Source: Polynucleobacter sp. AP-Sving-400A-A2 (lineage in GTDB: Bacteria; Pseudomonadota; Gammaproteobacteria; Burkholderiales; Burkholderiaceae). From it: a stretch of 64,000 nucleotides of DNA. A program made the translations under genes and the position numbers. The notes beneath the pieces are model-generated. The model was not told the DNA's origin. It did no database searches and saw only the letters and a list, made by a program, of their open reading frames with translations. Below, one piece after another: positions 1 through 64,000 of this stretch (positions are counted from its first letter, which is position 1; the number at the start of each line of letters is the position of its first letter). The stretch covers positions 1,426,001 to 1,490,000 of the forward strand of contig NZ_CP061312.1 of the NCBI RefSeq assembly GCF_018688155.1, read 5' to 3'.

Positions 1-355
1 CCTCATCTTGATCTTCGAGACTTTCACGCCATTCCATCTGCTTCATCAGAAAAGCGGCTGGCATAGCCGTATTAGTCTCGAGACGTGCATCCACTTTGTG
101 GAGCTGGCAAAGGTAAAGCCCACGCTGAATTGGATTTTTCAAAGTATGAAACGCAGTGTTTGCTAAGGTAGCCATTTGCATAGCCAATCTTTGCTCGGTA
201 TCGCTACCGCGAGCATGGCGATCAGGATGTACTTCTTTTTGGATCGCCAAATAGGCTTGATCTAATGCAGACAAATCCAGGTTGAATTGTTGCTCTAAGC
301 CAAAGAAACGAAAGTAATTATCAGACGCGGAAGGATTCACCACAACCACACTCAT
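1..355 (-). CDS. hscB: Co-chaperone HscB (partial, C-terminus beyond window)
   Basis: J-domain co-chaperone that delivers IscU to the HscA chaperone during iron-sulfur cluster transfer. The visible part covers the N-terminus and J domain: an N-terminal DNYFRFFGL segment, the diagnostic HPD tripeptide inside EVHPDRHA, and the start of the HscB-specific C-terminal region ([15 protein letters not shown]). The proposed ATG at 355 overlaps the end of iscA by 35 bp; in-frame GTG codons a few positions later could also start it, but no start lies downstream of the iscA stop. It is the fifth gene of the isc operon and continues off the left edge of the window. Confidence 0.9.
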
Positions 356-644
356 CTTTTACGTTCGGGTTTTGGAACTTAAAGCCTTCGTTCAAACCTT
401 CACGTACAAAGTCTAATTCGGTGCCATCTAAATAGGCCAAACTCTTAGGATCAATAAAGATGGTGATGCCATTAGATTCAAATTTCGCATCTTCAGGAGC
501 AGCTTCATCCACGTATTCCAGTTGATAGGCTAAACCCGAGCAACCGGTGGTGCGAACACCTAAGCGTAAGCCGCAACCTTTTCCACGCTTATCTAAATTG
601 CGCTGAACATGTTTTGCTGCTTTGTCGGTTAAGGTAATTGCCAT
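321..644 (-). CDS. iscA: Iron-sulfur cluster assembly protein IscA
   Basis: A-type Fe-S carrier of 107 residues that binds iron or a cluster and passes it to apoproteins. The three conserved cysteines are present: Cys35 in TTGCSGLAY and Cys99/Cys101 in the C-terminal ECGCGESF motif. The reading frame is open further upstream, but the ATG at 644 gives the standard [13 protein letters not shown] start, is preceded by a GA-rich stretch (AAAGAGG) suitable for ribosome binding, and avoids overlap with iscU. It lies 19 bp after iscU, and its 3' end overlaps hscB. Confidence 0.95.
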
Positions 645-663
645 GATGAAAGCCTCTTTATCT

Positions 664-1050
664 TTACAGGGCTGGATGCTTTTCTTTGTAATCGGCCACT
701 GCTGCCTTGATGGCATCTTCAGCCAAAATAGAGCAGTGAATTTTTACTGGCGGCAAAGCTAACTCTGCAGCAATCAAGGAGTTCTTGATCTCTAAAGCCT
801 GATCCAAAGTTTTGCCTTTAACCCACTCAGTAACTAATGATGAGGATGCAATCGCAGAACCACAACCGTAGGTCTTGAACTTGGCATCTTCAATCACGCC
901 CTGATCGTTTACACGAATCTGTAACTTCATCACGTCACCGCACGCGGGTGCACCGACCATGCCAGTACCTACTTGGTCATCGCCTTTTTCAAAAGAACCC
1001 ACGTTGCGGGGATTTTCATAATGATCAATTACTTTGTCGCTATATGCCAT
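664..1050 (-). CDS. iscU: Fe-S cluster scaffold protein IscU
   Basis: Scaffold on which IscS-derived sulfur and iron are built into a 2Fe-2S cluster. The protein has 128 residues, the usual IscU size. Cluster ligands Cys37, Cys63 and Cys106 and the neighbouring Asp39 are all present, as is the LPPVK motif (99-103) recognised by the HscA chaperone. It sits between iscS and iscA with short gaps, in the order iscR-iscS-iscU-iscA-hscB typical of proteobacterial ISC operons. Confidence 0.97.
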
Positions 1051-1114
1051 GGTATTTTCTCGCTATCTCTTTTGTCTTTTATCTTTTATCTTGCTTAAAT
1101 ATATTCAGTACTGC

Positions 1115-2374
1115 TTAGTGCGCTGCCCACTGGATGGTGCTGAGATCAATACCATCCTTAAACATTTCCCACAAAGGTGAAAGTTCGCGTAACTTCGCAA
1201 TCTTCTCTTTCACCAACTTAATTGTGAAATCCACTTCTTCTTCAGTAGTAAAGCGTCCCAAAGTAAAACGAATTGAGCTATGTGCTAATTCATCATTGCG
1301 ACCAAGGGCGCGCAATACATAAGATGGCTCTAAGGATGCTGAAGTACATGCAGAACCAGAAGAGATAGCTAGGTCTTTCAAGGCCATCAACATCGATTCG
1401 CCTTCAACATAGTTAAAGCTGATATTCAGGTTATGCGGAACACGATGATCCATGTCGCCGTTAACGTAGACCTCTTCAATATCCTTCAAACCATTGAGCA
1501 AGCGATCGCGCAAAGCACGAATACGCGCATTGCCCGAAGCCATCTCAAGGCGTGCGATGCGGAAAGCCTCACCCAAGCCAACGATTTGATGAACAGCTAA
1601 TGTGCCAGAACGCATACCGCGCTCATGACCACCACCATGAATCTGCGCCTCAATACGAATACGGGGCTTACGACGCACAAACAAGGCGCCGATACCTTTA
1701 GGACCATAGGACTTGTGAGCAGAAAAGCTCATTAAATCTACTTTAGTTTTCTCTAAATCAATTTCAACTTTACCGGTAGCTTGCGCAGCATCCACATGAA
1801 AAATCACACCACGTGAGCGGCATAACTCGCCAATACCTGGAATATCTTGGATCACGCCAATCTCGTTATTGACATACATCACTGACAACAAAATAGTACC
1901 TGGCTTCATTGCCGCTTCTAGCTGAGCGAAATCAATCAAACCGTTTGGCAGGACATCCAAGTAAGTGGCTTCAAAACCTTCGCGCTCGAGCTCACGAAAA
2001 GTATCTAAAGTAGCCTTGTGCTCTGTCTTCACGGTAATGATGTGATTACCGCGATCTTTATAAAAGTGCGCCGCACCCTTCAGTGCCAAATTAATACTCT
2101 CAGTTGCACCACTGGTAAATACAATCTCCCTTGGGTCAGCATGCACTAACTGGGCTACTTCTGAACGCGCCCACTCAACCGCCTCCTCTGCAGCCCAACC
2201 GTAGGCATGGCTTCGAGATGCGGCATTACCAAACTGCTCGCGCAAGTAAGGCAACATCTTATCTACGACGCGCGGGTCAATCGGCGTAGTCGACGAATAG
2301 TCCATATAAACTGGGAAATGCTTAGGACTGAACATCGGTATTGACTGCTGGGGAATGTCTTGTGGTGCGTTCAT
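1115..2374 (-). CDS. iscS: Cysteine desulfurase IscS
   Basis: PLP-dependent enzyme that converts cysteine to alanine and a persulfide, supplying sulfur for Fe-S clusters and tRNA thiolation. The PLP lysine is Lys221 in [12 protein letters not shown] and the persulfide-forming cysteine is Cys343 in [14 protein letters not shown]. At 419 residues it is about 15 longer than the E. coli protein because of an N-terminal extension; an internal ATG (residue 14) would give a more standard length, so the start is slightly uncertain. It lies 43 bp downstream of iscR, in the same operon. Confidence 0.95.
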
Positions 2375-2417
2375 TTTTTGCTTATCGATTTATGGGTAAA
2401 GAGATGGATCTCTTAAA

Positions 2418-2987
2418 TTAACTTTGCCGGGCTAGATTAAAAACAGAATTCACAAGAGGGCGCTTTGGGGCGTCTTCTTTCTTTGCTGCGACTGCTGGTG
2501 CCTGCTTTTCAGCTTTAACACTGTCAGCCTTGATTTTCTTGGGTCGCAAATCATGCAATACGATCCCACGTCCAGATTGTTGGTGCACCAAATCTCGTAA
2601 TGACACGGAACTCAGGTACTCCACCATCTTGGCATTGAGGTTTGACCAAAGATCATGAGTCATGCAATGGCCTTGGCTTTCTTCATCGGTATGACAATTG
2701 CCTTTACCGCCACATTGAGTTGCATCCAGTGGCTCATCTACGGCTACGATGATGTCAGCCACGCTAATTTCCTCAGATTTGCGGGCTAGGGTGTAACCAC
2801 CACCAGGACCGCGAGTACTTTCAACGATATTGAAACGGCGTAACTTGCCGAATAATTGCTCTAAATAAGAGAGGGAAATCTTCTGTCTTTGGCTAATTCC
2901 GGCCAAAGTTACAGGCCCGTGCGTCTCACGCAGGGCTAAATCGATCATTGCGGTTACTGCAAAACGGCCTTTAGTTGTAAGTCTCAT
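2418..2987 (-). CDS. iscR: Rrf2-family Fe-S sensing repressor IscR
   Basis: Winged-helix regulator that, with a 2Fe-2S cluster bound, represses the isc operon. The N-terminal helix-turn-helix and wing (GPGGGYTLAR) are followed by the cluster ligands Cys92, Cys98, Cys108 and His111. In E. coli the last two are Cys104 and His107, so this protein has four extra residues between the second and third cysteine. A Lys/Ala-rich C-terminal tail takes it to 189 residues against about 162. Its start has a good AAGGTG Shine-Dalgarno, and a Type 1 IscR operator lies 51-75 bp upstream, which points to autoregulation. Confidence 0.95.
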   Translation of the reverse strand: MRLTTKGRFAVTAMIDLALRETHGPVTLAGISQRQKISLSYLEQLFGKLRRFNIVESTRGPGGGYTLARKSEEISVADIIVAVDEPLDATQCGGKGNCHTDEESQGHCMTHDLWSNLNAKMVEYLSSVSLRDLVHQQSGRGIVLHDLRPKKIKADSVKAEKQAPAVAAKKEDAPKRPLVNSVFNLARQS

Positions 2988-3037
2988 ATGTCACCTTGGT
3001 AATGGATTGTTATGGACAGCTAACAGTCGGGCGGGTA

Positions 3038-3062
3038 ATACCCGACCATTCCACTCAACTTT
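3038..3062 (-). promoter_or_regulatory. Type 1 IscR operator upstream of iscR
   Basis: Read on the minus strand, this 25-bp segment has half-sites GTTGAGT and GGTCGGGTAT around a short A-rich centre. I count 21 of 25 positions matching the Type 1 IscR consensus (ATASYYGACTRWWWYAGTCRRSTAT). It ends 51 bp before the iscR ATG, where autoregulatory sites of this family lie. The same stretch contains the palindrome CGGGTATTACCCG, which is also compatible with a hairpin in the uvrB 3' region. Confidence 0.65.
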
Positions 3063-3104
3063 ACCATATACCCCACTAAATTGCTCAGGCATTAACCCCT
3101 CAAT

Positions 3105-5246
3105 TCAAATGGCGTCCCGAGAGCGGGCGCCAAAGGCCATTTCCTTCACCTTGGTCAATCTATCGCGGGTAGAGGCAGCCTTTTCAAACTCCAAATTCTT
3201 GGCCTCAGAGTTCATTTGCTTCTCTAAACGCTTGATTTCACTCGCCAAATCCTTCTCGCTCATATCCTCATAGCGTGCCCGCTCCTGCTCAACTTGCATC
3301 TCAGAGCGCTTCTCTTTAACGTCATAGACCCCATCAATGATGTCTTTAATACGCTTTTTAACGCCCCGCGGCTCAATACCGTTAGCCTTATTGAAAGCAA
3401 TTTGTTTGGTGCGGCGACGCTCCGTTTCGCCCATAGCCCGCTTCATGGAATCGGTAATTCGATCAGCATACAAAATCGCCTTACCTTTGACGTTTCGTGC
3501 CGCCCGACCAATGGTCTGAATCAAGCTGCGCTCAGAACGCAAGAAACCCTCTTTATCTGCATCCAAAATGGCGACTAAAGAGACCTCTGGAATATCTAGG
3601 CCCTCGCGTAATAAATTAATGCCTACCAATACATCAAAGACACCCAGACGCAAGTCACGCAGAATCTCGACGCGCTCCACCGTGTCAATATCGGAGTGCA
3701 CATAGCGTACTTTTACTCCGTTATCGGATAAGTAATCCGTGAGTTGCTCAGCCATGCGTTTTGTTAATACCGTTACTAAAACACGTTCGTGGACTTTGAC
3801 CCGCTCATGAATCTGATTCAGCAAATCATCTACTTGTGTACTTGCTGGCAATACTTCAATTTCTGGATCGACCAATCCAGTCGGTCTAGCAACTTGCTCT
3901 ACCACTTGTCCAGTGTGCGTATTTTCGTAATCAGCTGGTGTTGCAGAAACAAATACGGTTTGACGCATCTTGGTTTCAAACTCAGTAAATTTGAGTGGGC
4001 GGTTATCCATGGCTGAAGGTAAGCGGAATCCAAACTCTACTAAGGTATGTTTACGAGACTTATCGCCGTTGTACATGGCATTAAGCTGACCGATGAGGAC
4101 ATGACTCTCATCTAAGAACATCAGTGCATCATTGGGCAAGTAGTCCACTAAGGTGGGGGGCGCCTCGCCAGGCATAGCGCCAGAGAGATGGCGCGAGTAG
4201 TTCTCAATGCCCTTGCAGAAGCCCAATTCATTAAGCATCTCTAAATCAAAGCGGGTACGTTGCTCTAAGCGCTGCGCTTCAACTAGCTTACCATCTTTTA
4301 CAAATTCATCCAAGCGAATCCGTAACTCCGCCTTGATAGTTTCAATCGCCTTGAGAACGGTGTCACGCGGCGTGACATAGTGCGAGCTTGGATAGACGGT
4401 AAAGCGCGGAATCTTCTGACGAATTTTTCCAGTGAGCGGATCAAAAAATTGCAAGCTCTCAATCACATCATCAAAAAGTTCAACGCGCACCGCTAATTCA
4501 TTATGCTCAGCTGGAAAGATATCAATCGTGTCGCCCCGAACTCGGAAAACACCACGCTTGAAATCGGTTTCATTGCGGTCGTATTGCATGGCGATTAAGC
4601 GCATCAAAATATCGCGCTGACTCATCTTGTCACCAGGGCGTAAAGTCATCACCATGCTGTGATAGTCACCTGGATTACCGATACCGTAAATGGCAGATAC
4701 AGTGGCTACGATCATGACATCGCGCCTCTCCAACAAACTCTTGGTTGCAGACAATCGCATTTGCTCAATATGTTCATTGATTGATGAATCCTTTTCAATA
4801 AACAAATCGCGTGTCGGAACATAGGCCTCCGGCTGATAGTAATCGTAGTAACTAACAAAGTACTCCACCGCATTTTTAGGGAAAAATTCCCGAAACTCAC
4901 TATAGAGCTGAGCAGCTAAGGTCTTGTTTGGAGCAAAAATGATGGCGGGACGACCCGTCCTGGCAATCACATTGGCCATGGTGAAGGTCTTACCCGAGCC
5001 AGTAACCCCCAACAGTGTCTGAAACGTCAGGCCATCCTCAATACCAGCCACCAAAGCATCGATTGCAGCGGGCTGATCGCCTGCGGGCGGAAACGGCTGA
5101 TAGAGATGAAACGGGGAATCTGGGAATGAAACGAATTTGGCTGGGTCTAAATCATGGCCCACCTCGCCCAAAGGATCGGCTACAGAGGTTTTCTTGCTTT
5201 CGGCAACTTGGGAATTCGAGGAAGTTTTAGGCAACTTGGGAGGCAT
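3105..5246 (-). CDS. uvrB: Excinuclease ABC subunit B
   Basis: DNA-damage verification helicase of nucleotide excision repair, working with UvrA and UvrC. Visible are the Walker A motif in [11 protein letters not shown], the beta-hairpin region with [10 protein letters not shown], helicase motifs including DESHV and the QTIGRAARN segment, and the C-terminal UVR domain ([28 protein letters not shown]) that contacts UvrC. The start is uncertain: ATGs at 5246 and 5258 and a further upstream codon are all in frame, none with a strong ribosome-binding site; 5246 gives 713 residues. Upstream of iscR and divergent from the aminotransferase gene. I found no good LexA box in front of it. Confidence 0.95.
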
Positions 5247-5407
5247 CTCAGATATCATTTCAACTGTAAGTTTTAGTTCACAGCGAATTTTGTACAAACG
5301 TCGATTTTGCCGTTTTTATTTAGAAATAGTTGAATCCAGCCTCAAAAACAGCCATTCAAAGCAAATTTAACTGAAATATCTCCCTATCCACCCTTTCTGA
5401 CCATCAA

Positions 5408-6607
5408 ATGAACCTTTTTACTTCAGTCCAGCTAGCACCTAAAGACCCTATTTTCGGCCTCACAGAAGCCTATGTCGCCGATCAACGTGCAGACAAGGTC
5501 AACCTAGGTGTTGGCGTGTACTACACCGACGAAGGCAAGGTGCCTCTTTTGAAAGCAGTGATTCAGGCTGAAGAAGCGATTGTTGCAAAGCGCTCACCGC
5601 GCAGCTACATTCCAATCGAAGGTCCAAACCCATATAACAGCGCAGTACAGAACTTATTGTTCGGCGCTGACTCGTCGCTCATCAAAGATGGTCGCATTGT
5701 TACTGCAGAGTGCCTTGGTGGAACTGGTGCATTGCGAGTTGGTGCTGACTTCATCAAACGCCTCAACTTAAATGCGCCTTGCGCAATTAGCAACCCCACT
5801 TGGGAAAACCACCGCGGCATTTTTGAATCCGCTAGCTTTGAAGTAGTTGAGTACACCTACTTCGATGGCAAAACCCGTGGTGTAGATTTTGATGGCATGG
5901 TGAAGTCTCTTGAGTCGTTCCCAAAATACACCACCGTATTGCTGCATGCTTGCTGCCACAACCCCACCGGTGCTGACATTACTGAAGCGCAATGGCGTCA
6001 AGTGATTGATATCTGTAAAGCGAAAGATCTCATTCCATTTTTAGACGTAGCTTACCAAGGCTTTGCCTCTGGCATTGAGCAAGATGGTGTTGCAGTTCGT
6101 TTGTTCGCTGAGTCTGGGATGTCCTTCTTTGTATCGAGCTCTTTTTCCAAATCATTCTCACTCTATGGTGAGCGCGTTGGCGCTTTATCTATCGTGACGC
6201 AAAGTAAGGATGAATCCACTCGCGTACTCTCTCAATTGAAGCGCGTGATTCGTACAAATTATTCCAATCCCCCGACTCATGGCGCTGCGATTGCCGCTGC
6301 CGTTTTGAATTCACCAGAACTCAGACAGCTCTGGGAAGATGAATTAGCGCAGATGCGCGATCGTATTAAAGCAATGCGTCATGGTCTCGTAGAAAAATTA
6401 GCTGCTGCTGGCGTAAAGCAAGACTTTGCTTTTATTGAAGCGCAGCGCGGTATGTTCTCTTACTCAGGCTTGAGCGCTGAACAAGTAGAGCGCCTACAAA
6501 AGGAAGATGGTATTTATGCCCTCTCTACAGGCCGTATTTGTGTAGCCGCCCTCAATACTAAAAATATTGATAAGGTAGCTCAAGCAATCGCCCGTGTATT
6601 GGCTTAA
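5408..6607 (+). CDS. Aspartate/aromatic amino acid aminotransferase (class I)
   Basis: PLP-dependent transaminase of the AspC/TyrB type, exchanging amino groups between aspartate or aromatic amino acids and 2-oxoglutarate. The 399-residue length, the HNPTGAD motif, Asp213 and Tyr216 in FLDVAYQG, and Lys248 in SSSFSKSFSLYGERVGAL match this family. AspC and TyrB cannot be told apart from sequence inspection alone. Divergent from uvrB; the next gene, phaZ, follows after 42 bp, so co-transcription is possible, with a terminator only after phaZ. Confidence 0.9.
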   Translation: MNLFTSVQLAPKDPIFGLTEAYVADQRADKVNLGVGVYYTDEGKVPLLKAVIQAEEAIVAKRSPRSYIPIEGPNPYNSAVQNLLFGADSSLIKDGRIVTAECLGGTGALRVGADFIKRLNLNAPCAISNPTWENHRGIFESASFEVVEYTYFDGKTRGVDFDGMVKSLESFPKYTTVLLHACCHNPTGADITEAQWRQVIDICKAKDLIPFLDVAYQGFASGIEQDGVAVRLFAESGMSFFVSSSFSKSFSLYGERVGALSIVTQSKDESTRVLSQLKRVIRTNYSNPPTHGAAIAAAVLNSPELRQLWEDELAQMRDRIKAMRHGLVEKLAAAGVKQDFAFIEAQRGMFSYSGLSAEQVERLQKEDGIYALSTGRICVAALNTKNIDKVAQAIARVLA

Positions 6608-6649
6608 ATAGGTGTAACAAGCAGTTAAACTGAATTACTAGGAGGTACC

Positions 6650-7948
6650 ATGCTATATCAACTACATGAGTTTCAAACAGCGCTACTGCAACCCATTAGT
6701 TCATGGGCTCGCGCAGCCTCAAAGGCATTTATCGACGCCTCAAATCCAGCATCCAAAATTCCGGGGTCCGATCGCTTAGCTGCTAGCTACGAACTCCTCT
6801 ATCGCTTAGGCAAGAACTACGATAAACCCGAGTTTGGTATTCGCTCCGTAATAGCCCATGGCCGTGAAGTAGCGATCCATGAGAAAACGATTACTGCTAA
6901 ACCGTTTTGTAATTTAATTCGCTTCAAACGCTTCTCTGATGATCTTGATGTCATAAAGAAATTGAAGGATGATCCAGTAGTCTTAGTTGTAGCCCCGCTA
7001 TCCGGTCATCATTCCACACTGCTACGCGACACCGTACGCACTCTTTTGCAGGATCATAAGGTTTACATCACTGACTGGATTGATGCGCGTATTGTTCCCG
7101 CTGATGAGGCCGCCTTTGGTTTGGATGACTATGTTCACTATGTACAAGATTTCATCCGCACCATTGGTGCAGAGAACTTACATGTGATTTCTGTTTGCCA
7201 ACCTACAGTTCCAACATTGGGTGCAATTTCCTTAATGGCATCTGCCGGTGAAAAAACACCTGCCTCGATGATCATGATGGGTGGCCCTATCGATGCTCGT
7301 AAATCACCTACCGCAGTAAATGACTTAGCTGATCAAAAGTCGTATAACTGGTTTGCAAGTCATGTGATTTATAAGGTGCCTCCAAACTATCCAGGCGCTG
7401 GCCGTGAGGTTTACCCAGGCTTCTTACAGCACTCCGGCTTTATTGCCATGAATCCACAAAATCACATGCAGTCTCATTGGGATTATTTCCAAAACCTAGT
7501 GCGTGGTGATGAGCAAGATGCCGAATCCCATATTCGTTTCTATGATGAGTACAACGCAGTCATAGATATGGATGCGAAGTACTACTTAGACACTATTAAG
7601 ACCGTATTTCAGGATCATTCTTTGCCAAATGGCACTTGGTCAGTCTCGGGCGACTTAGTGAAACCGCAGGATATTAAAAAGACTGCCCTTCTCACAGTGG
7701 AAGGTGAGTTAGACGATATTTCTGGTAGCGGACAAACTCGCGCAGCACATGCACTATGTGTTGGCATTCCAAAGACTGCCAAAGACCATTACGAAGTTAC
7801 CGGTGCTGGTCACTATGGCATCTTCTCAGGTCGTCGTTGGCGCGAGAAGGTGTATCCAAAAATTAAATCATTTATTCGCGAGCACCAAGGTGTTCAGAAG
7901 AAAACCCGCGCTAGACCCCCAAAACTAGAGGGCTCAAAGTCCGCATAA
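6650..7948 (+). CDS. phaZ: Intracellular polyhydroxybutyrate depolymerase
   Basis: Degrades stored PHB granules inside the cell, releasing 3-hydroxybutyrate units. The start MLYQLHEFQ and the segment APLSGHHSTLLRDTVRTLLQ strongly resemble the Ralstonia PhaZ1 family. The nucleophile is Cys183 in VISVCQPTVP, replacing the usual lipase-box serine; acid and base candidates are the Asp in VEGELDDISG and the His in GAGHYGIFSG. Length 432 residues. A GGAGG ribosome-binding site precedes the ATG. A strong terminator follows. It implies that the organism makes PHB. Confidence 0.93.
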   Translation: MLYQLHEFQTALLQPISSWARAASKAFIDASNPASKIPGSDRLAASYELLYRLGKNYDKPEFGIRSVIAHGREVAIHEKTITAKPFCNLIRFKRFSDDLDVIKKLKDDPVVLVVAPLSGHHSTLLRDTVRTLLQDHKVYITDWIDARIVPADEAAFGLDDYVHYVQDFIRTIGAENLHVISVCQPTVPTLGAISLMASAGEKTPASMIMMGGPIDARKSPTAVNDLADQKSYNWFASHVIYKVPPNYPGAGREVYPGFLQHSGFIAMNPQNHMQSHWDYFQNLVRGDEQDAESHIRFYDEYNAVIDMDAKYYLDTIKTVFQDHSLPNGTWSVSGDLVKPQDIKKTALLTVEGELDDISGSGQTRAAHALCVGIPKTAKDHYEVTGAGHYGIFSGRRWREKVYPKIKSFIREHQGVQKKTRARPPKLEGSKSA

Positions 7949-7955
7949 ATCAGCG

Positions 7956-7985
7956 GCGCGACTTTCGAGTCGCGCTTCTTGTTTT
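7956..7985 (+). terminator. Rho-independent terminator after phaZ
   Basis: An 8-bp perfect stem (GCGCGACT / AGTCGCGC) closed by a TTCG tetraloop is followed by TTCTTGTTTT. It begins 7 bp after the phaZ stop codon. Confidence 0.85.
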
Positions 7986-8002
7986 AGGGCGCGAAAATTG
8001 CA

Positions 8003-8695
8003 ATGAATATGAAGCAGACGAAAGAACTTGCAGATCGTCTCGAGGACATCCTTCCTCAAACCCAATGTACTAAATGCAGCTACCCAGATTGCCGAGCTTA
8101 TGCAGAAGCAATGGCAACAGGTGAGGCCCTACCCAATCGCTGCCCTCCTGGCGGAGTAGAAGGTATTAAGCGGCTGAGCACAATTCTGACACTAACCTTT
8201 CCTCAAGATGCGTTTGAACTACACCCCCAGATCGATCCTGAATGCGGTTTAGAGCGCCCTAGACCTGTTGCATTCATCGACCCTAAGACTTGTATTGGTT
8301 GCACGCTCTGTATTCAGGCTTGTCCGGTAGATGCGATTGTGGGAGCCTCTAAGCAGATGCATGTGGTCTTAAGCGAATGGTGTACGGGTTGTGACCTCTG
8401 CATTCCCCCTTGCCCTGTAGACTGCATCACCATGATAGATGTGACTGAGCAAAAAACTGGCTGGGATGCCTGGTCTCCAGAGTTAGCGGATGCGGCGCGT
8501 GCGAGATATGCAGCTCGTGATGTTCGATTGGATCGCGAGCAACGTGACAATGATGAGCGGCTAACAAAGAAGGCTGCCACCAAACTCGTTGCCGTGAATG
8601 CAGAAATTCCTGATTCTGAAGCTGCCCTAAAAGAGCAAGAAAGAAAGCGGGCCATCATCGCCGCTGCGATCGCGCGAGCTCAGCAACAGAAATGA
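8003..8695 (+). CDS. RnfB-like soluble ferredoxin, three Fe-S motifs
   Basis: Electron-transfer protein related to RnfB. A CX2CX4CX16C cluster domain (Cys22, 25, 30, 47) is followed by two ferredoxin-type 4Fe-4S motifs, CIGCTLCIQACPVD and CTGCDLCIPPCPVD, and then a charged Ala/Arg/Lys/Glu-rich tail. Unlike RnfB of complete Rnf complexes it has no N-terminal membrane anchor, and no rnfA, C, D, G or E genes are nearby. It overlaps nth by 4 bp, an adjacency recalling the rnf-nth cluster of E. coli. The electron donor and acceptor cannot be named from sequence. An in-frame ATG two codons later could be the true start. Confidence 0.85.
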   Translation: MNMKQTKELADRLEDILPQTQCTKCSYPDCRAYAEAMATGEALPNRCPPGGVEGIKRLSTILTLTFPQDAFELHPQIDPECGLERPRPVAFIDPKTCIGCTLCIQACPVDAIVGASKQMHVVLSEWCTGCDLCIPPCPVDCITMIDVTEQKTGWDAWSPELADAARARYAARDVRLDREQRDNDERLTKKAATKLVAVNAEIPDSEAALKEQERKRAIIAAAIARAQQQK

Positions 8696-9351
8696 TGAAT
8701 CTGCAAAAGCGCCAAGCTTTCTTTGAGCTACTCAGGGAAAACAATCCCCATCCAGAAACTGAATTGGAATACAGCTCTCCGTTTGAGCTGCTCATTGCCG
8801 TATTACTATCGGCACAAGCAACCGATATTTCAGTAAACAAAGGTACACGCCAGCTATTTAAGATTGCCAACACGCCTCAAGCTCTTCTGGATTTAGGTGA
8901 GCAAGGTGTGAAGCCTTTCATTCAGCACATTGGCTTATTCAACTCCAAAGGCAAACACATTCAAGAGACTTGTCGACTGCTGCTGGAAAAGCATGGTGGC
9001 GAAGTGCCTCAAAATCGCGAAGAGCTAGAGTTACTACCAGGCGTTGGCAGAAAGACTGCAAACGTGATTCTCAATACCGCCTTTGGTCAGCCTACTATGG
9101 CCGTCGATACCCATATCTTTAGAGTCTCAAACCGCACTGGTTTGGCACCTGGCAAAGATGTTGTGAAAGTTGAAGAGCAATTACTCAAACGCATCCCCAA
9201 AGAGTTTTTAATGGATGCGCATCATTGGCTTATCCTGCATGGCAGATATACCTGCAAAGCCCGAGCGCCTGAATGCGAACAATGTATTGTTGAGCCTCTC
9301 TGCAGCTTTAAACAAAAAACTGGCAAAGGAAAAGTTCGTGGCAATATTTAA
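8692..9351 (+). CDS. nth: Endonuclease III
   Basis: Bifunctional DNA glycosylase/AP lyase removing oxidised pyrimidines in base excision repair. The helix-hairpin-helix LLPGVGRKTANVIL contains catalytic Lys121, and Asp139 lies in AVDTHIFRVSNRTG. The C-terminal 4Fe-4S ligands are spaced CX6CX2CX5C (Cys188, 195, 198, 204). Length 219 residues. The start overlaps the stop of the RnfB-like gene (ATGATG), indicating translational coupling; an ATG three bases later would serve equally well. Confidence 0.96.
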   Translation: MMNLQKRQAFFELLRENNPHPETELEYSSPFELLIAVLLSAQATDISVNKGTRQLFKIANTPQALLDLGEQGVKPFIQHIGLFNSKGKHIQETCRLLLEKHGGEVPQNREELELLPGVGRKTANVILNTAFGQPTMAVDTHIFRVSNRTGLAPGKDVVKVEEQLLKRIPKEFLMDAHHWLILHGRYTCKARAPECEQCIVEPLCSFKQKTGKGKVRGNI

Positions 9352-9769
9352 TCCCACCCGCGAAGAAGTAAGGCGTTTTTTTTGTGATACCTGGGAGAAG
9401 AAAACTGGAGATCATATTCTGACGCCAATGGAAACGATTGCTGGTGACTGGATGGTGGAGCACCCGGAATATCATGCCCTCCTGGCAGATCCAGAAGGTG
9501 CGATTACCCAAGACTACACACCTGAACGTGGCGAGACTAATCCCTTCTTGCACCTCTCAATGCATCTATCAATTAGCGAGCAAATCTCGATTGATCAACC
9601 GCCAGGCATTAAAGAGGTCTCCGAAAAGCTAGCAAAGAAAAAAGGTTCTGCACATGACGCTCAGCACGCCATGATGGAGTGCTTGGGACAAGTCATGTGG
9701 GAAGCGCAACGTGAGGGGCAAGCACTGAGCCCCGAGAAATATCTTGAGGCACTACAAAAACTGATCTAG
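9338..9769 (+). CDS. DUF1841 family protein
   Basis: Conserved protein of unknown function, 143 residues, beginning (M)AIFNPTREEVRRFF, with the conserved segment NPFLHLSMHLSISEQISIDQP and an AQHAMMECLGQVMWEAQR helix near the end. The frame is open into nth, but the GTG at 9338 is preceded by AAAGGA at a suitable distance and gives the usual family N-terminus; it overlaps the last codons of nth by 14 bp. Probably the third gene of the RnfB-like/nth operon. It overlaps the convergent transporter gene by 4 bp. No function is proposed. Confidence 0.85.
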   Translation: MAIFNPTREEVRRFFCDTWEKKTGDHILTPMETIAGDWMVEHPEYHALLADPEGAITQDYTPERGETNPFLHLSMHLSISEQISIDQPPGIKEVSEKLAKKKGSAHDAQHAMMECLGQVMWEAQREGQALSPEKYLEALQKLI

Positions 9770-10641
9770 TGACTGCGCTTCACGAGCATTCGCTTGCTCA
9801 GGATTACGGTAGAGACAACCAAAAAAGCAAAGACCATGTTCATTAAGGTAATGCGATCATCTAAGAAAAAACTGGAGGCCAACAGCGTACAAAAAGGCTG
9901 AATCAATTGCACTTGACTGACCCTAGCGATTCCACCGATAGCTAGACCTTCGTACCAAAAGAAAAAGCCTAAGTACATCGGAAATATACTGAGGTACACA
10001 AAGCTTGTCCAAGCTACTACGTCAGCACCCCAATATGATGAAGAAAATGTGAAGTACGTTGCCACGATATTAATCGGCAATGAAATCACTAGCGCCCAAG
10101 AAATTACTACCCGCGGATTCATCTTTCGGGATAACTCCCCGCCCTCTACATACCCTACGCAAGCACATATGCCACCCAGTACCAACAAAATATCTACATA
10201 GGTAAAGCTTCCAGAACTTTTAAGTAGAGCGTACATCATTACCAGTGCAGCGCCCAAGATGGATACAAGCCAAAAACCGATAGAAGGACGCTCCTTAAAG
10301 CGGATAACTCCGATCACTGTAGTCGCTAAGGGCATCATCCCCAAAATGACGGCACCATGAGAGGATGATCCCTCTTTCATGGCTAAGGTAGTAAAAATTG
10401 GAAATCCAAAAACTACACCCAGTGCAATCACAGCAAACTTTACTAAGTCAGTTTTACTGGGGAGTGGCACTTGCTTATACAAAAGATAGCTTAAAGCAAC
10501 TAAGCCGGCTAAAGAAGCCCTACCAAATGCAATGAAGTAAGGATTGAAGCTTTGAACGGTAATTTTGCTTACCGGCAAGGTTAGGCTAAAAACAAGAATG
10601 CCAATAAAGCCAATGAGCATTCCCTTAGTTTCTTTATTCAC
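9766..10641 (-). CDS. DMT superfamily (EamA) transporter
   Basis: Inner-membrane permease of the drug/metabolite transporter type, with about ten hydrophobic segments arranged as two EamA repeats (for example GMLIGFIGILVFSLTLPVSK and YLGFFFWYEGLAIGGIARVS). The substrate cannot be inferred. The frame stays open upstream into the HIT gene; I prefer the GTG at 10641 because AAGG lies six bases upstream and the product then starts directly before the first membrane segment (291 residues). An ATG at 10620 is the alternative. It follows the HIT gene after about 37 bp and is likely co-transcribed. Confidence 0.8.
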   Translation of the reverse strand: MNKETKGMLIGFIGILVFSLTLPVSKITVQSFNPYFIAFGRASLAGLVALSYLLYKQVPLPSKTDLVKFAVIALGVVFGFPIFTTLAMKEGSSSHGAVILGMMPLATTVIGVIRFKERPSIGFWLVSILGAALVMMYALLKSSGSFTYVDILLVLGGICACVGYVEGGELSRKMNPRVVISWALVISLPINIVATYFTFSSSYWGADVVAWTSFVYLSIFPMYLGFFFWYEGLAIGGIARVSQVQLIQPFCTLLASSFFLDDRITLMNMVFAFLVVSTVILSKRMLVKRSH

Positions 10642-10678
10642 TATCACCCTTGGGAGAAAAAACGCTACTGAACAATTT

Positions 10679-11119
10679 TTAAGACAGTGTGGCGATGGCA
10701 GCTTTAATTGCTGCGGGTAATTGACTGGCAAGCTGCTGACGTTCCACTAGTGTAGTGAGAGGTAATTCTTGCACCCTTTTTGACCACACAGAGCCTGGAA
10801 AGAAAGCATCGTCTTGATACCTCGGGATGACATGCCAATGTATGTGGGGAACCATATTGCCTAAGGCTGCAATATTGACCTTATCTGGACACATCACATG
10901 CCTTATCGCCTCTTCTACAGCAAACACTAAGGTCATGAGATGCTCGCGCTCACCAGGGGTCAGATCTGTCATTTCAGCGACATGGTGATTCCAGATCACA
11001 CGGCAAAAACCAGGCAAATCAGGATCATTCACCAGGATGGCTCGGCAATCATCCCCACGCCAAATCAACTGGCCCTCTTCAGGCTTAAGCTCTTCTTTAC
11101 AGAGTGCGCAATTAGTCAT
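10679..11119 (-). CDS. HIT family hydrolase
   Basis: Histidine-triad nucleotide hydrolase or transferase. The triad HIHWHVI is at residues 92-97, and the N-terminal CALC and downstream cysteine fit the zinc-type HIT group. Length 146 residues. The natural substrate is not predictable; relatives cleave dinucleoside polyphosphates or adenylylated compounds. Upstream is an inverted repeat that probably ends the aceA transcript; downstream is the EamA transporter. Confidence 0.85.
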   Translation of the reverse strand: MTNCALCKEELKPEEGQLIWRGDDCRAILVNDPDLPGFCRVIWNHHVAEMTDLTPGEREHLMTLVFAVEEAIRHVMCPDKVNIAALGNMVPHIHWHVIPRYQDDAFFPGSVWSKRVQELPLTTLVERQQLASQLPAAIKAAIATLS

Positions 11120-11140
11120 GGGAAGAATGTAAACGAAAAC

Positions 11141-11177
11141 GGCATCTAAGTCACCTTTGTGGGGTAATTTAGATGCC
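11141..11177 (-). terminator. Inverted repeat, probable aceA terminator
   Basis: Perfect 9-bp arms (GGCATCTAA / TTAGATGCC) around a 19-nt loop lie between the aceA stop and the HIT start. On the minus strand the repeat is followed by GTTTTCGTTTAC, a modest T-rich tract. The long loop and interrupted tract make it a weak terminator; it could also be a structured leader for the HIT gene. Confidence 0.4.
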
Positions 11178-11232
11178 GCGACAGTAAGGGTGGATTCTTT
11201 TACTGCCCTATTACTAATTACTTAGAGATTGC

Positions 11233-12531
11233 TTAGTGGAACTGCTCTTCTTCCGTAGAGCCGGTCAATGCAGTTACTGAAGACTTACCTCCTTGAATCA
11301 CAGTAGTAACATCATCGAAGTAACCAGTACCTACTTCCTGCTGATGCGATACGAATGTGTAACCACGATCACGAGCAGCGAATTCTGGCTCTTGTACCTT
11401 CTCAATGTAGGCAGTCATGCCACGCTTCATGTAGTCCTGAGCTAAGTCGAACATGTTGTACCACATCGAATGAATGCCAGCGAGGGTAATAAATTGATAC
11501 TTGTAACCCATTGCACCTAATTCACGCTGGAACTTCGCAATCGTTGCGTCATCCAAGTTCTTCTTCCAATTGAAAGAGGGTGAGCAGTTGTAGGCCAACA
11601 TCTTGCCTGGGAACTTCGCACGAATTGCTTCGGCAAACTTACGAGCAAAATCTAAGTCTGGTGTACCGGTTTCACACCACACCATATCAGCGTAAGCGGC
11701 ATATGCCAAACCACGGGAGATCGCTTGATCCAAGCCCTTACGTGTTTTGTAAAAGCCTTCTGGAGTGCGCTCACCTGTCAAGAATGGTTTGTCATTTGCA
11801 TCGTAATCCGATGTCAACAGATCGGCAGCTTCAGCATCAGTACGAGCCAAGATGATGGTTGAAACCCCCATTACGTCAGCAGCCAAACGGGCAGAAATCA
11901 ATTTCTGTACTGACTCAGCCGTAGGCAATAACACTTTGCCTCCCAGGTGACCGCACTTCTTAACGGAAGATAATTGATCTTCGAAGTGAACGCCAGCTGC
12001 ACCCTGCTTGATCAGTGCTTTACTAAGTTCGAATGCATTCAATACACCGCCGAAGCCTGCTTCAGCATCAGCAACGATGGGAGCGAAATACTCGACATAA
12101 CCCGCATCGCCTTTATTAATGCCCTTAGATGTTTGGATTTCATCAGCACGTTGGAATGAGTTATTAATACGCTCAACCATCTTCGGAACTGAATCTACTG
12201 GATATAAGGATTGGTCTGGATACATCGCTGCAGAAGAGTTACCGTCAGCAGCAACTTGCCAACCTGATAAGTAAATTGCTTGCACACCAGCCTTAACCTG
12301 TTGCATTGCCTGACCACCAGTCAGAGCACCTAAACAGTTAACGTACGCTTCGTTATTCACCAGCTCCCAGAGACGCTCTGCGCCATGCTTAGCTAAAGTG
12401 TGCTCAATCTTTAATGAGCCACGAAGACGGACAACGTCTTCAGCCGTGTAACCACGAGTAATGCCTTGCCAGCGTGGATTGGTATCCCAGTCTTTTTGTA
12501 GAGCTGCGATTTCTGCTTTGCGATCTGCCAT
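11233..12531 (-). CDS. aceA: Isocitrate lyase
   Basis: First enzyme of the glyoxylate bypass, splitting isocitrate into succinate and glyoxylate so that acetate or fatty acids can serve as carbon source. The signature [11 protein letters not shown] carries catalytic Cys193, and the [10 protein letters not shown] segment and metal-binding DAEAGFGG are present. At 432 residues it has the length of the E. coli-type enzyme. A strong AGGGAG ribosome-binding site precedes the ATG. A 282-bp AT-rich region upstream provides room for regulation; no malate synthase gene is in the window. Confidence 0.96.
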
Positions 12532-12783
12532 GTTTTTCTCCCTTAGTTAAACGAATACATCGAATATTGAGACACTCAGTACAGACAATGAAGTCTTATG
12601 TCTTATATAAGAGTTTAAGTACCTTGAGAAAGCATGCAAGCACTATTTCAGTAATGATTGAAAATAATTAGTTCAATAAATTCAATTACTTAAAACTAAT
12701 TTTTTATATTATGAAATATAAATTCAGGCAACGAAATAATGCCCAACTTGAAATATTGCACTGCATTTTGCGTATGGGAATGA

Positions 12784-12802
12784 CTTTTCACATTGTGAAA
12801 AG
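12784..12802. repeat. Perfect palindrome in the aceA upstream region
   Basis: Arms CTTTTCAC and GTGAAAAG flank a 3-base centre (ATT). It lies in the 282-bp intergenic region 12532-12813, 11 bp past the stop of the MFS gene and about 250 bp upstream of the aceA start. There is no T-tract on either side, so an operator is at least as likely as a terminator. The rest of the region is AT-rich, and I see no clear promoter hexamers or gene in it. Confidence 0.5.
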
Positions 12803-12813
12803 CAATGAGTCTA

Positions 12814-14052
12814 TCAGCTAGCTTTGGGAGTGCTGATGCTCGCAACCTTAAACCCAGTCAAAATAATCATGAGTTGGAGAAGGGCCACGCCAATAAATAA
12901 GAGCTTTGGCAAGCCCACATCCAAGAAGATTCCAAAGATTAGAGGGCTTAGGGCGGCGCCCAAATCAATACCTGAATAAACAATACCGTACACCCTACCC
13001 GATGAGCTAGAGGGTGTTGCAGAGCGAATCATCAAGTCACGGGATGGTGCCGCTATTCCTAAGCCAAGCCCAATCACAATGAAAGCAATGATGATTAACT
13101 CTACAGGCACCAAACCCGTAGCCATTAGAAGGCCCATGACGATGTTCACAGTGAAGCAAATCGTAATGATGCGCTCAGGCACTTTTAATTTGGTGGCCAA
13201 ATAGCCACCTAGTAACATTCCCCCAGCGCCACCCAAGGACATGAGTGTTAAATAATAATTACCAGAACTCACGGCAATGTCATAGATTTTAAAAAGCGCA
13301 GTTGGGGCAAATGATTGCAAGCCGGTAGTGGCAGCCATGCTAAAGAAAAAGAAAATCCAGCAAAGCCAAACAACAGGCAGCTTCAGGAAACCAAAAGTGC
13401 TCATGGGTGCGCCACCGGGATTGTTCGCAATATGACTAGCCTCTGATTCATCCCGCCTGGCCTGGACATCATCTACTAAACGAGCGCGACTGACCCAGAG
13501 AGTTAACAGAATAAGTACCTCTAGTACTGCGGCAGAAAAAAACGCAATACGCCAATCTGCAATAGTGGTTATAGCCACCATGAATGCTGGAGCAGCAGCC
13601 CAGCCGATATAGCCCGTTACCCCATGAATGGAATAAGCGTAAGGCAAATTTGGTGGTGAAATTTTGTGATTAATCAGCGTGTAATCCACTGGATGGAAAA
13701 CGCCATTGCCACATCCCGCAATCACCGCACCTAGAACTAACATAGCGTAGCCATTACTTTGTGAGTAAGTGAGTGCAGCCAACGCAAGTAAAGCGACGCC
13801 AGCAAATAAGACAGGGCGAGACCCAATACGGTCTACTAAAAATCCAGATGCCGCCTGAACAATGCAAGAGACTACAAAGAAAATAGTCATGAGCAAGCCC
13901 AGTTCAGCATAGTTAAAGCCGAACTCCGCTTTCAACCATGGGAACATGGGTGGCAGAATTAAATGAAAGAAATGGGAGCTACCGTGAGCGAGGCTAATGA
14001 GACCAACAACCCGGACATCACTGGCGCGCCTATTTTTTAGAGCGTCAATCAT
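12814..14052 (-). CDS. MFS transporter
   Basis: Inner-membrane major facilitator of 412 residues with about twelve hydrophobic segments. The N-terminal half carries GFLVDRIGSRPVL, the typical loop between segments 2 and 3. The start (SLAHGSSHFFHLILPPMFPWLK) resembles the fosmidomycin-resistance-like branch of MFS, but the substrate cannot be assigned. It lies between clpB and aceA in the same orientation; the 49-bp gap to clpB suggests possible read-through. Confidence 0.8.
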   Translation of the reverse strand: MIDALKNRRASDVRVVGLISLAHGSSHFFHLILPPMFPWLKAEFGFNYAELGLLMTIFFVVSCIVQAASGFLVDRIGSRPVLFAGVALLALAALTYSQSNGYAMLVLGAVIAGCGNGVFHPVDYTLINHKISPPNLPYAYSIHGVTGYIGWAAAPAFMVAITTIADWRIAFFSAAVLEVLILLTLWVSRARLVDDVQARRDESEASHIANNPGGAPMSTFGFLKLPVVWLCWIFFFFSMAATTGLQSFAPTALFKIYDIAVSSGNYYLTLMSLGGAGGMLLGGYLATKLKVPERIITICFTVNIVMGLLMATGLVPVELIIIAFIVIGLGLGIAAPSRDLMIRSATPSSSSGRVYGIVYSGIDLGAALSPLIFGIFLDVGLPKLLFIGVALLQLMIILTGFKVASISTPKAS

Positions 14053-14101
14053 GTACCGAGTTTACTGGTGCAAGCCTATTCCTGCAGATTTTTTGATGGG
14101 A

Positions 14102-16696
14102 TTACTTGCTAAAGCTGAAATCGCCGTTCTTATCAACGCCCACTGGAACAGTGTCCTTAGGGCCAAACTTGCCTTCCAAGATCATCTTGGAAACTGGATT
14201 CTCGATATATTGCTGAATTGCACGCTTTAAAGGTCTCGCTCCAAATACAGGATCAAAACCGACTTCCGCAATCTTGCTTAAAGCAGCATCACTCACGTCC
14301 ATCTGCATATCGATCTTGGCCAAACGATCTGACAAGTTCTTGAGTAAGATCTTTGCGATATTGGCGATATTGCCTTTATCTAAACCATGGAAAACTACGA
14401 TCTCATCAATCCGGTTTAAGAACTCAGGGCGGAAATGACTCTTTAACTCTTCAAATACCGCCTCTTTAATCTCTAACTGCTTCTTACCCACCATCGACTG
14501 AATGAGATGTGAGCCAATATTGCTTGTCATCACAATCACGGTGTTCTTAAAGTCTACGGTACGACCTTGACCATCCGTTAAGCGGCCATCGTCCAATACT
14601 TGCAAGAGCACATTGAAGACATCCGGATGCGCTTTTTCAATCTCATCAAACAAGATGACGCTATATGGATGACGACGCACTTGCTCAGTAAGGTAACCAC
14701 CCTCTTCGTAGCCTACATAGCCCGGAGGCGCACCGATTAAACGGGCAACACTATGCTTCTCCATAAACTCGCTCATATCAATACGAATGAGGTGCTCTTC
14801 ACTATCAAATAAGAAACCAGCCAAGGCTTTACAAAGCTCAGTCTTACCCACACCAGTAGGCCCTAAGAATAAGAATGAGCCATAAGGGCGATTCTCTTCA
14901 GAAAGACCTGCGCGGGAGCGACGAATAGCATCAGATACCGCACGAATAGCCTCCTCTTGGCCAACTACGCGCTGATGTAACAACTCCTCCATCTTGAGTA
15001 ACTTATCGCGTTCACCCTGCATCATCTTCGATACTGGAATGCCTGTAGCACGAGAAACTACTTCAGCGATTTCTTCTGCTCCAACTTGGGTACGTAAGAG
15101 TTTGTTCTTGACTACGCCATCTTTATCACCCTTTGCTTCAGCAGCGGCAGCGGATTTGAGTTTGGCTTCAAGCTCAGGTAATTTGCCATATTGCAATTCT
15201 GCAACTTGCTCTAGCTTTCCCTCACGCTGTAACTTATTGATATCTGCGCGAACTTTTTCGATCTCCTCTTTGAGATGAGCTGCACCTAATACGGCACCCT
15301 TTTCCGCTTTCCAGATTTCCTCAAGATCAGCATACTCAGCACCCAAGCGCTTGATCTCATCCTCAATCAAGCCAAGACGTTTTTGCGATGCTTCATCTTT
15401 TTCTTTCTTAACCGCTTCACGCTCAATCTTGAGCTGAATCAGACGACGCTCTAGCTTATCCATGACCTCTGGCTTGGAATCAATTTCCATCCGAATGCGT
15501 GAGCCGGCCTCATCAATGAGGTCGATAGCTTTATCTGGCAAGAAACGATCGGTAATATAGCGATGCGATAACTCTGCTGCCGCCACGATGGCTGGGTCAG
15601 TGATCTCAATACCATGGTGCAGCTCGTAACGTTCTTGCAAACCGCGCAAGATAGCAATAGTCGCCTCTACGCTAGGTTCTTCCACCATCACTTTTTGAAA
15701 GCGGCGCTCGAGTGCAGCATCCTTCTCAATATACTTGCGGTATTCATCTAGAGTGGTTGCGCCGATGCAATGTAACTCACCACGCGCCAGAGCAGGCTTA
15801 AGCATATTGCCAGCATCCATTGCGCCATCACCCTTACCTGCACCCACCATCGTATGTATCTCATCAATGAAGATGATGGTTTGACCTTCGTCCTTGGCCA
15901 CATCACTCAGAACAGCCTTGAGTCGCTCTTCGAATTCACCACGATACTTAGCACCTGCTAATAACAAAGCCATATCCAATACGAGGACGCGCTTGTTCTT
16001 GAGGGTTTCAGGAACTTCTCCATTGACGATACGCTGGGCCAAACCCTCAACAATCGCCGTCTTACCAACACCTGGCTCACCAATGAGGACCGGGTTGTTC
16101 TTACCGCGACGTTGCAAAATCTGAATGGTGCGACGAATCTCATCATCACGACCAATCACAGGATCGAGCTTGCCCATACGAGCACGCTCCGTCAAATCAA
16201 TGGTGTATTTCTTTAAGGCCTCACGTTGACCTTCAGCATCCGCACTATTCACTGACTCTCCTCCGCGCACTAAATCAATAGCCGCTTCTAACGATTTACG
16301 ATTTAAACCATTCTCACGAGCCATCTTACCGAGCTCACCTTTATCATCGGCCACCACTAACAAAAATAATTCACCAGCAATAAATTGATCATTGCGCTTA
16401 TTGGCTTCTTTTTCACATAAGTTGAGCCAATTACTTAAATCGCGGCCCACCTGAACCTCACCACTGGTGCCCTGCACTTCTGGGAGGTTGGCGATGAGTT
16501 TCTCAGTTGCCTTTTCAAGACCCGGTACGTTCACGCCAGCGCGTGTTAATAAACTCTTAGCACTACCATCTGAGTCGCGTAGCATCGCTAGCAGTAAATG
16601 GGCAGGCTCGATATATTGATTATCTTTTGCCAAAGCAAGACTTTGCGCCTCACTGAGCGCTTCTTGAAACTTCGTAGTTAATTTATCTATTCTCAT
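14102..16696 (-). CDS. clpB: ATP-dependent disaggregase ClpB
   Basis: Hsp100 chaperone that, with DnaK, pulls apart aggregated proteins after heat stress. Order: Clp N domain (1-145), first AAA module with Walker A GEPGVGKT and Walker [10 protein letters not shown], a long coiled-coil middle domain (about 410-530) that distinguishes ClpB from ClpA/C, a second AAA module with GPTGVGKT, and the C-terminal D2-small domain. Length 864 residues, as expected. A sigma-32-type promoter sits 53-79 bp upstream of the start. Confidence 0.97.
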
Positions 16697-16748
16697 TTTT
16701 TAATTCCTATTTACTACAGCTATTTTTTACATATATCTATCTATAGAA

Positions 16749-16775
16749 TATAGGGGCATTATTGATAATTTCAAG
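16749..16775 (-). promoter_or_regulatory. Heat-shock (sigma-32) promoter of clpB
   Basis: On the minus strand CTTGAAA (16769-16775) and CCCCTATA (16749-16756) are separated by 12 bases. This closely matches the RpoH consensus (CTTGAAA, 13-14 bases, CCCCATNT) and sits directly before clpB, a classical RpoH target. Confidence 0.7.
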
Positions 16776-16812
16776 TCCGTTAGACCTCTTTTTAAGCGAA
16801 TTAATCCCTATT

Positions 16813-17055
16813 TTGACCTGGCTTGTTTACCTCTTAGAATGCTCTGATGGCAGCTATTACGCTGGCATTACCAACCGCCTAGAACATCGTTTAGCAGCCC
16901 ATAATTCAGGGGAAGGAGCTCGTTATACAAGGGCTCGCAGACCAGTCGTCCTTTTAGCAAGCCAAGAGCACCCGGATCGATCTGAGGCGTCTAAAGCTGA
17001 GGCTAGATTGAAGAAGCTAGCAAGATCAGAAAAGCTGGGATTTTTTAAAGCCTAG
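16813..17055 (+). CDS. Small GIY-YIG nuclease family protein (UPF0213 type)
   Basis: Single-domain GIY-YIG protein of about 80 residues. The motif is VYLLECSDGSYYAGITNRLE, with downstream HNSGEGARYTRARRP and a helix containing SEASKAEARLKKL. The biological substrate of this small family is unclear. There is no ATG in a suitable place: TTG at 16813 gives the standard (M)TWLVYLLEC start, while an earlier TTG at 16762 would place the start within the clpB promoter region. Divergent from clpB and convergent with the exonuclease/GIY-YIG gene. Confidence 0.75.
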   Translation: MTWLVYLLECSDGSYYAGITNRLEHRLAAHNSGEGARYTRARRPVVLLASQEHPDRSEASKAEARLKKLARSEKLGFFKA

Positions 17056-17070
17056 GCTTTTAGTGGCCAT

Positions 17071-18480
17071 TTAGGCAGTATCTTTGATTGCCAAAGGGAT
17101 CACCTGACTCTTAAAGCTTCCAGCCAGCGCCTTTTTCAAGATCTTATAAATATCCAGATCAAACTCAGCTTCTCCTGAGTCAGCCAACTCATAAAGCTCT
17201 TCTTCGTTAATCGCCGTACCTAAATAACGCCAACGATCCACTACGTGCATGTGGCCCGCCTCTTTTACTGCCACCGGCCCAGGATATGGCCAGACTTGCA
17301 CCTGAAATAATTCCAGAGCAGTTTTGAGTTGAAGATTATGCAAGTCGATAGGAGAACCACCAATACAGGCACCACCGCATTGCTTTACTTGATAACCAAA
17401 GCATGCCTTGCCTTCAATCCGTTTTTCCAGACCGAGCAGCGCCTCACAGAGACGATATTTTTTCGCAATTGCTTTGAGATAAGCATTAGCCTCTCGCTTG
17501 CTATAAAACAAGCCAAACAAGTTTTCTTGAATGCCAGGATCTAATTCGCGATGACCTACTAGATGCGGAGTGAGTACACCATCCTCAGCAAGCTCCAATT
17601 TCCAGGCACAGAGATCCTTTGAGCGGCGCAATTTAATATTCATGCTGGGCATGCGCTCTTTAATGAGTCGGGATTCTAAAATTAATGCGCCCAACTCTCC
17701 GCTAGTCTCAATCCAATCGATATCCCTGACTTGCATCGAGAGCTTCATTTCCTTACGCTGAGTGAGCGCCCCTTGAAAATGACCCATCACCCTACTGCGT
17801 AGAGAAATACTTTTGCCGATATACAGTGGGATTTGATTCTCACCATAAAAAATATAGCAACCCGGCTTTTCCGGAATCGAATCTATCAGTGCTTTATCAA
17901 TATTGGGCGGCAAACTTGGATTGCCAATCAGTTGATTGACCGCCTTGAGAAGCGCTTCACGCCCCAGCTTTTCTTCACAAACGCGCCAAAACTGAAGCAA
18001 CAAATCAGCGTCACCCAATGCACGGTGCCGTGCGCTAATTTTAAGGCGATGGGCACTAATGATGGTGTCAAGATTGTGCCTTGCCTGATCGGGAAAGAGT
18101 AAACGGGAGAGCTTTACGGTACAAAGAACTTTAGGCTTAAAGTCGATACCCACCCGCTTAAACGATGCCTTCAAAAATCCATAATCAAAACGGGCATTGT
18201 GGGCTACAAAAATCTTACCCTCGAGCTCACCAGCGATCTCAGTCGCCAAGCCCTCAAAGGCGGGCTGCTGACGAACCATCTCAGGTCTAATGCCCGTCAA
18301 ACTTTGGATATTCTGCGGAATAAATGTCTGGGGATTAATCAGGCTTTCCCAAATCTCTATCTGATCATGAATCAGCGATTTGATGCCAACTTCCGTAATA
18401 CGATCGCGCTCGAAATTTGAGCCCGTAGTCTCAATATCAACAAATGCTAATGGAGGATACTCATAAGCACTTGATGACAT
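17071..18480 (-). CDS. DEDDh exonuclease fused to UvrC-like GIY-YIG domain
   Basis: Two-domain nuclease of 469 residues. Residues 10-170 form a DnaQ-type 3'-5' exonuclease (FVDIETTG, HNARFDYGFL, and the RHRALGDAD motif). Residues about 205-290 form a GIY-YIG domain like the N-terminal half of UvrC or Cho (KPGCYIFYGENQIPLYIGKS), followed by a cysteine-bearing region (CFGYQVKQCGGACIG) also found in UvrC/Cho proteins. The role is unproven; a part in excision repair or nucleic acid processing is plausible. Fusions of this kind occur in several bacterial groups. The gene lies 14 bp upstream of a TPR gene in the same orientation as clpB. Confidence 0.85.
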   Translation of the reverse strand: MSSSAYEYPPLAFVDIETTGSNFERDRITEVGIKSLIHDQIEIWESLINPQTFIPQNIQSLTGIRPEMVRQQPAFEGLATEIAGELEGKIFVAHNARFDYGFLKASFKRVGIDFKPKVLCTVKLSRLLFPDQARHNLDTIISAHRLKISARHRALGDADLLLQFWRVCEEKLGREALLKAVNQLIGNPSLPPNIDKALIDSIPEKPGCYIFYGENQIPLYIGKSISLRSRVMGHFQGALTQRKEMKLSMQVRDIDWIETSGELGALILESRLIKERMPSMNIKLRRSKDLCAWKLELAEDGVLTPHLVGHRELDPGIQENLFGLFYSKREANAYLKAIAKKYRLCEALLGLEKRIEGKACFGYQVKQCGGACIGGSPIDLHNLQLKTALELFQVQVWPYPGPVAVKEAGHMHVVDRWRYLGTAINEEELYELADSGEAEFDLDIYKILKKALAGSFKSQVIPLAIKDTA

Positions 18481-18494
18481 GAGGGAATGAGGAA

Positions 18495-18968
18495 TTACTT
18501 TTTACCTTGATACTTAGCAATACTCTCTTTGAGGTCACTGTACTCTTCGCAACCAAAGCGGCAGGCCTTATCAAGTCTTGCCAACATCGCCTCTGCTCCA
18601 GGCAAGTCTTTCTTCATCAAAAGCAGCTCGCCGTAGTACTCCAAAGCTGATCTATGGCTTGGATCGATCTTCAATGCTGCCTGGTAATACTTTTCAGATG
18701 CAGCCAAATCTGGCGGCTGCTTTTTACGCAAGCTATATCCCATCAGGTTATTCCAGTCTGCAGAGTTAACTTCATTTGCAGACTGCAATTGCTTTAATGC
18801 TTGCTCATAATTATTGGATTTGATGCTAGCGCGTGTATCCGTTAGCCAAACTGGGTCAGCTTTTGTTGGGGCGCTATCAGCAGCCAAGGAAACTACCCAT
18901 GGTGCTGATGCCAACAAGATAGATGCCAATAGTTTGCTAGCGAAATTCGATCCCAATAACTGCCTCAT
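18495..18968 (-). CDS. TPR-repeat protein with signal peptide
   Basis: Probably exported protein of 157 residues. An N-terminal hydrophobic stretch (LLASILLASAPWVVSLAA) is followed by tetratricopeptide repeats, the clearest being AASEKYYQAALKIDPSHRSALEYYGELLLMKKDLPGAEAML. Two cysteines near the end (CRFGC) could form a disulfide. TPR units usually mediate protein binding; no partner can be named. Its start overlaps the stop of the Rrf2-like gene by 4 bp (ATGA), so the two are translationally coupled. Confidence 0.75.
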   Translation of the reverse strand: MRQLLGSNFASKLLASILLASAPWVVSLAADSAPTKADPVWLTDTRASIKSNNYEQALKQLQSANEVNSADWNNLMGYSLRKKQPPDLAASEKYYQAALKIDPSHRSALEYYGELLLMKKDLPGAEAMLARLDKACRFGCEEYSDLKESIAKYQGKK

Positions 18969-19549
18969 AAAGATCCTTGTTGTTGCCCTGCTTTGTGAAG
19001 GTAGTCACCAAAACTAAAAATGGAGTTTGGCCCCAGAGGTACATCCTCCACCTTCTTAAATGGTGCCTTGATTACTCTCTGTACTTCACCTTTGGAGGGC
19101 TTCTCAACTCTGAAATCGGGGTAAACAAAAGCCTGACGCTCGGGAGCGGTTTTAGCTTCGCTAAATCGCGGCACATAATCCTTGATGGCATCAGAGAGGT
19201 TCACATTAGCCATGCAGCTGAGCATGTAAGCCTCCAAAGACTGATATAGCTCACTGGCAATATCGCAGGCCTCAACTTTGCGCTTTTTAATGTAATTCAT
19301 CGCTAGGACCACATCTTTGATAGTGATCATGCGGGGATCCTGCAACAGCGTGTAACCCCCGTTGCGGCCCTTAGTACCCTTCACGATTCCCGCTGCGCGC
19401 AATGCGCTCAGTAAGAGCTCTATTCTGCTCACCGACAATTTTTGGCGCTGAGCCAGCTCTAAGCCAGTAACCGGCTGAACGCCATTGGAGTGGGATGCAA
19501 TATCAACCAAGGTATTGAGAGCGGCTTTTACTGCTGTATTAACGTTCAT
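18965..19549 (-). CDS. Rrf2-like transcriptional regulator lacking the IscR cysteine triad
   Basis: Winged-helix protein of 194 residues with the Rrf2 N-terminal fold (LAQRQKLSVSRIELLLSALRAAGIVKGTKGRNGGYTLL). Where IscR has three cluster cysteines this protein has only one cysteine in EACDIA and another in LSCMANVN, so a 2Fe-2S cluster of the IscR kind is unlikely. The C-terminal region has no recognisable domain. First gene of a two-gene unit with the TPR protein. Its target and signal are unknown. Confidence 0.75.
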   Translation of the reverse strand: MNVNTAVKAALNTLVDIASHSNGVQPVTGLELAQRQKLSVSRIELLLSALRAAGIVKGTKGRNGGYTLLQDPRMITIKDVVLAMNYIKKRKVEACDIASELYQSLEAYMLSCMANVNLSDAIKDYVPRFSEAKTAPERQAFVYPDFRVEKPSKGEVQRVIKAPFKKVEDVPLGPNSIFSFGDYLHKAGQQQGSL

Positions 19550-19648
19550 GGGGGATTTAGCAAATATGTTGAATTAGATAAAGTATCGAGTTGAATCCAT
19601 ATTTCTGCAGAGTGCCAATCTTTAACCCTTTTGAACTTATGGTTGTAG

Positions 19649-20077
19649 TCAACCTAGGTAAGGTCGTAGCTCAGCGATCAGACCTTGAAATTGCTCACGC
19701 CTCAGAAACTGGCCAACCTCAACCCGCTGATCCGTCTGCTCAATAAAAAATACCTTTTGTTGCCCCTCTGGGTGCGAGAGTCTGACCCAGTGTGTATTAA
19801 ATTCAGTTACTGACTCTTTGTAGGCAATGAATTTCCTGACCAACAAACGGGTACCGCTGATTTCTATTTCCTCAAAATCTAAGGCATGCCGACAGTAAAC
19901 CAAAAAACCGACGGTAACCGCAGTCAACTCTATTGTAGTGAAGATGAGAATAACTTTTACGCCAACCAATAAAAAACCAGTGGCTACAGTTAAGGAAAGG
20001 CAAACTAGAGCGATATAGAACTTGAGCAATTGACTGGGAGTCAATGCACAATTTCGCCTCATCTTCCAGATTTTCAT
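19649..20077 (-). CDS. DUF2244 family membrane protein
   Basis: Predicted inner-membrane protein of 142 residues with two adjacent hydrophobic segments (about 18-38 and 41-62), after the family hallmark RRNCALTPSQLL, then a soluble C-terminal domain with an LLVRKF and HWVRLSHPEG region. In other Burkholderiales members often lie near cytochrome oxidase genes, but none are seen here. Function unknown. An ATG five codons in would be a possible alternative start. Confidence 0.7.
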   Translation of the reverse strand: MKIWKMRRNCALTPSQLLKFYIALVCLSLTVATGFLLVGVKVILIFTTIELTAVTVGFLVYCRHALDFEEIEISGTRLLVRKFIAYKESVTEFNTHWVRLSHPEGQQKVFFIEQTDQRVEVGQFLRREQFQGLIAELRPYLG

Positions 20078-20103
20078 TATCGAATAGGGGTAAGGCTTGC
20101 TGA

Positions 20104-20256
20104 CTAGTGCTTAGTAGATTGCGCTTGTTTAGCCTTTTCCAGCTGATCCGCACTGCGCTGCTGAAAATCAACCATGGAGTGGTAACCCATTTGGTAGCAA
20201 GGACAATGCTTACCCAAAATCCAGCGTGCGAGCTTAACCCGTAATTTTTGAATCAT
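20104..20256 (-). CDS. Small cysteine-containing hypothetical protein (50 residues)
   Basis: Short frame preceded by a strong Shine-Dalgarno (AGGAGAGT, four bases before the ATG). The product starts with a basic amphipathic stretch (MIQKLRVKLARWILG), then KHCPCYQMGYHSMVDFQQRS, and ends in a charged tail. The CPC motif resembles a metal-binding or redox site, but there are only two cysteines. The convincing ribosome-binding site and a composition like real protein support it; I do not recognise the family and propose no function. It lies just upstream of the DUF2244 gene and divergent from the LON-domain gene. Confidence 0.6.
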   Translation of the reverse strand: MIQKLRVKLARWILGKHCPCYQMGYHSMVDFQQRSADQLEKAKQAQSTKH

Positions 20257-20368
20257 GTTTACTCTCCTGTGAATACCACCTATTTTGGCCGAAATTCAGG
20301 TTTACTGCTGAACACGGCGCCATTTTGACTACTCAGCAAACTAAACATAAATCCTTTAAATTAAGCGC

Positions 20369-21016
20369 ATGACAACATCCTCTTTGACGGCCCGCTGGAT
20401 CCCACTTTTCCCCTTGGGCACTACTCTCTTTCCAGGCGGAGTAATTGCTCTCAAAATCTTTGAAGCGCGCTACCTAGATATGATGAAGCGTTGCCTACGT
20501 GAAGATACGCCTTTTGGGGTTATCAGCATTCTCGATAACAAGCCAATTGAATCGAATGCCGACGCAGTGGCCAACTTTTCAAATATTGGCACACTGGCGA
20601 AATTAGAAGAGTTTGATGCGATTCAGCCTGCGCTTTACATGACTAAGTCCTATGGAACGCAACGTTTTAAAGTTCTAAATATCAAACAAGAGACTGATGG
20701 CCTCTGGATGGGTCAAGTTGAGCTGATCGATGCCGACCCAGAGATACCACTAGCAAAAGAACATGAAAAGGTAGCCACGCTTTTGAATGAGATTATTTCT
20801 GTCATCAAAAGGGAGGATTTGCTGGGTGAAGATGCGTTCAAAATGCCGATGAACCAGGATGATTGTGGCTGGGTATCCAACCGATTGGCTGAGCTCTTAC
20901 CACTCCCCCCGGCTCAGAAGAACCACTTACTCGCTCAAAGCAATCCCAGAATCCGACTCGATTTAATTTCCGAAATCATTGAGGATGATGGTTTAAGCAA
21001 TATCGTGATTCATTAA
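20369..21016 (+). CDS. LON substrate-binding domain protein
   Basis: Protein of 215 residues consisting of the N-terminal (substrate-recognition) domain of Lon protease without ATPase or protease parts. The start WIPLFPLGTTLFPGGVIALKIFEARYLDMMKRCL is the typical LON domain opening, and PLPPAQKNHLLAQSNPRIRLDLI is the closing helix. Stand-alone LON-domain proteins are common in proteobacteria; their role is not settled. It is followed after 4 bp by the MpaB-like gene, so the pair is probably one transcript. Confidence 0.85.
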   Translation: MTTSSLTARWIPLFPLGTTLFPGGVIALKIFEARYLDMMKRCLREDTPFGVISILDNKPIESNADAVANFSNIGTLAKLEEFDAIQPALYMTKSYGTQRFKVLNIKQETDGLWMGQVELIDADPEIPLAKEHEKVATLLNEIISVIKREDLLGEDAFKMPMNQDDCGWVSNRLAELLPLPPAQKNHLLAQSNPRIRLDLISEIIEDDGLSNIVIH

Positions 21017-21020
21017 GCAA

Positions 21021-21890
21021 ATGATTGAGGAGCTCATTCGTCGGTCAATTCGAGAAATGGTGGGCGGTGGCGGTCCACCTGTCGCATTTCTGGAACCCGC
21101 TGGTGATAGAGGTTTGTTTGGCCCGGAGTCTATCGCATGGAAGGTGCATGCGGATTTCATTTCTATGATGATCGGTGGCATTAGCTCGCTAGTACTGCAA
21201 GCTCTTCACCCAAAAGCGCTCGCTGGCGTGTGGGATCATTCCAGCTTTAGACAAGACTTGAAAGGCAGGCTAGGAAGAACGGCGTTCTTCATTGCCGCAA
21301 CTACCTATGGCTCGCAGGACATGGCGGATAAGGCTATCAATCGCGTTAATCAAATTCATCAAAAGGTCACTGGGTTTGATGAATTCAATCAACCCTATAG
21401 GGCGGATGATCCCGAACTACTCGCATGGGTTCACTTAACAGAAACTCGCAGTTTTATGTGCTCCTACGAGCCATACCGCAGTGAAGCTTTGAGCACAAAG
21501 CAAAAAGATCAGTACTTTACAGAAATGAAAATGCTCGGGGAAAGATTGGGAGCGATCGATCTACCAGACACCTATGCTGGTACGGAACAAGTCATCAGAC
21601 AATATATCCCCCAACTTCACTATGGGGAAAGGGCTAAAAGCATCATTGGAATGCTGGATAACTTTCCCAGTAACCTCAGCGCTAAACCTTTCGTAAGAAT
21701 GATCAGTCGGGCTGGCTTTCTGAATTTGCCCGATTGGGCATATCCGATTATTCAACGACCTCTGCCAAGCCGACTAGAGCGCATGGCAGTGCAATCAGCT
21801 ATTCGAGTAATGGCAATTCCTGTAAGGGAGGCGCTAAAAGATGGTGTAGCGGCTCACTCGCTCCGTAGAGTTTACGGATCAACTAAATAA
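21021..21890 (+). CDS. MpaB-like oxygenase (DUF2236)
   Basis: Heme-type oxygenase family related to MpaB and the rubber oxygenase catalytic domain, 289 residues. Characteristic segments are AWKVHADFISMMIGGISSLVLQALHPKALAGVWDHS, followed by GRLGRTAFFIAATTYGS and the helix HLTETRSFMCSYEPY. The histidine in LQALHPKA is a candidate heme ligand by family analogy. The substrate is unknown. It overlaps the 3' end of the oppositely oriented small cysteine-rich gene by 8 bp and lies 4 bp after the LON-domain gene. Confidence 0.75.
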   Translation: MIEELIRRSIREMVGGGGPPVAFLEPAGDRGLFGPESIAWKVHADFISMMIGGISSLVLQALHPKALAGVWDHSSFRQDLKGRLGRTAFFIAATTYGSQDMADKAINRVNQIHQKVTGFDEFNQPYRADDPELLAWVHLTETRSFMCSYEPYRSEALSTKQKDQYFTEMKMLGERLGAIDLPDTYAGTEQVIRQYIPQLHYGERAKSIIGMLDNFPSNLSAKPFVRMISRAGFLNLPDWAYPIIQRPLPSRLERMAVQSAIRVMAIPVREALKDGVAAHSLRRVYGSTK

Positions 21891-22071
21891 GCGGGTCCTG
21901 GGATTCAGGTTTAGAACCTGTAGACTCAGAATCGGTGGGCTGGCTTTTTGCTGCCATCAGCGGTGGCGCACTCATTTTCTCGCCATCCCATACTTGGCCA
22001 CACCAGCATTCTCCTGCTTCATTAATAATGCAAACCCCTGAGCCGCAGCAACGTTTATCGGGTGCTTTCAT
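21883..22071 (-). CDS. Small cysteine-rich hypothetical protein
   Basis: Protein of 62 residues if started at the ATG at 22071, which has AGAGG six bases upstream; an earlier in-frame start would add eight residues. The N-terminal half carries six cysteines in KRCCGSGVCIINEAGECWC, suggestive of metal binding; the C-terminal half is Ser/Pro/Glu-rich and likely disordered. Short CCGSGC-type proteins are widespread in betaproteobacteria, but I cannot name a function. Convergent with the MpaB-like gene. Confidence 0.6.
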   Translation of the reverse strand: MKAPDKRCCGSGVCIINEAGECWCGQVWDGEKMSAPPLMAAKSQPTDSESTGSKPESQDPLI

Positions 22072-22162
22072 AATCAACCTCTTAGTCCTGAACAATTCAT
22101 AATGCAGTCTATTCTAGGGTTTTTATTGAAATAACGTGCAACCCTAGCTTTATAAGTAAAAA

Positions 22163-22786
22163 ATGCAAAGTCCCTTATTCGACCCCCCAGAATCGCCTGA
22201 CCCAATCTGCCTATTGGAAAGGGATGGTCGAGCTGAATACTTCAGTCATTTTTACAAAGCAGATGAATCTGATCATTTTTTTGAAAGCCTGCTGCACTCC
22301 CTTATTTGGAAAACAGATCAGATCAATATGTTTGGTAAGTTAGTAACAACCGCGAGAAAAGTTGCCTGGGTGGGGGATCCCGAATGCCGTTATACCTACT
22401 CGGGTATCGAAAAAATTCCTCAGGCCTGGACGGAAGAGTTACTTCAAATCAAGCATCAACTTGAAGCCGTGACCGGCTTTAGCTATAACTCTTGCTTACT
22501 CAATCTGTATCACAATGGCAATGAAGGTATGGGCTGGCATAGTGATAATGAAAAAGAGTTGGATGGCACAAGCCCTATCGCATCAATCAGCCTGGGGGCT
22601 CGACGTAAATTTGCATTTCGTCACAAGCAGGATAAAACGACAGTACCCGTCTTTCTTGAGCACGGTAGCCTTCTCATCATGCACGCCCCTGTTCAAGATT
22701 ACTGGCATCACAGTCTTCTCAAAACTAAGGCAGTCACGAATCCTCGAATTAATCTCACCTTTCGAAAAATACTTCCTAGAATATGA
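22163..22786 (+). CDS. AlkB-like 2-oxoglutarate/Fe(II) dioxygenase
   Basis: Non-heme iron dioxygenase of the AlkB family (207 residues), which oxidatively removes alkyl groups from nucleic acids. The iron ligands are visible as the HxD in GMGWHSDNEKE and the distal His in QDYWHHSL; the 2-oxoglutarate-binding arginines are in NPRINLTFRKI. It is closer to the AlkB homologues common in betaproteobacteria than to E. coli AlkB itself. It overlaps the next flavoprotein gene by 4 bp, so the two are likely co-translated. Confidence 0.85.
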   Translation: MQSPLFDPPESPDPICLLERDGRAEYFSHFYKADESDHFFESLLHSLIWKTDQINMFGKLVTTARKVAWVGDPECRYTYSGIEKIPQAWTEELLQIKHQLEAVTGFSYNSCLLNLYHNGNEGMGWHSDNEKELDGTSPIASISLGARRKFAFRHKQDKTTVPVFLEHGSLLIMHAPVQDYWHHSLLKTKAVTNPRINLTFRKILPRI

Positions 22787-23772
22787 GCAGCAGTAAAGCA
22801 ATTAATCAGGTAGCGGTCATTGGAGCAGGAATTGCAGGCCTTGCTTGTGCAAGAGAGCTTCAGTCGCACGGTATATCCATAGATGTTTTTGAAAAGAGTC
22901 GTGGTCCTAGCGGGCGCATGAGTACGCGGCGCACACAAGAATGGTCTGCCGATCATGGCGCACAGTACTTTACTGCTAGAGATCCTCGTTTTATTGAGGA
23001 GGTACAAAGTTGGATGCAGGCCGGCACAGCTGCGATCTGGAAGCCCAAACTCAGAGTTTACGAAGCCAAGGCATGGCGTGTAAGTCACTCACAAGATATT
23101 CGCTATGTTGGCACTCCTTATATGAATTCACCAGGTAAGCATCTTGCTAAGGATCTCTCCATTCAATATGAAAGAACCATTTCCCAGCTGGAACGAATGG
23201 ATGGCAAATGGCATCTGCAATGCAGTGAAGCAAATGAAATTACCACGCTCTACGATTATGTTGTGTTGGCTATACCCGCTCCTCAGGCAAGCGCCCTACT
23301 TAAGCATCTGAATAGTGAAGCCGCTGATATCGCTGACTCAGCACAGATGAAGGCATGCTGGACCATGATGGCAAATTTTCCGCATCAGCTCAATGTAGAT
23401 TTTGATGCCGCTTTCATTAATGAGGAAATCATTAGCTGGATTTGTCAAAATGAATCAAAGCCAATGCGTCAGGGAAGTACGTGGACGATCCATGGCAAAC
23501 CTGACTGGAGCCAGGAAAATGTTGAGTTAAGTAAAGAGGATGCTCAAGACCAAATGCTGCAGTGCCTGACAGCACATGGTTTTAACTGCGAGGATGCTGA
23601 AATCAGCATGCACCGCTGGCGCTATGCCAGTGGGGGTCTAGAAAATAGCATTGGATTTTTATCACTGCCTAATGTTGGCTTAGGGCTTTGTGGAGACTGG
23701 CTCAATGGCGGCAGAGTCGAGGGCGCCTGGCTCAGCGGCTTTAATCTAGCTTTAGCACTCAAGCAGATATAA
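22783..23772 (+). CDS. FAD-dependent oxidoreductase, renalase-like
   Basis: Flavoprotein of 329 residues with an N-terminal dinucleotide-binding fold (VAVIGAGIAGLACARELQSHG), the RGPSGRMSTRR segment typical of renalase-like amine oxidase relatives, and a C-terminal FAD-contacting motif (VGLGLCGDWLNGGRVEGAWLSG). The substrate is unknown; bacterial renalase-type enzymes oxidise aberrant dihydronicotinamide isomers, which is only a suggestion here. It shares 4 bp with the AlkB-like gene upstream and converges on moaE. Confidence 0.8.
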   Translation: MSSSKAINQVAVIGAGIAGLACARELQSHGISIDVFEKSRGPSGRMSTRRTQEWSADHGAQYFTARDPRFIEEVQSWMQAGTAAIWKPKLRVYEAKAWRVSHSQDIRYVGTPYMNSPGKHLAKDLSIQYERTISQLERMDGKWHLQCSEANEITTLYDYVVLAIPAPQASALLKHLNSEAADIADSAQMKACWTMMANFPHQLNVDFDAAFINEEIISWICQNESKPMRQGSTWTIHGKPDWSQENVELSKEDAQDQMLQCLTAHGFNCEDAEISMHRWRYASGGLENSIGFLSLPNVGLGLCGDWLNGGRVEGAWLSGFNLALALKQI

Positions 23773-23779
23773 AACTAAA

Positions 23780-24238
23780 TTAATTCCAGCGTGCCATTGC
23801 AGTATCGTCAGTCACGCGAGCGTCCACCCATTTGCTACCTTCGGGCGTTTCTTCTTTTTTCCAAAATGGTGCCGCTGTTTTTAGATAGTCCATGATGAAC
23901 TCACAAGCAGCAAATGCTTCACCTCTATGGGCACTGGTAACTGCCACTAGAACAATTTGATCCTCAGGTAACAGTGGTCCTACTCGATGAATCACTAGGG
24001 TCTTATAAAGATCCCAGCGGCTTCTCGCTTGTATGATGATTTCTTCTAGGGATTTTTCTGTCATGCCAGGATAGTGCTCCAGAGTCATACCCTGAACTTG
24101 ACTACCGTCATTCATATCTCGGACTGTGCCTAGAAAAGTCACCACTGCACCCACTCGAGGGTCATTCTTACGCAGAGCCTTCACCTCGGTTGTTAGATCG
24201 AAGTCAGCCTCTTGAATGCGGATGAAATCATTCTGCAT
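23780..24238 (-). CDS. moaE: Molybdopterin synthase catalytic subunit MoaE
   Basis: Large subunit of molybdopterin synthase, which adds two sulfurs from MoaD to cyclic pyranopterin phosphate. Motifs: GAVVTFLGTVRDMNDG, LEHYPGMTEKSLEEI, HRVGPLLPEDQIVLVAVTSAHRGEAFAACEF, and the active-site KTAAPFWKKE. The reading frame is open into moaD, but the ATG at 24238 directly after the moaD stop gives the standard MQNDFIRIQ start (152 residues). Last gene of the alaA-hom-thrC-moeA-moaD-moaE run. Confidence 0.95.
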   Translation of the reverse strand: MQNDFIRIQEADFDLTTEVKALRKNDPRVGAVVTFLGTVRDMNDGSQVQGMTLEHYPGMTEKSLEEIIIQARSRWDLYKTLVIHRVGPLLPEDQIVLVAVTSAHRGEAFAACEFIMDYLKTAAPFWKKEETPEGSKWVDARVTDDTAMARWN

Positions 24239-24239
24239 C

Positions 24240-24497
24240 TTAGCCGCCAGTAACCGGAGGAAAGAAAGCCACCTCGGCCCCCTCAACTAGAGGAGTGGAG
24301 TCATTTACCATCTCTTGATTTAAGGCGCAACGAATCACTTTGCCGCTTGCCAATACTTCAGCCCAAGGATTACCTCGCTGAACAAGGTGGCCTCTTAAGT
24401 CGGCAATGGTTTTTACTTCTGATGGAGCATTAATACTCTCGCCAGAAAGTCCAAGACCCTCCCTTAAAGAAGCAAAGAATCGTAATTCGAGTTTCAT
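24240..24497 (-). CDS. moaD: Molybdopterin synthase sulfur carrier MoaD
   Basis: Ubiquitin-like small subunit of molybdopterin synthase (85 residues). It ends in the essential Gly-Gly that carries the thiocarboxylate (FFPPVTGG). MoaE begins one base after its stop codon, consistent with equimolar coupled synthesis; moeA lies 18 bp upstream. Confidence 0.95.
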   Translation of the reverse strand: MKLELRFFASLREGLGLSGESINAPSEVKTIADLRGHLVQRGNPWAEVLASGKVIRCALNQEMVNDSTPLVEGAEVAFFPPVTGG

Positions 24498-24515
24498 AAC
24501 AGAATCGTAATACGA

Positions 24516-25760
24516 CTAGGAAAGAAGTGCACTAAATGGAATGTACTTCACCATATCGCCAGCTTTTAATGCTTGGCCCGGCGGACAATCTACTAAGCCA
24601 TCCCCCCAAGAGGCGCTAGTAAGTACCCCAGAGCTTTGATTGGAGAATAGATCCAATCCACCCTGCGTATTGATCTTGACCCTCAGAAACTCGTTACGAC
24701 GATCGGCCTTAAGCCAATCAAAGTCAGCGCGCATAGGGTAAGACTGCGGCAAGCCTGCATCTCGCCCTTGTAACTTAAGAATAAATGGGCGAACAAATAA
24801 TAGGAAAGTCACAAAACTCGATACTGGGTTGCCAGGTAAACCAATAAACCAGGTTTCCGCATTACCTTTTGAACTATCTGATTTGCGCACAGCGCCAAAA
24901 GCTAATGGCTTGCCAGGCTTCATCGCAATCTGCCAAAGGTCTAATCTACCTTCAGCAGTTACTGCGGGTTTAATGTGGTCTTCCTCGCCAACGGAGACGC
25001 CGCCTGATGTAATGATTAAGTCATGGTCTTTGCTAGCCTTACGAAGAGTTTCCTTCGTGGCCTCAAGACTATCAGGAACAATTCCAAAGTCTGTGGCATC
25101 GCAGCCTAAAGATTTAATGCACGCTAATAGTGTGTCGCGATTAGAGTTATAGATGCCACCCGGCTTGAGTGGCTCACCTGGCAGGGACAACTCATCACCA
25201 GTGAAAAATGCAGCAACTCTCACTTTACGCTTTACAGTCAAATGCGTTAAGCCAGCAGAGGCTGCAACTCCAAGCTCCTGAGGTCGGAGATAAGTGCCTG
25301 CCGTAAGCGCTACTTTGCCAGCAGTCAGATCTTCACCTCTGCGACGAATCCATTGACCTGATGTTGGTGCGATATTGACTTGGACTTGCTTACTTGCCCC
25401 CTCTGAAATAGAGCAATCCTCTTGCATGACAACGGCATCAGCGCCTGGAGGGACTGGGGCACCAGTAAAGATTCTGGCAGCAGTGCCTGGCTCAAGCTGA
25501 GTTCCCATGGATCCCGCCGGAATGCGTTGTGCAATTGTGAGTGTTTGACCTGGAGAGCTGGTATCCGCTGTGCGCACTGCATAACCATCCATTGAGGTGT
25601 TATCGAGTGGAGGTACATCTACGAGACTCTTAACATTCTCTGCAAGTACACGGCCTAGAGCAACTTGCATCGCAAGTGTTTCAGTTTCGTGCACGGGTAT
25701 TGCGTGAGAAAGTAAGTGATCTAAAGCCTGCTGAGCAGTCAACATCGGAGGCTTAGTCAT
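24516..25760 (-). CDS. moeA: Molybdopterin molybdenumtransferase MoeA
   Basis: Inserts molybdate into adenylated molybdopterin to complete the molybdenum cofactor. The 414-residue protein shows the family order: N-terminal DVPPLDNTSMDGYAVRTAD, GTAARIFTGAPVPPGADAVVMQED, the MoCF-binding domain with SGGVSVGEEDHIKPA, and KPGKPLAFG...GLPGNPVSSFVTF before a C-terminal beta domain. It begins 17 bp after thrC, so cofactor synthesis is linked to the threonine genes in one transcription unit. Confidence 0.95.
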   Translation of the reverse strand: MTKPPMLTAQQALDHLLSHAIPVHETETLAMQVALGRVLAENVKSLVDVPPLDNTSMDGYAVRTADTSSPGQTLTIAQRIPAGSMGTQLEPGTAARIFTGAPVPPGADAVVMQEDCSISEGASKQVQVNIAPTSGQWIRRRGEDLTAGKVALTAGTYLRPQELGVAASAGLTHLTVKRKVRVAAFFTGDELSLPGEPLKPGGIYNSNRDTLLACIKSLGCDATDFGIVPDSLEATKETLRKASKDHDLIITSGGVSVGEEDHIKPAVTAEGRLDLWQIAMKPGKPLAFGAVRKSDSSKGNAETWFIGLPGNPVSSFVTFLLFVRPFILKLQGRDAGLPQSYPMRADFDWLKADRRNEFLRVKINTQGGLDLFSNQSSGVLTSASWGDGLVDCPPGQALKAGDMVKYIPFSALLS

Positions 25761-25777
25761 GGCAATTGATTTCTGAT

Positions 25778-27220
25778 TTAGTTGGTGTGGGCAGTAATGA
25801 AGTTTTTGACTTGATCGACATCGGCATCGATATTTTCAACGCGCTGTGGCTTTGACTTGATGTCTTTAAATGCTGGTGGGCATTCTGCTGGACGCCCCAA
25901 TGCTATTTCAATCGTTTCTTCAAACTTAATAGGCAAAGCAGTTTCCAACACAATCATTGGAATGCCTGCCTGCAAGTGTTCGCGTGCAACCTTCACACCA
26001 TCTGCTGTATGTGTATCAATCATCACGCCATACTGCGCATCAACATTACGAATCGTTTCTAGGCGATTGTCATGGTTACTGCGGCCAGATTGAAATCCGT
26101 ACTGCGCAAGGTCTTTAAAGACAGCGTCTTTAGAAATATCAAAGCCACCAGCTTGATCAACTTGTTTGAACATAGCTGCAGTAGCTTTGCCGTCCTTGCC
26201 CATGAAATCAAATACAAAGCGCTCAAAGTTGCTCGCCTTAGAAATATCCATAGACGGACTAGAGGTATGCAGAGTTTCAGCAGACTTACGTGCCCGATAG
26301 ACGCCGGTGCGGAAGAACTCGTCGAGAACATCATTCTCATTCGTGGCAGCAATCAAATGCGCAATTGGCAAACCCATCATGCGGGCAATATGGCCAGCAC
26401 AGATATTGCCAAAGTTGCCGGAGGGCACAGTGAATGACACTTTTTCATCGCTAGATTTTGTAGCCAGCAAATAACCCTGGAAGTAATAGACCACCTGAGC
26501 AACAACACGACCCCAGTTGATGGAGTTGACGGTACCAATTTGGTGATTCGCTTTAAACCTATGGTCGTTACTCACCGCTTTAACAATATCTTGGCAATCG
26601 TCAAACACACCAGCAACTGCTAAGTTAAAGATATTAGGATCTTGCAGAGAATACATTTGGGCAGACTGGAACGAGCTCATCTTGCCGCGTGGTGAAAGCA
26701 TAAATACCTTTACACCTTCTTTGCCACGCATTGCGTATTCAGCAGCACTTCCAGTATCTCCGGATGTCGCGCCCAAAATATTGAGTTTTTGACCATTCTT
26801 TTTTAAGGCGTATTCAAAGAGATTGCCTAGGAACTGCATCGCCATATCTTTAAATGCCAATGTGGGTCCATTAGACAAACTAAGCAAACCAATACGTGTG
26901 CCTTGCTCTTCACCCAACCAATGCAATGGCGTGATGTCTTTAGCGTTATCTTCCTTGCGGCCATTGCAGTAGACCTGCTCCGTGTAAGTCTTACGCAATA
27001 GAGTACGCAGATCTACCTCAGGAATGTCGTCGCAATAAAGACTTAAGACCTCATAAGCGAGATCGGCATAGGGCAGGCCACGCCAAGCGTCTAACTGCGC
27101 TTTAGTGACTTGCGGGTACTCTGTCGGCAGATATAAGCCGCCGTCTGGCGCTAATCCGCCAAGCAGAATTTCTAAAAAGGATTGCTGTGGGCTATTACCC
27201 CGGGTGGATTGGTAACGCAT
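25778..27220 (-). CDS. thrC: Threonine synthase
   Basis: PLP enzyme converting O-phosphohomoserine to threonine, the last step of threonine synthesis. The N-terminus MRYQSTRGNSPQQSFLEIL and the PLP-lysine segment PTLAFKDMAMQFLGNL are typical of the long (about 480-residue) proteobacterial form, as are GATSGDTGSAAEYA and SVPSGNFGNICAG-like motif TVPSGNFGNICAG. It follows hom by 9 bp, which places the two threonine-branch enzymes in one operon. Confidence 0.96.
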   Translation of the reverse strand: MRYQSTRGNSPQQSFLEILLGGLAPDGGLYLPTEYPQVTKAQLDAWRGLPYADLAYEVLSLYCDDIPEVDLRTLLRKTYTEQVYCNGRKEDNAKDITPLHWLGEEQGTRIGLLSLSNGPTLAFKDMAMQFLGNLFEYALKKNGQKLNILGATSGDTGSAAEYAMRGKEGVKVFMLSPRGKMSSFQSAQMYSLQDPNIFNLAVAGVFDDCQDIVKAVSNDHRFKANHQIGTVNSINWGRVVAQVVYYFQGYLLATKSSDEKVSFTVPSGNFGNICAGHIARMMGLPIAHLIAATNENDVLDEFFRTGVYRARKSAETLHTSSPSMDISKASNFERFVFDFMGKDGKATAAMFKQVDQAGGFDISKDAVFKDLAQYGFQSGRSNHDNRLETIRNVDAQYGVMIDTHTADGVKVAREHLQAGIPMIVLETALPIKFEETIEIALGRPAECPPAFKDIKSKPQRVENIDADVDQVKNFITAHTN

Positions 27221-27229
27221 GTATTTGTA

Positions 27230-28540
27230 TTAGGACAGATTTTCTAAGCGGATCTTCACTACTTCACCAGCAACAGTTTTCAGATTCTGAATTTCCCCAA
27301 TTGCTGCGAGCATATGCTTTTCTTTGGTCTCATGGGTGAGCGCGACCAAGTCGGTTTGACTTTCGCCTTCGTCAGCTTCTTTTTGCAAGAGAGCATCGAT
27401 CGAGATGCTGTGAGCTGCCAAGATCTTAGTAATATCTGCTAACACTCCAGCTTGATCCGCTACGCGCAAACGTAAGTAGTAACTGGTGGTAATTTCACCC
27501 ATGGGTAATACAGTGATGTCACGCACTGCATCTGGCTGAAACGCTAAGTAAGGAACCCGGCTCTCTGGGCTTGCACCCAATAAACGTGTGATGTCTACTA
27601 AGTCTGCAATCACAGCAGAGGCAGTTGGCTCTGAGCCTGCCCCTTTACCGTAGTACAGCGTAGTACCTACAGCATCACCAAATACCTGAACGGCATTCAT
27701 GGCGCCTTCCACGTTTGCAATTAAACGCTTAGTCGGAATCAAGGTTGGGTGCACACGCAACTCAACGCCAGTACTTGTCTTCTTAGCAATACCGAGCAAC
27801 TTGATGCGATAACCCAACTGCTCGGCATATTTAATGTCGATAGCATCTAACTTAGTAATGCCTTCAATGTGCGCCTTGTCAAACTGCATTGGAATACCAA
27901 ATGCAATTGCGCTCATGATGGTTGCTTTATGGGCGGCATCTACACCTTCAATATCAAATGTCGGATCTGCCTCTGCATAGCCCAAACGCTGGGCTTCTTT
28001 CAAGACCGTCGCAAAGTCTAAGCCTTTGTCGCGCATCTCAGAAAGAATAAAATTGGTTGTGCCGTTGATGATGCCAGCGATCCATTCGATGCGGTTTGCA
28101 GTTAAACCTTCACGCAGCGCTTTAATAATTGGAATGCCGCCAGCAACAGCCGCTTCAAAGGCGACCATCACACCCTTTTCGTGGGCAGCTTTAAAAATCT
28201 CATTGCCATGCACCGCGATCAAAGCCTTATTGGCTGTAACTACATGTTTACCAGCAGCAATGGCCTCGAGCACTAAATCTTTAGCAATGCCGTAACCACC
28301 GATCAATTCAACAACGATATCAATCTCAGGGTTGTTAATCACAGCACGTGCATCACTCACAACTTGTGCACGGTCTTTTACTAGCTCTTTAGCACGCTCT
28401 ACATTGAGATCGGCAACCGTATTAATACGAATACCGCGACCAGCACGACGGGTAATTTCATCTTGGTTGCGTTCGAGAACAGTAAATACACCACCACCTA
28501 CAGTGCCAATACCTAATAGACCAACTTGAATCGGTTTCAT
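27230..28540 (-). CDS. hom: Homoserine dehydrogenase
   Basis: NAD(P)H-dependent reduction of aspartate semialdehyde to homoserine, the branch point to threonine and methionine. Order: Rossmann domain with GLLGIGTVGGGVFTVLER, the catalytic domain with AGIINGTTNFILSEM and EADPTFDIEGVDAAHK, and a C-terminal ACT domain (residues about 350-430, YYLRLRVADQAGVLADITKI) that likely mediates feedback inhibition by threonine. The 436-residue length is usual for the monofunctional form. Its start overlaps the end of the alaA-like gene by 4 bp. Confidence 0.96.
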   Translation of the reverse strand: MKPIQVGLLGIGTVGGGVFTVLERNQDEITRRAGRGIRINTVADLNVERAKELVKDRAQVVSDARAVINNPEIDIVVELIGGYGIAKDLVLEAIAAGKHVVTANKALIAVHGNEIFKAAHEKGVMVAFEAAVAGGIPIIKALREGLTANRIEWIAGIINGTTNFILSEMRDKGLDFATVLKEAQRLGYAEADPTFDIEGVDAAHKATIMSAIAFGIPMQFDKAHIEGITKLDAIDIKYAEQLGYRIKLLGIAKKTSTGVELRVHPTLIPTKRLIANVEGAMNAVQVFGDAVGTTLYYGKGAGSEPTASAVIADLVDITRLLGASPESRVPYLAFQPDAVRDITVLPMGEITTSYYLRLRVADQAGVLADITKILAAHSISIDALLQKEADEGESQTDLVALTHETKEKHMLAAIGEIQNLKTVAGEVVKIRLENLS

Positions 28541-29805
28541 GATGCCTTTGCTGCTATTGAATTAGTCGAATTATTTACTTTACGACTATGTTTTTGACGA
28601 TAACGCTCTAGGAAGCGTGCAAGACGACCAATAGCCTCTTTCAGCACATCTTCATGAGGTAGGAACACTACGCGGAAGTGATCTGACTTGATCCAATTAA
28701 AACCAGAGCCTTGTACCAACAATACTTTTTCTTCCTTGAGAAGGTCGGCAACAAATTGCTGATCATCTTCAATCGGGTACATCTCGGAATCGAGTTTTGG
28801 AAATAAGTACAAAGCAGATTTTGGCTTCACGCAAGTCACACCTGGGATTTCAGTAATGAGTTTCCAGGCGAGGTCGCGCTGTTTCGCCAAGCGGCCACCT
28901 TCAGCCACCAGGTCATTAATACTTTGATAGCCGCCCAGAGCTGTCTGAATAGCATACTGGCCTGGCACGTTGGCGCACAGGCGCATTGAGGACAACATAT
29001 TGAGACCCTCGATGTAATCGCGAATCATCTCTTTATCCCCAGAAACTACCATCCAGCCAGCACGGTAGCCGCAAGAGCGATAGTTTTTGGATAAACCATT
29101 GAAGGTGATAGTAACTACATCAGTTGACAGGGATGCCAAAGAGACATGCTTCTCTTGGTCGTATAGCATCTTGTCGTAAATCTCGTCAGCGAACAAAATT
29201 AAGTCATGCTCACGCGCAATTGAAGTTAACTCTGTCAACACTTCTTTGGAATAAATAGCGCCTGTTGGATTATTCGGGTTGATTACTACAATCGCTTTAG
29301 TGCGCGGTGTAATCTTTTTACGCAGATCGGCCAAATCTGGCGCCCACTCTTTAGACTCATCACACAAGTAATGAATTGGGGTGCCGCCAGATAGACTCAC
29401 TGCAGCAGTCCATAAGGGGTAATCTGGGGCTGGTACCAATACTTCATCACCGTTGTTAAGCAATGCATTCATTGCAAGAACAATTAATTCAGAAACCCCA
29501 TTACCGGTATAGATGTCATCCAAACTAACTCCCTGGATACCCTTTTCCTGGCAATATTGCATGATGGCTTTACGAGCGGCAAAAATTCCTTTGGAATCGG
29601 AGTACGCTGAGGCATTACCCAAATTACGGATCATGTCCAACTGAATCTCTTCTGGAGGATCAAAGCCAAAAACACCCACATTGCCGATGTTGAGTTTGAT
29701 GATTTTGTGGCCCTCTTCCTCCATGCGCTGCGCGAGTTCCAGCACGGGTCCACGAATGTCATAACAGACGTGATTGAGTTTTTCGGACTTTAGGATCGGT
29801 TTCAC
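28537..29805 (-). CDS. PLP-dependent aminotransferase, alanine transaminase AlaA/AlaC type
   Basis: Class I/II aminotransferase of 422 residues, most like glutamate-pyruvate transaminase AlaA. Motifs: IKLNIGNVGVFGFDPPEEI, VVINPNNPTGAIYS, FADEIYDKMLYD and the PLP lysine in FNGLSKNYRSCGYRAGW. The C-terminal tail is Lys/Asn/Ser-rich. It heads the run alaA-hom-thrC-moeA-moaD-moaE; overlap with hom is 4 bp. Substrate specificity is inferred from family resemblance only. Confidence 0.85.
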   Translation of the reverse strand: MKPILKSEKLNHVCYDIRGPVLELAQRMEEEGHKIIKLNIGNVGVFGFDPPEEIQLDMIRNLGNASAYSDSKGIFAARKAIMQYCQEKGIQGVSLDDIYTGNGVSELIVLAMNALLNNGDEVLVPAPDYPLWTAAVSLSGGTPIHYLCDESKEWAPDLADLRKKITPRTKAIVVINPNNPTGAIYSKEVLTELTSIAREHDLILFADEIYDKMLYDQEKHVSLASLSTDVVTITFNGLSKNYRSCGYRAGWMVVSGDKEMIRDYIEGLNMLSSMRLCANVPGQYAIQTALGGYQSINDLVAEGGRLAKQRDLAWKLITEIPGVTCVKPKSALYLFPKLDSEMYPIEDDQQFVADLLKEEKVLLVQGSGFNWIKSDHFRVVFLPHEDVLKEAIGRLARFLERYRQKHSRKVNNSTNSIAAKAS

Positions 29806-29826
29806 AATAAATTAAAGGATAAGTTC

Positions 29827-29858
29827 TTGAAATCTAGGAAAAAACAGCTAGCTATAAT
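29827..29858 (+). promoter_or_regulatory. Candidate promoter of the Mth938-like/arn unit
   Basis: A perfect -10 hexamer TATAAT (29853-29858) with TTGAAA (29827-29832) 20 bases upstream. The spacing is longer than the optimal 17, so the -35 is uncertain. The predicted start would be about 20 bases before the GTG start at 29885. Confidence 0.45.
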
Positions 29859-29884
29859 CATCACAATTATGACAGAGAGTCCAT

Positions 29885-30262
29885 GTGAAGCTTCAATCTG
29901 ACCCCCATTCCGGAGCCAATACAATCACCGGTTACGGCGATGGCTACATCGAGATCAATAAGATCCCTTACAGTCACGCGGTTTTACTGAGTTCTGACGG
30001 TGAAATCTTGGAATGGGCAATCAAGTCCTTTGAAGAGCTGAGTTCATCAGATTTCGCTCAAATGGCTTCCCTTAAGCCTGAATTAATCATTATTGGCACC
30101 GGCAAACGCCAGCGCTTCCCAAAGCCTGAGTTACTAAAGACCCTTATAGAGGCCAAGATCGGCTTTGAAGTAATGGATTCTCAGGCGGCTTGTCGCACCT
30201 ACAACATTCTTGTGGGCGAGGGCCGTCAAGTCCTGCTCGCCCTGATTGTGGAAGCCGTCTAA
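29885..30262 (+). CDS. Mth938-like domain protein (DUF498)
   Basis: Protein of 125 residues of the Mth938/NDUFAF3-like family. Recognised by the core GEILEWAIKSFEELSSSDFAQM and KPELIIIGTGKRQRFPKPELLKTL, plus VMDSQAACRTYNILVGEGRQV. The mitochondrial relative helps assemble complex I; a function in bacteria is not established. The start codon is GTG at 29885. Its stop overlaps the arnT start (TAATG), so it heads the putative arn transcript. Confidence 0.8.
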   Translation: MKLQSDPHSGANTITGYGDGYIEINKIPYSHAVLLSSDGEILEWAIKSFEELSSSDFAQMASLKPELIIIGTGKRQRFPKPELLKTLIEAKIGFEVMDSQAACRTYNILVGEGRQVLLALIVEAV

Positions 30263-31956
30263 TGCAGTTTGGCCAAATTCGGCAGTCAAGCGCCCTCAAC
30301 CCAGCAACTATTTTGGTTCTGGTCTTGATCTATGCCTTGCTTTGGTTTGGCACCTTAAATTACCGTCACCTCATTCCATCAGATGAGGGACGTTATGCCG
30401 AGATTGCCCGTGAAATGCTCGTCACCGGAGATTGGGTAACCCCACGCTACAACGGTTATAAGTATTTTGAAAAACCCCCTTTACAAATTTGGGCTACCGC
30501 TACGGCCTTTAGTCTTTTTGGCATTGGTGATTGGCAAGCGCGCTTATGGACTGCGCTTACTGGATTTCTAACAATCGTATTTATTGGATTCACTGGTGCA
30601 CGCATCTACAGCCCGCGAGCAGGCTGCTTAGCTGCCATCGCTTTAGCCTCGAGCCCAATGTGGGTGATTGGTGGACACATCAACTCACTCGACATGGGAT
30701 TGTCGGCATTTTTGGTTGCAGCACTATGTAGTCTTTTGTTGGCACAAACCTCTCGTAACTCGAGTGATACCAGAGGGTGGATGTGGGCCTGCTGGGCCTT
30801 CATGGCCTTAGCGACCCTATCCAAAGGTGTTATTGGGCTTGCGATCCCCGGCATGGTATTTGCTGTTTATTCGATTACTGCGTGGGACTGGAAAATCTGG
30901 AAACGACTGCACATCATTAGCGGCACAATTTTATTTTTAGCGATCACTGCGCCATGGTTTGTCCTGGTGGCCCAACGCAATCCTGAGTTTCTGGAGTTCT
31001 TTTTTATTCATGAACACCTACAACGATTTACGCAAACAGCCCATAGCCGCACTGGTCCGATTTATTACTTCATACCACTTTTACTAATTGGCTTTTTGCC
31101 ATGGATTGCGCAAACTCCTGAAGCGCTTGCTCAGGCCTGGCGAGAGCGTAATCGAGAGTTCTCTAGCGGATGGTTACTTACCTGTTGGTTTGCAGTCATC
31201 ATGGGATTTTTTAGCGTATCCCAATCGAAATTACCCGGATACATCATCCCCGTCTTTCCAGCGCTAGCATTGCTTGTTGGTCACCGCTTAGATCGCAATC
31301 TGGGTTTAAGCAACTCACTCGCATTGCCTTGGAAATTACAAGCGCTCTTTTTTGCAATCTTGGGTGGTATTGGCTTTTTCTTTTTAGGCGAAGTCGACAA
31401 ACAAGCCAGGCCTGATGAAATCGAGTCTTATGCGCAATACCTCTATTGGATAATTGCCGCGCTGATTGCCCTAATTACATTTAGCCTCCTGACGCTCCTG
31501 CAAAGCAAACGTAATGGCCTAAGTAGCATTACCAGCTTTGCTTGCGGCTTTTTTCTCTGCGCGATCATTGCCGGAACGGGCCATGAAACTCTGGGACGTG
31601 CTGTATCAGGTATTGATCTAGTCGAGAAAGTGAAACTAGGCATTCCGGAAAAAGTGAACTTTTATTCCGTCAGAATTCTAGATCACACAGTGCCGTTCTA
31701 TCTCGGCAGAACTATGACAATGGTGGAATTTTTAGATGAGTTGAAGTTTGGCGCCCAGCAAGAACCTGAGTTGTGGCTACCTACCTTAGATGCGTTTATC
31801 GAACGCTGGAAAGAAGATCAAACTGCTTATGCCTTGATGGTTCCAGAGCAATACATCGAGCTGCAGAAACTCAATGTCCCCATGCAAGAAGTGGGCAGAG
31901 ATTCTCGGCGCGTGATAGTTAAACACCCAGATTCACAAAGTAGCTCCGCCCAATAA
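30262..31956 (+). CDS. arnT: Ara4N lipid A transferase ArnT
   Basis: Polytopic inner-membrane glycosyltransferase (GT83) that moves 4-amino-4-deoxy-L-arabinose from undecaprenyl phosphate to lipid A on the periplasmic face. The 564-residue protein has the first periplasmic loop motif PSDEGRYAEIAREM, with the catalytic acidic residues, then WVTPRYNGYKYFEKPPLQIW and roughly a dozen membrane segments. The frame is open upstream in the previous gene; the ATG at 30262 overlaps the stop codon of the Mth938-like gene. It starts a cluster of six arn genes. Confidence 0.9.
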   Translation: MQFGQIRQSSALNPATILVLVLIYALLWFGTLNYRHLIPSDEGRYAEIAREMLVTGDWVTPRYNGYKYFEKPPLQIWATATAFSLFGIGDWQARLWTALTGFLTIVFIGFTGARIYSPRAGCLAAIALASSPMWVIGGHINSLDMGLSAFLVAALCSLLLAQTSRNSSDTRGWMWACWAFMALATLSKGVIGLAIPGMVFAVYSITAWDWKIWKRLHIISGTILFLAITAPWFVLVAQRNPEFLEFFFIHEHLQRFTQTAHSRTGPIYYFIPLLLIGFLPWIAQTPEALAQAWRERNREFSSGWLLTCWFAVIMGFFSVSQSKLPGYIIPVFPALALLVGHRLDRNLGLSNSLALPWKLQALFFAILGGIGFFFLGEVDKQARPDEIESYAQYLYWIIAALIALITFSLLTLLQSKRNGLSSITSFACGFFLCAIIAGTGHETLGRAVSGIDLVEKVKLGIPEKVNFYSVRILDHTVPFYLGRTMTMVEFLDELKFGAQQEPELWLPTLDAFIERWKEDQTAYALMVPEQYIELQKLNVPMQEVGRDSRRVIVKHPDSQSSSAQ

Positions 31957-31972
31957 GTTTTTAAGGTTCGCC

Positions 31973-33145
31973 ATGTCAACTACTGAAAACACCCCTCCCT
32001 TCATTCCTTTTACGCGCCCACACTTCAATCAAGAAACAATTGATGCGGTTGCCGAGGTTTTGCGTTCTGGTTGGGTTACCTCAGGTCCCAAGTTAGCTGA
32101 GTTCGAGGCCACCTTGAGTGACTATTTTGGCGGTCGCCCTGTACGTTGCTTTGCTAACGGCACAGCCACAATGAAAATAGCCCTGCAGGTTGCTGATATT
32201 GGTCCTGGCGATGAAGTCATCACTACACCGATTTCTTGGGTGGCCACTTCGAATGTGATTCTGAGTGTGGGTGCAACACCCGTATTTGTAGATATTGACC
32301 CCATTACACGTAACATTGATTTAAACCAAATAGCTGCAGCCATTACGCCAAAGACTCGAGCCATCATGCCAGTCTATTTAGCTGGGCTACCTGTAAATAT
32401 GGATCAACTATATGGCTTGGCTAAGCAATACAAGCTACGTGTGATTGAAGATGCAGCGCAAGCATTTGGGTCGCAGTGGAAAGGTCAAAAGATTGGGAGT
32501 ATTGGTGACCTTGTGAGTTTTAGTTTTCAGGCAAACAAAAACTTATCCACTGTTGAAGGCGGCTGTCTTGTTTTTAACAATACTGATGAAGCAAAGCTCG
32601 CAGAGAAGTTTCGCCTTCAAGGTCTCACACGCCAAGGCATGGATGGAATGGATGTGGATGTACTGGGTGGCAAAGATAATTTGACTGATGTGAATGCAGT
32701 CATTGGTCTGCATCAACTCAAGCAGTTGCCAGCGTTTCAGGCGCGCAGAGGTGCTTTGGCCAGAATGTACTTTGATGCGATTCGAAGTGAAATGAAATCT
32801 CACGGCTTAGAAAATCTCAATCTAGAACTGCCCGTGGAGAACTTCACCGACAGTAACTGGCACATGTTTCAAGTTGTGCTGCCGCTTGAGCAATTAAATG
32901 TGGATCGCGCGCAGGTGATGTCTGAACTCAAAGATCTGGGTATTGGTACTGGCGTTCACTACCCTTTGATTACTGGATTTACGCTTTATCAAAAGCTGGG
33001 GTATCAAGTAGAAGCGACTCCCGTGGCAAGGCGTATTGGCCGCTCTATTTTGACTCTCCCCCTTTTTCCAGGCATGGCAGATGAAGATATTGGCCGTATA
33101 GCCAAGGGTTTGACTGGAATTCTGAAGAAACATCGTAAAAACTAG
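31973..33145 (+). CDS. arnB: UDP-4-amino-4-deoxy-L-arabinose aminotransferase ArnB
   Basis: PLP-dependent aminotransferase of the DegT/DnrJ/EryC1 family (390 residues), converting UDP-4-keto-pentose to UDP-Ara4N with glutamate as donor. The N-terminal FTRPHFNQETIDAVAEVLRSGWVTSGPKL, the IEDAAQAFGS segment and the PLP lysine in FSFQANKNLSTVEGG support the call. Other sugar aminotransferases share the fold; the surrounding arnT, arnC and arnA genes decide the assignment. Starts 16 bp after arnT. Confidence 0.9.
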   Translation: MSTTENTPPFIPFTRPHFNQETIDAVAEVLRSGWVTSGPKLAEFEATLSDYFGGRPVRCFANGTATMKIALQVADIGPGDEVITTPISWVATSNVILSVGATPVFVDIDPITRNIDLNQIAAAITPKTRAIMPVYLAGLPVNMDQLYGLAKQYKLRVIEDAAQAFGSQWKGQKIGSIGDLVSFSFQANKNLSTVEGGCLVFNNTDEAKLAEKFRLQGLTRQGMDGMDVDVLGGKDNLTDVNAVIGLHQLKQLPAFQARRGALARMYFDAIRSEMKSHGLENLNLELPVENFTDSNWHMFQVVLPLEQLNVDRAQVMSELKDLGIGTGVHYPLITGFTLYQKLGYQVEATPVARRIGRSILTLPLFPGMADEDIGRIAKGLTGILKKHRKN

Positions 33146-33176
33146 GGCAGAGAACGGAATCAGGCAAAATTGCAGC

Positions 33177-34148
33177 ATGACTGCAAATTTAGCTACCCAA
33201 GCCTGCAATCCAACGCTCAGCATTGTCATTCCCGTTTATAACGAGGAAGACGGCCTGCAAGCCCTCTTTGATCGCCTTTATCCTGCGCTAGATGTCATGG
33301 CCAGTAAGCGCAACATTGCTTATGAAGTGGTGTTTGTGAATGATGGCAGCAAGGATCGATCCGCCGGCATCTTGGCAAAGCAAGTTGAACTGCGCCCTGA
33401 TGTCACACGTGCGGTGTTATTTCATAGCAACTTTGGTCAGCATATGGCGATCATGGCTGGCTTTGAATACTCCCGCGGCGAATACATCATCACCCTCGAT
33501 GCTGACTTGCAGAATCCCCCGGAAGAAATCGATGCATTGGTAAATGAATTACTAAAAGGTCATGACTACGTTGGCACTATTCGCGCCAATCGTCGCGATA
33601 GCTTCTTCAGAAAATTTGCTTCACGTGCAATGAATCATTTGCGCCAAAAAATTACTCGTATTACGATGACTGATCAAGGATGCATGCTGCGTGGCTATAG
33701 CCGACGTATTGTTGATCTCGTACGTCAGTGCGATGAAAGCAACACCTTTATTCCGGCACTGGCTTATACATTCGCATCCAACCCAACTGAAATTACCGTC
33801 AAACATGAAGAGCGTTTTGCTGGTGAGTCAAAATACAGCCTCTATCAACTCATTCGCTTGAACTTTGACTTAGTGACCGGCTTTTCCGTCATGCCTTTGC
33901 AGATTTTCTCGATCCTGGGCATGTTGCTGGCAATGGCTGCGGGCAGTCTGTTTATCTACCTTCTGGTTCGCCGCTTTGTGCTCGGCGCTGAGGTTGAAGG
34001 GGTGTTCACCCTCTTCGCTCTCACCTTCTTCCTGATTGGCGTGATGCTATTTGGTCTTGGTCTACTCGGTGAGTACATCGGCCGCATCTACCAACAAGTT
34101 CGCGAGCGTCCACGCTATGTTGTGCAAACTGTCTTAGAGAAAAAATAA
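33177..34148 (+). CDS. arnC: Undecaprenyl-phosphate Ara4FN transferase ArnC
   Basis: GT2 glycosyltransferase attaching formylated Ara4N to undecaprenyl phosphate at the inner membrane. Residues 1-235 contain SIVIPVYNEEDGLQ, VFVNDGSKDRS and the DxD-bearing TLDADLQNPPEEI; two hydrophobic segments follow (about 240-305), ending in FGLGLLGEYIGRIYQQVRERPRY. Length 323 residues. The stop codon abuts the TTG start of the formyltransferase gene, indicating tight coupling. Confidence 0.9.
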   Translation: MTANLATQACNPTLSIVIPVYNEEDGLQALFDRLYPALDVMASKRNIAYEVVFVNDGSKDRSAGILAKQVELRPDVTRAVLFHSNFGQHMAIMAGFEYSRGEYIITLDADLQNPPEEIDALVNELLKGHDYVGTIRANRRDSFFRKFASRAMNHLRQKITRITMTDQGCMLRGYSRRIVDLVRQCDESNTFIPALAYTFASNPTEITVKHEERFAGESKYSLYQLIRLNFDLVTGFSVMPLQIFSILGMLLAMAAGSLFIYLLVRRFVLGAEVEGVFTLFALTFFLIGVMLFGLGLLGEYIGRIYQQVRERPRYVVQTVLEKK

Positions 34149-35018
34149 TTGCACGCAGTCGTCTTTGCTTATCATGATGTTGGCGTTAACTGCCTTAAGG
34201 CATTACTGGGTGCAGGCATTCAGATTGATCTAGTAGTTACCCATCAAGATGATCCCAATGAGAATATTTGGTTCGGGAGCGTTTCGAAACTGTGTGAGGA
34301 TCAACAGATTCCTTACATCACTCCAAATGCGAATCAGCTGATGGAGCTCATACCGCAACTTCAAAAACTAACACCTGATTACCTTTTTTCCTTTTACTAC
34401 CGCCACATGATTCCGGCAGAACTCTTGGCCTGCGCCAAGATTGGTGCCTTGAATATGCACGGCTCATTGCTGCCAAAGTTCCGTGGGCGGGCACCTGTTA
34501 ATTGGGCTATCTTGCAGGGTGCAACAGAAACAGGCGCAACATTGCACATGATGGAAGTTAAGCCGGATGCGGGTGACATTGTGGGACAGTCAGCCGTTTC
34601 GATTGGACCCAACGAAACTGCCACCGATGTCTTTGGCAAAGTCAGCCGGGCAGCCATCACGGTAATCAACCAGGCTCTACCCGAGCTTATTCAAGGCCGC
34701 ATCCCTAGAAAACCCAATAATCTGGCTCAGGGAAGCTATTTTGGGGGCCGCAAGCCTGCCGATGGACAAATTCTGTGGCATCAGACTGCTCAGCAGGTTC
34801 ATAACCTCGTCAGAGCCGTTGCACCCCCTTATCCAGGCGCTTTTACAGACTGGCAAGGTCAGCGCAGAATTGTGGCTCGGACCAGCCTAGAAGGCCCATT
34901 TCCGAGAGAGCTAGATCTTCAGGCTCCCGGCATCCAAGTGGTTGATAATCAGGTATTCGGCGTTTGTGGTGACCAAAAAGCGGTAGCGATACTGGACTGG
35001 TTCCCAGCAAATAGCTAA
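34149..35018 (+). CDS. ArnA formyltransferase domain as a separate protein
   Basis: Corresponds to the N-terminal half of E. coli ArnA, the 10-formyltetrahydrofolate-dependent formylation of UDP-Ara4N. Motifs FAYHDVGVNCLKALLGAG, SFYYRHMIPAELL, NMHGSLLPKFRGRAPVNWAIL (catalytic Asn and His) and KPDAGDIVGQ are present in a 289-residue product with no dehydrogenase domain. The start is TTG immediately after the arnC stop; no ATG is available. The decarboxylase half is encoded by the next gene, 45 bp away. Confidence 0.88.
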   Translation: MHAVVFAYHDVGVNCLKALLGAGIQIDLVVTHQDDPNENIWFGSVSKLCEDQQIPYITPNANQLMELIPQLQKLTPDYLFSFYYRHMIPAELLACAKIGALNMHGSLLPKFRGRAPVNWAILQGATETGATLHMMEVKPDAGDIVGQSAVSIGPNETATDVFGKVSRAAITVINQALPELIQGRIPRKPNNLAQGSYFGGRKPADGQILWHQTAQQVHNLVRAVAPPYPGAFTDWQGQRRIVARTSLEGPFPRELDLQAPGIQVVDNQVFGVCGDQKAVAILDWFPANS

Positions 35019-35063
35019 CAAATTACAAGTAGCACTCTTTAGATTAAAAACGAGGCAGTAAAG

Positions 35064-36110
35064 ATGAAAAAAGTACTCATTCTTGGCGTAAATGGCTTTA
35101 TTGGCCATCACCTTTCAAAGCGCATCCTAGAGACAACTGATTGGCATGTCTATGGCATGGATATGCAAAATGATCGTCTTGGTGATTTAGTGAGTCATCC
35201 TCGCATGCATTTTTTTGAAGGTGACATCACCATTAATAAAGAATGGGTTGAATACCATATCCGTAAATGTGATGTCATCCTACCCTTAGTAGCGATTGCG
35301 ACGCCAGCAACATATGTTCAGCAGCCATTAAAAGTATTTGAGCTCGACTTCGAAGCTAACTTACCAATCGTGCGCTCAGCAGTTAAATACAAAAAGCATT
35401 TGGTCTTCCCATCCACATCCGAGGTTTATGGCATGTGTGAAGATAGTGAGTTTGATCCGGCCAAATCCAATATGGTTTACGGCCCAATCAACAAGCCACG
35501 CTGGATCTATGCCTGCTCTAAACAATTGATGGATCGCGTAATCTGGGGTTATGGCATGGAAGGTTTGCGCTTCACCCTCTTTCGTCCATTTAACTGGATT
35601 GGCCCTGGACTTGATAGTATCTACACACCAAAAGAAGGCTCTTCCCGTGTAGTTACTCAGTTCTTAGGTCATATCGTTCGCGGCGAACCCATCAACGTAG
35701 TTGATGGTGGCGCGCAAAAACGTGCCTTTACTTATATTGATGATGGTATCGACGCCTTGATGCGCATCATCGACAATAAAGATGGCATTGCTGACGGCAA
35801 GATCTACAACATTGGTAATCCAAAGAATAATCACTCTATTCGTGAGCTCGCCAATCAGATGCTGGATATCGCCCGTAGCATTCCAGAATATGCAAAGATG
35901 GCGAATGAAGTAAAGATTGTAGAAACTACTTCTGGCGCTTACTACGGCGAAGGCTATCAGGATGTTCAGAACCGTGTACCTGCAATTGATAACACGATGA
36001 CTGAATTAGGCTGGAAGCCGACTATTAATATGAGTGATGCGCTGAAGAATATTTTCGAAGCCTATCGCCATGATGTAGAAAACGCACGTCATTTAGTTGA
36101 CAAAGAATAA
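35064..36110 (+). CDS. UDP-glucuronate decarboxylase, ArnA dehydrogenase domain as a separate protein
   Basis: NAD-dependent SDR enzyme that oxidatively decarboxylates UDP-glucuronic acid to the UDP-4-keto-pentose, first committed step to Ara4N. Corresponds to the C-terminal half of E. coli ArnA: VLILGVNGFIGHHLSKRIL, CDVILPLVAIATP, FPSTSEVYGMC, the YACSKQLMDRVIW active-site segment and FRPFNWIGPGLDS. Length 348 residues. Has its own ATG and the ribosome-binding stretch GAGGCAGTAAAG, so it is a genuine separate gene, not a frameshifted fusion. Confidence 0.9.
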   Translation: MKKVLILGVNGFIGHHLSKRILETTDWHVYGMDMQNDRLGDLVSHPRMHFFEGDITINKEWVEYHIRKCDVILPLVAIATPATYVQQPLKVFELDFEANLPIVRSAVKYKKHLVFPSTSEVYGMCEDSEFDPAKSNMVYGPINKPRWIYACSKQLMDRVIWGYGMEGLRFTLFRPFNWIGPGLDSIYTPKEGSSRVVTQFLGHIVRGEPINVVDGGAQKRAFTYIDDGIDALMRIIDNKDGIADGKIYNIGNPKNNHSIRELANQMLDIARSIPEYAKMANEVKIVETTSGAYYGEGYQDVQNRVPAIDNTMTELGWKPTINMSDALKNIFEAYRHDVENARHLVDKE

Positions 36111-36132
36111 GCGAAAGTACATTTAGAGCTTC

Positions 36133-37050
36133 ATGGCCAAGATTGCACTCAAGGTAGATGTTGATACTCTGCGCGGGACCAAAGAAGGCGTCCCCAACCT
36201 AGCGCGTACGCTTGAGCGCTTTGGCCTGAAAGCCACCTTCCTATTTAGCCTAGGCCCTGACCACACTGGCTGGGCACTCAAGCGGGTCTTTAGGCCAGGC
36301 TTTCTTAAGAAAGTGAGTCGCACCTCCGTTGTTGAACACTACGGAATTAAGACTTTGCTCTACGGTGTTCTTCTTCCTGGTCCGGATATTGGCAAACAAG
36401 CTGCCGCTGAAATGCGCGCCATAGATGCGGCTGGTCATGAGACTGGCATTCACACTTGGGATCACGTAGCTTGGCAAGATGCTGTGCGTCATCGCGATGC
36501 CCAATGGACTAAAGCACAGATGCAAAAAAGCTGGGATCGTTTTGTAGAGATCTTTGGTCACTCACCAGTCACTTATGGCGCTGCTGGCTGGCAAATGAAT
36601 GAGGCAGCCTTTGAGCAACTTGACCAATGGGGTATTCAATATTCTTCCGATGGCAGGGCTGAACCTAACTTGATGCCTTATCGTTTTGACTTGCCTTCTG
36701 GCAAAGCAAAACATGTTCAATATCCAACTACCTTACCAACTTTTGATGAGCTGATTGGAATTGATGATGCCGATGAATTTGCTGCTGTAAAGAAGCTCCT
36801 AGAGATCACCCAAAGCAATCCAAATGACCAGGTATTTACTCTGCATGCAGAGCTAGAAGGTCAAAAGCTTTTACCCGCCTTTGAGCAATTGCTAATTGGG
36901 TGGCTAAACCAAGGTCACGACCTAGTTACTATGGGGGAGCTGCATCAATCCTGGGCAGCCACCAAGCAACTGGATAAAATAGCTGTACAGCCAGTCTCCT
37001 GGGGGGAAATCCCCAACCGAAGTGGCGAACTCATTTTGCAAGCAGTTTAA
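36133..37050 (+). CDS. arnD: Undecaprenyl-phosphate Ara4FN deformylase ArnD
   Basis: Polysaccharide-deacetylase-fold enzyme that removes the formyl group from undecaprenyl-phosphate Ara4FN before ArnT acts. Metal-site motifs are KVDVDTLRGTKEGVPNL near the start and HETGIHTWDHVAWQD around residue 100. Length 305 residues, close to E. coli ArnD. Last gene of the arn run; no arnE or arnF flippase subunits follow. Confidence 0.87.
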   Translation: MAKIALKVDVDTLRGTKEGVPNLARTLERFGLKATFLFSLGPDHTGWALKRVFRPGFLKKVSRTSVVEHYGIKTLLYGVLLPGPDIGKQAAAEMRAIDAAGHETGIHTWDHVAWQDAVRHRDAQWTKAQMQKSWDRFVEIFGHSPVTYGAAGWQMNEAAFEQLDQWGIQYSSDGRAEPNLMPYRFDLPSGKAKHVQYPTTLPTFDELIGIDDADEFAAVKKLLEITQSNPNDQVFTLHAELEGQKLLPAFEQLLIGWLNQGHDLVTMGELHQSWAATKQLDKIAVQPVSWGEIPNRSGELILQAV

Positions 37051-37098
37051 GTAGCGTCAGAATACGTAATACATCAAGTTCAATAAGAGAGTCCTATC

Positions 37099-37566
37099 AT
37101 GACAGTAGAAATTGGTAAATCAATGCCCCAATGTGCAATCCCGGCAACATCAGGATTGACCTTTACCCCAGACTCAGCCAAAGGCAAAAAATTGGTTGTC
37201 TACTTTTATCCAAAAGATATGACTCCGGGTTGCACCGCCGAGTCTGGTGAGTTTCGGGACAACATTGATGCCTTCACCAAAGCCAATACTTTGATCGTTG
37301 GTGTATCTCGAGATAGCCTCAAATCTCACGATAATTTCCGAAGCAAACTAGAGCTGCCATTCGAACTCGTTGCCGACACCGAAGAAACCCTATGTCAGCT
37401 TTTTGGCGTCATGAAAATGAAGAACATGTATGGCAAGCAAGTTCGTGGCGTCGAACGCAGCACCTTCCTGTTTGACTCTTCGGGCAAGCTAGTTAAAGAG
37501 TGGCGTGGCCTTAAGATTCCCGGACATGTGACAGAGGTATTACAAGCAGCTCAAGCAACCAAATAA
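37099..37566 (+). CDS. bcp: Peroxiredoxin of the Bcp/PrxQ family
   Basis: Thiol peroxidase of 155 residues that reduces hydrogen peroxide and organic hydroperoxides. The peroxidatic cysteine is Cys45 in KDMTPGCTAESGEFRD; the second cysteine usual five residues later in E. coli Bcp is replaced by glycine. Cys99 (ETLCQLFG) or Cys12 might serve as resolving residue, otherwise it would act as a 1-Cys enzyme. The C-terminal VERSTFLFDSSGKLVKEWR segment is typical. Preceded by an AGAGAG ribosome-binding site. Confidence 0.92.
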   Translation: MTVEIGKSMPQCAIPATSGLTFTPDSAKGKKLVVYFYPKDMTPGCTAESGEFRDNIDAFTKANTLIVGVSRDSLKSHDNFRSKLELPFELVADTEETLCQLFGVMKMKNMYGKQVRGVERSTFLFDSSGKLVKEWRGLKIPGHVTEVLQAAQATK

Positions 37567-37593
37567 TTTTTAAATTAATTTAATCTGGGGCAC

Positions 37594-37621
37594 TTGCAAA
37601 GCCGTAAATTTGGGGTAAAGT
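37594..37621 (+). promoter_or_regulatory. Candidate promoter of the phoH leader
   Basis: TTGCAA (37594-37599) and TAAAGT (37616-37621) are separated by 16 bases; each matches four of six consensus positions. Transcription would begin near 37628 and run into the terminator-like hairpin before phoH, giving a leader or small RNA of about 160 nt. Confidence 0.4.
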
Positions 37622-37627
37622 AGCTCT

Positions 37628-37788
37628 TATGCACCGTAAACGACGGGAAAGTCTCACAATCCGTTTGACTCATCAGCCTGAATACTTAAGAGCAGGCTTG
37701 GTAAACAACCCCCGCTGTTTTACAGTTTGCTTTACACCCAGTTTCGTTATGAGCCGTCAATGCAACCCGCTTGACGGTTTTTTCTTTT
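37628..37788 (+). ncRNA. Structured leader or small RNA upstream of phoH
   Basis: The 234-bp gap between bcp and phoH holds a possible transcript with a hairpin formed by AGCCTG/CAGGCT (37675-37698), and ends in a strong intrinsic terminator. The terminator lies only a few bases before the phoH ribosome-binding site, so an attenuating leader is as likely as an independent small RNA. A 53-codon frame (37629-37790) runs through it without a convincing ribosome-binding site. I recognise no known riboswitch or 6S RNA pattern. Confidence 0.35.
37754..37788 (+). terminator. Intrinsic terminator in the phoH leader
   Basis: Stem CCGTCAA / TTGACGG with a 10-base loop is followed by TTTTTTCTTTT. It lies directly ahead of AGGAGAG, the ribosome-binding site of the next gene, so phoH transcription from upstream must pass it. 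Confidence 0.75.
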
Positions 37789-37800
37789 AGGAGAGTCTGC

Positions 37801-39477
37801 ATGCCATTGCCCCCAATCCCAACTCAAATTGCTGGCCAAGTAAAAGTTAATAGTAAGGACACCCCGGATTTAAAGAAACGTCCTGCGCCAGCAAAAACTG
37901 TTGTGATGGAAAGCCATGCGCCAGATTGGGCAGCAGATGTAGAGGAAGATCTTTCTGATGCTGAAGTAGTGCTCGAGAAAATCAAAAGTGATCACACTCC
38001 AGTAGTTGTGCGTAGTGGGCGTAGTGATAACAAGATAGCGAATGTTCCCGAAAAACCAAAGCGCATTAATCGTACGGGTCCTCCGAGTCTATTCGTCTTA
38101 GATACCAATGTATTGATGCATGATCCAAGCTCTCTGTTTCGCTTCTCCGAGCATGATCTCTTCTTGCCGATGACTACTCTTGAGGAGCTGGATAACCATA
38201 AGAAGGGCATGACGGAGGTTGCTCGTAACGCCCGTACAGTAAGCCGCTCCTTAGATCAATTAGTAGCCGGTACCAGCGGCACATTAGACGATGGTATTCC
38301 CCTTAGTAAGCTTGGCAATCAAGACGTATCTGGTCGACTTTTTTTCCAGACAAAGCTCACTACCCAAGCACTACCAGAGGGCTTGCCTGAAGGTAAGGGC
38401 GATAACCTCATCTTGGCAGTAGTAAGCGAGCTACAAAAGACACGTAAAGGTCAGGAAGTTGTTCTGGTATCTAAAGATATCAATATGCGCATTAAGGCGC
38501 GCGCTCTGGGTTTGCCTGCTGAAGATTACTTCAACGACCAGGTCTTAGAAGATCGCGACTTAATGTATTCCGGAGTCATGGCATTACCAGCAGACTTTTG
38601 GCCAAAGCATGGCAAAGACATGGAGAGCTGGGCTGACGGTAAATCTGGAACAATGTTTTATCGCGTAACCGGCCCTTCAGTTCTCGGCATGTTAGTAAAT
38701 CAGTTTGTCTATCAAGAAAACCCCGATGGCTCAACACCCTTCTACGCACAAGTCAAAGAGATCAACGGCAAGACCGCCCTCCTACAAACCCTGAGAGACT
38801 TCTCTCATCAGAAAAATAATGTATGGAGTGTGACCGCACGCAATCGCGAGCAGAACTTTGCCATGAATCTGCTCATGAATCCTGACGTAGATTTTGTAAC
38901 ATTATTAGGTCAAGCGGGTACCGGTAAAACCTTGCTGGCCTTAGCTGCCGGCCTGGAGCAAGTGCTAGATAGTAAGCGCTATAACGAGATCATCATCACC
39001 CGAGCTACTGTTCCTGTAGGTGAAGATATTGGCTTTTTACCGGGTACTGAAGAAGAGAAGATGCAGCCTTGGATGGGTGCATTTGACGACAACCTTGAGG
39101 TGCTACAACGTAACGAAGACGGCAGCGCTGGTGAATGGGGTCGTGCTGCCACACAAGAATTGATTCGTTCACGCATTAAAGTAAAGAGTATGAACTTCAT
39201 GCGCGGCAGAACTTTTGTCAGCAAGTTTGTGATTATTGATGAAGCGCAGAATTTAACTCCAAAGCAAATGAAAACCTTGGTGACTCGTGCAGGCCCAGGA
39301 ACCAAGATTATTTGTTTAGGTAATATTGCTCAGATCGACACACCTTACTTAACTGAAGGCTCTTCAGGCCTAACTTATGTGGTGGATCGCTTCAAAGGCT
39401 GGCGTCATGGTGGACATGTGACCCTGGCTCGCGGTGAGCGCTCCCGTCTTGCGGATCATGCTGCTGACGCACTCTAA
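37801..39477 (+). CDS. PIN-domain PhoH family ATPase (PhoH2/YlaK type)
   Basis: Fusion of an N-terminal PIN ribonuclease domain (residues about 95-230, starting at LFVLDTNVLMHDPSSL with LEELDNHKKG) and a C-terminal PhoH ATPase/helicase domain (Walker A LGQAGTGKTLLAL, Walker B FVIIDEAQNLTP). Length 558 residues from the ATG at 37801, which has AGGAGAG seven bases upstream. Related PIN-PhoH proteins are RNA-unwinding ribonucleases; the cellular target here is unknown. Overlaps the start of the NlpC/P60 gene. Confidence 0.9.
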   Translation: MPLPPIPTQIAGQVKVNSKDTPDLKKRPAPAKTVVMESHAPDWAADVEEDLSDAEVVLEKIKSDHTPVVVRSGRSDNKIANVPEKPKRINRTGPPSLFVLDTNVLMHDPSSLFRFSEHDLFLPMTTLEELDNHKKGMTEVARNARTVSRSLDQLVAGTSGTLDDGIPLSKLGNQDVSGRLFFQTKLTTQALPEGLPEGKGDNLILAVVSELQKTRKGQEVVLVSKDINMRIKARALGLPAEDYFNDQVLEDRDLMYSGVMALPADFWPKHGKDMESWADGKSGTMFYRVTGPSVLGMLVNQFVYQENPDGSTPFYAQVKEINGKTALLQTLRDFSHQKNNVWSVTARNREQNFAMNLLMNPDVDFVTLLGQAGTGKTLLALAAGLEQVLDSKRYNEIIITRATVPVGEDIGFLPGTEEEKMQPWMGAFDDNLEVLQRNEDGSAGEWGRAATQELIRSRIKVKSMNFMRGRTFVSKFVIIDEAQNLTPKQMKTLVTRAGPGTKIICLGNIAQIDTPYLTEGSSGLTYVVDRFKGWRHGGHVTLARGERSRLADHAADAL

Positions 39478-39988
39478 TCAAACTCTCTCATGCCGCACTC
39501 TGATAGGGTGCGGCATTTTTATTTGCACCCTAGCAATACTGTCGGGTTGCAGCAGTTTTGGCTCAAAGAATAATGCGGCTAAAGTTACCCAATTCAAACA
39601 AGATACTAGCGTGGGTACTGAAGATATCTCGATTGCCGCAATAGGTTTGGTGGGCGTACCCTATCGCTATGGTGGCAATAATCCCAACGGGGGGTTTGAT
39701 TGCAGTGGCTTAATTGCTTATGTCTACAACAAGTCTGCGAACATCAAGCTACCAAGGACTGTTCAGGAGATGAGCAATCGAGGTCAAAGTGTAGATAATG
39801 GCCCACCTGCACCTGGCGACCTGGTGTTCTTCAATACTACTGGCACAAAGTACTCGCATGCAGGCATTTATGTCGGTCAAGGCAGATTTGTGCATGCCCC
39901 AAGCGCTGGTGGAACTGTACGCTTAGAGTACATTACTGCTCCCTATTGGGCAGCAAGGTTTACTGAGGCTAGAAGATTAACACCTTAA
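39458..39988 (+). CDS. NlpC/P60 family lipoprotein endopeptidase
   Basis: Cell-wall peptidase of about 176 residues, cleaving stem peptides of peptidoglycan. A hydrophobic leader ends in the lipobox LSGC, so it is likely an outer-membrane lipoprotein. The catalytic domain shows Cys in NGGFDCSGLIAYVY, His in YSHAGIYVGQGRF, and a third polar residue in FVHAPS. The ATG at 39458 lies inside the last codons of phoH (20-bp overlap); no better start gives the lipobox in frame. Translational coupling to phoH is possible. Confidence 0.85.
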   Translation: MLLTHSNQTLSCRTLIGCGIFICTLAILSGCSSFGSKNNAAKVTQFKQDTSVGTEDISIAAIGLVGVPYRYGGNNPNGGFDCSGLIAYVYNKSANIKLPRTVQEMSNRGQSVDNGPPAPGDLVFFNTTGTKYSHAGIYVGQGRFVHAPSAGGTVRLEYITAPYWAARFTEARRLTP

Positions 39989-40101
39989 TCATTAGCCTTG
40001 CAGCTGATAGCATCACACCGTATTCCCAAAATCCTAAATATTGTTTACATTAGCAAGCAGAACAATTGGTTCTTTAGATTACTCATTTGGGAGTGGCTCG
40101 T

Positions 40102-40368
40102 ATGAAGAAAATCATCATCGCTTTAAGCATTGCATTCAGCTTTGCAATTCCATCTTTTGCTTTTGCAGATCAAGCAGCCTGTGAAGCCAAAGCAGTCAGC
40201 AAAGAAGGTAAGCCACTCTACGGCGCAGCTAAAGACGCATCTATTAAGAAATGTATGGGTGATGCCAAGCCCAATGATTGCGAAGCTAAAGCAGTAAGCA
40301 AAGACGGCAAGCCGCTATATGGCGCTGCTAAAACTGCATCCATTAAGAAGTGTGAAGGCGGTAAATAA
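40102..40368 (+). CDS. Secreted PsiF-like tandem-repeat protein
   Basis: Small exported protein of 88 residues. A classic signal peptide (MKKIIIALSIAFSFAIPSFAFA) is followed by two nearly identical 25-residue units, Cys27-Cys51 and Cys60-Cys84, of the form CEAKAVSKxGKPLYGAAKxA...KKC (23 of 25 identical). The pattern of paired cysteines and AK-rich helices recalls the PsiF repeat family, but this is a resemblance only and function is unknown. The ATG at 40102 has GGGAG upstream; five additional upstream codons are in frame. It is followed by a strong terminator. Confidence 0.75.
   Translation: MKKIIIALSIAFSFAIPSFAFADQAACEAKAVSKEGKPLYGAAKDASIKKCMGDAKPNDCEAKAVSKDGKPLYGAAKTASIKKCEGGK
40180..40353 (+). 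repeat. Internal tandem repeat of the PsiF-like gene
   Basis: Two coding copies, 40180-40254 and 40279-40353, encode 25-residue units identical at 23 positions, with a period of 99 bp. The nucleotide sequences differ at more synonymous sites than the protein does (for example AAAGCAGTCAGC against AAAGCAGTAAGC), pointing to selection on the protein. Confidence 0.8.
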
Positions 40369-40390
40369 ATACCTTTCGGATCAAGTTAAG

Positions 40391-40420
40391 AAGCCTCGCA
40401 ATGCGAGGCTTTTTTTATTC
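40391..40420 (+). terminator. Rho-independent terminator after the PsiF-like gene
   Basis: Stem AAGCCTCGC / GCGAGGCTT with a 3-base loop (AAT), followed by an uninterrupted run of T and TATTC. It separates this gene from the convergent dnaB and may act weakly in the other direction too. Confidence 0.85.
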
Positions 40421-40462
40421 TTATCTGTTATTACTTATTGGCTTCAGTTTTTTTCTTAAGAA

Positions 40463-42958
40463 TTAGAACGGCTCATACCCACCAGAGGAGTAGCCAACTG
40501 ATCCCATCGCCAAGTTATCAAACTTGGTATAAGGACCTTGCCAGCTTAAGCGCACAGTACCGATTGGCCCGTTACGCTGTTTGCCGATAATGATCTCTGC
40601 CATGCCTTTGTCTTGGGTCGTATCTGGGTGATATACCTCATCACGGTAGATAAACATAATTAAGTCGGCATCTTGCTCGATCGCGCCTGACTCTCGCAAG
40701 TCTGACATGATTGGGCGCTTGTTAGGGCGTTGCTCAAGGCCACGATTTAACTGTGATAGGGCAACCACTGGGCACTGCAATTCTTTTGCGAGCGATTTGA
40801 GAGAACGTGAGATCTCTGAAATCTCAGTCGCACGATTCTCAGAACCAGAGCCACTCATTAACTGCAAGTAATCAATCACAACGAGGCCAAGTGTTCCACC
40901 AAAATTACGGGCAATACGACGCGCACGGGCACGTAGCTCCAAGCTTGATAAGGCACCTGTCTCATCAATCAAAATTTGGGTATTACTAAGGCGGGCAATG
41001 GCATCAGTAACACGTGGCCACTCGTCATCTTGCAGCTTACCGGTACGCATACGACTTTGGTCAACGCGTCCTACTGAACCCAGCAAACGAGCTGCTAATT
41101 GCTCACCCGACATCTCCATTGAGAAGATAACGACTGGCAAGCCCTCAGCCAATGCAACGTTCTCGGCGATATTGAGCGCAAATGCAGTATTGTGGGTCAC
41201 TACGTAATCATTAGTTACATAGGTTCTGTCTGGGTGACTAACCGAGATGCATTGAGCCTCAGTCACTCTGGATGGCTCGATACTTTTAAAGGTAAGTCTT
41301 CGTTGGCGATCCCACGTTGATCTGAGTCTTTCCTTCTTTTCAGGCAAAGTAAATGCCTGGAAGCCAGGAGCAAAACTCATATTTAAAACGTAAGCCAAAC
41401 GACCCTGCTTCTTCTGGCCTTTGTAAGTGTAGCTTGACTGTTTTTGAGCGATTGAGCAAAAGCCGCCTAATGATCTAGCCAAAGAAGCTACATCTTCTGA
41501 TAGTTGCTTACTTGCAGTACAAAAACGAATAGAGCCCCACTTCTCAATCCAACCATTCGTGTCCATCAAACCCTGAAACAGCGCGAGACGGGAAGTCTTG
41601 TTGGCTTCAAGATAGGTAGCGGGAATGTATTTATCAAAACTTCTGCAACCGAGAACGCCTATATCTTGCAGGGCAGAGCGGAAGTAATTTGTTGGCACAG
41701 ACTGACGTTGGCCATTAGCGGCGATTCTAGATTTGGAGACCAATCTCCAGTCATATGCGCTGGCATGAACCAACTCCATCTCATAGCCAGCTAAGGCATT
41801 CATGCGCTCAATCAGCTCGGGAGACTTAGTCGAGAATGAAACGCTCTTATGAGATAGGGCTAAAGTTCCGTCACCAAGCAAAGCACCTAAAACCCAAGGG
41901 TTTATTGGCAATGTATTTGAGTGGCCGAAATCTCCAGAAACAGGATCTATCCACAGCCGGTTCTTGTAGCGAACACAAGAAAGCATTTCCATTAAACGCA
42001 CAGTATTAATGACTTTGGGCGCACCCCAATCGCGATACATGACACGCCACAGATGCTCATCACAGCACTCAGCTTCACGACCATCAGAGAATGTGACTTT
42101 GTAAATCTGTTTAGTGCCTTGCGGATAGACTCCGGTTACCATGGAATGTTGACCATCCACAGAAGCAAGGCGATCACCAAAACGTAAGTCGCCCATCAAT
42201 TTCCATCCGTCAACTGTTTTTACTTTAGCATCCAGTGGCTGCGCTTTACCCATCGAAGGTCTTCCAGCAACAATCACCAAGTCGCCTTTTTGTAGGCCGC
42301 TGGTTTGTTTATCTAGATCAATGAAGCCAGTTGCAATTCCGGTGATGTCACTGCCACCTTGACGGTTATAAAGCTCATCAATACGAGCGACAACGGTTTT
42401 CAGTAATGGTTCGATCTCGAGGTAATCGGCTTTGCGACTACCTTCTTCACCAATTTGTAGAATGCGTGACTCTGCCTCATCCAAGAGCGTTCTTACAGAA
42501 CGACCTTCTGGAACAAATGCAGAGTTCACAATATTGTCAGAGACTTCAATTAAGCGACGCAGAATGCTGCGATCACGAACAATGTCGGCATAGCCTTTAA
42601 TGTTCGCTGCACTTGGAGTGCTTTGCGCTAATGAATTAAGGTAATCAATCCCAACTAAGTCACCACCCTGTTCGGACTTAACAGCCTCATGAACAGTAAT
42701 GACGTCAGCAGGATGATTGTCGCCAACTAAACGCTGAATGACCTTATAAATCAGAGCATGTTCAGGACGATAGAAGTCTTTATCAGTTAACACGCCACCC
42801 AGGCGATCCCAGGCTGTGTTATCGATCAGTAAACCGCCGAGCAAAGATTGCTCGGCTTCTACAGAATGCGGTGGTACTTTTAAAGCCTGCAAAGCTGCAT
42901 CCCCAGAACCCATCATGCCGGGATTCGACATAAGGGAACGTGAGCGGGATTCAGCCAT
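40463..42958 (-). CDS. dnaB: Replicative helicase DnaB, precursor containing an intein
   Basis: Hexameric replication-fork helicase. The precursor has 831 residues; removing residues 239-590 leaves 479, the normal DnaB length. The N-extein has the DnaB N-terminal domain (KVPPHSVEAEQSLLGGLLI) and linker and ends at the Walker A lysine (AGRPSMGK). The C-extein resumes at TAFALNIAENVA and contains Walker B LVVIDYLQLM and the conserved LSQLNRGLEQRPNKRP. Without splicing the ATP-binding loop is broken, so splicing should be essential. The gene follows rplI at the end of rpsF-priB-rpsR-rplI-dnaB. The exact start among early in-frame ATGs is uncertain. Confidence 0.95.
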   Translation of the reverse strand: MAESRSRSLMSNPGMMGSGDAALQALKVPPHSVEAEQSLLGGLLIDNTAWDRLGGVLTDKDFYRPEHALIYKVIQRLVGDNHPADVITVHEAVKSEQGGDLVGIDYLNSLAQSTPSAANIKGYADIVRDRSILRRLIEVSDNIVNSAFVPEGRSVRTLLDEAESRILQIGEEGSRKADYLEIEPLLKTVVARIDELYNRQGGSDITGIATGFIDLDKQTSGLQKGDLVIVAGRPSMGKAQPLDAKVKTVDGWKLMGDLRFGDRLASVDGQHSMVTGVYPQGTKQIYKVTFSDGREAECCDEHLWRVMYRDWGAPKVINTVRLMEMLSCVRYKNRLWIDPVSGDFGHSNTLPINPWVLGALLGDGTLALSHKSVSFSTKSPELIERMNALAGYEMELVHASAYDWRLVSKSRIAANGQRQSVPTNYFRSALQDIGVLGCRSFDKYIPATYLEANKTSRLALFQGLMDTNGWIEKWGSIRFCTASKQLSEDVASLARSLGGFCSIAQKQSSYTYKGQKKQGRLAYVLNMSFAPGFQAFTLPEKKERLRSTWDRQRRLTFKSIEPSRVTEAQCISVSHPDRTYVTNDYVVTHNTAFALNIAENVALAEGLPVVIFSMEMSGEQLAARLLGSVGRVDQSRMRTGKLQDDEWPRVTDAIARLSNTQILIDETGALSSLELRARARRIARNFGGTLGLVVIDYLQLMSGSGSENRATEISEISRSLKSLAKELQCPVVALSQLNRGLEQRPNKRPIMSDLRESGAIEQDADLIMFIYRDEVYHPDTTQDKGMAEIIIGKQRNGPIGTVRLSWQGPYTKFDNLAMGSVGYSSGGYEPF
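41189..42244 (-). other. Class 3 intein with LAGLIDADG domain in the DnaB Walker A loop
   Basis: Protein-splicing element of 352 residues (precursor 239-590), in frame between Lys238 and Thr591 of the P-loop. It starts with Ala (AQPLDAKVKTVDGWKLMGDL), not Cys or Ser, and ends in VVTHN followed by Thr as +1 residue. Trp304 (block B, DEHLW), Cys570 (block F, QCISVSHPD) and Thr588 (block G, THN) form the WCT signature of class 3 inteins. Between the splicing halves are a first LAGLIDADG motif VLGALLGDG (356-364) and a second FQGLMDTNG (461-469), the latter with Asn468 where Asp is expected. Confidence 0.9.
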
Positions 42959-42996
42959 GAGGCTAGCGATTTAATAAAAAACCGAAGATCTAAAAC

Positions 42997-43449
42997 TTAC
43001 GCTTGCTCGCCAACTACACGGATAGTGATGTCAGCCACTACATCGGTATGAACAGCAACCGCTACAGGGTGATCACCAACCATCTTTAACGGACCAGTAG
43101 GCATACGTACAGAAGCTTTTTCAATTACAAAGCCCTTGCCTTTCAAAGCATCAGCAATGTCATGGTTTGTTACAGAACCAAACAAACGACCGTCAACGCC
43201 TGCTTTTTGACCGATTTCAAGAACCAAGTCCTTGAGCTTTGCGCCAACCGCTTCAGCGGCAGCCAACTTCTCAGCAGCCAACTTCTCCAACTCAGCGCGA
43301 CGTACTTCAAAGTCAGCGATGGCTGTTTCAGTTGCACGACGAGCTTTGCGTTGTGGGATTAGGAAATTACGAGCGTAACCGTCTTTAACACGAACGATGT
43401 CACCGAGGTTGCCCAGGTTAATTACTTTTTCTAAAAGAATGATTTGCAT
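42997..43449 (-). CDS. rplI: 50S ribosomal protein L9
   Basis: Large-subunit protein of 150 residues. N-terminal rRNA-binding domain [32 protein letters not shown], a long connecting helix (about 40-75, Ala/Glu/Lys-rich) and the C-terminal domain with [21 protein letters not shown]. The frame is open upstream of the ATG at 43449, but that ATG gives the universal L9 start with GGGAG upstream. Located between rpsR and dnaB. Confidence 0.97.
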
Positions 43450-43462
43450 TGAGGGCTCCCAA

Positions 43463-43735
43463 TTATTTCTTGTGTTGATCGGAGAATGGCAACAAAGCCA
43501 AGTAACGAGCACGCTTGATAGCAGTGTCTAACTGACGCTGATACTTCGCTTTTGTGCCTGTCAAACGTGCAGGAGTGATCTTAGCGTTTTCGCCAATAAA
43601 GTCCTTCAATGTATCTACGTCTTTGTAGTCAATCTGCTCTACGCCAGCAACAGTGAAACGGCAATAACGCTTACGCTTGAACAATGGGTTCTGAGCTGGT
43701 TTCTTTTTGAAATCGGGTTTCTTTCCAAACGCCAT
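43463..43735 (-). CDS. rpsR: 30S ribosomal protein S18
   Basis: Small-subunit protein of 90 residues that pairs with S6 on 16S rRNA. The core [62 protein letters not shown] is standard; the N-terminus is Lys/Pro-rich. It lies 13 bp after priB and 13 bp before rplI. Confidence 0.97.
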
Positions 43736-43748
43736 GATGATTTCCTCT

Positions 43749-44042
43749 TTAATTTTTCAATTGAATATGGGTGATATGGAAAACAAGTCTTTGATTACGT
43801 AGAGTCTTGGGTGCTAAGAATCCCTCAAACACTGCCTCGGCTCCTAAATCCATTTGCTCTAAGCCCTTTTGTATCGGACCAATTGCTATGGCTTCAACAC
43901 TCATCTGAATTTTCCTGGCCACTCCTACCTCATTTACTTCGCCGCTATGTTCTAGCTGACAATGCATCACCGGTATTCCTGCTGGTGTAAATCGAATCGC
44001 GTCTTTAGATACCAAGAATGCAGTTAGGGTGAAATGATTCAA
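43749..44042 (-). CDS. priB: Primosomal replication protein PriB
   Basis: OB-fold single-stranded-DNA-binding protein that helps reload DnaB at stalled forks. It has 97 residues, with [10 protein letters not shown] and the [25 protein letters not shown] strand pattern. The assignment rests on position between rpsF and rpsR as well as sequence, because PriB diverges strongly. The start codon appears to be TTG at 44042 with GGAG five bases upstream; no ATG gives the right N-terminus. Confidence 0.85.
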
Positions 44043-44101
44043 CGCCGCTCCGTCACTCTGATACGTTTTCTAGTCTGTGTATTCCTCTTCAAATTACTAA
44101 C

Positions 44102-44476
44102 TTAAGCCGCTGCTACAGGAGCGTCGGATTGAGCTGATTTGCGCGCTTCTTCACGTTGCACTTCTTTCATCATGATGGAAGGCTCAGTTTCAGCTTTCTT
44201 CGTCTTGATGATGAGGTGACGCAAAACAGCATCGTTAAATTTGAATGCGTGCTCGAGCTCGTCCAGAGTTTTCTGGTCGCACTCAATATTCATGCAAACG
44301 TAATGGGCTTTAGCAAGTTTGTCGATCATATAAGCCATCTGACGACGACCCCAATCTTCCATACGATGAATTTTGCCGCCAGCAGCAGCTAATGTCGCTT
44401 TGTAGCGATCGATCATCGCAGGCACTTGCTCGCTTTGGTCCGGGTGGACGATAAAGACGATTTCATAATGACGCAT
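44102..44476 (-). CDS. rpsF: 30S ribosomal protein S6
   Basis: Small-subunit protein of 124 residues starting [49 protein letters not shown], which is standard for S6; the C-terminal tail is Glu/Ala-rich. First gene of rpsF-priB-rpsR-rplI-dnaB, with AAGGAG upstream of the ATG. A hairpin in the 5' leader may be the S6-S18 autoregulatory site. Confidence 0.97.
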
Positions 44477-44513
44477 CTAACACTCCTTAAGGATAAAGTC
44501 ACCTGGGCGTCTT

Positions 44514-44541
44514 GCTAACTTCCGATGGTTTTAAAGTTAGC
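44514..44541 (-). promoter_or_regulatory. Hairpin in the rpsF leader, candidate S6:S18 autoregulatory element
   Basis: Perfect 8-bp stem GCTAACTT / AAGTTAGC with the loop TAAAACCATCGG, located 38-65 bp upstream of the rpsF start on the coding strand. Autoregulatory rpsF leaders that bind the S6:S18 complex are known in many bacteria and contain a conserved CCG; here only CC and CGG are seen in the loop, so the match is suggestive, not firm. Confidence 0.4.
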
Positions 44542-44609
44542 GCCAGTGTGACAAGGTAGTAACAAATTGTAGGTAAAACTAACTACACATATTTACAGCT
44601 TTTAAGTCC

Positions 44610-45686
44610 TCACTGAATTTCAGGTAAGTTCGCTATTCTAGCAAAAAAATCCTGCCAAGTCAGGGGTTTACCTGCCTTATTTGCCTGCTTTGCGGCATTT
44701 AGAGCCAATTGAAGGGCAATTCTGGCTCTAGGTGCAGTCAGGGCCCCCGAAGCACAGCATCCGGGCGCGTCTGCCTCGGGAATGTTGTGCAAAGTAGCCC
44801 CGGCACCCGTTCTAGTCGTCCTGACCAAAGCAATACCCTGAACCATCGCCTGATCCAAAGGTTTAACCCAGTCATCATGAAAGCCGCCCTGCCCCGAACC
44901 AGCAAGTACAAAGCCCTGGACGGCGCTACCAAGCCAATGCGTGATAGTCTCAGAACGAGCCCCCGCATGACTAGTCAGGATTTCCACCCAAGGCCACTCG
45001 CCCTCCTGGGGAATAGGTAAATCTTCATTCCAGGCTGCTTGAATAGCCCTCACCCCAGATAGCCAAGAGGGATTAATTAGGCTCACTGAACTTGATGGGG
45101 AATTCTGTAATGGTGCATTAAGGGCTGTAGCGTGGCGCTTCGCCAAATCAATTGCCATACATCCACGCCCGTCCATCACTGCGTAAATACCACCAGGACA
45201 GTTATCAATGGGTGTGGAAGCCCAGCGCAAGGCATCCAAGAGATTAGAGGGTCCATCTGCTCCAGGTGCATTACTCGGGAGCATGGCCCCAGTCAAAATA
45301 ACTCTCTTAGACTGAGTCTGTGCTAACTTTCCACACGTTACCTGCAGAAATAAGCCCGTTTCCTCAATCGTATCAGTGCCGTGGGTAATCACAATTCCAC
45401 TTACAGCAACATCTAATAGGGCCTCTCTGACAGCAAGCCCCAAGCTAGTGAGGTGGGCATCCGTCAGGTTGCGGCTATTGATGTTGGCTAGCTGGCGTGA
45501 AACCAGCTTGATGCCCTTAGGCACCACTGACTGAACCTGTGCCACTAAAACGTCCACCCCAACTTGGCCAGCTTCGTATTGAAGGGGTGTTTCTTTTGGA
45601 TTGGGAGCGAGGCCAGCAATAGTGCCACCCATCCCCAAAACTAGAAGATGGGGAGTATTTTCAGAAATGCTGTGGTTTGAGCTCAT
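44610..45686 (-). CDS. Asparaginase
   Basis: Hydrolyses L-asparagine to aspartate and ammonia. The two threonine motifs are present: LVLGMGGTIAGLAPN near the N-terminus and VITHGTDTIEETGLFL, with a later LTGAMLPSNAPGADGPSNLLDALRWA segment. There is no signal peptide, so it is probably cytoplasmic. The ATG at 45686 gives 358 residues; a TTG at 45707 is also in frame. Divergent from lexA with a short shared intergenic region. Confidence 0.85.
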   Translation of the reverse strand: MSSNHSISENTPHLLVLGMGGTIAGLAPNPKETPLQYEAGQVGVDVLVAQVQSVVPKGIKLVSRQLANINSRNLTDAHLTSLGLAVREALLDVAVSGIVITHGTDTIEETGLFLQVTCGKLAQTQSKRVILTGAMLPSNAPGADGPSNLLDALRWASTPIDNCPGGIYAVMDGRGCMAIDLAKRHATALNAPLQNSPSSSVSLINPSWLSGVRAIQAAWNEDLPIPQEGEWPWVEILTSHAGARSETITHWLGSAVQGFVLAGSGQGGFHDDWVKPLDQAMVQGIALVRTTRTGAGATLHNIPEADAPGCCASGALTAPRARIALQLALNAAKQANKAGKPLTWQDFFARIANLPEIQ

Positions 45687-45712
45687 TTCTCTATTATCCG
45701 CCTCCAAATTAC

Positions 45713-45746
45713 TTGAATATTAAAAAAGTGCTGTATACAATCCCAG
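45713..45746 (+). promoter_or_regulatory. lexA promoter with overlapping LexA box
   Basis: TTGAAT (45713-45718) and TACAAT (45736-45741) with 17 bases between make a good sigma-70 promoter. CTGTATACAATCCCAG (45731-45746) matches the LexA box CTGT-N8-ACAG except for one base and covers the -10. The expected transcription start coincides with the lexA ATG at 45748. Confidence 0.65.
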
Positions 45747-45747
45747 T

Positions 45748-46467
45748 ATGGATATAAATACAGTCGATTTTCCAGAGGAGCTGACTGCCCTCCCCAAACT
45801 CACCTCACGTCAAAGTGAGATTTTGGAATTGATTACCAAGGCCATCGATGAAAGTGGTTCGCCTCCTACGCGCGCTGAAATTGCGACGCAACTGGGCTTT
45901 GCTTCTGCCAATGCTGCTGAAGAGCACTTACGCGCATTAGCAAAAAAAGGGTATATCGAACTGACACCGGGAACGTCCCGCGGCATTCGTATTCCGCAAC
46001 GATTTAATCAAACACACAATCCCAATAAATATCGTCAGATGTCATTGCCTTCTGGCGCGCTTCAGCAACTCACACTGCCACTCATTGGTCGTGTTGCTGC
46101 AGGCTCTCCAATCATGGCTGTTGAGCACATTGAAAAACAAGTACCAATTGATCCCAGCTTGTTTAGCAAAGGTGCCGACTACTTACTAAAGGTGGTTGGT
46201 ATGAGCATGCGCGATGCTGGCATTCTGGATGGTGACTATCTTGCGGTACGAAAAACTTCTGAGGTTCGTAACGGCGATATCGTAGTTGCGCGCTTGGATG
46301 ATGAAGTTACAGTAAAACGTTGGAACCAAAAGAAAACTGCGGATGGCATGGTGATTGAGTTACAAGCCGAGAACCCAGACTTCAAAAATATTTTGGTAGA
46401 TAAACATCAACCAAACTTTGCAGTTGAAGGACAAGCAGTTGGGCTCATTAGGGCTGGCGGACTATAA
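45748..46467 (+). CDS. lexA: SOS repressor LexA
   Basis: Represses SOS genes until RecA filament stimulates self-cleavage. An N-terminal winged-helix ([47 protein letters not shown]) is followed by the cleavage site Ala118-Gly119 and the serine peptidase domain with Ser153 ([11 protein letters not shown]) and Lys190 (EVTVKRW). At 239 residues it is longer than E. coli LexA by a 14-residue N-terminal addition and a longer linker. No ribosome-binding site is visible before the ATG; the promoter's position suggests a leaderless mRNA. Confidence 0.96.
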
Positions 46468-46481
46468 GCCCCGACCTCTTA

Positions 46482-46511
46482 AGCAAAAGGCCTCGTTAGA
46501 GGCCTTTTGCT
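46482..46511 (+). terminator. Rho-independent terminator after lexA
   Basis: A perfect 13-bp stem (AGCAAAAGGCCTC / GAGGCCTTTTGCT) with a GTTA loop. The TTTT inside the 3' arm supplies the U-tract, and the symmetric AAAA allows use by the convergent lipoprotein gene as well. Confidence 0.8.
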
Positions 46512-46534
46512 ATTGATCGCCGATGTAGCTATTT

Positions 46535-46996
46535 TTATTTCTTAGTTGGCGCAACTACGTTTGCGTTCTTCGGAGATGCAGTAATGGTAATGATCGTTTT
46601 TGGCCCCGTGAATGGACCATCATTTAACTCTACTGTTGAGGTGCGATCACCTTTGGTGAAAACCAAAATACTGGTTTTTGATTTCACGGCACTCACAGTG
46701 GTCCAACCAGCCCTTGGATATTCAGCTTGGAAGAATGCATAAATATCCGTTGGAGTTTGCACGCCAGATAAAACTACACGCCCTACCCAGTTATCGCCGC
46801 GACCAATAATCAGTGAATCAGAGCCAATAATTTTTGATGCTGCAGGCAATGGCATATCACCTAAAAGTTGCGATTGAATTTCCTGAACTTCACTAGGCGT
46901 ACCTGTTGGAGAGTCGCCAGAAGAGGCGCAGGCTGCTAGCAGCATAGATAGCGAAAAAGCTAATGAAAGTTGCTGAACTTTTTTAAGTTGGATCAT
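46535..46996 (-). CDS. Hypothetical lipoprotein
   Basis: Exported lipoprotein of 153 residues. The signal sequence ends in the lipobox LLAAC (Cys23). The mature part has the pattern LPLPAASKIIGSDSLIIGRGDNWVGRVVL, then YAFFQAEYPRAGWTTVSAVKSKTSILVF, a small alpha/beta domain of unknown function. It lies downstream of the tRNA genes and convergent with lexA. I do not recognise the family by function. Confidence 0.75.
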   Translation of the reverse strand: MIQLKKVQQLSLAFSLSMLLAACASSGDSPTGTPSEVQEIQSQLLGDMPLPAASKIIGSDSLIIGRGDNWVGRVVLSGVQTPTDIYAFFQAEYPRAGWTTVSAVKSKTSILVFTKGDRTSTVELNDGPFTGPKTIITITASPKNANVVAPTKK

Positions 46997-47026
46997 CTTC
47001 TTGCCCTGGTAATCAATCTACATTAC

Positions 47027-47100
47027 TGGAGGCGCGTGAGGGAATCGAACCCCCGTACGAAGCTTTGCAGGCTCCTGCCTAACCACTCGGCCAACGCGCC
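47027..47100 (-). tRNA. tRNA-Cys (GCA)
   Basis: Cloverleaf read on the minus strand: acceptor GGCGCGT/ACGCGCC, D arm GCCGAGTGG, anticodon loop CTGCAAA giving GCA, T arm GGGGGTTCGAATCCC, U73 discriminator and encoded CCA. It is 51 bp downstream of tRNA-Gly. Confidence 0.95.
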
Positions 47101-47117
47101 ATATGCTTGAATCAAAA

Positions 47118-47144
47118 ATGGGAAGCTTTTTTAGGGCTTCCCAT
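47118..47144 (-). repeat. Inverted repeat between tRNA-Gly and tRNA-Cys
   Basis: Perfect 9-bp arms ATGGGAAGC / GCTTCCCAT with a 9-base loop, in the 50-bp spacer of the two tRNA genes. It could be a processing hairpin of the dicistronic tRNA precursor; there is no T-tract after it, so termination is unlikely. Confidence 0.55.
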
Positions 47145-47150
47145 CGAACT

Positions 47151-47226
47151 TGGAGCGGGAAAGGAGGTTCGAACTCCCGACCTATACCTTGGCAAGGTAT
47201 CGCTCTACCAGCTGAGCTATTCCCGC
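47151..47226 (-). tRNA. tRNA-Gly (GCC)
   Basis: Cloverleaf on the minus strand: acceptor GCGGGAA/TTCCCGC, D arm AGCTCAGCTGGTAGAGC, anticodon loop TTGCCAA giving GCC, T arm GGGAGTTCGAACCTCC, U73 and encoded CCA. Downstream of pgsA, the same arrangement (uvrC-pgsA-tRNA-Gly-tRNA-Cys) as uvrC-pgsA-glyW-cysT of E. coli. Confidence 0.95.
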
Positions 47227-47343
47227 GTAACAGGGCAACAGTTTAGCAAACAATTGGAGGGAGCGCATTAATTACCAAGAAGACTATCTGCTCACGGGGC
47301 TGATGCTTACAGCAGACCCTTATCAGCCATAGGTTTGTGGATA

Positions 47344-47919
47344 TTACTCGACTTTATCAACTAGCTGAGGCAAAGCCTTTTTCATGTAATAGAACATGGA
47401 CCAAAGTGTCAAAAAGGATGCAATCCAGATTAACCAAGTACCAACTTGTGCACAATTGAGCCAACCAAATATGGTGTCGTTCAACAATAAAAATGGAATC
47501 GCTACAAGTTGGGCTGTGGTCTTGAGTTTGCCGACCATATGCACAGCAACACTTTTCCCGGCACCCAAGAGCGCCATCCACTCTCTTAGTGCTGAGATAG
47601 TAATTTCACGCCCAATAATGATGAGGGCAACCCAAACCTGTACACGGTCCATACTGAGGAGAACCAACAATGCAGCAGCAACAATCAACTTATCTGCTAC
47701 CGGGTCTAAGAATTGACCGAACGCCGACTCTTGTTTCATTTTGCGAGCTAAGTAACCATCCAACCAGTCAGTAACTGCTGCAAAAATAAAAATTACTGTG
47801 GCAGTGAGATTCTTTTCAAAAGGAGTTAGCCAGCTATCAGGCAAATAGAACACTGCAACGACCAGCGGAATGGCGGCAACACGCAACCAGGTCAGGGCAA
47901 TGGGTAAATTAAATGGCAT
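47344..47919 (-). CDS. pgsA: CDP-diacylglycerol-glycerol-3-phosphate phosphatidyltransferase
   Basis: Integral membrane enzyme making phosphatidylglycerophosphate, first step to phosphatidylglycerol and cardiolipin. The CDP-alcohol phosphotransferase motif is complete: TDWLDGYLARKMKQESAFGQFLDPVADKL, with Asp51, Asp54, Asp72 and Asp76. Length 191 residues, several hydrophobic segments. It follows uvrC after 36 bp and precedes the tRNA pair. Confidence 0.96.
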   Translation of the reverse strand: MPFNLPIALTWLRVAAIPLVVAVFYLPDSWLTPFEKNLTATVIFIFAAVTDWLDGYLARKMKQESAFGQFLDPVADKLIVAAALLVLLSMDRVQVWVALIIIGREITISALREWMALLGAGKSVAVHMVGKLKTTAQLVAIPFLLLNDTIFGWLNCAQVGTWLIWIASFLTLWSMFYYMKKALPQLVDKVE

Positions 47920-47955
47920 AGCTCAAGCATAAACTAATGCGAGCGTGCTGGGCAA

Positions 47956-49896
47956 TCAATGGAGCTGCCTATAGATTTGCTCTGCCAATGCAGTGGATAT
48001 TCCCTCAACACTGGAGAGCTCTTCGATAGTGGCATTAGAAACACCACGCAAACCCCCAAAACGGGCTAGTAATTTTTGACGGCGTTTCGCCCCTATACCC
48101 TCAATCTCTTCCAACTGAGAAACTGTCCTTGCTTTTGCACGCTTTGCGCGCATGCCCGTAATGGCAAAGCGATGCGCCTCATCCCGAATTTGCGCTACCA
48201 ATAACAAAGCTGCACTATCGATGCCGAGTTCAAGCGATTTCCGTCCGTCCGCAAAAATGAGCGTCTCAAGACCTACCTTACGCCCTTCCCCTTTAGCAAC
48301 ACCAACAATCAAGCTGATATCCATACCAAATTCAGAGAGAACTTGTCTTGCCATCTCAACCTGACCTTTGCCACCGTCAATCAAAATCACTTGCGGCATC
48401 TTCTCGACAGGAAGTTCTTGGAAGTTTGCATAGCGGCGCTGTAAGACCTGACGCATTGCCGCGTAATCATCACCCGGTGTAATGTCATTAATATTAAAAC
48501 GGCGATATTCACTAGGCTGCATCGCATTTTTGGAGTACACCACACAAGATGCTTGCGTAGCCTCACCAGAGGTATGGCTAATGTCAAAACACTCAATACG
48601 CAACTGCTCAAGACTCTCTAATTCCAAAACCAAAACATCAGCCAGTGCTCTTGCTCTCGCTAGTTGTCCACCAGTCTCGACCAAACGCTTCGCTATCGCA
48701 ATCTTGGCATTACCCTCAGCCATCGCCAACCAATGTCGTCTCTGACCTTGTGGTTGGTGAAGGAAAGTAATGCGCTTACCAGCCTGAGCATTGAGTAAAT
48801 CATGCAAACCTTCTGGAATTTCTTGCTCGACACCATCTTCAGTACTTTCTTCTGATACCGCGATATCATCCACCAACTTTCTCAAGGAGTGATTCAGAAT
48901 CAGTACGGGTGGAATTAAATTAGTCGTCGCCTCGCCATCGCCTGACTTCTCCTCCAAGTAATGCTGGGCAATGAAGGCCTCCAGAATTTCAGCGGGTGGA
49001 GGAAGTTCTCCAGACGTTGAGCGCAAGCCTTTCGGGAAATAGGCCCGATCACCTAAATGGCGACCACCCCGAATCATTGCCAAATTGACACAAACTACAC
49101 CCTCCATTTGAGCGACAGCGATGACGTCGACATCACCCTCACCATCGGCAACAGTATCCATGGACTGCTGTTGCAAGACACTAGAAAGATCGGCAATGCG
49201 ATCCCTTAGTACTGCAGCCATTTCAAATTCCATAGCATCACTGTAAGCATGCATCTTTTTTTCAAGCTCAGAGAGCACGCGACTATGGTCACCCTCTAAA
49301 AACCGGGTAGCCTGGGCTACGTCCTGCCCATATTGATCTGCGTTCAGACGACGAACACAAGGGGCGCTGCAGCGATGAATTTGATGCAATAAACAAGGAC
49401 GGCTCCGGTTTTTAAAAACAGAGTCTTCACAGGTTCTCAGACGGAAGACTTTCTGCAAAATCTGCACGCTATTACGTACTGCCCATGAATTAGGAAATGG
49501 TCCAAAGTAGTGATTGCGCTTATCCGTTTTTCCTCGATAAGAGGCTAGGCGTGGAAACTGGTGTCCCGTCAACATCACATAGGGATAGGACTTATCATCT
49601 CGGAAGAGAATATTAAATGGCGGAGCTAACTCCTTAATTAAATTGTTCTCTAAAATTAAGGCTTCGGTTTCTGAGCGTGTTACTGTAGTTTCGTAGCGGG
49701 CGATTTTTCCCACCATCAGCTCTATCCGTGGTGAAAGCTGAGTTCGCTGGAAGTAACTAGATACCCGCTTTTTGAGGTTGCGCGCTTTTCCGACATACAA
49801 AATATGTCCCGCCTCATCAAAGAAGCGATACACCCCCGGCAATCCGGGTAGCCGTTTAACATCCTGCTGAAGGGTTTCAAAAAGCGAATTGCTCAT
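47956..49896 (-). CDS. uvrC: Excinuclease ABC subunit C
   Basis: Makes both incisions in nucleotide excision repair. Order: N-terminal GIY-YIG nuclease ([31 protein letters not shown]), the cysteine cluster ([13 protein letters not shown]), a UVR domain around 200-240 ([29 protein letters not shown]), the RNase H-like 5' nuclease ([34 protein letters not shown]) and C-terminal tandem helix-hairpin-helix ([16 protein letters not shown]). Length 646 residues. Its ATG overlaps the ATG of the divergent earP by 2 bp. Confidence 0.97.
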
Positions 49897-50974
49897 GCGT
49901 TGGGATATTTTCTGTCAAATCGTAGACAACTATGGTGATGCCGGTGTTTGCTGGCGCCTAGCAAGAAGCTTAACAAGTCTTCATGGCCAAGACGTGCGCA
50001 TTTTCTGTGACGATCTACCAACCCTTAATTTACTCGCTTCTGGGGTTGACCCAGAAATCAAGCGTCTTATCGACGTCCAACCCTGGGAAGCAAGTCATCA
50101 CAATAGCCGTCACCCAGTTGAGACTCCAGATGTGGTGATTGAGGCATTTGGGTGCGATCTTCCAGAGCGTTATCTTGCTGGTTTACTGATTGCCTCCAAA
50201 AAACCCATCATCATTAATCTGGAGTATTTAACTGCAGAGCCCTGGATTGTGGACTTTCATCAGAAAGCATCCCCGCAGGCGCACGGTATTCCGAAATACT
50301 TTTTCTTTCCTGGCTTCCAGACAAATGCGGGCGGTATTTTGACGGATCCAATTCCTCAGGAGTCATTGCTAACTAAGCAATTGATTCCCGGGAGCCTCAG
50401 GAAAAACTGGAAATTATTACGACCTAATGCAAAACGTATCAGTGTTTTTTGCTACTCAGGTGTGCCGCTCCTCAAATGGTTAGAAGATCTAGCAACATTG
50501 GATGAGAACTTCGACATTGTGCTGACTCATGGCCAACTTGAGCAATTGCAGTTCAGCTCAGGTCATCCAAGCAAAGCACTTGTTCTCCCTGAATCCATTC
50601 AACCCATCTCCATCCCCTTTGTTTCTCAAGATGAATACGATTGGGTCCTCTCTCAATGCGACTTCAATATTGTTCGTGGTGAGGATTCTTTTGTCCGAGC
50701 ACAGTTGGCTGGCAAACCCTTCATTTGGCATATTTACCCGCAACAAGATCGCGCGCACGAAACCAAGTTGGCTGCATTTTTAGATCTCTATCTTGAAGAC
50801 GCATCGCAAGAGCTTAAACAAGCCGTCATTGCCGCAATGACTTGGGCAATGCCTAGCAAGTGGCATCATTCCATTGACGACTGGAACATCCATTCCAAGG
50901 CTTGGCGAGCAGATTTACTTGAAAAACAAGCCGATGGTGGCCTAGCCGCCCGTCTAATGAGCTTTGTAGCCTGA
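49895..50974 (+). CDS. earP: EF-P arginine rhamnosyltransferase EarP
   Basis: Transfers rhamnose from TDP-rhamnose to Arg32 of EF-P, activating it for translation of polyproline stretches. The N-terminus [26 protein letters not shown] and the C-terminal nucleotide-sugar region ([26 protein letters not shown]) are family hallmarks, and efp follows directly. The ATG at 49895 yields 359 residues; a TTG two codons earlier is possible. The ATG lies within CATG shared with the uvrC start on the other strand, so its promoter must be inside uvrC. Confidence 0.92.
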
Positions 50975-51061
50975 TCTTGGGCTAAATACGCCAGCGGGCG
51001 GTTACAATCTTGTTTTTGATAAAAACCGCAGAAAATCAGCTCTGCACCCAGGAATAGCAAG

Positions 51062-51622
51062 ATGAAAACAGCACAAGAACTCCGCGTTGGTAACGTAGTA
51101 ATGATCGGCACTGATGCCATGGTCGTTTTAAAAGCAGAATACAGCCGCTCAGGCCGAAACTCCTCTGTTGTGAAAATGAAATTCAAGAACTTGTTAACTG
51201 GTGCGCCTAATGAAGGCGTATTTAAAGCAGATGACAAGTTTGATGTGGTGATCTTGGATAAAAAAGATTGCACCTATTCTTACTTCGCAGATCCAATGTA
51301 TGTGTTTATGGATACCGAGTACAACCAATATGAAGTGGAAGCCGAATTCATGGGCGATGCATTGCATTACCTAGAAGAAAGCATGCCTTGTGAAGTGGTG
51401 TTCTACGAAGGCAAAGCACTCTCAGTAGCTATGCCAAACTCTTTGGTTCGTGAAATCATTTATACAGAGCCAGCAGTTAAAGGCGATACCAGCTCAGGCA
51501 AAGTATTGAAGAATGCAAAATTGGCTACTGGCTATGAATTGCAAGTGCCATTGTTCTGTAACACTGGCGACAAGATCGAGATCGATACTCGTACTGGTGA
51601 ATATCGTAGCCGCGCTAACTAA
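51062..51622 (+). CDS. efp: Elongation factor P (Arg32 type)
   Basis: Relieves ribosome stalling at consecutive prolines. The 186-residue, three-domain protein has the tip loop [12 protein letters not shown], placing Arg32 where E. coli has the lysine; this is the residue rhamnosylated by EarP, encoded 87 bp upstream. The C-terminal signature [19 protein letters not shown] is intact. Terminated by a strong hairpin. Confidence 0.97.
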
Positions 51623-51640
51623 TTAGATCGCTCGATAAGT

Positions 51641-51667
51641 AAAAGCCCGGTACGCCGGGCTTTTTTA
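51641..51667. terminator. Bidirectional terminator between efp and nagZ
   Basis: Stem AAGCCCGG-like (AGCCCGG / CCGGGCT) with a TACG loop, TTTTTT on the efp side and AAAA on the other, so it can serve both efp and the convergent nagZ, whose stop is at 51672. Confidence 0.85.
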
Positions 51668-51671
51668 TTAC

Positions 51672-52760
51672 CTAGGCAATGAGCTTTAACTGCTGCAGCA
51701 AGCCTTTGGCATGATGGTATTGCGCTTCGCCTTGCAATTCATCCCAGGTAGGAGCTATGGCAGTTGGCATCAAGCGATTTAAACGGGTTGCAGATTCAGC
51801 TTGTTTTGTTTTAGAAACTTTCAACTGACTGAGCAATTGATCTGCAAGGTCGGGACGATTACAAATCAACACTGCATCGCAGCCTGCTTCAAGCGCCATA
51901 TCGGCGCCCTTCACCACAGAACCAGCGACACTAGCGCCCTCCATTGAAAGGTCATCGCTAAAGATCACACCTTCAAAGCCCAACTCTTGACGCAAAATGG
52001 AATGCAGCCAAACCTTAGAGAATCCTGCTGGATTTTTATCTACTTTTGGATAAATCACATGCGCCGGCATTACTGCAGTCAAGCTCAGATCCAACCACTC
52101 ATAAGGCTTAGCATCGTCATTCAGAATGTTCTCAAGTGGACGCTCATCAACCGGAATGGCCACATGAGAATCCGCCTCTGCCCAGCCATGACCCGGAAAA
52201 TGCTTTCCGCAATTCGCCATACCCGCTAGTCGTAGACCTTCGTTCAAACTCTTAGCCAATGCAAAGGTAATTTGTGGATCACGACTAAAGGCACGATCGC
52301 CGATTACACTACTGCGACCAAAGTCTAAATCCAGAACAGGAGTAAAACTAAAGTCCACGCCGCAAGCTCTTAACTCGGCAGCCAGGATATATCCACAGGC
52401 GGTAGTTGCAGCCATAGCGATGGCAGCTGATTCAGCAGCATGTTTTGATTTAACTGTTGATTTATTTTTAGCTCCCCAAAGCTCACCAAGCTTGCGCATA
52501 GCAGGCAAATGAGTAAAGCCATCGGTCCTGCAGCGCTGTACACGTCCACCCTCATGATCAATTGAGATCAATACATCGGAGCGAATCTTTTTAATTTCTG
52601 AAGTCAGCTTCGTGAGCTGCTTGCGATCAGCAAAGTTTCTGCCAAATAAAATCACACCACCGGTAAGGGGGTGCAAGATGCGACGACGATCCTCTCCATT
52701 TAACTCGAAACCAACAACATCTAAAGTAACTGGGCCTGGTTTCATAGTCGACTTAGTCAT
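51672..52760 (-). CDS. nagZ: Beta-N-acetylglucosaminidase NagZ
   Basis: Cytoplasmic GH3 enzyme that removes GlcNAc from muropeptides in cell-wall recycling. Family motifs: LISIDHEGGRVQRCRTDGFTHLPAM, GKHFPGHGWAEADSHVAIP (the His-Asp general acid loop) and GVIFSDDLSMEGASVAG with the nucleophile Asp. Length 362 residues. Last gene of the long minus-strand run from fabD; it is separated from acpS by 40 bp. Confidence 0.95.
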   Translation of the reverse strand: MTKSTMKPGPVTLDVVGFELNGEDRRRILHPLTGGVILFGRNFADRKQLTKLTSEIKKIRSDVLISIDHEGGRVQRCRTDGFTHLPAMRKLGELWGAKNKSTVKSKHAAESAAIAMAATTACGYILAAELRACGVDFSFTPVLDLDFGRSSVIGDRAFSRDPQITFALAKSLNEGLRLAGMANCGKHFPGHGWAEADSHVAIPVDERPLENILNDDAKPYEWLDLSLTAVMPAHVIYPKVDKNPAGFSKVWLHSILRQELGFEGVIFSDDLSMEGASVAGSVVKGADMALEAGCDAVLICNRPDLADQLLSQLKVSKTKQAESATRLNRLMPTAIAPTWDELQGEAQYHHAKGLLQQLKLIA

Positions 52761-52800
52761 GCATTCCTCGAAATTTTTTTATGTACTTTTGAGAGTGTTT

Positions 52801-53193
52801 TTATTTTTGAACTACGATAACGTGGGCAATGGCCATGTCTTGCTCATCACTAACGGTGACCTGAGCTTCCCAGTTTTTATCCTGCATAAATAGTGCGAGT
52901 GCACCCAAATACGATGTCACTGGTTTGCCGCTAGGCTCATTCAGGGTTTGTAGAGATCTCCAGGTCATTGGCATTCTCATACCTAGGCCAATGGCTTTGG
53001 AGAATGCTTCTTTTGCAGCAAAGCGTGTTGCCAAAAAAGCAATACCCCGTTTGTGATTTCTGGCTAAGCGATGTTTAAAAACCAGCATCTCATCTGGCCC
53101 TAGGATCTTTTCAGCCAGACGACCATTGGTGCGATCGTAAGCAGCTTGAAGCCGCTCGATTTGCAAGATGTCTGTGCCGATGCCAATGATCAT
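52801..53193 (-). CDS. acpS: Holo-acyl carrier protein synthase
   Basis: Transfers 4'-phosphopantetheine from CoA to the serine of ACP, which is encoded nearby as acpP. The start [18 protein letters not shown] and the magnesium-binding [39 protein letters not shown] segment are diagnostic. Length 130 residues. 15 bp downstream of pdxJ. Confidence 0.95.
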
Positions 53194-53208
53194 TTGATAT
53201 TGAATCTT

Positions 53209-53952
53209 TTAAGCCTTAGCCCTGCCCTGAGCCATCAGAGCTTTCATGTCCGTAATTGCTTTTTGCCAACCCTTAAAGAGCGCTTCAGCAACAATGGCGT
53301 GTCCAATATTGAGCTCAGAGAGCTCGGCAATAGCAGCAACTGGAATTACATTGCCCTCGTGCAAACCATGGCCTGCATTGACTCGCATACCAATGCTTTT
53401 TCCAAACTGGGCTGCTTTTCTGATGCGCTCGAGCTCTTGCTTCTGTTGATCACCAGCCAGATCTGCGTAACGACCAGTATGCAATTCGACTACTGTGGCA
53501 CCTACATCTTTAGCCGCCTGGATTTGCCGCTCTTCAGGATCAATGAAAAGTGAAACCCGTATGCCGGCAGCTTTTAATTGTGTAGTTGCCGCCTTCACCA
53601 CCTCAAAGTGACCTATGACATCTAAACCGCCTTCAGTAGTAACCTCCTCACGCTTTTCAGGAACAAGACAAACATCCTGTGGCTGAACCTGACAGGCGAT
53701 ATTAATCATCTCGGGAGTAACGGCGCACTCTAGGTTCATACGCGTCTGAATCAAAGGGCGAAGCGCCATCAAATCGGCATCTTTAATATGGCGGCGATCT
53801 TCGCGTAAGTGTAAGGTAATTAAATCAGCGCCAGCCTCTTCGGCCAAGCGGGCAGCCTTTAATGGATCGGGGTAGACCGTGCCACGTGCATTACGTAGAG
53901 TAGCGACGTGATCGATATTAATGCCTAACTCAAGGGTATTGGGATTACTCAT
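53209..53952 (-). CDS. pdxJ: Pyridoxine 5'-phosphate synthase
   Basis: Condenses 1-deoxyxylulose 5-phosphate with amino-acetone phosphate to form pyridoxine 5'-phosphate, last ring-forming step of the DXP-dependent vitamin B6 route. [23 protein letters not shown] at the N-terminus, [10 protein letters not shown] and HAGHGL-type [12 protein letters not shown] are typical. Length 247 residues. Between recO and acpS, the usual betaproteobacterial order. Confidence 0.96.
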
Positions 53953-53964
53953 ACTGGTAGGTTA

Positions 53965-54699
53965 CTAGATTTTCTTTAGATCAATCAAAATCTGACGAGT
54001 GGTCAGTACTTGATCTTGGAGATGTAAGCCCAATAAAAAGCGCATTAACTGCTTACTCTCAGAAAGCGTTTCTGAATCAGAAAAGTCTCCCGCTGCGATA
54101 GCTAGCAGGGATTTACCGCTCAAGACAGGCCAGTGACCTGGGTCATCTCCTTGAGCAGGCCTGACACCACGTTCTGGCTGATAGACGTACTGCTCATTTG
54201 AGATGGGGGCACTATTGGTTTCAACACAGCGGTCTAGCGCTGCTGCATAGCCGGTCTCTTGCAAGAGCGTTAACTCAAATGGGCGCAAGATTTCCTCTAA
54301 GCCCTTGGATTGAAATTCAAGATTTGATAAAGCGGAGATCGTATCGGTGTAATGGTCGTAGAGTCTTTCATAGTCGTCTTCACGAGCCAGAAACTTGACT
54401 AGTAACTCATTGAGATAGAAGCCACAGAGCAAGGCATCGCCCACTAAGGATGGCGTGCCACCGACCCACTCTGACTTCGTTAAAGTACGCAGCTCGGACT
54501 TGCCGCTCCAAGAAACCAATAGCGGTTGAAAACGCTGTAAGACTGGTCGTAATACCGAATGTGGACGCTTAGCACCTTTGGCAATCAGTGCCATACGGCC
54601 ATATTGCCGAGTAAACACATCCAGAATTAAGCTAGTTTCCTTATAAGGAATGCTGTGTAATACAAAAGCAGGTTCGTCAGCAACACGAATGGAGGCCAT
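53965..54699 (-). CDS. recO: DNA repair protein RecO
   Basis: Loads RecA at gaps with RecR in the RecF pathway. N-terminal OB fold (EPAFVLHSIPYKETSLILDVFTRQYGRMALIAKGAKRPHS) followed by a helical C-terminal region with FELTLLQETGYAAALDRCVE. Length 244 residues. The zinc-finger cysteines of some RecO proteins are mostly missing. Placed between era and pdxJ. Confidence 0.93.
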   Translation of the reverse strand: MASIRVADEPAFVLHSIPYKETSLILDVFTRQYGRMALIAKGAKRPHSVLRPVLQRFQPLLVSWSGKSELRTLTKSEWVGGTPSLVGDALLCGFYLNELLVKFLAREDDYERLYDHYTDTISALSNLEFQSKGLEEILRPFELTLLQETGYAAALDRCVETNSAPISNEQYVYQPERGVRPAQGDDPGHWPVLSGKSLLAIAAGDFSDSETLSESKQLMRFLLGLHLQDQVLTTRQILIDLKKI

Positions 54700-54705
54700 A
54701 GCTAC

Positions 54706-55641
54706 TTACTCTAGTCCCTGAGCCCGTAATTCAGCACGATCATCTGCCCAGCCACGTTTGACCTTAACCCAAGTCTCTAGGAAGACTTTGCCATCAAAGA
54801 GCTTTTCCATATCAATGCGTGCATCGGTGGAGATCTTCTTGAGTCGCTCGCCCTTGGCGCCAATAATCATCGCCTTATGGCTATCGCGATCAACCAAAAT
54901 CGTTGCTGCGATACGGCGCATCTTGCCATCCATCTTGAACTGATCAATGACTACAGTGCTGGTATAAGGCAACTCCTCACCAGTGAAGCGGAAAACCTTC
55001 TCACGCAGGATCTCAGCAGCCAAGAAGCGCTCACTGCGATCGGTAATAGTGTCGCCATCGTAAACTGCGGGAGCTTCAGGTAAGTAACCCTCCAGTACGT
55101 CTAATAATCTTTCAATATCCCCTGGGCTCTTGGCGCTCATCGGGACGATTTCAGCAAACTCACACTTCTGATCTTCATGACCACCTAACTCATACCAAGG
55201 CTGGCTCATTTCTTTCATGAAATTAAGTAAGGCCTGATCACGCTCAGAGGGAGTCTGAAAGCGACTATTAAATAGATCTAATTTATTTAAAACAAGGACA
55301 ACGGGTAAGTCAGTAGGCAGTAATTTCAAAACCTTCTTATCATCCTCGCCAAAATAGCCAGCTTCGACTACAAAGCAAGCCACATTCACATCTTGTAAAG
55401 CCGTTGTTACAGTACGATTTAGCGCCTTATTGAGAGTATTCATCAGACGAGTCTGAAAGCCCGGTGTATCGATAAAAATGAATTGAGCTTCTTCGCGATT
55501 CTGAACACCTAAAATACGATGGCGTGTAGTTTGTGCTTTACGCGAGGTAATGCTGATCTTCTGCCCAACCAAAGCATTCAAGAGAGTCGATTTGCCCATA
55601 TTGGGACGGCCAACGATGGCAATGGTGCCACATCTAAACAC
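54706..55641 (-). CDS. era: GTPase Era
   Basis: GTPase that assists 16S rRNA maturation and 30S assembly. G1 [20 protein letters not shown]3 [11 protein letters not shown] and G4 LVLNKLDLF are in the N-terminal domain; the C-terminal KH domain has [23 protein letters not shown]. Length 311 residues. It starts 2 bp after rnc ends, as in most proteobacteria. Confidence 0.96.
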
Positions 55642-55643
55642 GA

Positions 55644-56435
55644 TTAGCCCTTCAGCTTAAGATTTAACTGCTCTTCAGTGGCCACTTTTTTTGCTGCCTT
55701 CTTTTTAGCCGACCGAGTCTTTTTGGGTTTACCCAGCGCCTGCGGCAAGGCCTTCAGTGCTGCGATGAGTGCTAGCTTTGCTGCTGCTTGCTCTGCTGCG
55801 CGTCGTGAGGCACCTTCACCTTTCACAGCAACCTTCAGGTTCGGTATTAAACATTCCACTTCAAACTGCTGATTGTGGGCTGCTCCAGAAGTACCTGTGA
55901 CGTTATAGGTAGGCAGTGGTAACTGATAGCTTTGTAAACACTCCTGCAATAAAGTCTTATCGTCTTTACCTAAGGTTTTAGGGTCAACGTTGACTAGGAT
56001 GATTGAGTAGAGTTTACGCAAACAGGTCTTGGCTGCATCAAACCCACCATCTAAAAATATTGCGCCTGTGACTGCCTCAAGCGTATCAGCCAGAATAGAT
56101 GGGCGACGAAAACCACCGCTCTTTAATTCCCCTTCACCCAAGCGCAGGTAGTCTGATAGCGATAATGTTTGAGCAATCTCATAGAGCGCTTGCTGCTTGA
56201 CTAAGTTCGCCCGCACGCGAGAAAGATCGCCTTCATCTAAATCTGAATAGCGCTCGTAAAGCATTTCAGCAACAACGCAATTGAGAATCGAGTCGCCTAG
56301 GAACTCAAGACGCTCATTATTTTTCTTGCTGTGACTACGGTGCGTTAGAGCTTGATTCAGCAGCTCTAGTTTTTTAAACGTGTAGCCTAGTTGCGCTTGC
56401 AGCGGTGCAGTTTCGATAGCGGCGCGGGCGTTCAT
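55644..56435 (-). CDS. rnc: Ribonuclease III
   Basis: Double-strand RNA endonuclease that processes rRNA precursors. The signature [20 protein letters not shown] and downstream catalytic acids in [19 protein letters not shown] are present; a dsRNA-binding domain follows ([18 protein letters not shown] to [10 protein letters not shown]), then a Lys/Ala-rich tail. The frame is open into lepB, but the ATG at 56435, 4 bp after the lepB stop, is preferred and gives 263 residues. Confidence 0.95.
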
Positions 56436-56439
56436 GGTC

Positions 56440-57246
56440 TTATTCGAAGCCGCCAATACGGCCAAGATTTCCGAGATTTAGCCAAACAAAGAATGCCCTA
56501 CCCACAATATTCTTATCCGGTATAAATCCCCAGTAACGAGAATCAGCACTGTTATCGCGGTTATCGCCCATAGCAAAGTAATGTCCTGCTGGAACAGTAC
56601 AAGTGAGTCCAGCATTAATGTATTGGCAGTTTTCAAATCCAGGAAAACGCTCTGCAGGGAACATACCAGCAGGGCGATCAGGATCATTCAAAATCTCATG
56701 CTTGTTGCCACCTAAATCTGCGGGGAAGGATTCTGAAAACCGTTTGGCGTAACGCATGTTTTCTGGATCTAGGTAATTCTCACCACCACTGTATTGCAAC
56801 GGCTGACCATTTACTGTTAAACGTTTGTCTTGATAAGTAATGGTGTCGCCTGGCAAAGCCACAACACGCTTGATGTAATCAATCGATTCATCACGAGGAT
56901 AGCGAAATACCACGACATCACCACGTTTTGGGGAGCCTAGCTCGACGACCTTTTGATTAATCACTGGTAGACGAATGCCATAGGTAAATTTATTCACCAG
57001 AATAAAGTCACCAATCTGCAAGGTTGGAATCATTGAGCCCGAAGGAATTTTGAAAGGCTCCACAATAAATGAGCGCAATACAAAGACCGCACAAATTACT
57101 GGAAAGAACCCAGCCGTATATTCCAGCCACAATGGCATGCGATCGATACCTGCTTTACGTCTTTGCGGAGCAAAGTAATAGCGGTCAGCAATCCAAGCAA
57201 CACCGGAGACTACTACCAAGATAAAGAGGATGAGGGCAAAGTTCAT
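56440..57246 (-). CDS. lepB: Signal peptidase I
   Basis: Membrane-bound serine/lysine peptidase that removes signal peptides. Two N-terminal hydrophobic segments (2-20, 43-62) precede catalytic Ser71 ([11 protein letters not shown]) and Lys126 ([12 protein letters not shown]); the C-terminal [17 protein letters not shown] box is intact. Length 268 residues. The start overlaps the lepA stop by one base (TAATG). Confidence 0.96.
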
Positions 57247-59051
57247 TAGTCGTCTACCTGCAAAATGGCTAAGAAGGCTTCCTGCGGAATCTCCACGTTA
57301 CCTACCTGCTTCATGCGTTTCTTACCTTCTTTTTGCTTCTCTAATAATTTGCGCTTACGGGAAATGTCACCGCCGTAACATTTGGCTAATACGTTTTTGC
57401 GCAAGGCTTTGACGTTTTCGCGAGCAACAATGTTGCTACCAATTGCCGCCTGAATAGCCACATCAAACATTTGACGCGGAATAATGCCGCGCATCTTGGC
57501 AACCACTTCACGACCACGATGTTGGCTATTGCTGCGGTGAACGATCACCGACAGCGCATCAACTCGTTCGCCATTAATGAGGATGTCAACTTTAACTACA
57601 TCGGCTGGACGATATTCCTTGAATTCATAATCCATTGATGCATAGCCACGAGAAATGGATTTCATTTTGTCAAAGAAATCCAAAACAATCTCCGCCATCG
57701 GCAACTCATAAGTAAGTTTCACTTGGCGACCAAGGTAATTCATATCCATCTGAATACCACGCTTACCAACGCACAGGGTAATAATCGCGCCCACATACTC
57801 TTGCGGCATATACAGATTGACTGTCACAATTGGCTCAAGAATCGTATTGATCTTGCTGGCCTCGGGCATCTTCGATGGATTATCGACCGATAAGATGCTT
57901 CCATCAGATTGCTCCACCTGATACACCACCGTTGGCGCAGTCGTGATGAGGTTCATGCCGTACTGGCGTTCTAAGCGCTCTTGTACGATCTCCATGTGGA
58001 GTAAGCCCAAGAAGCCGCAACGGAATCCAAAACCAAGCGCTTGTGATACCTCAGGCTCATACAAGAGCGAGGCATCATTTAACTGTAACTTCTCTAAAGA
58101 TTCACGAAGTTGATCGTATTCACTCGACTCCACTGGGTAAAGCCCCGCAAAGACCTGAGGCTTAACCTCTTTAAAACCTGGAAGTGGTGCTGTGGCAGGA
58201 ATGCGGCCTTGCTGCCCTGGTGTATGCGTGACCGTATCACCCACCTTAGCAGCTTTTAACTCTTTAATGCCAGCAATTACAAAGCCCACCTGACCAGCAG
58301 ACAGCTCTGGGCGATCCACAGACTTTGGACTAAAGACACCAACATGCTCTACTAGATGACTCGAGCCATTGGACATCAAGGTAATTTTTTCTTTTGGCTT
58401 GAGGGTGCCGTTAACAACACGCACCAACATCACTACACCAACATAATTATCAAACCACGAATCAATAATCAATGCTTGCAATGGATCTGTCGCACTCCCT
58501 TTTGGCGGGGGTACGCGAGCAATCATTTCTTCAATGACATCCTGCACACCTAATCCCGTTTTAGCTGAACAGGTCACTGCTTCCGATGCATCGATACCAA
58601 TGACATCTTCAATCTCTTGTTTAGCACGCTCAGGATCAGCCTGTGGCAAATCAATCTTATTGAGCACCGGCACCACTTCAACACCCAACTCTAGGGCCAT
58701 GTAGCAATTAGCGACTGTTTGGGCTTCAACACCTTGACTGGCATCCACTACTAGTAATGCACCCTCGCATGCTGACAAGGAGCGACTAACCTCATAGGAG
58801 AAGTCAACGTGCCCTGGGGTATCAATCAAATTGATGTTGTAGGTTTTGCCGTCTTTGGACTTATAAGTCAGTGCAGCTGTCTGCGCTTTAATAGTAATCC
58901 CACGCTCACGCTCGATATCCATCGAATCCAGAACCTGGGCTTCCATTTCACGATCAGTAAGACCGCCACAGAGCTGAATAATGCGATCAGCAAGCGTTGA
59001 TTTGCCGTGATCAATATGGGCGATGATAGAAAAATTGCGGATTAAATCCAT
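57246..59051 (-). CDS. lepA: Elongation factor 4 (LepA)
   Basis: Translational GTPase acting on stalled or misassembled ribosomes. [18 protein letters not shown] (G1), [12 protein letters not shown] (G3) and LNKIDLP (G4) are followed by domains II to IV and the LepA-specific C-terminal region with [24 protein letters not shown]. The ATG at 59051 gives the standard MDLIRNFS start and 601 residues; an upstream TTG at 59072 is less likely. Overlaps lepB by one base. Confidence 0.96.
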
Positions 59052-59194
59052 AGCGTCTTGTGTAGTCTTCAAAAAACGCCTTGTCAGAACGCACCACGAT
59101 GATGCGCTGCAAAAAGTCGTCTTGAGATGATTGTAATGGGTGGCGCCAAATTAGCGCCAAACCCCCTTATTTCATCCAAAAACAAGGTTTTGGC

Positions 59195-60643
59195 TTATTT
59201 TGGCTTTACCGGAATAATCAGAGTGCTATCAGCTCGGCGAACAAAGACCGGAACCGACTTATTAGCATCCAAACCCTTTACAAGACCCTCAAACTGCTTT
59301 ACCCCAGTAATATCGGCATCGGCAATTCGGATAATGACATCCCCAGGGCGCACCCCTGAGCGCGCCAAGGGGCCATCCCCTAGACCGGTAACCTCAACAC
59401 CGCCGCGAATATTGAGTTCCTTTTTCTTGCTATCGGAGGGCTCAGAAACTGCCACCCCAAGAAAATTGGCATTTCCACCAGATGAACCGGTGTTATCTGA
59501 CTTTTTCACGGCAGCTTGACCTGCTTCGGTATCCACCACAGAGACCATCATGTCCTTAGTTGAGCCTTTACGCCAAACCTGGACGTTAGCGCTGGTTCCT
59601 GGCTTGGTTTCCCCAACGGCCCTTGGCAGATCAGTCGATTTACCAATGTCACGACCGTTAAAGCTCAGAATCACGTCTCCAGACTCAATGCCACCCGCCG
59701 CCGCTGGGCCGCCTGGCTCCACATTGCGAACATAGGCTCCACGCGGTTTACCCAGTCCCAAACTCTCTGCAATCTCCTTGGTCATCTCCCCCAGAGCAAC
59801 ACCGATGCGACCACGAGTCATTTTTCCATTAGTGCGCAGTTGCTCTGCAACACGCATCGCCTCATCTATTGGAATGGCAAAAGAGATGCCCATATATCCA
59901 CCAGAGCGACTAAAGATTTGCGAGTTAATACCAATCACCTGTCCTGCGGTATTTAATAACGGTCCACCCGAGTTGCCAGGATTAACAGCGACGTCAGTCT
60001 GGATGAAGGGTAAGTAATCCCCGGTGTCACGGCTCTTGGCAGACACGATGCCAGCAGTCACGGTGTTTTCTAAGCCAAATGGGGATCCAATTGCCAATAC
60101 CCACTCGCCCACCCTCACTCGAGAAGAGTCACCTAGTGGCAACTTAGGTAAATCACGTGCATCGATTTTGACAACCGCCATATCGGTTCTCTTATCCATA
60201 CCCAATAATTTGGCTTTGAACTCGCGTTTGTCTGTCAAGGTGACGTAGATGGTATTTGCGCCCTCGACCACGTGAGCATTGGTCAAAATTAAGCCATTGG
60301 ATTCAATAATGAAGCCAGAACCTACGCCGCGATCAGCCTCTTGAGGTTTGCCAGGATTAGGTTGCGCTTGCTTAGGTCCACCAGGCAATCCTGGAATAGG
60401 CACCCCAAAGAAACGACGGAAGAACTCGGCCTGATCATCAGGCATCCCCGGAATACCGCCCTGAGCTTGCTGCTGCATAACTTTTTCAGTAGTTCGAATA
60501 TTCACCACCGCAGGACTAGCTCGCTCAACTAAGTCGGCAAAATCAGGAATAGAGACACGCGGGCTTTGGGCGCGGGCCTGGGGGATGAGCGCAATTTGCC
60601 CCAAGCTAAAGATAGCTAAGAGCGCAATTAAATACTTTTTCAT
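59195..60643 (-). CDS. Periplasmic serine protease DegP/HtrA (MucD type)
   Basis: Envelope quality-control protease of about 482 residues. Signal peptide MKKYLIALLAIFSLGQIALIPQARA; catalytic triad His124 (TNAHVVEG), Asp154 (KRTDMAVVKID) and Ser225 (NPGNSGGPLLN); then two PDZ domains (about 265-350 and 385-480). The frame extends upstream but the ATG at 60643 gives the signal peptide. In many Burkholderiales rpoE-rseA-rseB lie just before this gene; here fabF is directly upstream. Confidence 0.92.
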   Translation of the reverse strand: MKKYLIALLAIFSLGQIALIPQARAQSPRVSIPDFADLVERASPAVVNIRTTEKVMQQQAQGGIPGMPDDQAEFFRRFFGVPIPGLPGGPKQAQPNPGKPQEADRGVGSGFIIESNGLILTNAHVVEGANTIYVTLTDKREFKAKLLGMDKRTDMAVVKIDARDLPKLPLGDSSRVRVGEWVLAIGSPFGLENTVTAGIVSAKSRDTGDYLPFIQTDVAVNPGNSGGPLLNTAGQVIGINSQIFSRSGGYMGISFAIPIDEAMRVAEQLRTNGKMTRGRIGVALGEMTKEIAESLGLGKPRGAYVRNVEPGGPAAAGGIESGDVILSFNGRDIGKSTDLPRAVGETKPGTSANVQVWRKGSTKDMMVSVVDTEAGQAAVKKSDNTGSSGGNANFLGVAVSEPSDSKKKELNIRGGVEVTGLGDGPLARSGVRPGDVIIRIADADITGVKQFEGLVKGLDANKSVPVFVRRADSTLIIPVKPK

Positions 60644-60714
60644 AGTGCTATAGACCTGCTTGGTAAAAACCAATAATTGAAGAAATAAGAGAAGGGAACT
60701 GCCTAATAAGGATA

Positions 60715-61962
60715 TTAGGTCAATTTGCCAAAAATCAAGGTACCGTTAGTACCCCCAAAGCCAAAGTTGTTTTTCACGGCATGGTCAATCTTCACATCCC
60801 GAGCAGTATTGGCGCAGTAGTCCAAATCGCACTCTGGATCCTGATTGAAGATGTTGATTGTTGGTGGAGACTTCTGGTTATGTAGCGCCAGAATCGTAAA
60901 TACAGATTCCAAACCGCCAGCACCACCTAAAAGGTGGCCGGTCATCGATTTAGTAGAGTTGATCAGCGTCTTCTTAGCATGATCGCCAAGGGCAGCTTTA
61001 ATTGCACCGGTTTCATTCTTATCACCTAAAGGTGTAGAGGTACCGTGTGCATTGATGTATTGAATTTGATCTGGATTTAAACCGGCATCGCGCATGGCGT
61101 TGACCATACAGCGACGTGGACCATCCATATTTGGGGCAGTCATGTGATACGCATCACCACTCATACCAAAGCCCAAGAGCTCACAGTAAATTTTTGCACC
61201 ACGCGCTTTAGCATGCTCGTACTCTTCGAGCACGACAACACCAGCGCCCTCACCTAGAACAAAACCATCACGGTCTCTGTCCCATGGGCGTGAAGCAGTT
61301 GCAGGATCATCGTTGCGAGTGGATAGTGCACGAGCTGAAGCAAAGCCACCAACGCCCAATGCAGAGATAGTGGATTCAGCTCCACCAGCAACCATCACAT
61401 CAGCATCGCCATACTGAATCAAACGTGCGGCCAATCCAATGCTGTGTAAGCCAGTAGTACAAGCTGTCACTGCAGCCACGTTTGGACCTTTAAGGCCAAA
61501 CAAGATACTGAGATGACCAGAAATCATATTAATGATTGAGCCTGGCACAAAAAATGGGGAGATGCGACGAGGACCACGAGCTAACAACTCAGCGCCAGTC
61601 TCTTCAATCATCGGCAAACCGCCAATGCCTGAACCAACCATAACGCCCACACGCTCCGCATTCTCTTCGGTTATCTGTAAACCACTGTCGCGAATCGCTT
61701 GTGTACCAGCTGCGATACCGAAATGGATAAAGGTATCCATGTGGCGCGCCTCTTTGGCAGAAACATATTCTTCGACATTGAAATCTTTCACCTCGCCAGC
61801 GAAGTGCACGCTGAGCGGAGTGTGGTCAAACTTCGTGATGGTGGCAATGCCTGATTTGCCCGCGAGCAAATTAGACCAAGCTACATCAACCGAGTTACCA
61901 ACTGGTGAAATCAGGCCTAAACCGGTAACCACAACCCGGCGGCGGCCATTTGATGCTGACAC
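60715..61962 (-). CDS. fabF: 3-oxoacyl-ACP synthase II
   Basis: Condensing enzyme of fatty acid elongation. Catalytic Cys168 ([12 protein letters not shown]), His306 ([12 protein letters not shown]) and His343 ([13 protein letters not shown]) are in place, with the [12 protein letters not shown]-terminus. Length 415 residues. It starts 28 bp after acpP, forming fabD-fabG-acpP-fabF. Confidence 0.97.
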
Positions 61963-61990
61963 AGTAATAGCTTTTGACTAAGCTAGGGAA

Positions 61991-62230
61991 TTAACCCTGA
62001 GCTTTTGACTGAGCAAAATCGATAGCAAGCTGAACAGTAGTAATTTTCTCAGCTTCTTCATCCGGAATTTCAATCCCGAACTCATCTTCCAAAGCCATTA
62101 CCAATTCAACAGTGTCAAGAGAGTCTGCGCCTAAGTCATTCACAAAAGAAGATTCATTCTTGATCTCTGCTTCTGCGACGCCCAATTGCTCAGCGACGAT
62201 CTTCTTAACGCGTTGTTCGATGTTATCCAT
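61991..62230 (-). CDS. acpP: Acyl carrier protein
   Basis: Carries growing acyl chains on a phosphopantetheine arm attached to Ser37 in [18 protein letters not shown]. It is acidic and 79 residues long. The ATG at 62230 gives [17 protein letters not shown] and is preceded by GGGGG; an extra four-codon extension is open. Between fabG and fabF. Confidence 0.97.
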
Positions 62231-62332
62231 TAATTCCCCCAAGGGTTGTAAAAAAACGATGAAAAGGATTTTATCAGCTTGGCAGGCTAAATTAGTAAAT
62301 CCGCCAAAAAATGATCAATTCCTGCTTTGTTA

Positions 62333-63076
62333 TTAGGCTAAATAGAGTCCGCCATTGACATGCAAGGTATTTCCAGTGATATATCCGGCCGCTGGAGAGG
62401 CTAAAAACGCCACTGCTTGGGCTACATCTTCTGGGCTACCCAGACGCGCCAAAGGAATATTCGCTTTTAGGGCATTTTGCTGCTCTTCACTCAAAGCACG
62501 GGTCATATCTGTGTCAATAAAGCCAGGAGCCACACAATTGACAGTGATATTGCGGCTACCGATTTCGCGAGCTAAGGCGCGGGTCATGCCTGAAACACCG
62601 GATTTAGCAGCAGCGTAATTAGCTTGCCCAGGGTTGCCCATATGGCCAACAATCGAAGTGATATTAATAATGCGGCCAGCGCGCGCTTTCATCATGGGGC
62701 GCATTACAGCTTGCGATAAACGGAAAACTGCGCTTAAGTTGGTATCGATCACATCGGTCCACTCATCTGTTTTCATGCGCATCGCTAGGTTATCGCGAGT
62801 GATGCCTGCGTTATTGACCAAAATACTGATACCGCCAAAATCTTTGACAATCAAATCAATAATGTCTTCGCAAGCCTTAGGATCAGTCACATTCAATACC
62901 TCGCCACGACCACCGCTCGCTTGTAAACGGGTGTTGATTGCTTTGGCGCCATCCTCAGACGTAGCGGTACCAATTACCCTGGCACCACATTTCACCAACT
63001 CATCCGCAATGGCTTGGCCAATACCGCGCGATGCGCCGGTCACTAATGCAATTTGTCCGCTTAAGTCGAGATTCAT
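62333..63076 (-). CDS. fabG: 3-oxoacyl-ACP reductase
   Basis: NADPH-dependent SDR reductase of fatty acid synthesis. GASRGIGQAIA cofactor motif, NNAGITRDNLAMRM, and the catalytic Ser141, Tyr154 and Lys158 (NYAAAKSG) are present. Length 247 residues. It follows fabD after about 45 bp. Sequence relatives include phaB acetoacetyl-CoA reductase, but the fab context favours FabG. Confidence 0.96.
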   Translation of the reverse strand: MNLDLSGQIALVTGASRGIGQAIADELVKCGARVIGTATSEDGAKAINTRLQASGGRGEVLNVTDPKACEDIIDLIVKDFGGISILVNNAGITRDNLAMRMKTDEWTDVIDTNLSAVFRLSQAVMRPMMKARAGRIINITSIVGHMGNPGQANYAAAKSGVSGMTRALAREIGSRNITVNCVAPGFIDTDMTRALSEEQQNALKANIPLARLGSPEDVAQAVAFLASPAAGYITGNTLHVNGGLYLA

Positions 63077-63121
63077 ATTTGTCTTCCGTTGTTTCTTTGT
63101 TATTTCTTTGTTGTTTCTTTT

Positions 63122-64000
63122 TTACTTTACCGCAGCCAATGCCTCATTGAGACTGACTTCATCAAAGATAGGCAGTCCAGTGACATTCTCATTAATACGC
63201 TTTGTTAATCCAGCCAATACCTTACCGGGACCGCACTCCACTACTTGATTAATTCCCTGCTGTGCCATCGCATTAATAGTCTCTTGCCAACGCACAGGCT
63301 TGGCAGCTTGACGCACTAAGGCGTCCTTGATGGCTGCAGGATCATTCAATACATTGACATCCACGTTGTTGACTACGGAGATAGTCGGAACCTTAAATTC
63401 AATACCAGCCAAGTAGCCTTTGAGTTTTTCAGAGGCAGGCTGCAATAATGATGAATGAAATGGCGCTGACACTGGCAATGGCAGAGCACGTTTTGCGCCA
63501 GCCGCCTTAAGCAATTCACAGGCTTTAGTTACCGCATCACTGCCGCCGGCAATGACGACTTGCCCTGGAGCATTGAAGTTCACAGCCTCCACTACACCAC
63601 CTGAGGCTGCAGCAGCCTCAGCACAAACCGTCTTCACAATCGCATCATCTAAACCCAAGATAGCGGCCATACCACCAGTACCTACTGGCACTGCTGTCTG
63701 CATCGCCTCAGCACGAAAACGAACCAAAGGCACAGCATCTTTAAAATCAATGACGCCTGCAGCAACCAAAGCAGAGTACTCACCCAAGCTATGACCAGCC
63801 ATCATCTGAGGAACGGCGCCACCAGAGGCTAACCAAGCGCGATAAAACGCAATCGCTGCAGTCAACATCACAGGTTGCGTATTAGTCGTTAGAGACAATG
63901 CCTCAGCGGAGCCTTCAGCAATGAGTTTTGCAACATCTTCACCTAAGGCTTCTGAAGCTTCCTGCAAAGTCGCACGGACTTCAGGGCGATCAGCAATAGT
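63122..64000 (-). CDS. fabD: Malonyl-CoA:ACP transacylase (partial, N-terminus beyond window)
   Basis: Loads malonyl units onto ACP. The nucleophile motif MAGHSLGEYSALVAAG and the second-site SAPFHSSLLQPASEKL histidine are visible, with the C-terminal VVECGPGKVLAGL. The frame is open to the right edge (TIADRPEVRATLQEASEALG), and the N-terminal FPGQGSQ region is outside the window, so the gene is cut off there. First of the visible fab genes. Confidence 0.95.
   Translation of the reverse strand, partial: TIADRPEVRATLQEASEALGEDVAKLIAEGSAEALSLTTNTQPVMLTAAIAFYRAWLASGGAVPQMMAGHSLGEYSALVAAGVIDFKDAVPLVRFRAEAMQTAVPVGTGGMAAILGLDDAIVKTVCAEAAAASGGVVEAVNFNAPGQVVIAGGSDAVTKACELLKAAGAKRALPLPVSAPFHSSLLQPASEKLKGYLAGIEFKVPTISVVNNVDVNVLNDPAAIKDALVRQAAKPVRWQETINAMAQQGINQVVECGPGKVLAGLTKRINENVTGLPIFDEVSLNEALAAVK

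Follow-up and report, generated by a model that had tools for sequence, protein, structure and literature searches.

The only dnaB gene that we found in the genome of the freshwater bacterium Polynucleobacter sp. AP-Sving-400A-A2 is very probably interrupted, at the Walker A site of the encoded replicative helicase (site b), by a full-length class 3 intein that most likely spreads by homing within the genus, the copy described here being one that should still splice and has probably lost homing. The gene lies in a window of 64,000 nt (GCF_018688155.1, NZ_CP061312.1, positions 1,426,001-1,490,000, forward strand), by which we mean the whole stretch of DNA that was analysed; its features are collected in Table 1.

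Table 1. Features of the interrupted dnaB gene, numbered from the first nucleotide of the window.
Feature	Position	Strand	Basis
dnaB, replicative DNA helicase precursor with intein, 831 aa	40463..42958	-	ORF; Pfam DnaB_N and DnaB_C; TIGR00665 above cut-off
N-extein, DnaB residues 1-238, last residues GRPSMGK	42245..42958	-	
Class 3 intein, 352 aa, LAGLIDADG-bearing, DnaB site b (Walker A), DnaB residues 239-590	41189..42244	-	
C-extein, DnaB residues 591-831, first residue Thr+1 (Walker A Thr)	40463..41188	-	
HINT splicing domain, N-terminal part, intein residues 1-95 (boundary approximate)	41960..42244	-	
HINT splicing domain, C-terminal part, intein residues 300-352 (boundary approximate)	41189..41347	-	
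Trp66, block B Trp of the WCT triplet (DnaB Trp304)	42047..42049	-	Alignment, codon recheck
Cys61, block B, in the place of the class 1 TxxH Thr and of Asp62 of the M. smegmatis class 3 intein	42062..42064	-	
Cys332, block F Cys, predicted first nucleophile (DnaB Cys570)	41249..41251	-	Alignment, codon recheck
Thr350-His351-Asn352, block G, intein end	41189..41197	-	
LAGLIDADG homing endonuclease domain, intein residues 96-299 (boundaries approximate)	41348..41959	-	
Asp125, catalytic position of LAGLIDADG motif 1, aligned with PI-SceI residue 218	41870..41872	-	
Asn230, catalytic position of LAGLIDADG motif 2, aligned with PI-SceI residue 326	41555..41557	-	
Upstream edge of the codon footprint separating filled from empty alleles, -6 to -1	42245..42250	-	
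Downstream part of the codon footprint, 0 to +26, strongest to +8	41162..41188	-	

The insertion lies in frame, exactly between the Lys and the Thr of Walker A (GRPSMGK/A..N/TAFALN); it starts with AQPLDA and ends with VVTHN, which is followed by TAFALN. By its sequence, this Lys/Thr junction is that of a site b (P-loop) intein. An initial annotation of the window had already described a 352-residue insertion that splits GRPSMGK from TAFALN in the P-loop; all its coordinates held on recheck, and the boundaries, with Ala first and THN last before a Thr, were reproduced from the open reading frame. Removal of the insertion leaves a computed DnaB of 479 aa, as that annotation had predicted, while the computed mass of the excised intein is 39.7 kDa instead of the roughly 38 kDa that it gave. 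A Pfam search of the dnaB product placed DnaB_N and DnaB_C on either side of the insertion and LAGLIDADG_3 (PF14528) inside it. Intein-free dnaB alleles, which the annotation had suggested looking for in relatives, were found in two other Polynucleobacter species (G105 and G073), whose uninterrupted DnaB differs from the joined exteins of the window by 2 and 1 of 451 compared residues (residue count), respectively, at an extein DNA identity of 89.4% and 90.2%. In the 70 empty alleles that were extracted, GRPSMGK is directly followed by Thr (69) or Ser (1). Taken together, the flanking and internal Pfam domains, the near-identical empty alleles, and the occurrence of full-length copies in 56 of 151 genomes indicate that the insertion is not a chance feature. 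The host genome (2.03 Mb, a single contig, rated 100% complete) contains one copy of the intein, and a search of it for a second dnaB returned the two halves of the interrupted gene alone. Near dnaB, at 37771-39477 and 44610-45707, lie two frames that, on reading, resemble a PhoH-type ATPase and an L-asparaginase; each is listed with a TTG start, and the true starts may differ.

The residues expected of a class 3 intein are all present. Position 1, which in this class is not Cys, Ser or Thr, is Ala, as it is in 76 of the 76 distinct genome copies that we tabulated. The WCT triplet (Trp B:12, Cys F:4, Thr G:5) is represented by W66, C332 and T350, which pair with their equivalents in PDB 6bs8 and are invariant among relatives, and His B:10, His G:6, Asn G:7 and the Ser/Thr at +1 by H64, H351, N352 and Thr+1. 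A confident structure model agrees with the solved structure of the class 3 DnaB intein of Mycobacterium, in line with a HINT fold. The initial annotation had assigned the Trp, Cys and Thr to blocks B, F and G, respectively, and had proposed an alignment to class 3 inteins as a check; in that alignment Trp304 fell in block B and Cys570 in block F, and the codons of all three residues were confirmed. Its reading of the insertion as a class 3 intein is thus supported by the full WCT set, Ala1, Thr+1, and the match of the model to a solved class 3 structure. The residue tables behind these comparisons were built from 260 loci with a tblastn match, 253 of which had an alignment reaching across the intein and were kept (94, 80 and 79 from the respective sources, corresponding to 76, 80 and 71 distinct sequences).

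Since Ala1 is shared with class 2 inteins, and since splicing is predicted here from the sequence, we considered whether the insertion could be a class 2 type intein, a non-functional one, or a pseudogene that disables dnaB. This is hardly credible in view of the full WCT triplet with its block F Cys and of the strong purifying selection described below, on the basis of which we rejected the class 2 and pseudogene readings. Moreover, a dead intein should be lethal, as dnaB is single in a genome rated 100% complete. As a class 3 intein, the insertion would be expected to follow the known pathway of that class: Cys332 would attack the Lys-Ala peptide bond, giving rise to the block F branched intermediate, the N-extein would move from Cys332 to Thr+1, the cyclisation of Asn352 would free the intein, and an acyl shift would yield the 479-residue DnaB with an intact P-loop. 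Because Thr+1 doubles as the Walker A Thr, the precursor is without a P-loop and should not hydrolyse ATP. With no P-loop in the precursor and no other dnaB found in the genome, the replicative helicase would depend on splicing, which favours the suggestion of the initial annotation that an essential helicase relies on a non-canonical splicing reaction.

Class 3 inteins at DnaB site b are already known, structurally solved and studied, and the intein in the window is one more of them. Our literature search found no paper pairing an intein with Polynucleobacter. InBase reportedly listed a Polynucleobacter DnaB intein. A 2020 report counts 1701 class 3 inteins, 82.5% of them with LAGLIDADG motifs (PMC7891396). 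The M. smegmatis DnaBi1 (Msm DnaB-1, class 3, PDB 6bs8) is described as a 139-aa mini-intein with no endonuclease and with Ser at +1 (PMC6195587), in contrast to the 352 aa, LAGLIDADG domain and Thr+1 of the window intein, and its block B has DxxH in the place of CxxH. The Mycobacterium chimaera DnaB1 intein (class 3, PDB 6rix/6riy) is likewise a mini-intein, and is 26% identical to ours over the aligned part. The disulfide switch of M. smegmatis cannot be shared, since its regulatory Cys48 aligns with Ile47 here; a copy of that redox switch was thus ruled out. Block B of the window intein contains a Cys60-Cys61 pair (42062-42067), in which Cys61 replaces the Thr of TxxH or the mycobacterial Asp. 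Cys60 is kept in 73 and Cys61 in 75 of the 76 distinct genome copies; it is the corresponding counts from the sequence collections that are biased by the search patterns. As judged from these residues, the pair could act with Cys332 as a thiol switch other than that of M. smegmatis. The genus also supplies endonuclease-bearing class 3 inteins of environmental, non-mycobacterial bacteria for the study of CxxH block B splicing chemistry.

Neither the LAGLIDADG domain nor its Asp-to-Asn change had been mentioned in the initial annotation. The PF14528 match and a match to PI-SceI point to two LAGLIDADG motifs and the corresponding fold. PI-SceI, the yeast VMA intein, belongs to class 1 and to another host and site, and has Asp at both catalytic positions (residues 218 and 326, which we take to be its catalytic Asp). 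In the window intein the first of these acidic residues is present, as Asp125, whereas the second is replaced by Asn230, and for this reason we do not class the window copy as an active endonuclease. Blocks C and E are stated to carry the catalytic acidic residues, and an archaeal intein without them to have an inactive endonuclease (PMC8966425). Asp occupies both catalytic positions in 56 of the 57 genus copies that are 352 aa long, and Asn230 occurs in the window copy alone; the copy of G032, which is 351 aa long and was not part of this count, reads LLDTDG. Codon 230 is AAT in the window and GAT in two relatives compared, the former being known from one assembly, in which a sequencing error is possible. 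The copy of P. bastaniensis, 96% identical to that of the window, has Asp at 230. In a set of 53 copies, the residues private to the window copy are G74, N230 and Q277, and the other 52 copies agree at 230 and 277. Decayed LAGLIDADG motifs were seen elsewhere too, e.g., at loci L057, L058, L121 and L123-L125.

Selection on the endonuclease was as strong as that on the splicing domain: across 152 close genus pairs the median dN/dS was 0.046 for the former and 0.043 for the latter, with 0.010 for the exteins. Together with the private Asn230, these values suggest that the endonuclease is under selection in the genus and freshly broken in the window copy. In that copy, splicing should be intact and homing is probably lost; it would splice and probably make no double-strand cut for homing, as if it were at an early 'degeneration' stage of the homing cycle. 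Thus, the window copy seems immobile, while copies in neighbouring species still look mobile. It is improbable, in our view, that the Asn230 endonuclease nicks one strand or retains weak cutting, even though one of its two active sites (Asp125) is intact, signs of constraint on both domains persist in the 13 pairs that include the window copy, and the active sites of such homing endonucleases can be converted to nickases by point mutation (PMC3943268). The private Gln277, at an endonuclease position that is otherwise invariant in the genus, hints instead at relaxed constraint.

Matches to the intein at E 1e-3 or better were present in 60 of 151 sampled genomes of the genus, and a dnaB match in 140. 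Full-length copies (56 of the 151 genomes) were 74-100% identical to the window copy; the other four matches were a contig-end fragment (G147), two divergent copies (G043, G100) and a copy in a phage-terminase-like gene (G009, L059). The last of these (G009:C6:7200-11200) is a related intein of 28% identity, in a gene that by reading resembles a terminase large subunit, and the DnaB match of the same genome is uninterrupted. The DnaB frames of the divergent copies, L057 (G100) and L058 (G043), are 967 and 971 aa long and apparently contain two inteins each: a class 3 copy at Walker A with decayed LAGLIDADG motifs, and, by reading, a second, Cys-starting insertion between SDLRE and SGAIEQ.

The presence of the intein is polymorphic in the genus. 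On a tree of dnaB exteins it needs at least 31 changes, 17 of them forced by well-supported branches. The filled alleles in this tree, 58 in all, were 54 of the 56 full-length copies from the genus and 4 from the family search, with L018 and L020, truncated at contig ends, and L057-L060 excluded; the empty ones were 70 of the 79 listed with a match spanning the site. Shuffling of the labels gave a mean of 42.6 changes, and none of 500 shuffles was as low as 31, indicating that presence is clustered. The rpoB tree, built for 80 genomes (45 with the intein and 35 without), requires 25 changes in presence, 20 of them forced, and 170 of 500 shuffles were as low, so that presence is scattered there no less than expected by chance. 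The 80 genomes were taken from 113 with an rpoB match, the 33 left out including four intein carriers (G043, G056, G067, G100); as most of the others left out are deep, intein-free lineages, the random scatter on the rpoB tree applies to the mixed part of the genus alone. One rpoB (G103:C1:679685-683572) reads as a single frame of 1331 aa in which the family match skips 818-874, as if an internal stretch were missing. Intein distances correlated with rpoB distances in 44 filled genomes (Mantel r 0.72, a value reached by none of 2000 permutations). Presence thus does not follow the rpoB tree, yet distances track the host, so that exchange is mostly local or loss is frequent. When 135 inteins were placed in a tree, 41 of them from the genus, 39 of these 41 formed one clade beside Limnobacter, and the two divergent copies grouped elsewhere.

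Alleles with and without the intein differed mainly at about -6 to +27 bp around the insertion, and most of these differences are synonymous. Among the 80 genomes, the Fst of filled against empty alleles was 0.235 at -6..+9 (0 of 5000 permutations as high), 0.049 at +9..+27 (6 of 5000) and 0.022 at +45..+66 (115 of 5000), and no other segment giving a value exceeded 0.007; of the 12 segments, -300..-135 gave none, owing to gapped columns. In rpoB control windows the mean was 0.002 and the maximum 0.061 (1 of 90), and a distant extein window (630..675) gave 0.032, with 0 of 300 permutations as high. The scan was post hoc, having been run after the codon differences had been noticed; to guard against this bias, the association was examined at the five synonymous sites closest to the insertion, in independent pairs drawn from the rpoB tree, and in a hold-out of 48 alleles from beyond the 80. 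The filled and empty alleles differed in T at -4 (37/45 vs 15/35), G at -1 (24/45 vs 6/35), T at +2 (33/45 vs 4/35), A at +5 (30/45 vs 8/35) and T at +8 (32/45 vs 9/35). In 20 independent pairs, T at +2 was on the side of the intein in 12.3 pairs on average and on the opposite side in none, and for a score of at least 3 of the five sites these figures were 13.9 and 1.6, respectively; T at -4 alone was not significant at the median in this test (p 0.146). The 48 hold-out alleles were scored by the bases that prevail among the filled members of the 80; a score of at least 3 was reached by 7 of the 13 filled alleles and by 4 of the 35 empty ones (Fisher p 0.004). Single sites there ranged from no effect (-4, p 0.52; +8, p 0.74) through borderline (+2, p 0.061) to just passing (-1, p 0.049; +5, p 0.025). 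When only alleles encoding TAFALN were compared, four of the five sites gave p 0.0077 or lower, and -1 gave p 0.11.

Homing endonucleases have targets of about 20-30 bp, and the size of the footprint may thus reflect the target of the endonuclease rather than a long conversion tract, although the data allow both readings. The footprint could instead be an eroded remnant of donor codons co-converted with the intein, an alternative that we rate at somewhat below even chances. It would account for the weak signal at +45..+66 and for a flank haplotype that follows intein distance even after extein distance is taken into account (partial r 0.169, 21 of 2000), but the signal is small or absent past +27 and upstream of -6, and co-conversion tracts are usually longer than that. 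One flank haplotype is found beside inteins as divergent as 74% (G032). A target-sized footprint mostly at synonymous sites, together with an endonuclease as constrained as the splicing domain, suggests active homing, and the LAGLIDADG endonuclease most likely spreads the element into intein-free dnaB alleles of the genus.

Several observations count against homing: the Mantel correlation also fits long vertical descent with repeated loss, presence is clustered on the extein tree, and extein trees proximal and distal to the site gave 24 and 22 label changes, respectively, against a shuffled mean of about 26, so that this comparison, made to look for co-conversion, showed no gain near the site. 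An ancestral intein lost many times by recombination with intein-free dnaB alleles could likewise explain the scattered presence; the single clade of most genus copies fits it, as do the distances tracking rpoB, and allele replacement would bring flanking codons as well. We nevertheless regard this as rather unlikely, because purifying selection on the endonuclease equal to that on the splicing domain is expected only if the enzyme is used, and because the footprint is shorter than what ordinary allele replacement would be expected to leave. Repeated homing is thus our preferred explanation. A further, speculative extension of it, which we hold to be possible and somewhat doubtful, is that intein-free species escape through synonymous Walker A codons, with the endonuclease reading the DNA around GGT-AAR/ACT-GCA-TTT, alleles with different synonymous codons being poor targets for it, and the window copy being a snapshot of the first step of decay. 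If this were true, an essential site conserved at the protein level would still permit immunity to homing at the DNA level. The idea that conserved target sites make host immunity to homing harder has been proposed (PMC2814812), and it can now be tested in bacteria.

The setting is more useful than the intein itself, as it offers many complete genomes within one genus, with more than a third of those sampled (56/151) having the intein in an essential gene. The scattered presence, the two Asp residues in 56 of 57 copies, the codon footprint and the loss of the endonuclease through a single residue make the homing cycle directly testable in bacteria.

Relatives of the intein extend beyond the genus. 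Matches were found in 49 of 398 family genomes and 30 of 399 order genomes, counts that include Polynucleobacter members. In GTDB genomes, 201 stretches encode relatives, of which 80 were kept; they belong to Burkholderiales, and also to Caulobacterales, Rokuibacteriota, a Desulfobulbaceae, and others. The DnaB-b inteins of Limnobacter, Burkholderia, Paraburkholderia, Trinickia, Ramlibacter and others share the length class and residues of the window copy, Limnobacter being the nearest other named genus (72%) among the relatives listed. They occupy the same site, the intein being preceded by RPSMGK at 79 of the 80 loci that were kept, and have Asp at the second LAGLIDADG position in 80 of 80, in contrast to the Asn here; residue counts from GTDB and IMG/VR are biased, as the search patterns overlap the CC-HLW, LAGLIDADG or THN motifs. 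IMG/VR gave 262 stretches encoding relatives (80 kept, best identity 51%), and 556 of 50,697 phage records matched, all at less than 60% identity to the window copy and with annotated hosts that include helicases and terminase. The 17 viral copies examined have a P-loop-like GK before the intein and Thr or Ser after it, and belong to the same class 3 family. These viral GK sites agree with the connection to phages that has been proposed for class 3 inteins (PMC5050341). Two other Burkholderiales frames (L119 and L120, 1261 and 1242 aa) have a second, weak endonuclease match, and thus perhaps contain two inteins.
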